The notes under the pieces are model-generated. The model searched no databases and was not told where the DNA came from. It worked only from the letters and a program-made list of their open reading frames with translations. A program made the translations under genes and the position numbers. From Bradymonadales bacterium (GTDB lineage Bacteria; Bdellovibrionota; UBA2394), in NCBI GenBank assembly GCA_007693605.1, contig REDG01000059.1, positions 1-33,079 of the forward strand: a DNA stretch of 33,079 nucleotides, in the 5' to 3' direction. Positions 1 to 33,079 of this stretch are shown here, piece by piece (position 1 is the stretch's first letter; every line of letters begins with the position of its first letter).

Positions 1-156
1 AGCGAGCATCGCAGTGTGGTTTAGATGCCACTCGAGAAGCGCAGCGACGCAGCCGCCACTGCAACGCGGGAAAGGAGCGTTGCAGCCATCCTCAAATCAT
101 GTCGACCGAAGGTCGACCTGAATGAGGGGGCAGATGGGCCTTTAGCGCCACTCCCG
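1..156. other. Non-coding 3' flank of ftsK with two adjacent hairpins
   Basis: I see no convincing gene here. The stretch has a perfect 9-bp inverted repeat (59-67 with 77-85, 9-nt loop). It is followed directly by a 7-bp perfect hairpin (101-107 with 111-117, GAA loop), whose stem can be extended by CCTCA (90-94) with TGAGG (123-127). Neither is followed by a T-tract on either strand, so they are not classic intrinsic terminators. They lie just downstream of the ftsK stop codon and would be in its 3' UTR. They could be a structured RNA, a transcript-end stabiliser, or part of a neighbouring gene's leader beyond the window. Confidence 0.4.
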
Positions 157-2595
157 TTAAGGATCGATGGAGCTTTGAATCAGAAGCTCTCTGCCCTTAC
201 CGCCGTTTTGCGGAGCAGACACAATGCCTTCGGCTTCCATCCGTTCGATGAGCCGTGCGGCGCGGTTGTAACCCACCCGAAGCCGTCTTTGCAGCATGCT
301 GGCAGAAGGGCTTTGTGTTTCAAACACCACCTGGAGGGCCCGATCATAGAGATCATCATCTAGCTCATCATAGGTGACGCCCGTCTCATCTTCTTCAGAA
401 TGCGTGTCGAGATCGATCGATGTCGAATAGTCTGCCGCCCCTTGAGACTTCAAGTGTTGAACAATTCGAGAAATCTCGTCGTCTGAGATAAAGGGGCCGT
501 GCAATCTTTCAAGTCGACTGGTGCCTGGTGGAAGAAAGAGCATATCGCCGTCTCCGATCAGGTTTTCCGCGCCTGAACCGTCAATGATGGTTCGACTGTC
601 CACTTTTGAAGCGACTTGATAGGCCACACGGGTCGGAAAGTTGGCTTTGATCACGCCGGTGAGAACATCGACCGAAGGTCTTTGGGTGGCAACGATCAGA
701 TGAATTCCTGCGGCTCGGGCCATTTGAGCGAGTCGAGCAATCGACTCCTCAACATCTCGCGAGGCTACCATAATCAAATCCGCTAGCTCGTCGATGACGA
801 TACAGATCTGGGGCAGTTTCACATACTCTTGAGAGGGGTCTTCAGAGAGGGGGAGGGAGCTTTGACCCTCAGTCTCTTCTTCAATCAAGGCTGAAGTGGA
901 CGCCTCTGCCCGAGCGGCTTCTTCGATCTCTTTTTCAAGTTCTTCTTGGCTAAGTCGTTCGACCTTCTCGTTGTAAGACTTCAGATTTCTGGCGCCCAAA
1001 GACGAGATCAACTTGTAACGCCTCTCCATTTCTCGAACGGCCCATTGGAGGGCGCGGGCCGCTCGCTTTGGATCGGTCACGACGGGCAACATGAGGTGGG
1101 GGACGCCTTCGTAGAGCGAAAGCTCAAGCATTTTTGGATCAATCATGATCATCTTCAACTCATCCGGCGAGGCTTTGTAGAGCATGCTCACAATCATGCA
1201 ATTGAGCCCCACGGACTTACCAGAGCCGGTCGCTCCGGCGATCAACAAATGGGGCATTTTTGAAAGATCCGCCACAAAGGCCTCTCCGCTGGTTGTCTTT
1301 CCGAGAGCGATGGTCAGAGGAGATCGAGAGTTCTGAAACAAGGTGGATCTCAAGATGTCTTTCAAAGCCACAGTTTGTCGTCGATGATTGGGAATCTCAA
1401 TGCCCACCGCCGCCTTTCCTGGAATGGGCGCCAAGATTCGAATGCTCATCGACTTCATGGCCATTTTTAGATCGTCGGTTAGATTCAAAATGTTTTTAAC
1501 CTTCACGCCGGCAGCGGGTTCAAACTCATAAAGAGTAATGATCGGGCCGGGCCGAATGTCCGTGACCTGTCCTTGAATTCCAAAATCTGAAAGCTTTTGT
1601 TCGAGCGCCTTAGAGTTTTCAACGAGTTCGTTGCGAGAGACCTCATAAGAGTCGCCGTCTCCATCTTCCAGAAGCGCCAAAGACGGAGCCTCGAAAGCCG
1701 AATCCTCTGTGGAGGCTTTCTTTTTTCTCTTGGGAATTTCTTTCAAGAGGATTTCGCGAGAGGAATCTTTGGTCTGAAAAAGCGGAAGATTGAAGCTGAA
1801 ACGAGCCGTCTCTTTTTCTGAGTCTTTGGGAGTGTCTCTAAGCTTTCGGGCTTTTGTCTCTAGGGGCGATAGGGCGTCTAAGGCTTCTTGGGGTGGGTTC
1901 TTTCGTTGAAACAAATCATCTAATTTTTTTCCGAGGGGGATCTCTTCTATGGGCTTTCGCTTTGGCAGAAATGATCTGAGGCTCATCAGATTTTCTCTAA
2001 AGAAGGCTTTCAGCCTGGTAAAATCGGGGCCTTTCCAGTGGAAGTTCTCCGGGAGTTGTCCCAGTCGTTCAGAAAACAAAACCCCCGCAAACCAGAGTCC
2101 GCCCAGAAACAAAACGGCAGAGCCGAAGGGGCTAAAGGCATAACTCCCAGCTTGGGAGACGACGAAACCCAAAATTCCGCCGGCGGGTACTTCTTGGTAA
2201 AGAGACCAGCCCGTCAGACCCAGGAGCCCAGAAAGACAAACAAGACCGAGAGCGAGCCCGAGCGCCATTCGCTTGGGCCCCCGCTTGGTTTTGGCTTTGG
2301 CCAGTCGAATGTCGTAATCTTGGGGACGCATACACAAAAGACCAAAGCCGAGGCCTCCAAGTCCCAGTAGGTAGGCGATCAAGCCTAGAGATTGAAGCAT
2401 CAAGTCAGAACTCCAGCTCCCAACGAGGCCCCCCCAGTTGCGGATAGTCTCCGTCTCAGTGCTTCGGAAGCTCCAAGAGGGGTCGCTTGCGGAGTAGCTG
2501 AATAGGCTGATCAAAATGAAGCTAGAAATGACAAGGCTGCCGACCCCAAGCAATGGCTTTGCGGGCTCTTGTTTTTTTAATGGCGATTGAACCAA
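157..2595 (-). CDS. ftsK: DNA translocase FtsK/SpoIIIE
   Basis: Septum-located DNA pump that moves chromosome termini to the daughter cells and activates Xer recombination at dif. The protein is 812 aa. The N-terminal 180 residues hold about four hydrophobic segments (near 15-35, 65-90, 110-130, 155-175). A charged linker follows, then the motor: Walker A GATGSGKS at 454-461 and Walker B ICIVIDELAD at 597-606, followed by the family signature around ATQRPSVDVLTG. Residues about 745-805 form the winged-helix gamma domain that reads KOPS. The start is TTG at 2595, chosen because GGGGGAG lies about 7 nt upstream and the next in-frame Met (89) would remove membrane segments. A Glu-rich stretch of about 40 residues (548-590) separates the Walker motifs. 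Family assignment is certain; the linker is shorter than in E. coli FtsK. Confidence 0.97.
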   Translation of the reverse strand: MVQSPLKKQEPAKPLLGVGSLVISSFILISLFSYSASDPSWSFRSTETETIRNWGGLVGSWSSDLMLQSLGLIAYLLGLGGLGFGLLCMRPQDYDIRLAKAKTKRGPKRMALGLALGLVCLSGLLGLTGWSLYQEVPAGGILGFVVSQAGSYAFSPFGSAVLFLGGLWFAGVLFSERLGQLPENFHWKGPDFTRLKAFFRENLMSLRSFLPKRKPIEEIPLGKKLDDLFQRKNPPQEALDALSPLETKARKLRDTPKDSEKETARFSFNLPLFQTKDSSREILLKEIPKRKKKASTEDSAFEAPSLALLEDGDGDSYEVSRNELVENSKALEQKLSDFGIQGQVTDIRPGPIITLYEFEPAAGVKVKNILNLTDDLKMAMKSMSIRILAPIPGKAAVGIEIPNHRRQTVALKDILRSTLFQNSRSPLTIALGKTTSGEAFVADLSKMPHLLIAGATGSGKSVGLNCMIVSMLYKASPDELKMIMIDPKMLELSLYEGVPHLMLPVVTDPKRAARALQWAVREMERRYKLISSLGARNLKSYNEKVERLSQEELEKEIEEAARAEASTSALIEEETEGQSSLPLSEDPSQEYVKLPQICIVIDELADLIMVASRDVEESIARLAQMARAAGIHLIVATQRPSVDVLTGVIKANFPTRVAYQVASKVDSRTIIDGSGAENLIGDGDMLFLPPGTSRLERLHGPFISDDEISRIVQHLKSQGAADYSTSIDLDTHSEEDETGVTYDELDDDLYDRALQVVFETQSPSASMLQRRLRVGYNRAARLIERMEAEGIVSAPQNGGKGRELLIQSSIDP

Positions 2596-2663
2596 GATCT
2601 CTCCCCCAGCTCTAGTTTATCGAAGCCGGCTGAAAAGTCTGAGTAAAATTCACAGATTGTCTG

Positions 2664-2678
2664 CGCTGCGGCGCAGCG
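2664..2678. promoter_or_regulatory. 7-bp dyad in the ftsK/tatA divergent region
   Basis: CGCTGCG and CGCAGCG flank a single central G, giving a 15-bp dyad in the 163-bp gap between the divergent ftsK and tatA genes. Its position suits an operator acting on one or both promoters. As RNA only a 5-bp stem could form. No matching regulator is identifiable, so the role is inference. Confidence 0.3.
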
Positions 2679-2741
2679 TAAGAAATGAGGGCGAAGGGGC
2701 TTGGACATCGAGAAAGCCTCTGCTTTCCTTTGAAGCTCGGA

Positions 2742-2747
2742 TATAAT
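2742..2747 (+). promoter_or_regulatory. Candidate -10 box of tatA
   Basis: A perfect TATAAT lies 11 bp before the tatA ATG. I find no good -35 box at 16-18 bp spacing. If this hexamer is used, transcription would begin about 4-7 nt before the start codon, giving a nearly leaderless mRNA. No clear Shine-Dalgarno sequence precedes tatA, which is consistent with that. Confidence 0.4.
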
Positions 2748-2758
2748 AGAGCTGGTTT

Positions 2759-2974
2759 ATGTTCGGTTTAGGAACCACAGAGTTATTGATCTTGGCCGCA
2801 GTGGTCGTGCTTTTGTTTGGGGCCTCCAAATTGCCTCAGCTGGGCGCCGGGCTTGGCCAGGGAATTCGAAATTTCAAGAAATCTCTCAAGGACAAAGACG
2901 CGATCGATATCACCCCGGAAGACGAGAAGAAGAACGAGAAGAACGGGCAGTCAAATGATAAGAACTCAGACTGA
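2759..2974 (+). CDS. tatA: Twin-arginine translocase subunit TatA/TatE
   Basis: Pore-forming subunit of the Tat pathway, which exports folded proteins across the inner membrane. The 71-aa protein has the classic layout: a short N-terminus MFGLGTTELL, one hydrophobic helix (about 8-21), the FGASKLPQLG hinge, an amphipathic helix to about residue 45, and a highly charged Lys/Glu/Asp tail. The conserved FG at the hinge and the Glu at position 8 are present. It is slightly shorter than typical TatA and close to TatE in length. No tatB or tatC lies beside it, so it is a stand-alone copy. It is divergent from ftsK. No strong ribosome binding site is visible (see the TATAAT box at 2742). Confidence 0.93.
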   Translation: MFGLGTTELLILAAVVVLLFGASKLPQLGAGLGQGIRNFKKSLKDKDAIDITPEDEKKNEKNGQSNDKNSD

Positions 2975-3282
2975 AGGGGCGGCCACCGCCACCCCAGAAG
3001 CCTCTTTTATCTACTGAGCCTCGTTAAAACCAAAGGCCTCGACAAAGGCCTCATAGTTTTCCCTCAAGTGAAGTGATTTTTTTGATAAACGAGATCTTGC
3101 TGCCTATTTGTTCTTCAAAAAAGTGAAAGTTTAGACTTCCATCGACAACGATGGGAGAGACCAATCTGAGAAGCCTGGATGAGACTGTTGCCAGACTCCC
3201 AGAATCAGTTTGCTGTCTGTCGGGCGATGCCGGACGACTCCGCTCTACTCTTCCGTCCAGTCAGAGAAAGTTCACTCGCAAA
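2975..3282. other. Intergenic region between tatA and the convergent rluA-type gene
   Basis: I see no convincing gene in these 308 bp. Two hairpins are visible. AGGCCT is repeated at 3034-3039 and 3046-3051 (a 6-bp stem, followed 8 nt later by TTTT) and may be a weak tatA terminator. A 9-bp stem with an ACAA loop lies at 3136-3157. The second may mark the end of the minus-strand operon, but the nearest T-run on that strand is about 15 nt away. A 68-aa plus-strand ORF from 3151 runs into the opposite gene and looks like chance. Confidence 0.35.
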
Positions 3283-4032
3283 TCAATCGGGCGTGCTGAA
3301 GGCTGGCCAATCCTCTGGAGCAGATGCAAGAAAGCAGAGATCTTGAGGGCTTCCTAAGAGTGTGGCAGGGAGATCGAGTCGAGAGGCATGAAGACCAAAG
3401 AACTCGAGCTTCTCGTCCTGCTGGTTTAAAGCTTCCCTTTTCGACTGAAGAGGAAGGCCATAGAGAGGGTCGCCAATAATCGGGGCGTCAAAGAAGGCGA
3501 AGCCCGCTCGAATCTGATGTCGACGGCCCGGGCCAATCAATTCTACTTCCAAGAGCCGAGCATTTTTGGGTCCGACTTTTAAGAGCCCCCCAATCTGGCG
3601 CCATGAACATTGCCCCCGTTGTTCGTTCGGGCCGAATCGCGACACGCTGATCTTTTTCGATCGTTTGTAGCGGCTCTGAAAACAGAGATCAAAATGACCG
3701 CGGCTTGGAAGTTCCGCCTGAGCCTCCACCAATGCCCAATAGCGCTTGCGAACTTGAACTCCAGAGAAGGCATCTCGGAGCAGATGGTAGGTGTCGAGAC
3801 TTCTCGCTATCATCAAGCAGCCTGAGGTTAAAAAATCGAGTCGATGCACAATTCCAGACTCGGGCAGATTCTCGGCAACTTCGGGATCGGCGGTTTTCAG
3901 CCAATCTTCAACGCTGGGCTCGTTCGTGCGACCAGACCCCACCGAGTGCCAGCCACGAGATTTGTTCAAGACCTTAAACTCATGTGATGAATAAATGACA
4001 TCTGGCTCTTTGTTCATGCGCCCGAGATTCAA
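3283..4032 (-). CDS. RluA-family RNA pseudouridine synthase
   Basis: Converts uridine to pseudouridine in rRNA or tRNA. The 249-aa protein has the RluA catalytic motif HRLDFLTSG with catalytic Asp66, the GRRHQIR motif (usually GRTHQIR) in its C-terminal half, and the GDPLYG block. It has no N-terminal S4 domain, so it is of the short RluA/RluC catalytic-core type. The exact substrate cannot be read from sequence. The reading frame opens with TTG at 4032, which overlaps the stop of the Hsp70 gene (TTGA) and implies translational coupling. An ATG at 4017 (MNKEPDVIY) is the alternative start. It is the last gene of the xer/J-protein/Hsp70 operon. Confidence 0.88.
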   Translation of the reverse strand: MNLGRMNKEPDVIYSSHEFKVLNKSRGWHSVGSGRTNEPSVEDWLKTADPEVAENLPESGIVHRLDFLTSGCLMIARSLDTYHLLRDAFSGVQVRKRYWALVEAQAELPSRGHFDLCFQSRYKRSKKISVSRFGPNEQRGQCSWRQIGGLLKVGPKNARLLEVELIGPGRRHQIRAGFAFFDAPIIGDPLYGLPLQSKREALNQQDEKLEFFGLHASRLDLPATLLGSPQDLCFLASAPEDWPAFSTPD

Positions 4033-5612
4033 AGACTCTCAGTTTTTTCTTCAAGGACTTCTTTGATTTCTTGATTGGCAAGGCCCGGTCTTTCGGCTTC
4101 TTGTAAATACGAAGCCGCCGTGACCACAATGCTTTGCTCTCGCTTTGTCACCATGTCTCGTGCAGAAACTTCTAAGATACCGTTAGAGTCGATTGAAAAG
4201 TTGACTTCAATTTGGGGCTCTCCTGCCGGAGCCCTCGGCAAATCGGTGAGCGTAAACTCGCCTAAGAGCTGATTGTCGTTTGCCAACCGGCTTTCGCCCT
4301 GAAGCACCTGAATCTTCACAGACTCCTGATTCTCAGTCACCGTCGTAAAAATATGACTGGCCTGAGCGGGGATGGTCTGGTTTTTGGCAATGAGGATCTT
4401 CATATACCCCCCAGCCGTGCGCACTCCCAAACTCATGGGAGTTACATCCAACAGTAGAATCGGGGCTTCTTCTTCAAGCAAAGTCTCTCCTAAGATTGCG
4501 GCCCCCAAGGCGACCGCTTCGTCAGGATGAATGTTCTTAGAGGGCGGCTTCTGAAAAAAATCATGAACCTTCTGTTGAATCAATGGCATTCGAGTCATGC
4601 CGCCCACCAAAAGAACCTCGTCAATGTCTTTGGCCTTGAGCGCGGCCATCTCTAAAGCCGAGGCGGTGATCTCAATGGTTTGATCGACCACCTCTTCTGT
4701 TAAGCGCTCCAGCTCCGAGCGATGAAGTGAGGCTTTCAAATGCTTCGACTCTTCATTGATGGTCGTAATGAAGGGAAGATTGATTTCCGTTTCGAGTTGA
4801 GACGAGAGCTGACACTTGGCGGTCTCTGCCGCGTCTTTTAATCTCTGCAAAGCCATGGGGTCGCTCTTTAGGTTAATGCCAGTCTCAGACTCAAAGTTGG
4901 AGTTGATATAGTCTAAGATACGAAGATCAAAGTCTTCACCACCCAAGAAGGTGTTGCCCGCTGTCGATAGAACTTCGAAAGTGTCTGAGCTGATATCCAA
5001 AATAGAGATGTCGAAGGTGCCGCCCCCAAGATCATAAACGGCTAGCTTTTTACTCATTCTTTTCTTAAAGCCAAAAGCCAATGCCGCCGCTGTCGGCTCA
5101 TTCACAATGCGAAGTACATCTAAACCCGCCACCTCACCCGCGTCTTTAGTGGCCTGTCTCTGTCCGTCTGAAAAATAAGCAGGCACCGTGATGACCGCCT
5201 TCTCAAGGCGCTCTCCCACGGCTTCTTCAGCGATGGCCTTAATCTGTTTCAGAATAAGTGCCGAGACTTCTTGAATGGGATGCGACTTTCCGAAACATTT
5301 CACGCGAGGGTCGCGATTGGGGCCTTGAGTGATTTCGTAAGGCACAAGCTCTCGGGCTTTCTGAACTTCGGGAGACTCAAAATTTCTTCCGATCAGTCGC
5401 TTTGCGGCGTAGATGGTGTTTTGAGGGTTGGTGATCGCCTGCCGTTTGGCGATATGTCCCAACATTACGCTTCCGTCAGGATTGAAGGCGACGATCGAAG
5501 GCAGAGTGCGGTGTCCACCCTTTTGCTCCAAGACTCGGGCTTCTCCGTTCTGACAAATGGCCACGCAGGAGTAGGTGGTGCCCAAATCGATACCCAAGAC
5601 GATCTCACTCAT
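4029..5612 (-). CDS. Lidless Hsp70 (DnaK paralogue)
   Basis: ATP-dependent chaperone of the Hsp70 family. The ATPase domain spans about residues 1-385 and carries the family signatures [12 protein letters not shown] at the N-terminus, [15 protein letters not shown] in the middle and [14 protein letters not shown] near 340. A linker with LLLDVTP follows, then the beta-sandwich substrate-binding subdomain (about 395-505). The protein stops at 527 residues, whereas DnaK is about 610-640, so nearly all of the alpha-helical lid is absent. The tail after the beta domain is about 20 residues, Glu-rich, with no EEVD-like end. The ATG at 5612 follows the J-domain gene by 5 bp, so the pair is probably co-translated. 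It is probably a specialised second Hsp70, not the housekeeping DnaK, which usually sits with grpE and dnaJ. HscA/HscC-type relatives are the alternative label. Confidence 0.92.
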
Positions 5613-5617
5613 GGGGA

Positions 5618-6886
5618 CTATCTTAACTTTTCTTTCCAGCGAGTGGCGAGAGCATTTTCAGGATCTCTTCGAAGAATCTCCTGACACTCGAGTGAGGCCT
5701 TTTTCGACTCCCCCAGCTGATGATAAATCTTCATGAGCTCGATGCCGGGTCGAACATCTTTCGACAGACCCGCTTTCGCTCGTTTCAGCAATTCAATCGC
5801 ATCTTTCGATTGTTCGGGGTCCGCGAGAAAGAGTGTCTTTCCGGCCAAGAAGGCTGCCTCCATATTTTTTGGGTCGAGTCGAAAAGCGGTCGAGGCCTCG
5901 CGGTAGGCCTTCAGGGTCTTTTCTGAAGCGAAATCCTCTTCGGCCTGTTTCAGATGAGAAACAGCATTCTCTCGGTCGACGAAAGCCTGAATTCTCTCCA
6001 GCGAAGTTTGAATCTCTTTGTTCTTCGGATCTAGTCTGAGAGCGGCCTGGTAGACCTCATAAGCCTTCCCATACTGATGACTCTGAGAAAACTCCTCTGC
6101 CTCCTTTAGCAGATGACGAACTTTTCCCATCATGGCGAGTTTTGGGTCGAGCTTGCTGAGATCGCGCTTTGAAGTAGAGTTCTTTTTTGCGGCAGCGCTT
6201 GAGGAGTGTTTCGCTTTCAACTGTCTCACCAGGGCTTCTCGATCGTGAGGGTTCTTGATCGAGCCATAAGCCCTTTGAATATGATTGAACAAGAGGTCGA
6301 GCCTTCGTTTGTAGGGGCCCAAATCCTTTCGAAAATAGCGATCGGGGTGAAAGCTTCTCGAAAGTTTCAAGTATCGTTGTTTGATTTCAGATTCGCTCGC
6401 CAAAGGATGCAGACCCAAAACTTCAAAGGCATTCTTTTTTTCAATTTCGTGCAAGTGGGTCAAAACCTCAATTCGAAAATTTTCGGGCAGATCCAACAAG
6501 TCAAAGTCGAGGCGATCCATCTGAAGTTGCTCTTGAATCTCTTTGGGCAAATCTTCAATCTTCAGAGGCTTAAGCGTCGTTGGCTGCTTCTGCGCGCTCT
6601 TGTTTGGCGGCACTTTTCGTTCTGGGCTTGGCGGCTTCTTCACCGAAGGCGGAGTCTTCGGGGGGCTGGCCTCTGGCTTGCGTGCTGCGGGGGGGTCTAG
6701 ATTTTCAAGAGCGGCCTTTTTCAAAAGGGCTTCCACAATCTGATTCACGGCTTGAGGCTCCCATGGCGCCAGAGAGTAAAGGTCTTTTAGAGTGCAGGTC
6801 TCGAGAGTTCTCGACCACAGGTAGGCTTCTTCAGAGTTCAACTGAAAGTCGCCTTGTTTTGCTCGAAGTCTGGTTTCTGGTTTCAT
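5618..6886 (-). CDS. J-domain protein with C-terminal TPR repeats
   Basis: Probable dedicated co-chaperone of the Hsp70 encoded immediately downstream. In the 422-aa protein, residues 1-62 form a helical region, 63-105 a Pro/Lys-rich linker, and about 152-220 a J domain with the HPD tripeptide at 180-182. The HPD motif is what stimulates Hsp70 ATPase activity. Residues about 255-420 hold tetratricopeptide repeats (for example around AYEVYQAALRLDPKN and STAFRLDPKNMEAAF). It lacks the Gly/Phe and zinc-finger regions of DnaJ, so it is a class C J protein. ATG at 6886 has GAGAG about 10 nt upstream. It starts 15 bp after the xer gene and ends 5 bp before the Hsp70 gene. The TPR array may select clients; that is inference. 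Confidence 0.9.
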   Translation of the reverse strand: MKPETRLRAKQGDFQLNSEEAYLWSRTLETCTLKDLYSLAPWEPQAVNQIVEALLKKAALENLDPPAARKPEASPPKTPPSVKKPPSPERKVPPNKSAQKQPTTLKPLKIEDLPKEIQEQLQMDRLDFDLLDLPENFRIEVLTHLHEIEKKNAFEVLGLHPLASESEIKQRYLKLSRSFHPDRYFRKDLGPYKRRLDLLFNHIQRAYGSIKNPHDREALVRQLKAKHSSSAAAKKNSTSKRDLSKLDPKLAMMGKVRHLLKEAEEFSQSHQYGKAYEVYQAALRLDPKNKEIQTSLERIQAFVDRENAVSHLKQAEEDFASEKTLKAYREASTAFRLDPKNMEAAFLAGKTLFLADPEQSKDAIELLKRAKAGLSKDVRPGIELMKIYHQLGESKKASLECQEILRRDPENALATRWKEKLR

Positions 6887-6901
6887 GCCCGTGCTCTCAG
6901 T

Positions 6902-7738
6902 CTAGGATCTAGGGTGGGTCCGGTCAAACACTTCAAAAAGTCGCTGTTTTGAAACCTTCAAGTAGTTTTGTGTGGTCGAAAGAGAGCGATGCCCCAAGAG
7001 TTCTTGAATGATGCGAAGATCGGCGCCTTCATCTAACAGGTGTGTCGCGATACTATGCCGAATCAAGTGAGGGTAGACCTTCTGACAAAACTCTTGAGAT
7101 CGACTAGCACGGTAAATCCAACGCCTGGCCTGTCTTGAACTTAGGGGCCGCTCAGGATCTTGGGGAGAGGCAAAGACAAACTCGGATTTTCTTGGCATCA
7201 GGCGCAGCCTTTCTTTCAGAGCCTTTGAGAAGGGGATTCGTCTCATCTTGCGACCCTTCCCAAAAATCTGAAGGCTCTCGTTGGCTTCGTCGATATCTTG
7301 CCATCGAATTTGACAGGCTTCCGAAATTCGAGCCCCTGTCGCATATAAAAACTCGAGCAGTAGGCCCACGAGGCCCTCATTTTCTAGAAGTCTTGAAACA
7401 TCGTCATAATTTAAGACTTTCGGAAGCCGCTGATTTTTTCGGATTTTCGGAAACTCCAGATGCGCAAAAGAGAGGCCACTCTTCTTCTCGATGAAGCGAA
7501 AGAGTTGTCGAAAGCTGGAATACATTCTTCTGAGGCTCGAGGGGCGATAGCGTTTTGAAAGCTGGGCGGCAAACTTCTCCCAATCTCTCTCGTGAAGGCT
7601 TAGAGATGCGTCTTTAAAATAAGCTTCAAGTATTTTTAGGTCGGAGTTTCTCGCTCGAAATGTTTCTGGCGAATAGCCTTTCACCAAGTGTTCACTTCGC
7701 CGATATTCTTCGAGCCAGTACGAAAGAGAGCGCTTCAT
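6902..7738 (-). CDS. Tyrosine recombinase, XerC/XerD type
   Basis: Site-specific recombinase that probably resolves chromosome dimers at dif together with FtsK. The 278-aa protein has a SAM-like N-terminal core-binding domain (1-95) and a C-terminal catalytic domain. Visible catalytic residues are Arg137 (ATGARISE), Lys161, His224 and Arg227 (HLIRHS), His250 (LLGHRSLSTT) and the nucleophile Tyr259 (TQNYLKVS), so it should be active. It is about 20 residues shorter than E. coli XerC/D. Position next to trmFO and topA matches the known topA-trmFO-xerC cluster, which favours XerC, but sequence alone does not separate XerC from XerD. ATG at 7736-7738 has AAAGAGAG directly upstream. It leads the operon with the chaperone pair. 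Confidence 0.92.
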   Translation of the reverse strand: MKRSLSYWLEEYRRSEHLVKGYSPETFRARNSDLKILEAYFKDASLSLHERDWEKFAAQLSKRYRPSSLRRMYSSFRQLFRFIEKKSGLSFAHLEFPKIRKNQRLPKVLNYDDVSRLLENEGLVGLLLEFLYATGARISEACQIRWQDIDEANESLQIFGKGRKMRRIPFSKALKERLRLMPRKSEFVFASPQDPERPLSSRQARRWIYRASRSQEFCQKVYPHLIRHSIATHLLDEGADLRIIQELLGHRSLSTTQNYLKVSKQRLFEVFDRTHPRS

Positions 7739-7765
7739 CTCTCTTTATATTTTACCCCTCTTGCG

Positions 7766-7792
7766 AAAAAAGTTTCGGGGCAAGGCCCCAAC
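7766..7792 (-). terminator. Intrinsic terminator after trmFO
   Basis: On the minus strand GGGGC, a CTT loop and GCCCC form a stem. It is extended by GTT/AAC across a 2-nt bulge and followed directly by six T residues. It starts a few bases after the trmFO stop codon and so probably separates trmFO transcription from the xer operon, whose ATG is 28 bp further on. Confidence 0.55.
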
Positions 7793-7795
7793 GAG

Positions 7796-9151
7796 TCAGA
7801 CGCCCAAAACCACCCGAGATTCTGTCATTTCAGAATCGATCCAGCTTTGAAGCCGTCCTAGACTGTAGTCTGAAAGCATCTTCGAGCGCTCTCGCTTAGA
7901 CCTTCTTCGCAAAGCCTTCATCCATTCCGAATCAGTTTGACGCAACAATGAACTCAGCAAGCCAAAGTTGAAATTCATGGGCTGAAAGTATCGAGCATCG
8001 GAGTGAACGAGATAGTGAACAAGACTCCCAATGGCGGTCTCTTTAGGAAATGAGAGTTTTTGAAGCATCTGAAGTGCAGCAAAATGGCCCGTTGCCAGAG
8101 CCTCGGTGTAGCCTTCTGAACCGGTGATCTGGCCCGCAAAGAAGAGCTGGGGAAAGCTCTTCGACTGCAGCCGATTGTTCAAGTGTTGAGGGCTGTTGAT
8201 AAATTGGTTTCGATGCATCGCCCCCATTCGAGCAAAGTCTGCGTTTGCCATGCCCGGAAGTTTTCGAAGCACGCGCGCTTGCTCAGGCCACTTCATTCGA
8301 GTCTGAAAGCCGACCATGCTCAGAAGATCGCCGGCGGCTTTCTCTCGGCGAAATTGAATGAGAGCATAAGGTCGAGAGGCATCTTCTAGAGTAAAGCCCG
8401 TCGGCTTCATACAACTATATCGAAGAACCTCTTCGCCCCGTTCGGCCAAGACTTCAATCGGCAGGCAGCCTTCGAAAAACTGAAGTTTCTCGTCTACGCC
8501 TTGCGCGGGAACTTTCTCTGCCCCCAAGATGTCATGTCGAAACTCGAGGTATTGCTCTTTGTCTAAGGGGAGGTTGAGGTAGTCTGTACTGTCCTCAGTA
8601 TACCGAGAACCCCAAAAGAAATGGGCAAGATCAAGCGACTCCAGTTCAACGACTGGCGCGGTGGCGTCGTAAAAGTAGAGACTTTCACTGCCTAGGGCGG
8701 TTTCGAGAGACTTCATCAGCGACTCTGAGCCCAAGGGGCCTGTTGCAATCAGGGTCGGCACGTCATCTTGGGGCAGTTCAGAAGCTTCTTCACGAATCCA
8801 TTCGATATTGGCTTGTGCCTCTAGGGCTTCTGAAACTTTTTGACTGAAAGCCTCTCGGTCGACGCTCAAAGCTTTGCCGCCAGGCACTCGCGACAGTTTT
8901 GCAAGCTGAAGAAGAGGGGAGCCTAGAAGTCGAAGCTCGGCCTTCATTAAGCCGTGGGCGTTTTCCACTTCTTCCGATTTAAAGCTGTTACTGCAAACGA
9001 GTTCAGCGGCTCCCGCCAATTGGTGAGCGGCAGAAAACTTTTTGGGCTTTTGTTCCCAAAGTTGAACTCTTGCTCCCTCGCGAGACAAAACCAGGGCAGC
9101 CTCACTGCCTGCCAAACCTGCGCCCACCACTCGAAAATCAAAGTTTTTCAT
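7796..9151 (-). CDS. trmFO: tRNA (uracil-54-C5)-methyltransferase TrmFO, folate/FAD dependent
   Basis: Makes ribothymidine-54 in the T loop of tRNA, using methylene-tetrahydrofolate as carbon donor and FADH2 as reductant. The preferred start is ATG at 9151, with GAGGG about 5 nt upstream. The frame stays open to 9193, but the extra 14 residues precede the FAD domain and look non-native. The 451-aa protein begins with the Rossmann motif VVGAGLAGSEAA (about 8-19). Cys53 in CSNSFKSEE and Cys229 in FEGCLPIE correspond to the two catalytic cysteines known in B. subtilis TrmFO. The VGFQTRMKWPEQ and MGAMHRNQFI blocks are typical of the family. It is divergent from topA and followed by a terminator. 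Confidence 0.96.
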   Translation of the reverse strand: MKNFDFRVVGAGLAGSEAALVLSREGARVQLWEQKPKKFSAAHQLAGAAELVCSNSFKSEEVENAHGLMKAELRLLGSPLLQLAKLSRVPGGKALSVDREAFSQKVSEALEAQANIEWIREEASELPQDDVPTLIATGPLGSESLMKSLETALGSESLYFYDATAPVVELESLDLAHFFWGSRYTEDSTDYLNLPLDKEQYLEFRHDILGAEKVPAQGVDEKLQFFEGCLPIEVLAERGEEVLRYSCMKPTGFTLEDASRPYALIQFRREKAAGDLLSMVGFQTRMKWPEQARVLRKLPGMANADFARMGAMHRNQFINSPQHLNNRLQSKSFPQLFFAGQITGSEGYTEALATGHFAALQMLQKLSFPKETAIGSLVHYLVHSDARYFQPMNFNFGLLSSLLRQTDSEWMKALRRRSKRERSKMLSDYSLGRLQSWIDSEMTESRVVLGV

Positions 9152-9298
9152 AAAAGCCCTCGCTTCTTTCTTTTCTTTTCCGTCAAAATGCAAACATGAA
9201 GACGAAACAGAGAAACTTCGAGTTTCCTAGTCAATGCTGTTTTGATTGGAAAGACTTTTCTCTTGCGCTCTTCAAAGAAAACCGAGACAGAGAGAAGA

Positions 9299-11893
9299 AT
9301 GGCCAAGAAAGCAAAGAAAAAAACTAAGTCCACAGGCTCTGGGGGCCGAAAACTGGTGATCGTGGAGTCGCCCACGAAGGCGAAGACCATTCGCAAGTTT
9401 TTGCCCAAAGACTTTATCGTGGAGGCCTGTATTGGCCATATACGAGACCTCCCGGCCTCGGCAAAAGAAATCCCTGCCAAGTACAAAAAGGAAAAGTGGG
9501 CGAGCCTAGGAATCAATGTCGATAAGAATTTTGAGCCCCTTTATGTGGTGCCCAGCAAGAAGCTGAAGGTGGTCAAAGAGTTAAGGGACCAGCTGGCTCG
9601 GGCGGATGAGTTGATTCTTGCGACGGACGAGGATCGTGAAGGAGAAAGCATCTCTTTTCATCTCGTCGAGGTCTTGAAGCCAGATGTGCCGGTGAAGCGG
9701 ATGGTCTTTCACGAAATCACAAGGCCCGCCATTGCAGAAGCTCTTGAAGCTTTTCGAGATATCGATCAGAAGCTGGTGGAGGCTCAAGAAACTCGACGGA
9801 TTCTAGATCGACTGGTGGGTTATTCTCTTTCTCCCTTAATCTGGAAAAAAATTGCCTACGGCTTAAGTGCCGGTCGTGTTCAATCGGTTGCCGTGCGCTT
9901 CATTGCCGAACGAGAAAAGGCCCGACTTCGGTTTAAGAAGGGGGTTTACTGCGGTTTGGTCGCCGAGCTTGAAAAGAATTCAAGCTCCTTTGAAGCGCGG
10001 CTTGTGCGAGTGAAAGACAAGCGGGTCGCTACGGGCAAAGACTTTGACGAGCAAACGGGGCAGATTGCGGAAGGGAAGTCTGTCGTTCTTCTGCAAAAAG
10101 AGGACGCCGAGGCAATTCAGAAGCGGCTAGAGAAAGAAGATTGGACCGTCGATGAGCTTCAAGAAAAGCCACTGACTCGAAAACCCTCGCCTCCTTTTAT
10201 TACTTCGAGTTTGCAGCAAGAGGCGAATCGAAAACTGGGTCTGAGCGCCAGAGAGGCGATGCGTACGGCCCAGAGCCTCTATGAAAAGGGCTTGATCACT
10301 TATATGAGAACAGATTCTGTGAATTTGTCGCAAGAGGCGATTCAGAGCGCGCGGCGGCAGGTCGAGGCGCTTTATGGCAAAGAATATTTAAGCCCAGAGC
10401 CTCGCCAGTTTAAGGGCAAGGCGAAGGGGGCTCAAGAGGCTCACGAGGCGATTCGGCCGTCTGCTGATTTTTTGCTTCCGGACGAAACGAAACTGAAGGG
10501 AACAGAGAAGTCTCTCTATGAATTGATTTGGAAGAGAACCATGGCGACGCAGATGGCCGAGTCGAAGCAGTTAAGTGTTTCGGTAACATTTCGTTTGGCG
10601 GATGAGTTTGAGTTTCAAGCCAGTGGCACCAAAATTGTTTTTCCGGGCTTTATTCGAGCCTATGTTGAAGGTCGAGATGATGTTGACGCCGCTTTAGAAG
10701 AGCGAGAGAGCACGCTTCCCGATTTGAAACTCAAAGAGAAGTTGAAGGCAAAATCATTAGAGGTCACCGAGCACGAGACCAAGCCGCCGGCTCGATTCAC
10801 AGAGGCCAGTTTGGTGCAGACCCTCGAAAAGGAGGGAGTGGGTCGACCCTCGACCTATGCTTCTATTATTTCAACGATCATGGATCGGGGTTATGTGCGA
10901 AAGGCGGGCAACAGTTTGATTCCGACCTTTACGGGCTTTGCCGTTAACAAGCTCTTAGAGAAGCACTTTCCTGAACTCGTCGACAGTCAGTTTACGGCTT
11001 CGATGGAAGAGAGCCTCGATGCGATTGCCGAGGGTCAAGAGAAGCCCTTAAAGTTTTTGTCGGACTTTTTTCTAGACTCGAAGAAGGGCTTAAGAAAACA
11101 GATCGCTGAACAAGAGAAGAAAATCGACCCCGAAGAAGCTCGAAGTTTGAAGTTAGAGAAATTTCCCAAAGTCGACTTTCGAATTGGTCGTTTTGGGCCG
11201 TACTTTTCTTTTTTTGATTCAGAGACCGGAGAAGAATTGAGGGCGTCAATTCCTGAAGAGATTGCACCCGCTGATCTCGATCAAGAAATGTTAGATGACT
11301 TGATTCAACAGAAGAGAGACGGCCCTCCATCTTTAGGAGAAGACCCCGACTCAGGCGAGAAGGTCTATTTAATGACGGGCCGTTATGGTGCGTATTTGCA
11401 GTTGGGCATTCCAGAAGATCCTGAGCAAAAGCCCAAGCGGGCGATGATTCCAAAAACGGTCGATCCTAAAGCTTTGGCTTTGAATGAGGCTTTGGGTTAT
11501 TTGCGACTGCCAAGAGATTTAGGCAAAGACCCCGAGGGTCATCAGATTAAGGCGGGCTTGGGGCGTTTCGGGCCCTTTGTGGTGAAAACGGGTAAAGATT
11601 TAGAGAAGCCAGAGTATCGATCTCTCAAAAAGGAGGATTCGGTTCTCGAGGTAGATTTAGAGCGGGCCATCGCTTTGTTTAAGGAGCCGAAGGGCCGGGG
11701 GCGAAGGCGATCCAGTCCGATCAAGTCTTTGGGAGAGCATCCTCAGGTGAAGAAGCCCATTGAAGTCTACGAGGGGCCTTATGGGCCCTATGTGAAGTGC
11801 GGAAAGTGGAATGCTTCGATTCCCAAAGAGATTTCGCCCTCAGAGATCCCGCTAGAAAAAGCCGTGGAGCTGATTGATGCCCGAAGGGCTTAG
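9299..11893 (+). CDS. topA: DNA topoisomerase I
   Basis: Type IA topoisomerase that relaxes negative supercoils behind RNA polymerase. From the ATG at 9299 (chosen over an upstream TTG at 9242 because it gives the usual short basic N-terminus) it is 864 aa. The N-terminal Toprim domain has VIVESPTKAKTIRKFL and the metal-binding acidic triad D110, D112, E114 in ATDEDREGE. The active-site Tyr335 lies in LITYMRTDSVNLS. The C-terminus has no cysteine zinc ribbons. Instead it carries repeated glycine-aromatic modules (GRFGPYFSF, GRYGAYLQLG, GRFGPFVV, GPYGPYVKCG), the topoisomerase I C-terminal repeat type common outside Enterobacteria. It is transcribed divergently from trmFO across about 150 bp. 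Confidence 0.97.
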   Translation: MAKKAKKKTKSTGSGGRKLVIVESPTKAKTIRKFLPKDFIVEACIGHIRDLPASAKEIPAKYKKEKWASLGINVDKNFEPLYVVPSKKLKVVKELRDQLARADELILATDEDREGESISFHLVEVLKPDVPVKRMVFHEITRPAIAEALEAFRDIDQKLVEAQETRRILDRLVGYSLSPLIWKKIAYGLSAGRVQSVAVRFIAEREKARLRFKKGVYCGLVAELEKNSSSFEARLVRVKDKRVATGKDFDEQTGQIAEGKSVVLLQKEDAEAIQKRLEKEDWTVDELQEKPLTRKPSPPFITSSLQQEANRKLGLSAREAMRTAQSLYEKGLITYMRTDSVNLSQEAIQSARRQVEALYGKEYLSPEPRQFKGKAKGAQEAHEAIRPSADFLLPDETKLKGTEKSLYELIWKRTMATQMAESKQLSVSVTFRLADEFEFQASGTKIVFPGFIRAYVEGRDDVDAALEERESTLPDLKLKEKLKAKSLEVTEHETKPPARFTEASLVQTLEKEGVGRPSTYASIISTIMDRGYVRKAGNSLIPTFTGFAVNKLLEKHFPELVDSQFTASMEESLDAIAEGQEKPLKFLSDFFLDSKKGLRKQIAEQEKKIDPEEARSLKLEKFPKVDFRIGRFGPYFSFFDSETGEELRASIPEEIAPADLDQEMLDDLIQQKRDGPPSLGEDPDSGEKVYLMTGRYGAYLQLGIPEDPEQKPKRAMIPKTVDPKALALNEALGYLRLPRDLGKDPEGHQIKAGLGRFGPFVVKTGKDLEKPEYRSLKKEDSVLEVDLERAIALFKEPKGRGRRRSSPIKSLGEHPQVKKPIEVYEGPYGPYVKCGKWNASIPKEISPSEIPLEKAVELIDARRA

Positions 11894-12286
11894 GCATAGG
11901 CCCCATAGGCACTCAAACAGGCTTCAGGCCGCGGGCCTTGGGGGCTGTGATTCGGCTGATTTTGCGAGTTTAGCCTTTTTATCCTTTAATATTGCTGGAT
12001 GTTTCGAGGGCGATGAGGGGGCATTTTTTAGAGTCTCGAATCGAATTGACGATAGCGGCTTGCAGGGGAGTAAAAAGCCTGCTATCGAGTGCTCAGAAAT
12101 TTTGAGCTCTCAGAAGAGACTCCAATTGACAGGATTTGACAGGCTGTGTTGGATGGCGGTGTAAGTTCTAAAAGAAGGGGTTGTTCTGGAGGGCTTTAAA
12201 ATAAGTGATTAGTTTAAAGAGACCAAAAGAATGTTTTTGAGTGAATAGCGATGTGGATTTCAACCAAAATTAAGGGAGTAATGAAT
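11894..12286. other. 393-bp intergenic region with hairpins and a promoter candidate
   Basis: No gene is convincing here. From left to right it has a short GC-rich hairpin (AGGCC-GCG-GGCCT) soon after topA without a T-tract. An imperfect stem at 12050-12087 pairs GATAGC-GGC with GCC-T-GCTATC. Directly after it lies a second stem at 12087-12111 that pairs GAG-T-GCTCA with TGAGC-T-CTC. Next come two tandem copies of TTGACAGG (see the promoter entry), then an AT-rich leader ending in AAGGGAG, the Shine-Dalgarno sequence of the next gene. The hairpins lie upstream of the promoter candidate, so they may belong to the topA 3' end. Confidence 0.45.
12126..12165 (+). promoter_or_regulatory. Promoter candidate with tandem TTGACAGG
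   Basis: TTGACAGG occurs twice, 10 bp apart (12126-12133 and 12136-12143). The second TTGACA is a perfect sigma-70 -35 box and is followed 18 bp later by TGTAAG (12160-12165), a 4/6 match to the -10 box. It would give a leader of about 115 nt for the secreted-protein gene at 12287. The duplicated hexamer could also be a repeated regulator site. Prediction only. Confidence 0.4.
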
Positions 12287-13321
12287 ATGAATCAAAGATT
12301 GAAATTGGTGGCCGGTAGCCTATTGGCCTTATTTCTTGGAGCAGAAGTTGTTGAGGCTCAGGGGGTAGCAGCACCGACGGCAAGAATGCAGGCGCCTACG
12401 GCTGCGCGTTCTTCTCAAGGGGTGCAAGTGAATACCCAACGCGCGGCAACACAAGCTGCTAATCTCATGACTCAGAATGTTGGGACGATTGCGAGGAACG
12501 GGGGTGTTCAATTGAGTGCAGGTCAAGTGACGGTTCTGACAGGAGCGGCGGCTGGCCTTCGGTTGGATAGGTTCAATCGAGTGATTGCGGCACAGGGTGC
12601 AAGTTTAACCATCGCCTCGGCGGTTGAGGCCTATGCCAATCTTTTGTTTGCGAGTTATCGTGAGGACCTTGAGATAGTAGAGGTGAGCATGAAGATGGTT
12701 CGAGACATTTTTACCTTGGCGCTTAACGAGGCAACAGCCGAGGGCAACTACGACCAAGCATTTAGAGCGACGATGGCCAGTTTCTTGACAGAGTGCGGTC
12801 TGGGCGCGAAAGCTCTTAACTTCACGCCGGACCTTTCTGGGCTGAGCCCCCAGGTAAGAAGTGGGCTTCTTGCGCAGCGCTTAGCTGCTGAGAACGCGGC
12901 GAAGTTGCTTGATCAGTACTTTAGGCAGCTTGGCATTCCCGTTGGTCAATACGAATTTGTTACTCCCGATGGGCAGGTCCTTTATATTGATTCACATGAA
13001 AGCGCGGTGGCTGCCATAGCTGCTGGTCAGCTGAACTCTCCAAATGCCGAGGCCTTTTTGATTGGCTTGGTATTGCTTTTTGAGTCTAAGGTTCATATTG
13101 TGCGGAATCTTGTGCAGAGTGGTCGTGCGTCGCTAGTGAGTGTAGGTCACTACTCTGAGATTTATGGGGATATAATGGCTGCTTTTGCAAGGGTGCTGAC
13201 GGGGGACCTCAGTTTTGAAGGGCTTAATTTAGAAAGACATTTTGACATCACAGAAGCAAACAGCTTGGTGGCGCAAATTGAGCAGGCCTGTCGAGATGCG
13301 ATGGGAGCTAGACGCTTCTAA
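12287..13321 (+). CDS. Uncharacterised Ala-rich secreted protein
   Basis: I do not recognise this family. The start chosen is the ATG at 12287 because AAGGGAG lies 8 nt upstream. ATG at 12281 (spacing 2) and one at 12251 are less likely. The 344-aa product begins with a clear Sec signal peptide: basic MNQRLK, a hydrophobic core LVAGSLLALFLGA, and a cleavage site near VVEA/QG. The next 70 residues are rich in Ala, Gln, Thr and low in complexity. From about residue 90 the chain becomes helical, including YANLLFASYREDLEIVE and a hydrophobic stretch AEAFLIGLVLLFES. It has two cysteines in the mature chain, at TECGL and at EQACRD near the C-terminus. It has its own promoter candidate and strong terminator, so it is likely expressed apart from the AAA+ gene that follows. 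A link to that system is by neighbourhood only. Confidence 0.8.
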   Translation: MNQRLKLVAGSLLALFLGAEVVEAQGVAAPTARMQAPTAARSSQGVQVNTQRAATQAANLMTQNVGTIARNGGVQLSAGQVTVLTGAAAGLRLDRFNRVIAAQGASLTIASAVEAYANLLFASYREDLEIVEVSMKMVRDIFTLALNEATAEGNYDQAFRATMASFLTECGLGAKALNFTPDLSGLSPQVRSGLLAQRLAAENAAKLLDQYFRQLGIPVGQYEFVTPDGQVLYIDSHESAVAAIAAGQLNSPNAEAFLIGLVLLFESKVHIVRNLVQSGRASLVSVGHYSEIYGDIMAAFARVLTGDLSFEGLNLERHFDITEANSLVAQIEQACRDAMGARRF

Positions 13322-13381
13322 GTCACACGGAGCTTTGAGTTAAAGAAAAGTTGATTCTCTTTTTTGGTTAGAGAAATCCAA

Positions 13382-13424
13382 GGGAGGCCCCAAAGTCGCA
13401 GGACTGGGGCCTCCTTGTCGTTTT
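13382..13424 (+). terminator. Strong intrinsic terminator after the secreted-protein gene
   Basis: GGAGGCCCC (13383-13391) pairs perfectly with GGGGCCTCC (13406-13414). Inside this, AGTC and GACT form a further stem around a GCAG loop. TTGTCGTTTT follows. It lies about 60 bp past the stop codon at 13321 and should separate this gene from the AAA+ gene. Confidence 0.75.
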
Positions 13425-13605
13425 GGGGGCCTTTTCTTGGGGGGCCTGGGTCTGAAAAGGCTTTAATTTCAGGGCTTTGGCTCGCTTGTGGGGCCTCTTG
13501 GCCTATGGTATGACACTTGCAATTTAAACGAGGGAATCGCCAAGCCCTTGGCTGAGGCCGTTTGTTCGGCTGCGCTGAGGCGGGTCAGATTCTGGGGAAA
13601 CCTTG
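13425..13605. other. Leader region of the AAA+ ATPase gene
   Basis: No gene is seen in this 181-bp stretch. It has a small inverted repeat CTGAAA/TTTCAG (13452-13457 with 13467-13472) and several GGCC-rich patches. I could not find a well-spaced promoter pair. The ribosome binding site is GGGG at 13594-13597, 8 nt before the ATG at 13606. Confidence 0.4.
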
Positions 13606-16077
13606 ATGGGAGTTTTTGTCAAAAATTTTTTTCAGCACCAACCGACTCTAAAACTTCTTGGGCTTGTTCCCTTGTTGGCGCTTTTCTGTCTTGCAGACCA
13701 TTCTCCCCTTCAAGCCTTCCCCGGCAATCCCGCAGCCGGAGGGAACGATGGAGGAAGGCAGGCAAATATCTGCCACATTGGGATTAGAGCGGTCGCAGGA
13801 GCGTCACCACTCGCTGGAGCAATGAGAAACCCCAGGGTGGTAGCGGAATCTGCAGAAGGCTCAGGCGCAAAGACAGGAGTCTTTGATCAATTGGCCGAGA
13901 GGCGTGAGCAGTTCCTTCAGGATGTTTTATTCCGTCGGGGGCAGGGTGGTCCGATGCTCTGGAGGCTCGTCGGGCAGGGGCACCTGGTTACAGATAGTTT
14001 TATTGATAGTTTAAATCAGGAGGCAGATTCGGAGCTTGAGTTTGTTCATGTGGCCGTGGGCGAATGGGTCGCCTTATTAGACACTGGGTCAGGGAATACT
14101 GATGTTCTACCAATCGTCGAACAGATTGAGGCTTTGATCGATTGGATGAAACAGTCAGGTAAAGATGGCAAGAGCATCGTGCCTGTGTTTCGGGCTTCTG
14201 ACTTACTTCAAAAAATTCCGAACACAAACTTTCGGCTGGCTGATCTTCTTGTGGCAAAGATCAATGAGTCGGGCCGTGCTCCTCTGGACTTTGTCATCAC
14301 CAGTGACAGTTCTCAAGGGGTCGACTTGTTAGAGCTCAATGATTCCTTGTCCTTTCTGAGAGTGGATGCAAGGCCTAACTTTCCTCTTCCTCAGTTTGAT
14401 CGTCACGGAATGGAAGATCTCTTAGAGTATCAAATTGGGAGTTTTCTGAAGAGCATTGGGCTTAGCTCCGCCTTGATTTCTAAAGATGTCGTGACGGAGA
14501 GCTTGAATCTTGTGAACTCCAGGCATGCCTTGGACGACGCCTATCAACTGCTTCGGGCCTTTATTGCGACAGGATTAGCGGGGCGGGAGCAGCGAGAGCT
14601 GTTGCGTATTCAATTTCAAATCGAGGCCGCACAACACGAGCTGGCGGCTGTGGAATATGCACTCAAGACATCGCCTAGTGATGCGGAGCTTAAGAGAAGG
14701 AAGGGGGATTTTGAAACAGAGCTTAGAAGGCTGAAGACTAAACTAGACTCGGGAGTTTCGAAATCACTGGAGAAGTCAGAGTCGGATGTGAGTGCTGGAA
14801 GGCTTAAGATTCCAAGTCGTTCTGACTTTCGAAAGGCGATTGGGGTGCAAAGTCAACAGCTTGAGGAGGGCCGTCGGCGGGAGCTTGAGGCAGAGCTGGG
14901 GCTGGGCGATGTGAAGGTTTATCGAGCCGAAGATTTAGAGGCGATTGATTGGTTCAAAGATGTGTTTGGCCTTGATTATATAAGAGATGAACTTTTAGAT
15001 CTGTTGGCTATGAATAGGACGGCGTCAGCCTACTCAGATGATCCTAAGGTGCGCGCAACGATTCGTCGATTGCTCTATGGCCTGCCAGGCACTGGAAAGA
15101 CTTTCATTATGAAGGCCTTGGGGCGACTTGTTAATTCCCCCGCAGTTTTTATTGTGGATGGTTCTAGTGTAAAGAACTGGTATACGGGTGGCTCAGAGGC
15201 GAGAATCGCTAAACTGTTTGATCGAATTATTCAGGAGGCCTTGCTTCATCCCGACAGACCAATATTGGTTTACTTTGATGAGATTGATGCCCTAACAGCA
15301 ACTAGAGACTCGACAGCCTTTGGCAATAATGGTCACTCCGTCGATATTCTTACCATGATTCTTCAACGACTCCATGGGGCCCACGGCAAGCTGCCGGCGA
15401 ATGTTCATGTGCTTGCGGGCACTAACCGACCTTGGGCCATTGATCCCGCAGTTCTTCGGCCGGGTCGGATTGGTCAAAAAACTCATATACGCTTGCCCGA
15501 CGCCGAAGCTCGTATGCAGATGCTGCAAGGTCTGGTGCGTGAGGGCTATCTGCCTGAGTCTTTCGATCTTGACATGCTAGTAGAGCATACCGAGGACTGG
15601 TCGGCTGCCTCCATTATGGAAGCTCTAGTTGCGAAGATAAAATTGACTCATCATCGCAAGAATAAAGACATTGCGGCGGACGAGCTTGGACTTTCGGATC
15701 TCGACCTCGTTTTGAGTGAGGATTCTAGTTTACTGCCAAAGATGAGGAAGGCTTTACAGGCTTACCGAGAGCGGGGCGGTGAAGAGATTTTGAGTTTAAC
15801 GAATGAGGAAGTCGAGCTTGTTCTTAACAAGTTGGAGGCTGATGGAATCCGAAGAGAGTCGCCAAAGGATATTGCCGATCTGGAGGCTTTTGAGAGGGAG
15901 GGAAGGCAGCGTCGTAGCCAAGAGGACCGAGAGATAGATCTTCGTGAGTTGTTAGGGACTCAGGCAGAACCCTCTACTTCTCAACAGGTCGGCGCCCCAC
16001 AGGGGGATGGGGACATTGAGACTTGGCTAAACCCAATGTCGCCGCCTCCGGCGACTCCGAACGGCGATGGCGACTAG
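13606..16077 (+). CDS. AAA+ ATPase with N-terminal signal peptide
   Basis: ATP-driven remodelling enzyme of the classic AAA clade; substrate unknown. From ATG 13606 (GGGG 8 nt upstream) it is 823 aa. Residues 1-38 look like a Sec signal peptide: a Lys/His n-region, core LLGLVPLLALFCLA, cleavage near LQA/FP. This is followed by a Gly/Ala-rich segment. Residues about 320-400 are charged and coiled-coil-like. The AAA domain spans about 450-685: Walker A GLPGTGKT at 492-499, Walker B ILVYFDEIDAL with DE at 558-559, sensor-1 Asn607 in AGTNRP, and Arg618/Arg621 in VLRPGR as arginine fingers. All catalytic residues are present. The C-terminal 70 residues are acidic, then Pro/Gly/Asp-rich. Residues 140-300 may be a degenerate second AAA fold. 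If translation instead began at ATG 13822, the signal would be lost and the protein would be cytoplasmic, but that ATG has poor Shine-Dalgarno spacing. It precedes the giant lipoprotein gene by 50 bp. Confidence 0.88.
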   Translation: MGVFVKNFFQHQPTLKLLGLVPLLALFCLADHSPLQAFPGNPAAGGNDGGRQANICHIGIRAVAGASPLAGAMRNPRVVAESAEGSGAKTGVFDQLAERREQFLQDVLFRRGQGGPMLWRLVGQGHLVTDSFIDSLNQEADSELEFVHVAVGEWVALLDTGSGNTDVLPIVEQIEALIDWMKQSGKDGKSIVPVFRASDLLQKIPNTNFRLADLLVAKINESGRAPLDFVITSDSSQGVDLLELNDSLSFLRVDARPNFPLPQFDRHGMEDLLEYQIGSFLKSIGLSSALISKDVVTESLNLVNSRHALDDAYQLLRAFIATGLAGREQRELLRIQFQIEAAQHELAAVEYALKTSPSDAELKRRKGDFETELRRLKTKLDSGVSKSLEKSESDVSAGRLKIPSRSDFRKAIGVQSQQLEEGRRRELEAELGLGDVKVYRAEDLEAIDWFKDVFGLDYIRDELLDLLAMNRTASAYSDDPKVRATIRRLLYGLPGTGKTFIMKALGRLVNSPAVFIVDGSSVKNWYTGGSEARIAKLFDRIIQEALLHPDRPILVYFDEIDALTATRDSTAFGNNGHSVDILTMILQRLHGAHGKLPANVHVLAGTNRPWAIDPAVLRPGRIGQKTHIRLPDAEARMQMLQGLVREGYLPESFDLDMLVEHTEDWSAASIMEALVAKIKLTHHRKNKDIAADELGLSDLDLVLSEDSSLLPKMRKALQAYRERGGEEILSLTNEEVELVLNKLEADGIRRESPKDIADLEAFEREGRQRRSQEDREIDLRELLGTQAEPSTSQQVGAPQGDGDIETWLNPMSPPPATPNGDGD

Positions 16078-16127
16078 GCTGTTCCGACTGAAGAAGAGAG
16101 ATTTTTAAGAAGGCCCAGATAAAAAAA

Positions 16128-19100
16128 ATGAAACGACATTTGTTCACAGTAAATCGAGTTTTGGCCCCGCTCTATGCGGGGCTTAGCCTTGTGTTGTTGG
16201 CCTGTTCATCTGAGCCGCCGGAGCCTACTGCAGAGAAGGCAGAGCCGGTGCTGCAAAAAGAGGAAGAAGATCAGCTCCCTGAAGGCAGCGAAGAGGCTTT
16301 TGATGATTCAGCCTGGGAGGCTGAATTTCAAGCCTATCTGGAGGAGCTTGTTCGCGCGTACAGAGAGAACGATCCAAGATTTGCCGACCCGACTTCGCCT
16401 CATCTATTTGGCATCTGGCGCATGCCCGACCGACTTGCACAGAGCGCAGAGCCTTCTTTGCCAGCCAGAAGTTCGTTTCTTGAACCCAAGAAATTAGACC
16501 GCCATGTCTCGCTGGATCTTCTCTCGGAAGAGACCGAGAAGCTCTACGAGCGCTACCGCCTATTCTATACTCGCTTGAGGCTCGAAGTTCCTTCAGAAGA
16601 TCAAGAACTGATCGAACAAAGAGCCGAGGAAGTCTTCTCCATTCGGAGCAGTCTGATGGAAGTTCCGAAGAATGATGACGGAGATGACCTCTATAGGGTC
16701 GAAGATCTCATTTCCGTTCTTCCCCTGCAGATCGCCGTCATCTTGTCTCACTATGAATCTTGGCATCGCTTTCTAGGGGAGAACACAGACACCCAGTTTT
16801 CAGAGGTCTCTGAAGCTCCCGTCGATGAGGGGTTGCTTCGCTTTGTGAGGGTATCAGGTGTGTCAGACAAGCTTCTGGCGGAGGAACCCCCGACCTACGA
16901 AACCGAAGAAGTGGAAATCGAAAATCTTCGAGATCTGCTTTTCGCGCTGGCTTTCGCTCGACAGGATCTTATTGCCAGCATTTATAATTTGCATTTTTCT
17001 TTCTTTGATCAGCTGAGCCTTTTGATGAGTGCTGAACAGACAAAGGCTTGGTTGGGGGCTCGATCGAAGCCTGTTTCGTTCTCTGAAATGAGAAGCTTTA
17101 GTGCAGCCATGGCCTCTCTGAACCCTCTCTATGTACCCGAAGATGAAACTGAGATTTCGGATTCGCAGAAAGCTCTCTTGTTCCATGACTTTCAGGAGAG
17201 ATTGAGAGGCCGAGAGCTTGCTGAGATCTCTTTGCAAGACCTCATTGTCGAACTCGAAGGCATTGAGCTCGATCCCAAGATTCGAGCGCGTCCGTATCGA
17301 GTAGCGTTTCAGTTTTTTCATTCCCTTCTGAGGAGTCGCGACACCGATCAAAGCCGTCTTTTTTACGGAAGAAGCCCCATGGAGTTGCTGGAGTTTCGAG
17401 CACAGAAAGCTCACCTTCTTGAGAGTTCGAGCGCCGTCTTTCAACCAGAAGACTACTTGGATCATATTTTCAATGACGGCCGTTTTCTTGAGAGACGACG
17501 GCAAGATTCGAGAACTCAAGTGGAATTCGACTTCGAATATCGGGACTGGGGTCATGACGATCTTGGCAATCCCGTCTCTTTTCGGCTTGAGGGCCTTTCG
17601 ATCAACAGATTTTGGAATCCCAGAATGCTCCGTCAAGAGCAGTATCAAGTTTTGGTCGCCAGAGATTTGCAACCCGAAGGGGAGCCGAAAAAGAGAGCCT
17701 TCTCTTTTCAGATGGCCGAGCTTTTGGATTATTCCTTTGAAGATCTTTTAAGGCTGCACTTTATTCGTTCGAAAATCCCCGACTTTGCTTTGTTCGAATC
17801 GAACTGCTTTGAGTTTGTTTGCGAAGAATACGAGTTTATAGACCTTTGGCCGAGCGCCAGGCTTCAAGAGATCGCCAATCAACTACTGGAGTTTGAGAGA
17901 GAGTTTGGCTCTCAATTTGAAGAACCTCTTCAGATTCATTGGCAGAGCCTTGAAGAGTTTAAGAGCTGGAGGTCTAGGCTATTGGGTATGCAATGGAGGG
18001 TGCGTCAGTATGCATCGAATCTTCCCTTCGAAGCACTGGGGCTTGGAAGAGAGGATATAGACGAAAGGCTTTTCTTCCACTTTCGACAAAGTCTTCGATT
18101 GTATGAATATGTAGAGAGACGACATCTCAATGACCCTCGCTTTGAGGGCTTTCCCACCCGACCCTATAGCTTTCGTTCGGTTTCTGAGCTTCATCAAGAT
18201 CTTCAGGCTCTCGTCAACCGATTGCGGGTGGAACATGAAAGGGCTCGTCAAGATCTTGCTGAGGCCTTTGAACGGCGGCTGGCTCCCTACTTTAAAGAAG
18301 AGAAGGCCTTTACCCTCTCAAGTTATCAAGAGGATTTACCCAAGAGGCTTCGAGAGCTTCGACAAGAACGGCTAAAGCTTCAAGATGAACTGCAGAAGGA
18401 GAATCTTGGATCCGCCAAGCGAGAAGCTTTAGAGGCGAGAATTGAAGCCCTGTCAGACGAGAGCCGTATGCTGCTCAACTATAACGAGGTTCTCTCGATC
18501 TATGTGAATGAGTTTAACCGAATCGAAGAGAGCACGAGTACAGCCCTCTCAGTCTGGCCAAGAGGGCTGGATTTGGTTTCGATTCGAGCCCTTGAGTTTA
18601 TCGTCAACAATTTCAGTCCGCAAGAGAATCTCTTCAACGCTATTCCATTCCAGCCTGCTCGCAACTTGATCAATTGGATTCAAGGCTTTCAATTTTCTGA
18701 TCCTACGGACCATCTATTGTGGCTGTATGAGCTAGAGTTTGTGGCTCAAGAACTGAAAATCGAGAAGTTGTTCTTTGAAAAACTAAGCAATCAAAGTTTC
18801 GAGAGTTTCTCAGAGGCCCCAGGAGAGTGGACTGGACGGACAGGTCTGTTTTTGACCCATCCAGATTCGAAGCGCGTGAGAGCCAAGATGCTTCAAAAGC
18901 TAAGAGAGCATTCCATTTTGGCAACCTTTTTTCATGGCGGAGAGCATGACGATCTGAATTTCTACTTTCGAGTTCCGACCAGTATCGATTGGCTTCGACA
19001 GAAAGAAGAGGAAGTAAAGGCTCTGTTTCTTTCTCAAGGCGCCAAACTAGACGACGACCACTGGAAGCTTCTATTGAGCGAGGCGGCTGAATTCGTCATT

Positions 19101-22100
19101 CGAGGTCAAAAAGAAGATCCAGAGGCCTGGCAAGCTCGTCGACAACAAGCCTTACGAGATCTGATTGAGCGAGACCTGTTTCGCTTGAGTCAATTGATTC
19201 AACCCAATTCGGTGCTCAGAACTTCTTTTCTAGCGCCCTGGTCTCAACAGGATCGCCGAACTTCTTGGGCCTCCACTTTGGCAAAGCTTCATCTAGAAGA
19301 AGAGGTGGACTATCGTGAGATTCTGGGGCTACTCACCGAGCTGTTTTGGGTTCGAATTGAGCAGACCCATGGGGGGATTTTGCGTCTCAGTCAAGACCAC
19401 GGCGAGCGAGTGGAAGAGATTCGCGAGCGATTGAGGGTTTTGAAAGACCAGCTTGAGTCTCGCGATAAGATTCCAGACTTCTTTCAAGACTTCTGGTTGA
19501 TTTTTCAGGATCTGTTGGATGGAGACCTTCGTGCTCTGGCGGTGCAGGCTGCAAGCCTTCCATTAGTTGAAAGGAGGTCGGCAGATGAAGCCTTTCTGTT
19601 TATTCGAGACCCTCTCTCATTTGGTCGATTCTCCAGTTTTGACTTTGAAACAAGTCTTATCTTTGAAGCGGAAGAGCAAGAAAGCCCACTTTTGCCCTGG
19701 GTCTATTTGCGGAACTCTTCGGTTCAACAGCTTTGGAGCGAGGCGCAAGAGATTCCCGAGCGCGATCAATTCCAATGGTTTTGGCGCCAGATGGTCGAAC
19801 GCGATCTCTCTTTCTTTGTCACTCCCACTCAAACTCGTGAGATTTTCCAGCAGAGAAGAAGGAATGCGGCATACTTTACTTTGGCGGACATTCCAGCCAT
19901 CTCTGCTCGAGAGATTGCGCCTGATGATCCTCATGCCAGAGCTCATGAGTCGTCGAAAGAATTGAGGCAGTTTGAACAGGCGGCGATTGGGCGAGCCCTT
20001 CACGAAGCCTCCTATACATTTTCAAGCGCCTTTGTGGCCGACACCCTGTCTTATGATCAGCTTTGGAGTTTGATCTTCATGCAGGCAATGAACAATCCAG
20101 AGGCGAATCGACTTCGAAGATTGATTCTGGAGGTTTCTCCCCGTTCTTCAAGACATCAATTGAAGGGAGACAACGCAAATGCCGAAGCGAAACGATTCAT
20201 GGAGCTTGTGGGCTTAGTCGACCCCGGCAGTGTGGAAGAGAAGCGCTTGATCGAGACCCTGAATCGGGAGGTCTACAACAGCTTACGCAAAAGCTATACC
20301 ACCTTGGTTCATTCTTGGTTTTCAAAGGCAGAGCGACTCTATCGCTCGGTCGATCGGCCCCAGTCCGGAGAGTTAAGCCATGGGGGCATTCGCCAGTTGA
20401 TTGAGTTGGCACTCGAAGACCCTGATTTTCGAAACATTCTCATTCCTCCGCCTAAAGAGACAAAGAATCCAATGGAGCAAGAGAGTCTGTTAAGTCAGTA
20501 CTCCGTCGATCAAGATACGGCTGAACACATTTTATATCATGCTCGGCTTCGGGCGCCGGCGAGTGGATTTTTTGCCTCTCGACGACTTCGAGCTCAGTTA
20601 AGGGACCTCCGAGAGTTTATGGTTCTTTCGAAGCTTTTGATGCGTTCAGAGACTGGAGGGGAAACCTCCTTTACGCATTTGCTTTCACTCTTCTTGGCTC
20701 CGAATTTAATCAAAGACCTTGCTTTGGGCTCTTCAGATCAGCTCATTCCTGAGGAAATTCTCGATGACTACAAAGAAAGAGCGATCAAGGCTCGAACTTC
20801 AGCGCTTGCCAGGCTGTTAGATTTTACTTCAGAAGAAGAACAGCTTTTGTTTCAAGAGCTTAAGCTTCTTCCTCGGCCAGAGTTTGAAAGAATCTGGACA
20901 CTTGTGGGAGAGACGATTGAGGAGTTCTTCAATCGGGTTCAGCGGATTGAAACGCGCAGTTTTGTTTATGTCAGGGAGAGAGCTCCTAAGAGGGACGAGC
21001 AGCTGACTGCCTTGATTCGTCCGAGGCCAGAAGCCCTTTCAAGCTTGTGGAGTTTGGTCGAAAAGCTTAAGGCAAAAGAGGCAGTCGTTCGAAGGAAGAA
21101 CGAGGACATGGGGCGGCTTAGACCATCGGAGGAGGGCAGCCTTTATGAGATCGATCGGGCTCATAGAAATTATTATCAGACGAGGGCCTTTCCAAGTTTC
21201 GATCTGGCCCAAGAGGCCTTCTCTTTGCTGTTGTCTGATCAGATCTATCAGGGAATGGATTTAGAGCGAGCGATTCGCGCAAGACTGAAGGGCTTTTACT
21301 CCTATTTTGAAGCAGCGAATGCGGAGTTTCGATCGAAGCTCCCCGATCTAGATCATTTGGCAAAGATTCTGACCGAAGCTCATCAGTCGGGTCGACTTTC
21401 TTTTGATGAGCTTCGGCATCAACTTCAATTCATCCTGATTCTACAGTTTGACCGAAGTCGGCGCGTCTTCCTGTCCGAAGCCGATCAAGACTTGTTCGAG
21501 AGAGTCCTGTTAGACGAACGACTTCGTGCGCAAGAACGATTGGGGATTGATTTTTATTTGGAGGGCTATCTGTGGTTTGAATTCGGTACATTGGCCGAGG
21601 GAGAGACAAGAAGAGATCTCGTTCGAGAAGATAGACGAGAAGCCTTTCTTCAAAGAATGGACGAGTGGACGCTCTTAGAAATTTCCGACCAAGTGAAAAA
21701 GATTCGAGAGAGAGTTCCCTCAGATGTTTTTGAAAGTCTTCAGATGGATGAGTGGATTGCTGCGATGGAGTCATCTTTCATTTTTGGTTCAGACTTTTGG
21801 AAAATCGAAAGCACAGTATCGGATGGCAGAGAGATGAAGCGGGTGGTTAACTCGCTGACGGCTACGGCAGGAGAGGCGACAGATATCGTAGACCCCGGAA
21901 TTCCCTTGCGAGCACCCATGGCTCGAATCGATAGTTTGCAGATTCAGTTTTGGACTCAGTGGATGAAAGAGCGGCTTTCAGGCTTGCGCGAACCCTGGTT
22001 TCGGGGCCTTGCGGGCTTAGATCTCTACCCCGGCATGAAAGAGGGGATCAACAAAGCGCATGCGAATCTGTGGCATAACCTTCAGGAAAACGGAAGAAAG

Positions 22101-25100
22101 TTTGAAACAGGAGGTCTCGATCGCTTAGGGCATGAAGAGTTTCTAAGGGAAGTCTTTGGGCCCCGCTTTCGCTACTTCGCTGAGAGTCCGGGCTTGGTGG
22201 GAAGGGTGATGGATCACGCCAAGTCCATTTCTCGAAACCTAGAACCCCATTGGAGGAGCTTTCAGAGCTTAGATCACCGAGAAACATTCGAAGCCCTGGG
22301 TTGGGGCGAGAATTGGGCGGACGAATTTTTGCATTCGATGCTCAGACAGGACGAGGAACGAAGGGCGGCACGAAAGCGAAGGGCTGAACAGCGCGCTGCT
22401 GAAAAGTCTTCAGAAGAAAACTCTCGTGCAAGAAGACTTGATTTGCCCCAAGACCTTCATGCCATGGCAGAAGAACTTTCCGCAGGTCGTCGAGGAGAGG
22501 ATAAGGCAGAGCCATCAGAGAGCAGTCAAGGGGAGGGGCCCGAAGACGACTTGGTTTCATTTCTTTTGAATCCTGGCCAGATGGACTCGATCTTTTTTCG
22601 AATCAATATGCTTCGAGAGTTGCTGCGTTTGAGGTTTCTGGATAAGTCTGAGCGCACTTGGAATATTGGTCACTCTTGGCCCGAGGCTTCAGTTGAAGAG
22701 CTGGGCGGAGAGCCTGCAAAAGAATTTCTTTTTCAGTTTGTCGATTGGTTGAGATGGGATCTTGAGTACTTTGGGGATGATTCCGTGCTGGCTTTAGATT
22801 GGTCAAAGTTTTCGGCAGATTCGCTCGAAGCCTTGGTCCACCTCTGGCTCGAAAGGGATATTTGGACTCATCGTGAGAACTCTCGTTTCTTTACCGACCC
22901 CTGGCTGAGATTTTTACCTGAGAAGCTATATTATGAACTCCTGCCAAAACTGATCGAAAGCCTTTACGAGGCCGATCTGATTGATTCATTTGAGAGCGCA
23001 TACTATCAAATCGAGAACACCTGTTTGGATCAGGAGCTCTTTGAGGGAAGTCAGGGCTTTGCTCGGAAACTGGGCTTTAGCTTAAAGCAGAAGTCGAGTG
23101 AGGGTTTGGATCACAGCCCTATGGGAGTTAGAGAGGTGATCGCGGCTGATGCCGCTGGCTGCGATCAGCGATGGGATCTTTACACTCTTGTACATGAGCT
23201 TCTGTGGATTCATGAGGTTTATCGACAGGCAGAGCAGGCTTCGAAAGATCCGCAGCTGCTGAACTGGTTTTCTCATTTTCGAGAGCTGATTCGACAAACG
23301 CGCGCCCTTTTGGGAGCAAACGAGGCCGTTCACTATCTTTCAGGCCAAGAGGGGGGTCTAGACAGTCAGATGCTTTCTCTGGTGTTGAACTTTCATCGCT
23401 TGCAAGAGTTTTCTAGACATTACGAACTAAATCTCGACCACCTCAATGTGGGAATGACTCGTCTGGCGGAGTTTCAGTTTGGAATTCTCTTGGGGGATTA
23501 TTCAGAATTGTTTGAGCAGTTGGAGCGCCAAGAGCGACCCCTTTGGCAAAAGGCTGTGGGCGTCCTCGGAGAGGGAGCCATGGGAGCCGCTGAGTTTATC
23601 TACGAATCGGCCTCCTTCGTTTTGGTCGGGCTTCCCTACTTTATTGGAGAAACGGCCGCTGTCATTTTTACACAAGCCTTTCTGAGCGAAGAACAACTTC
23701 TGTCTTTGATGGGAAGCTTTGGGGCTTGGGAAGAGGGAGCGGAAGGGCTCTATTCTAAACAGCTGCCTTGGTATGACCCGCGCCGATATAGTCTTTGGCG
23801 GATGGAGAATGTCCAAGACTTTGGCCGCTTCTCTGGCTTGCTTGCTGCCAATGTGACGATGACTCGCTTTTTTACCGCGGGTCTGACGACCAGAATTGGG
23901 GGCTTACCGAAGGAGGCCGCTACCACTGGAACTCAAGCGCTTGTGGTCTCAAGCTCTCGACGGACCTTTCAGAGTCCGGCTTTGCCGGCTGCAGAAGCTC
24001 GTTCTGGAGGACGACTAAGCCAGCTTCAGCAACGACTGGGCAGCACGAGGGTTGGGCAGGCGACTGGTCGATCGTGGTCTCGATTTGAGTCGGTCATGAC
24101 CCGACCCTTTTATATGTTTCATCGACCTCCGAATGTCGCGGGTATGGGGAGCATATCAGCCATTCGAGATTTGAGTATGGCGGGGCTTCCCCTGAGCTCG
24201 GGCCGAATTCTTTTGGGGATGCGGGCCGCCTCAGCCGGACAGATGGGAGCCATGGTCGCCGTGCATTCTACCGCCCTGGTGACCTTGATGGGTTTACCGG
24301 CCTTCTTTCACGGAGAGGGCGGAGCCTATTTGAGGGCTTTTCCCGAGCATCTCGGAACGACGATGGCCCTGATCACGACCCTAATGCTTTCTCATCGCCA
24401 GCTTCACAGTCTCAGTCGACGGCATCCGGCTTTTGCTTATGCGAATTTCGGAATGAGTCGAGGCTTGCTCGCCTATATCATGAAAGAGGCCATGGTCAGT
24501 GGAGGAGAGGTCATGAACCATTGGTGGAAGACCGAGAATTGGGCTTATGATTTTGTGGAGAATCTTATCTATCCTCTTTTGGGTCAGCTGATTGAGATCG
24601 AGCTAGAAGCCTTTGAACGGAATGAGGGCTGGCTTTATGAGGGCATTGAGTTTGAAAAGCTTTCAGAATCGGATTGGGAGCGAGAGGATATTCAAAAGGC
24701 TTGGGATCAGTACCAGGAGCATCGATTTAAGCGACAAGAGTTTTTCAGTCATTTGGCCCTGATCTCTTGGTTGATGGCGGCCCCTCGAATTGGAGACTTG
24801 TCAGAGCGAATGCGAAGGTCTGAATCGCAGCGATCGGTGAATATTGTTCAGAGTCTGTTTCCTCGAACGACTCAGCCCACCAGAGATCAAGTGGTGGCCG
24901 CGGCGCGCAATTTTACTCTACAAGAGGCTCGCATCCATCTTGCGAGAGATAAGAATCTGACGCCTAAAGAAGTGATGCCAGAGGCGGTCTCAAGGTCGAC
25001 TGAATTGCACCTGAAGCTGTTTGGCGAAGGGGCGCTCTTAAAGGCCATGAATCAAATTGCGATTTCCGGCTATGGACGAAGGCTTTCGGCTCGCGAGCGA

Positions 25101-27209
25101 CAAGAGATTCTGAGTGAGGTCAGAGAAGCTGTGCATCATGGCATCGAGCAAGCCCATTCGATTTTGAGGTCAACAGCACGAGGAGCCGATGCGATTTTTG
25201 CCAGTCAAATGAGGCAGGACTGGAACGAACTGACTTTAGAGGCCATTGTCGAAAAGACTATTAAGAAATTCGGAAGCCTAGAGAGAAGACCAGCGGAGAC
25301 CGACGCGGCATACAATAACAGGATCGCGGAAGCTCGAGATTTTTTGAATCAGCATCATGTTGACAGCATTTTGGCCATGACTCTTGAGGGGAGGGCTTAT
25401 CTTGCTCAGCTTCGAGATCTAGTCTTGTTGCGAGAGAGAGGCGAGATCGAGAGCTGGGTTATTCGAGGAGTGGACCATCTCGCATTGACTCCTGACGCTA
25501 GAGTTTTTGAAGCCCTCTTCTTTAAAAATATGACCGGTGAAATCTCGGCTCAGGCGGTTCGCGGAGGAGAAAATCTCTTAGGCCTTAGGGTGCCCGCTTT
25601 TCAAAGGGGAGCGTTGATTGAACGGATTGAAGGGGCCAGCCCTCGTCAGATGCGAGACAGAGTGAGTATTGGAGAGCAAGGAAACCAGCTTGTGGGAGAA
25701 TTTTTTCCACTCGAGATGCGTTGGGTAGATTCTCGACGAGGCTTTGAGCTGACCTATCGGGGCTCTTCTGACAATTTTAAAATTGAATTTGGCGCGCAGG
25801 GAGAGGTTTTCATTCAGGTCCGTACAAGATCGGGAGAGATAAAGCTCGAAATGCGAGATGAAACGGTTTTTCTTCAAAGAGAGGGCCGACTCCCCCACGA
25901 GTTGGGCTGGAGAGAGGCCGAGCTGATGCCCGTTCTGAAAGAGATGAATTTGCAGGCAGGGCCCGGATTTGTTGGCAGGCTTAAAGAGCTATTCTCGGGG
26001 GCCCCTCGTTTTAAACGATCGCTTCCTCCCTACCAGCAAGAGCCAGGCTTGAGCCTGCCTGAGAGAATGTTCGTTCATTTGAATCCGAGACAGACGCGCC
26101 GAGCGGCCAGGCTTTTGAACCGAGAGGAGCTCGGATGGACAGATCGCCTTGCGGAGTCTCTGACGGGTCGGCTTGGAGGCCTAAGTGTTCGTGAGCGAAT
26201 CGAATTCGAAAGAATCATTGAGACGATGAAGAACCCCGATGCCTCGGGTTTTAAGACGAGCTTTCATGGGGAGTTCAAGTGGATGGGCCGCAGAGTCAGT
26301 GGAGAGATTACGGTAGAGGTTCGAGGCCGAACGGTGAGGACGATTTTTCCAGATGGCTCTGAGGTTGTTCGTTTTAAATTGGATCAGGCTCCCGCGACTT
26401 CAAGAGCAGATAGAAGCTCTGGCTACAGTATGGAGCAAATTGAACGGATCATTGATCAATCGGGACGAGAGGCTCGACGAGCGATGGAGCGAGAAGGTCT
26501 TAGTGAAGCAGCTTTGGAGAGGAAGTTACAGGAAGCCTTGCAACGGGAGGGCAGAGAAGAGCTTGATTTGACAAGTTTGATTCGAAGGCAGAGTCAGGAT
26601 CCTCGTCGACAAGAGGGAGCTGAAACTCCGGAATACGCCATCTTTCAGTTCCGATCGCAGAGAGATTTTTCAAGAACCTCAAGAGAGAGTCGGCGGCTTG
26701 AAAATGACGGCGAGTATGTGATTACAAATGAGTTTGGGGTCGAGTTGCGAATTGGAGGGAGTCGTCAGCCCAATACGCTTCGAATGCAGCTGGAGGGATT
26801 TCCTTATTTGCTTCGAGAAACTCCGATGATCGAGATGGCTGCCGTCATCCAAACGGCTGCGATGGAGGCCAATTTGCCGCAAACCAGAATTGTTCAAGGC
26901 ATCGCTCAGTTTTGGTCCAACCAGTTCCGTCAGGCTATGACCGAGCCAGCGAACCAAGCCTCAAAGCGAGCCTCTCGAATGACACAAGAAGAAATCAACA
27001 ACAATCTTAAACTTCTTCAGATTCACTCCAACGAGTGGCGGCTGGTGACGACGGATGCTAGACTTCGACTCATTGAGACCCGCATGGAGAATCAGCTGAA
27101 TAAGTTTCCGCTCGGCGAAAACTCGACAAATGTGATTTTTCGGTGGTCGATTGAACGAGCCGCCACAGACTTGAGGGCTCGGGCCGAGTACGAGGCCAAG
27201 AAAAAATAG
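16128..27209 (+). CDS. Giant lipoprotein, 3693 aa, function unknown
   Basis: I do not recognise a family. The N-terminus is a lipoprotein signal: MKRHLFTVNR, hydrophobic core, lipobox LLAC with acylated Cys26, then SSEPPEP. Ser at +2 is compatible with outer-membrane sorting. Residues about 50-2070 are strongly helical and rich in Glu, Leu, Arg and Phe, with a coiled-coil-like stretch near 700-785. Residues about 2073-2145 are a charged low-complexity linker. Residues about 2480-2760 contain several hydrophobic segments (near 2485-2520, 2568-2590, 2694-2730, 2742-2757) separated by Arg- and Gly-rich loops. The last 600 residues mix helices with beta-like segments (near GEFKWMGRRVSGEITVEV) and end in Lys-Lys-Lys. 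An open frame of 11 kb makes the gene certain. An AAGAAGG motif lies about 14 nt before the ATG. It is probably co-transcribed with the AAA+ gene upstream. It could be a scaffold, a surface or toxin-like delivery protein, or a membrane-bridging machine; sequence does not decide. Confidence 0.9.
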   Translation: MKRHLFTVNRVLAPLYAGLSLVLLACSSEPPEPTAEKAEPVLQKEEEDQLPEGSEEAFDDSAWEAEFQAYLEELVRAYRENDPRFADPTSPHLFGIWRMPDRLAQSAEPSLPARSSFLEPKKLDRHVSLDLLSEETEKLYERYRLFYTRLRLEVPSEDQELIEQRAEEVFSIRSSLMEVPKNDDGDDLYRVEDLISVLPLQIAVILSHYESWHRFLGENTDTQFSEVSEAPVDEGLLRFVRVSGVSDKLLAEEPPTYETEEVEIENLRDLLFALAFARQDLIASIYNLHFSFFDQLSLLMSAEQTKAWLGARSKPVSFSEMRSFSAAMASLNPLYVPEDETEISDSQKALLFHDFQERLRGRELAEISLQDLIVELEGIELDPKIRARPYRVAFQFFHSLLRSRDTDQSRLFYGRSPMELLEFRAQKAHLLESSSAVFQPEDYLDHIFNDGRFLERRRQDSRTQVEFDFEYRDWGHDDLGNPVSFRLEGLSINRFWNPRMLRQEQYQVLVARDLQPEGEPKKRAFSFQMAELLDYSFEDLLRLHFIRSKIPDFALFESNCFEFVCEEYEFIDLWPSARLQEIANQLLEFEREFGSQFEEPLQIHWQSLEEFKSWRSRLLGMQWRVRQYASNLPFEALGLGREDIDERLFFHFRQSLRLYEYVERRHLNDPRFEGFPTRPYSFRSVSELHQDLQALVNRLRVEHERARQDLAEAFERRLAPYFKEEKAFTLSSYQEDLPKRLRELRQERLKLQDELQKENLGSAKREALEARIEALSDESRMLLNYNEVLSIYVNEFNRIEESTSTALSVWPRGLDLVSIRALEFIVNNFSPQENLFNAIPFQPARNLINWIQGFQFSDPTDHLLWLYELEFVAQELKIEKLFFEKLSNQSFESFSEAPGEWTGRTGLFLTHPDSKRVRAKMLQKLREHSILATFFHGGEHDDLNFYFRVPTSIDWLRQKEEEVKALFLSQGAKLDDDHWKLLLSEAAEFVIRGQKEDPEAWQARRQQALRDLIERDLFRLSQLIQPNSVLRTSFLAPWSQQDRRTSWASTLAKLHLEEEVDYREILGLLTELFWVRIEQTHGGILRLSQDHGERVEEIRERLRVLKDQLESRDKIPDFFQDFWLIFQDLLDGDLRALAVQAASLPLVERRSADEAFLFIRDPLSFGRFSSFDFETSLIFEAEEQESPLLPWVYLRNSSVQQLWSEAQEIPERDQFQWFWRQMVERDLSFFVTPTQTREIFQQRRRNAAYFTLADIPAISAREIAPDDPHARAHESSKELRQFEQAAIGRALHEASYTFSSAFVADTLSYDQLWSLIFMQAMNNPEANRLRRLILEVSPRSSRHQLKGDNANAEAKRFMELVGLVDPGSVEEKRLIETLNREVYNSLRKSYTTLVHSWFSKAERLYRSVDRPQSGELSHGGIRQLIELALEDPDFRNILIPPPKETKNPMEQESLLSQYSVDQDTAEHILYHARLRAPASGFFASRRLRAQLRDLREFMVLSKLLMRSETGGETSFTHLLSLFLAPNLIKDLALGSSDQLIPEEILDDYKERAIKARTSALARLLDFTSEEEQLLFQELKLLPRPEFERIWTLVGETIEEFFNRVQRIETRSFVYVRERAPKRDEQLTALIRPRPEALSSLWSLVEKLKAKEAVVRRKNEDMGRLRPSEEGSLYEIDRAHRNYYQTRAFPSFDLAQEAFSLLLSDQIYQGMDLERAIRARLKGFYSYFEAANAEFRSKLPDLDHLAKILTEAHQSGRLSFDELRHQLQFILILQFDRSRRVFLSEADQDLFERVLLDERLRAQERLGIDFYLEGYLWFEFGTLAEGETRRDLVREDRREAFLQRMDEWTLLEISDQVKKIRERVPSDVFESLQMDEWIAAMESSFIFGSDFWKIESTVSDGREMKRVVNSLTATAGEATDIVDPGIPLRAPMARIDSLQIQFWTQWMKERLSGLREPWFRGLAGLDLYPGMKEGINKAHANLWHNLQENGRKFETGGLDRLGHEEFLREVFGPRFRYFAESPGLVGRVMDHAKSISRNLEPHWRSFQSLDHRETFEALGWGENWADEFLHSMLRQDEERRAARKRRAEQRAAEKSSEENSRARRLDLPQDLHAMAEELSAGRRGEDKAEPSESSQGEGPEDDLVSFLLNPGQMDSIFFRINMLRELLRLRFLDKSERTWNIGHSWPEASVEELGGEPAKEFLFQFVDWLRWDLEYFGDDSVLALDWSKFSADSLEALVHLWLERDIWTHRENSRFFTDPWLRFLPEKLYYELLPKLIESLYEADLIDSFESAYYQIENTCLDQELFEGSQGFARKLGFSLKQKSSEGLDHSPMGVREVIAADAAGCDQRWDLYTLVHELLWIHEVYRQAEQASKDPQLLNWFSHFRELIRQTRALLGANEAVHYLSGQEGGLDSQMLSLVLNFHRLQEFSRHYELNLDHLNVGMTRLAEFQFGILLGDYSELFEQLERQERPLWQKAVGVLGEGAMGAAEFIYESASFVLVGLPYFIGETAAVIFTQAFLSEEQLLSLMGSFGAWEEGAEGLYSKQLPWYDPRRYSLWRMENVQDFGRFSGLLAANVTMTRFFTAGLTTRIGGLPKEAATTGTQALVVSSSRRTFQSPALPAAEARSGGRLSQLQQRLGSTRVGQATGRSWSRFESVMTRPFYMFHRPPNVAGMGSISAIRDLSMAGLPLSSGRILLGMRAASAGQMGAMVAVHSTALVTLMGLPAFFHGEGGAYLRAFPEHLGTTMALITTLMLSHRQLHSLSRRHPAFAYANFGMSRGLLAYIMKEAMVSGGEVMNHWWKTENWAYDFVENLIYPLLGQLIEIELEAFERNEGWLYEGIEFEKLSESDWEREDIQKAWDQYQEHRFKRQEFFSHLALISWLMAAPRIGDLSERMRRSESQRSVNIVQSLFPRTTQPTRDQVVAAARNFTLQEARIHLARDKNLTPKEVMPEAVSRSTELHLKLFGEGALLKAMNQIAISGYGRRLSARERQEILSEVREAVHHGIEQAHSILRSTARGADAIFASQMRQDWNELTLEAIVEKTIKKFGSLERRPAETDAAYNNRIAEARDFLNQHHVDSILAMTLEGRAYLAQLRDLVLLRERGEIESWVIRGVDHLALTPDARVFEALFFKNMTGEISAQAVRGGENLLGLRVPAFQRGALIERIEGASPRQMRDRVSIGEQGNQLVGEFFPLEMRWVDSRRGFELTYRGSSDNFKIEFGAQGEVFIQVRTRSGEIKLEMRDETVFLQREGRLPHELGWREAELMPVLKEMNLQAGPGFVGRLKELFSGAPRFKRSLPPYQQEPGLSLPERMFVHLNPRQTRRAARLLNREELGWTDRLAESLTGRLGGLSVRERIEFERIIETMKNPDASGFKTSFHGEFKWMGRRVSGEITVEVRGRTVRTIFPDGSEVVRFKLDQAPATSRADRSSGYSMEQIERIIDQSGREARRAMEREGLSEAALERKLQEALQREGREELDLTSLIRRQSQDPRRQEGAETPEYAIFQFRSQRDFSRTSRESRRLENDGEYVITNEFGVELRIGGSRQPNTLRMQLEGFPYLLRETPMIEMAAVIQTAAMEANLPQTRIVQGIAQFWSNQFRQAMTEPANQASKRASRMTQEEINNNLKLLQIHSNEWRLVTTDARLRLIETRMENQLNKFPLGENSTNVIFRWSIERAATDLRARAEYEAKKK

Positions 27210-27271
27210 AGATAAGAATTTCTAAAATTTTGATCGCCAAAGACCATTCTCTATGGGGGGATGGGCCTGAG

Positions 27272-28078
27272 ATGAGTAAGAGTCTTGAACAGCTTCTCCT
27301 GAGCATCGCGAGCTTTGAGCGAGCGCATTTTTTTCGACTTTGGAATCAAGCCGCTCGTTCTGAAGAGGGTCTTTCATGGAAAGAAAAGTTAGAATTCGTC
27401 TTGGAGCATGGGGATTTTTCAGATCGATCGATCGGCCTGCCCCCTTCGGTGAGCTTTGTTTCGATTCTGTCGCCTGACTATCCCGTTTTTTTAAGAGAGC
27501 TCCCTCAGCCACCGCTTGGATTGTTTGTGATGGGCCAGCTCGGCGACACGGCCTTGCTGGCCGTGATCGGCTCTCGAAAGCCCAGCCCCTATAGCTTGCG
27601 AATGACCCGCGCTTGCGTGAACGATGCGGTCTCGAAAGGCTACTCTATTGTGAGTGGAGGAGCCTACGGAGTCGATATTGAGGCGCATCGATCGGCACTC
27701 GATTGCGGGGGAAAAACTTGGGTGGTGTTGGGCTCCGGCTTTCAGCATCTCTACCCAAAAAAGCATGAGATGGTCTTCAACGAAGTCTTGAGAGCCGGTG
27801 GGGCGCTCATTTCTGAGTACCCCCCATTTTTGGAGCCCCAGGCTCGTTTCTTTCCGGAGAGGAACCGGTTGATCGCCGCTTTAAGTGATCGGCTTTTGTT
27901 AGTTCAGGCTCATCTTCGAAGCGGTTCGATGAGCACGGCCAGAGCCGCCTTAGACTTAGGCAAAGAGGTGGAGGTGATTCGCCCTCCCTTGGGCGATGAG
28001 AATTTTGCCGGCAGTGCGGCTTTAATCGATGCAGGGGCCAGAGCGATCTCAGGCCCACAGGACCTTTACTCCAGATAG
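27272..28078 (+). CDS. dprA: DNA-processing protein DprA/Smf, short form
   Basis: Binds incoming single-stranded DNA and loads RecA during transformation. From ATG 27272 it is 268 aa; the frame stays open to a TTG at 27230. The Rossmann-like core is clear: IGSRKPSPYS near 99-108, SGGAYGVDIEAHRSAL (128-143), VLGSGFQHLYP (152-162), ALISEYPP, FFPERNRLIAALSD (193-206) and LRSGSMSTARAALDLGKEVEV (from about 215). The C-terminal DML1-like winged helix found in many DprA proteins is missing; the chain ends just after the core at GPQDLYSR. The N-terminal SAM-like region is short. Its 3' end overlaps the convergent gene by 13 bp. It starts 62 bp after the giant lipoprotein gene. Family is certain; competence function is inferred. 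Confidence 0.93.
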   Translation: MSKSLEQLLLSIASFERAHFFRLWNQAARSEEGLSWKEKLEFVLEHGDFSDRSIGLPPSVSFVSILSPDYPVFLRELPQPPLGLFVMGQLGDTALLAVIGSRKPSPYSLRMTRACVNDAVSKGYSIVSGGAYGVDIEAHRSALDCGGKTWVVLGSGFQHLYPKKHEMVFNEVLRAGGALISEYPPFLEPQARFFPERNRLIAALSDRLLLVQAHLRSGSMSTARAALDLGKEVEVIRPPLGDENFAGSAALIDAGARAISGPQDLYSR

Positions 28079-28845
28079 CGAACTTCGGCTCGGTCGGTTT
28101 TGAAAGTAGAGCCAGGCTCGAAACTTCCTTCGCTTGACAGTGTGTAGGCCGTGGCAAAGTTCTCGGTCAGATTGACCACGACCAAGGTCGCAATCGGAAT
28201 CTCAACCGCGCTCGAACCCCTTCCGGTTTCGGTCGCTCGTCGGTAGATCACAAGACGATCGTTCAAACGAAGCCCATGTTTTGAGCCACGGTTTAAGAAA
28301 CTCAATTCGAATGATCCGATAATGCCGGTGTCTTCGGCTCCTGCCATCACAATGCCCCGAATGTCAGATTCGGGTTCGCGCGCTTGTACGGATTGGGTGT
28401 TGGCTCGATAGGGGATCAACTGGTCACCTCGTTGAACATCATCAGACACATTGTAAACCACGGCCTCGACGGCATCTTCAAAGACTCGTGTGATTCGAAG
28501 AAAACCTCGAATCGCAAATCGCTTTGCACCGGCCGAGCCACGAGAACGAACAGAAGAGATTCGTCCCAGGTCTCTAATGATCGTGAAGCGATCTCCGACA
28601 GAGGCTGGGTCGTTCATTCGAACATAGACCCGATCTCGTTCAGTCAGGTACTCGGCCTGACGAAAAGCGTCGATAATCTCTCCGACAGGGTTGAGCGATT
28701 GATCCACAAAGTAATCGACTCTTACGGCCACATCTTTCGAAACATTCGACAGCCGGTCAATCTTTTCTAGCTCTGCAAAACTCTCGCGACCCACGAGCAC
28801 AAGCCCAAAAACGCTAAGAGCCAAAATCAAGTTCTTCTGAAGCAT
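28066..28845 (-). CDS. Uncharacterised secreted beta-rich protein
   Basis: The 259-aa product has a Sec signal peptide (MLQKNLILALSVFGLVLVG, cleavage near SFA/EL) and should be periplasmic or outer-membrane associated. The mature part is beta-rich with recurring short blocks ending in a hydrophobic strand after GD or ND: GDRFTIIRD, RGDQLIPYR, NDRLVIYRR and a final GSTFK. This resembles the part C-terminal to LysM domains in deltaproteobacterial secreted LysM proteins and FlgT-type C-terminal folds, but no LysM is present and this likeness is from memory. ATG at 28845 has AGGGGGAA 8 nt upstream. The stop lies 13 bp inside the convergent dprA. No function is assigned. Confidence 0.82.
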   Translation of the reverse strand: MLQKNLILALSVFGLVLVGRESFAELEKIDRLSNVSKDVAVRVDYFVDQSLNPVGEIIDAFRQAEYLTERDRVYVRMNDPASVGDRFTIIRDLGRISSVRSRGSAGAKRFAIRGFLRITRVFEDAVEAVVYNVSDDVQRGDQLIPYRANTQSVQAREPESDIRGIVMAGAEDTGIIGSFELSFLNRGSKHGLRLNDRLVIYRRATETGRGSSAVEIPIATLVVVNLTENFATAYTLSSEGSFEPGSTFKTDRAEVRYLE

Positions 28846-28848
28846 TAC

Positions 28849-29204
28849 AAATTCCCCCTAAACCTATTATCTTCGAGCTGACCCTGTTTTCCAATCATTC
28901 GCTCAAGATATTGAAGGCTTTTTGGGATAGAAGCGCCGCCCCAGGGGACTGACGCAAAGGACTCATTCGGGCCTCGTCGGCTGCGGAGTCGCGAGCTGGA
29001 GCTGAGATTTAAGGCCGATGACGCAAGCAGCCTTTCCTTGGACTTTTGATTTTGGAGCTCGGTCCTCAATCTCATCAGCCTCAGAAGCCTCAGGACTTGA
29101 TCTGCTAGTCTGGCACTTTCGTCTCCCGACCCCGGGTAAGCCCTTGAAATAAATAGTCTTTCTGGGGAATGGGCCAATTTTCAAAAACATGCTAAGGGGA
29201 ACCC
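28849..29204. other. Divergent intergenic region, 356 bp
   Basis: I see no well-supported gene. A 110-aa minus-strand frame with a TTG start (29177) ends exactly at the next start codon, but it has no ribosome binding site and an odd Ser/Arg-rich composition. A tandem 9-bp repeat (AGCCTCAGA, AGCCTCAGG) lies at 29077-29094. AAGGGGAA just before 29205 is the Shine-Dalgarno site of the plus-strand TPR gene. Confidence 0.4.
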
Positions 29205-30260
29205 ATGACTCAGACAATCAAGTTGTATCTTGTGGCTGCCGCTTTTGGGGGGCTTGGGATTTGGCTTCTATCGCTTGTTTTTCTCGACTCCGATTCCGAT
29301 CGAGCGGGCCGACAAGCTTCTTCGCCCTCAGAGAGAGCGCGGTCGTCTGCGAGTGCTGTAGGCCCTGAGGGAGTTCGCACTCCTTCTTCTACAGCTCAGT
29401 CCTCGATTTGGAGGGATGAGAGACTCTTTCAAGAGCAGTTGATCGGTCGATATCAGCGGCCGCTTGCGGAGCAGCTTCGCATTGAGGCTGAAGTGGAAAA
29501 AATTGGCGATCTTTTCGTAGAGCGACGCGAATATGAAGCCATGGGAATTCTTCGAGACTTGGTTGAAAAGCATCCGGATGTTCCAGAGTATCGCGCGATG
29601 CTTGGCTACCTTTACTATCGCTGGGACGACTACCCCCGAGCCCGAGAGCAATGGGAAGTAATGGTCGAATTGGATCCGAATAATGAAGTGATTCGAGTTC
29701 GCCTGGCCGACGCCCTGATGGTGCTTGGGGAGTCATCGGCTGCCCGAGAACATCTTCAGTTTTTGCTAAGTAGAAATCCAGGAAACGAGGGTGGGGTTTT
29801 AGGCATGTGGACCTTGATGGACTTCGAGTCTGGCCCAGACGCGGCCCTTCGGTTTGTGGAGTCTCATTATCAGGCGAATCGGAATGAGGCGGGGGCCGCC
29901 AGCGCGTATGGCCAGGCCCTCTTGAGGGCCGGCCAGTTGGATCGGGCCGAACAGGTGCTTCAGAGAAGTTTAGAGAGAAACCCCAATCATTTTAGTAGTC
30001 TCTACCAGCTGTCCTCTTTAAAGGCTCAGGCCGGGAACTTTTCAGAAGCGAGCCGCTACGCCCTGCAGGCCTATCGTGCGGCCCAAACGCCAGCGGACCG
30101 AGACGCCGTGGCCTCTCTTCATACCGAGAGCCTCATTCAAGAGGGGCGATTCGATGAGTATGTCGACTTTTTGGAGCTTCGAGTGGCTGAAAATCCGAAT
30201 GATATCGGACTTCAGGCCCAGCTCGTCAGGGCAAGAAATTTGCGGAATCAATTTCAGTAG
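29205..30260 (+). CDS. Membrane-anchored TPR protein
   Basis: Probable protein-interaction scaffold facing the periplasm. The 351-aa product has one N-terminal hydrophobic helix (about 6-27) that works as an uncleaved anchor. A Ser/Arg/Gly-rich linker follows (30-70). Tetratricopeptide repeats run from about residue 95 to the end. Recognisable units include the ones around LGYLYYRWDDYPRAREQWEV, LADALMVLGESSAAREHLQF, YGQALLRAGQLDRAEQVLQR and LSSLKAQAGNFSEASRYALQ. The ATG has AGGGG 5-6 nt upstream. No enzymatic motif is visible. It is divergent from the secreted protein gene at 28066; partners cannot be named from sequence. Confidence 0.88.
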   Translation: MTQTIKLYLVAAAFGGLGIWLLSLVFLDSDSDRAGRQASSPSERARSSASAVGPEGVRTPSSTAQSSIWRDERLFQEQLIGRYQRPLAEQLRIEAEVEKIGDLFVERREYEAMGILRDLVEKHPDVPEYRAMLGYLYYRWDDYPRAREQWEVMVELDPNNEVIRVRLADALMVLGESSAAREHLQFLLSRNPGNEGGVLGMWTLMDFESGPDAALRFVESHYQANRNEAGAASAYGQALLRAGQLDRAEQVLQRSLERNPNHFSSLYQLSSLKAQAGNFSEASRYALQAYRAAQTPADRDAVASLHTESLIQEGRFDEYVDFLELRVAENPNDIGLQAQLVRARNLRNQFQ

Positions 30261-30357
30261 GGGGGCTTCCGTTTATTCATAGCTGTGCTAAGAATTATTC
30301 AGTCCAACGAGAGCCTGTTTTTGCTGCGTGGAACGAAAAGATTTGAAGGAGAAGAAA

Positions 30358-30714
30358 ATGGCCGAACTGAACAAAGACAAGTTTGAAGAAATGGTAAGAA
30401 ACGGAGAGATCACTCCCAATGTATCGATTCCAGGAATCGATCTTCGAGAGTCGAACTTAAGGTCGGCCTTTTTGGTGGGCGCAGATCTTAACGGAGCCAA
30501 ATTACAGAACTCCAATCTGGCTTGTGCCAATCTAGAGAATGCCAATCTCGAGAACGCCGATCTTCGGGACTGCAATATGAGCTACACCTCTTTTAAAGGC
30601 GCCAACTTAAAAAACGCGAATTTGAAAAAGTCTCGCTTTGAATATACAGACTTTCGAGGGGCCAATCTGCAGGGGACTAATTTTGAGGATACCTCGGGCC
30701 AAAAGATCGTCTAG
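30358..30714 (+). CDS. Pentapeptide-repeat protein
   Basis: The 118-aa product has about 16 consecutive pentapeptide repeats of the A(D/N)LXX type from residue 25 to about 112 (for example ADLNGAKLQNSNLACANLEN). These fold into a right-handed square beta-helix that mimics DNA or serves as a binding surface. Residues 1-24 are a charged helix. No signal peptide is seen, so it should be cytoplasmic. The length is about half that of gyrase-protecting Qnr proteins, so a gyrase role is not implied. The start is ATG 30358 with GGAG about 8 nt before it; a GTG at 30328 would add ten charged residues and is less likely. Confidence 0.88.
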   Translation: MAELNKDKFEEMVRNGEITPNVSIPGIDLRESNLRSAFLVGADLNGAKLQNSNLACANLENANLENADLRDCNMSYTSFKGANLKNANLKKSRFEYTDFRGANLQGTNFEDTSGQKIV

Positions 30715-30746
30715 GCTCTGTCTGCACCACTGATCTGAGCGCTCTA

Positions 30747-30902
30747 GCAGGAGTTTTCGAAGCATCCGCTGGGGACCGCCTAGGATTCCAAACGCCTTCG
30801 ATTCCGTTTTGCGGCCCGCTCCTTCTCGCGACAGAACCATTTACTTCGTTTTGCGACCCAGACGCTCGAAGAGCCCCATCGGCTGGCTTCGAAAACTCCT
30901 GC
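30747..30902. repeat. 156-bp inverted-repeat element
   Basis: GCAGGAGTTTTCGAAGC (30747-30763) is repeated perfectly in inverted orientation at 30886-30902. Pairing continues inward: CCG (30766-30768) with CGG (30880-30882), then TGGGG (30770-30774) with CCCCA (30874-30878). Inside lie two near-identical 13-mers in direct orientation, CGTTTTGCGGCCC (30805-30817) and CGTTTTGCGACCC (30847-30859). No target-site duplication is obvious. It lies between the convergent pentapeptide-repeat gene and fabH. It could be a MITE- or REP/BIME-like unit, a bidirectional transcript end, or a structured RNA. No coding frame fits. Confidence 0.65.
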
Positions 30903-30908
30903 CAACAG

Positions 30909-30945
30909 TCTGTACTGCATCCATCACCGTTCATTCATGTACAGA
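30909..30945. repeat. Small inverted repeat next to the 156-bp element
   Basis: TCTGTAC (30909-30915) is inverted as GTACAGA (30939-30945) with a 23-nt spacer. It sits 45 bp before the fabH stop codon and may help end fabH transcription, but there is no T-tract. Confidence 0.35.
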
Positions 30946-30990
30946 GAGTAGTTCAGTCCATGGGTTTTGCCAGATTTACCGGTTGGACCA

Positions 30991-31974
30991 CTAGAGGCGG
31001 ATTAAGGTGGCTCCCCATGTAAAGCCGGCGCCAAAGGAGGCCATCAGAATGAGGTCTCCCTTTTTCGCCGTTCCTTCTTCAATCTTTTCGGCCAAACAAG
31101 AGGGGATGGTCGCCGAAGTCGTATTGGCGTAGCGGTCAATATTGACGGCCACCCGATCCATCGGAAGATTCAAACGCTTTGCCGCCGACTCAATGATTCT
31201 GAGATTGGCCTGATGGGGAATAAACCAACGAACTTGGTCGATCGGCACCTTAGCCCTCTCAAGCACCTCTGCAGAGATTTCTGCCATATCCACCACGGCT
31301 CGTTTGTAGACGGCCCGCCCGTCTTGAACCGCAAAATGCTTTCTGGCTTTGACGGTCTCCTCAGAGGTCGGAAGTCGAGAGCCTCCCGCTGGCATATACA
31401 AAGAGGGGAGTCCCGTTCCATCCAAACGCATAATACTCTCTAGAATTCCAGACTCGTCTTCACTCGCTTCAATTAAACTAGCCGTGCCGGCATCCCCAAA
31501 AAGAATGCAGGTCGATCGATCTTGATAGTCCACAATGCTGCTCATTTTCTCTGAAGAGACCAAAAGGAGCTTCTTCGAGCGAGCTGACTCGACCATTCCC
31601 CTCGCCACCTCCAGACCGTAGAGATAGCCGCTGCAGGCCGCCGAGATATCGAAACCCCAGGCCCGAGTGGCGCCAATTTCAGTTTGAATCACACTGGCCG
31701 TGGCCGGAAAGGGGTGGTCAGGGGTGACGGTGGTGACGATGATGAGGTCAATCTCTTCAGGCGAGACCCCCAGTTGTTCGAGCAGCCTTTTCGAGGCCTC
31801 AGCCCCCATGCTGCCGGCACTCTCTTGAGCATGAGCGATTCTTCGCTCCCGAATGCCGGTTCGCTCGACAATCCAAGCATCGTTCGTGTCGACCATCTTC
31901 TCAAGCTCTTGATTTCCCAATTTTTTTTCAGGGAAATAAGAGGCCACCCCGGTGATCTTTGCTCGCAACTGCAT
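30991..31974 (-). CDS. fabH: Beta-ketoacyl-ACP synthase III
   Basis: Starts fatty acid synthesis by condensing acetyl-CoA with malonyl-ACP. The 327-aa protein has the full FabH pattern. Catalytic Cys114 sits in DISAACSGYLYG, His254 in FIPHQANLRI, and Asn284 in NIDRYANTTSATIPSC. TNDAWIVERTGIRERR near residue 30 and GAGFTWGATLIRL at the end are also typical. Length matches the family. ATG at 31972-31974 has only a weak AGG upstream. It stands alone, without the usual plsX-fabH-fabD order, so it may be a second copy or a relocated one. It is divergent from the permease gene and convergent with the pentapeptide-repeat gene. Confidence 0.95.
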   Translation of the reverse strand: MQLRAKITGVASYFPEKKLGNQELEKMVDTNDAWIVERTGIRERRIAHAQESAGSMGAEASKRLLEQLGVSPEEIDLIIVTTVTPDHPFPATASVIQTEIGATRAWGFDISAACSGYLYGLEVARGMVESARSKKLLLVSSEKMSSIVDYQDRSTCILFGDAGTASLIEASEDESGILESIMRLDGTGLPSLYMPAGGSRLPTSEETVKARKHFAVQDGRAVYKRAVVDMAEISAEVLERAKVPIDQVRWFIPHQANLRIIESAAKRLNLPMDRVAVNIDRYANTTSATIPSCLAEKIEEGTAKKGDLILMASFGAGFTWGATLIRL

Positions 31975-31997
31975 GAAGCAGAGCCTAGTTCAAAAAG

Positions 31998-32009
31998 CCT
32001 CAATTGAGG
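31998..32009. promoter_or_regulatory. 12-bp palindrome upstream of fabH
   Basis: CCTCAATTGAGG is a perfect 12-bp palindrome 24 bp upstream of the fabH ATG and in the gap it shares with the divergent permease gene. It does not match the known FapR or FabR sites. Operator function is inferred from position only. Confidence 0.35.
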
Positions 32010-32026
32010 AGCCAAAGAAGTCCAAA

Positions 32027-32136
32027 TTGGGAGTGTCGCTAAAGGCCTCTCGGTTTTATCTGTCTTGTCGCTCCTCGGCTTCGCGCATGGGAACCCTTGT
32101 TCGGTCCTCCGGTTTCAAGCTTGGCGACACTCTCAA
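32027..32136 (+). other. Long-range RNA stem in the permease leader
   Basis: TTGGGAGTGTCGCTAA (32027-32042) pairs with TTGGCGACACTCTCAA (32121-32136) over 16 positions with a 78-nt interior. The two non-Watson-Crick positions are G-U wobbles in plus-strand RNA but A-C mismatches in minus-strand RNA, so the structure favours a plus-strand transcript. A small GAAC/GTTC hairpin lies inside. It sits 20-40 bp before the permease start. It may be a leader regulatory element or a small RNA; I could match it to no known riboswitch. Confidence 0.45.
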
Positions 32137-32174
32137 AATCATTAGGGATTTGACAAGCGAGGGCGCATTTAGTT

Positions 32175-33079
32175 GTGTGTGAAGGCATTTGGAAAGGGGG
32201 CAGTGCGCTGCTAGGTTTTATTGCTCGCCGAGCCTGGGGTTCGGTGTTGACTTTGTTTTTTATTATTACCGTCTCCTTCTTTATGGTGCGGCTCGCTCCT
32301 GGTGGGCCGTTTTCTGCAGAGCGGAGCTTTCCTCCCGAAGTTCTTCGGCAGCTTGAGGCGCAATATGACCTCGATAAACCCATGCTCACCCAGTATTGGC
32401 TTTATATGAAGCGGGTGGTCTTTCAATTCGATCTGGGCCCGTCTTCTCGTTACGCCGATCGCTCGGTGAACGCTCTGATCGCCGAAAAGATTCCCATTAG
32501 CCTAACCTTGGGTTTTGGGGCCCTGGCGGTCGCTCTTCTGGTGGGCCTGTTCGCCGGACTTTTGGCGGCACTCAATCATAACAAGGCTCTCGACTATGTT
32601 CCCATGGGCTTAGCCATGGTGGGGGTGTCCATTCCAGACTTTGTGATGGGCTATATTCTGGTGATCATTTTTGCGATCAATTTGCAGTGGTTTCCGGCGG
32701 CGACGATTGAGAGCTGGGATGGCTTCGTCTTGCCTTGGGTGACTTTGGGCTTGGTCTACGCCGCCTCCATTGCTCGACTCACTCGTGGAGGAATGCTCGA
32801 AACTCTGGGTCAGGATTATATTCGCACGGCTCGCGCCAAGGGGCTGCCCGAGAAGGTCGTACTGCGAAGGCATAGTTTGCAGGGCGGGCTTTTGCCTCTG
32901 GTGTCTTATCTCGGGCCTGCTACCGCAGGCATTTTGACTGGAAGTATTGTGATTGAGAATATCTTTGCGATTCCGGGCTTGGGAAATCTGCTGATTGAGT
33001 CGGCGACCAACCCAGACTATACATTGGCGTTGGGCTGCGTGATTGTGTTTGCGGTTTTTGTGATCGCCTATAATTTCTT
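32175..33079 (+). CDS. ABC peptide transporter permease, OppB/DppB type (3' truncated)
   Basis: Inner-membrane channel subunit of an oligopeptide or dipeptide importer. Only the first 301 codons are in the window and the frame is open at the edge. The start is uncertain: GTG at 32175 is the first in-frame start after a stop at 32151, with GAGGG about 12 nt upstream. AAAGGGGG at 32193-32200 would suit a CTG at 32208. Family signs are the first membrane helix ending in RLAPGGPF, the YDLDKP segment, further helices at LTLGFGALAVALLVGLFAG and VGVSIPDFVMGYILVIIF, and the EAA loop with ARAKGLPEKVVLRRHSLQ, which contacts the ATPase. The IFAIPGLGNLLIESATNPDY block is also typical. oppC and ATPase genes probably follow beyond the window. 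Confidence 0.92.
   Translation, partial: MCEGIWKGGSALLGFIARRAWGSVLTLFFIITVSFFMVRLAPGGPFSAERSFPPEVLRQLEAQYDLDKPMLTQYWLYMKRVVFQFDLGPSSRYADRSVNALIAEKIPISLTLGFGALAVALLVGLFAGLLAALNHNKALDYVPMGLAMVGVSIPDFVMGYILVIIFAINLQWFPAATIESWDGFVLPWVTLGLVYAASIARLTRGGMLETLGQDYIRTARAKGLPEKVVLRRHSLQGGLLPLVSYLGPATAGILTGSIVIENIFAIPGLGNLLIESATNPDYTLALGCVIVFAVFVIAYNF

Follow-up and report, generated by a model that had tools for sequence, protein, structure and literature searches.

A dispersed family of intergenic palindromic repeats with a conserved folded head and changing stems in three or more genera of a bacterial family

The 156-bp palindromic element found near the end of the window (i.e., the whole stretch of 33,079 nt of contig REDG01000059.1 analyzed here) is one copy of a repeat family located between genes in three or more genera within a single bacterial family. 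Its copies are dispersed, form subfamilies within genomes and share a conserved core, and base pairs covary both in the closing stem and in an inner helix, designated P3. We consider it probable, at about 70%, that these palindromic elements, dispersed between genes, represent a new repeat family of the same kind as ERIC, NEMIS, Rickettsia palindromic elements (RPE) and REP, which is folded as RNA, is under selection on the folded product and is spread in trans. Sequence is the usual criterion for grouping dispersed palindromes of bacteria, while the family described here is recognizable only by its folded head, its stems having been replaced. With dozens of copies in three genera and arms of up to about 77 nt, it constitutes a natural data set that bears on whether arm complementarity reflects selection on the RNA or template-switch mutation.

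The window copy is flanked by converging genes, i.e., an ORF with pentapeptide repeats (30328-30714, plus strand) and fabH (30991-31974, minus strand). The terminal arms of 17 nt reported in the preliminary description, with a spacing of 122 nt, are 100% complementary; the window contained one perfect inverted repeat of 17 bp within 200 nt, whereas 100 first-order Markov sequences contained none (mean 0.0). The repeat is thus not expected by chance, as had been argued from the sequence alone. The further inward pairing (CCGCTGGG with CCCATCGG; helix P2 in Table 1) was likewise found, and it is kept across the family. Both strands of this copy folded better than shuffled sequence (z = -3.86 and -3.60). 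The two similar internal 13-mers (30805-30817 and 30847-30859) do exist and are 92% alike, but they are private to the window copy; as the other 14 copies in the same genome differ at one or both places, the 13-mers do not belong to the family anatomy. The first 13-mer contains a one-base insertion, as if the second had overwritten it. Elsewhere in the window, an open frame of 3693 aa spans positions 16128-27209 of the plus strand.

A BLAST search of the own genome (G000; 2.19 Mb, 79 contigs) with the 156 bp yielded 19 matches (78-86% alike). Of these, 13 correspond to nearly complete copies, four are the pieces of two further copies that are interrupted by an insert, and two are fragments. 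The covariance model R1, built from the 15 own copies, recovered these 15 copies and no others, and a later model (R2) gave the same 15. These full copies are scattered over many contigs and have differing neighbors, as had been anticipated for a mobile or REP family. The preliminary description had set against this a single conserved copy with compensatory changes; the compensatory changes were found (in three covariation tests, see below) and the single copy was not. Since the copies are scattered and also show compensatory changes, the element combines dispersal as a repeat with conservation of its fold. Of the non-autonomous mobile unit initially proposed, the dispersal is thus borne out by 15 copies, and it is this dispersal that suggests mobility.

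The own copies show two stem types, CATGAGTTTTGGAAG and CCGGAGGATTTAAAGG, each with conserved flanks of its own. Between the two types both arms change together and the inside is conserved, and in each subfamily homology extends tens of bases past the stem. In L022 and L023, two of the 15 own copies, the same insert of ~54 nt is present at one and the same internal position. By eye, the two stem types seemed to have exchanged cores, which a test did not support (p-AU = 0.205). Open frames run through the core in several copies; a coding reading was rejected, as one-base indels break any common frame.

The pattern of changing ends and a conserved inside also bears on the possibility that the element is an ordinary MITE, the ends of which would be recognized as terminal inverted repeats by the transposase of an insertion sequence. 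Such a unit would be short, non-coding, dispersed and bounded by inverted ends, as is the element, and a second, MITE-like family of the same genome (family B, see below) often abuts it. However, recognition by a transposase fixes the terminal repeats, whereas here the ends differ between the own subfamilies and between genera and the core is conserved. No target duplication was visible at the stem ends of the 15 copies, the true ends of which are uncertain as homology runs beyond the stem. Overall, a MITE appears to be quite an unlikely explanation.

BLAST did not find the element by sequence in the 58 relatives searched, while a search with R1 over 368 genomes of the phylum gave matches in two further genera, both of the same bacterial family, which indicates that sequence searches can miss such families. 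With covariance models rebuilt to include the copies of the relatives (R2 and R3), about 25 copies were found in genome G003 and 5 to 6 in genome G002 (one of the 6 being partial); the same models found no repeat in G001 and G004, and the rest of the 368 genomes yielded no credible structural match. A match in G204 (L089, 28.3 bits) was rejected as it represents a long palindrome without the P3 motif, and the weak matches L071 and L072/L082 were excluded from the count of full members. An 18-mer pattern of the core gave 13 matches in unrelated taxa among 84,980 species, which is about chance (~7 expected by our own reckoning), and no matches in viral contigs.

The closing stems of the relatives have sequences other than those of the own genome, with arms that still match; for example, 32 nt are paired at 97% in L069 and 73 nt at 88% in L079, and the stems of L080 and L081 are made up of two or three blocks that together span about 70-77 nt. 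Arms differ between copies and subfamilies and reach 60-77 nt each. The G003 copies fall into at least three genome-specific subfamilies (X, Y and Z), and in subfamilies X and Z individual copies differ in both arms of the outer stem; L078, for instance, reads CCGGGCAGTAGATGAATT and L102 reads CCGGACGGGAGTTGAATT, each with a matching partner.

The core is a three-way junction formed by the long closing stem, helix P3 and a conserved joining strand. Read along the minus strand, the closing stem (P1/P2) is followed by P3, the variable region and the joining strand CUAGGCGGUC, after which the closing stem is completed (Table 1). P3 consists of GCU-CUYC-GA-GCG paired with CGC-GA-GRAG-(bulged G)-AGC, and its Y/R position is paired in 18 of 18 rows (C-G in 11, U-A in 6 and G-C in 1). 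Tandem G.A pairs are present in P3 in many, although not all, copies; in L080, L081, L099 and L102 (G003) Watson-Crick pairs replace the GA/GA step, as would be expected if GA/GA is a paired step. The weak helix P4 is not conserved.

Table 1. Parts of the folded unit in the window copy, with positions in the window
Feature	Position	Strand	Basis or remark
Window copy	30747-30902		156 bp; contig REDG01000059.1, own genome (G000)
Whole folded unit	30747-30902	minus (more likely RNA strand)	15 homologous copies, covariation, G.A/G.U strand argument
P1, terminal stem arm	30747-30763		17 bp perfect here; two-sided changes between copies
P1, opposite terminal stem arm	30886-30902		complementarity
P2, closing stem continued inward	30766-30773		pairs with 30875-30882
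P2, partner strand	30875-30882		pairs with 30766-30773
P3, first strand, GCUCUUCGAGCG	30863-30874	minus	paired with 30818-30830
P3, second strand, CGCGAGAAGGAGC, with bulged G and GA/GA tandem	30818-30830	minus	pairing with first strand
Joining strand from P3/P4 region to closing stem, CUAGGCGGUC	30774-30783	minus	conserved in own copies and most relatives
Variable region with weak P4; contains first 13-mer	30784-30817		copy comparison
Variable apical loop of P3; contains second 13-mer	30831-30862		copy comparison

Covariation was assessed in three alignments, all of which showed compensatory base pair changes beyond the controls, as is characteristic of structured RNA. In alignment A2 (18 sequences), 92.0% of positions expected to pair were paired as compared to 80.4% after shuffling, and two-sided changes were observed at 22 of 35 pairs (10.6 after shuffling). 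In alignment A5, which comprises 12 G003 elements aligned by MAFFT without structure (a single row of the alignment served for writing down the structure), 28 of 56 pairs showed two-sided changes versus 12.1; in the outer helix, 99.1% was paired and 11 of the 18 pairs showed two-sided changes. In alignment A4 (32 distinct sequences), which was fitted to the structural model and hence leans towards it, 94.4% of cells were paired (39-46% in slid controls), and 416 two-sided cells were observed as compared to 125.1 expected. None of 500 shuffles reached the observed paired share, number of two-sided cells or covariation score in any of the three alignments, while in A4 the pair count alone was reached by 33, and the pair-type count alone by 59, of 500 shuffles.

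Matching arms could also have arisen by template switching alone, if replication rewrote one arm from the other without selection on an RNA. Template switching is known to create and repair hairpin arms (PMC8794818), and the strand asymmetry of wobble pairs (see below) is weak. One truncated own copy (L024:984-1046) consists of the left half of the core followed directly by a stem arm and the inverted left flank; this arrangement looks like a replication template switch at a hairpin and may be such an accident. Conservation across genera of the P3 pairs, the bulged G and the joining strand, as well as covariation of P3 deep inside the unit, would be left unexplained, though, and we consider template switching on its own to be improbable.

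Tandem G.A steps are a natural RNA motif, and the GA/GA step of the minus strand would read UC/CU on the plus strand. G.U wobble pairs outnumbered A.C mismatches on the minus strand by 23 to 9 in one count and by 25 to 14 (P = 0.11), 28 to 16 (P = 0.10) and 26 to 19 (P = 0.37) in further counts; with unpaired flanks included, the numbers were 190 and 197. The lean towards the minus strand was thus seen in four of five counts and was not significant in the unbiased ones, and subfamily Z showed the opposite lean (7 A.C and 2 G.U, summed over four elements). Overall, the RNA is more likely to be made from the minus strand of the window, a preference that is statistically not firm.

The strong covariation (A4 and A5) would also fit a family of genuine small-RNA genes, acting in trans or binding a protein, that was multiplied by duplication. 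In G003, the proposed RNA strand is rich in T over the 50 nt upstream of the elements (40% T, 24 elements; P = 5 × 10-4 for T upstream versus A downstream), possibly representing a promoter, and hairpins resembling terminators occur downstream of L067 and L071. The T tract is absent, however, from the own genome (14 elements) and from G002 (6 elements), and no promoter-like site was found near the window copy. High copy number, amplification private to each genome and the lack of a shared gene neighborhood also argue against small-RNA genes, which we regard as an unlikely origin. In L070, a perfect hairpin of 19 bp (1686-1704 and 1716-1734) lies immediately beside one of the elements of the relatives.

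Under the preferred reading of a transcribed and selected repeat, a transcribed copy, more likely of the minus strand, would fold into a long closing stem topped by the three-way junction, with P3 and the joining strand held constant and the stem sequence free to change as long as the arms match. The copies may be spread by a putative enzyme that acts on the folded head in trans (no transposase was tied to the family), and the stems may be kept complementary by selection on the transcript, probably together with template-switch repair between the arms. A hairpin in place might act passively at gene ends by shielding or processing 3' ends, as has been proposed for REP, ERIC and NEMIS repeats. 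A more far-reaching and rather doubtful version would have a selfish element with the three-way-junction head as its active part (recognized by a protein or enzyme, possibly a catalytic or reverse-transcribed RNA) and with a stem that would not be ancestral sequence but would be rewritten repeatedly at each locus by arm copying, so that the shape is kept and nearly all of the sequence is replaced.

Neighboring genes were called with a rough ORF model for 46 elements (G204 was left out). Among the 40 elements with both neighbors called, 23 lie between convergent, 10 between co-directional and 7 between divergent genes, and the co-directional copies show no preferred orientation; 8 of 47 elements overlap an ORF in this rough model, mostly ORFs of ≤126 aa. 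The frequent position between convergent genes could indicate that the element terminates transcription of the flanking genes or forms a structure at their 3' ends, akin to the cruciform-forming transcript end initially considered. This interpretation is very improbable given that no terminator-like site was found in 30500-31200, that the co-directional copies lack a preferred orientation, and that the 122-nt loop and the multiple homologous copies do not fit it; the GC-rich, short-loop hairpin with a U run that defines an intrinsic terminator is not present in the element.

In the relatives, six pairs of neighboring elements, 25-1062 bp apart, are all in divergent orientation (6/6). These pairs (L069, L081, L095, L098 and L103 in G003 and L066 in G002) often combine different subfamilies, sometimes with one gene in between. 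The genes between paired elements (one Nudix gene and two ORFs without assignment) included no transposase, and 13 distinct neighboring ORFs of the relatives were mutually unrelated and included no transposase and no reverse transcriptase, the latter being the gene that accompanies the RNA in a retron (msr-msd).

We also compared the element with known systems. No match was obtained in Rfam at the gathering score, with only two non-credible matches at E ≤ 1, and a literature search carried out without the organism name found no description of the family. REPs are described as extragenic palindromes with a length of 20-40 bp that carry GTAG or CGTC as an unpaired tag, have neighbors in opposite orientation and show a bias towards convergent or co-directional genes (PMC3733652). 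The element resembles REP, BIME and REPIN units with their RAYT in being an extragenic palindrome with oppositely oriented neighbors (six of six pairs), but it is much longer (156 bp or more) and has no conserved unpaired GTAG or CGTC tag, the GTAG of subfamily X lying within a paired, covarying stem; it is thus not the strict REP that the suggestion of a REP-like pair would imply. The own genome does encode one Y1/RAYT gene (REP-associated tyrosine transposase, NF047646); a RAYT/REP family was rejected, as this gene is flanked by its own repeat, i.e., inverted 33-nt copies of GGGGTCGGGAGACGAAAGTGCCAGAC (L065:1346-1378 and 2132-2164) unlike the element. A solo copy of the RAYT-flanking repeat occurs in L021, next to one copy of the element.

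Other comparisons rest on the sections of PMC2229807 and PMC2267715 drawn on here. ERIC/IRU sequences (127 bp, enterobacterial), for which an orientation-dependent effect on mRNA stability has been reported (PMC2229807), are likewise intergenic, palindromic, present in tens of copies and folded as RNA; as far as known their host group differs, and, by description, the element is set apart by free ends, a conserved inside and a three-way junction. NEMIS/Correia elements occur in two sizes, one with a 50-bp internal insert (PMC2229807), and thus share an optional internal insert with the element, but their terminal repeats are conserved while the ends of the element are not. RPEs are also long stem-loops (105-146 bp; PMC2229807), but they additionally insert in frame within genes, whereas the element is intergenic (rough ORF model) and has no conserved frame. 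The 92 families of stem-loop-containing repeats in 40 bacterial genomes (PMC2267715), compared by description only, are of the same general kind, while the stems of the element turn over completely between subfamilies. None of the small bacterial repeats described in the consulted parts of PMC2229807, PMC2267715 and PMC3733652 keeps a conserved head while exchanging its stems (the sequences were not aligned one by one).

Family B, the second dispersed repeat of the own genome, is about 140 bp long with ends GGGGAGTGGCGCTAAGGGCCCATCTGC, forms a strong hairpin (z = -6.6) and gave 53 matches in the genome. It occurs at positions 1-57 and 130-155 of the window, at L025:1040-1180, in L016 (reverse strand of the locus) and, several times, at contig ends, and its left end often abuts the palindromic element.
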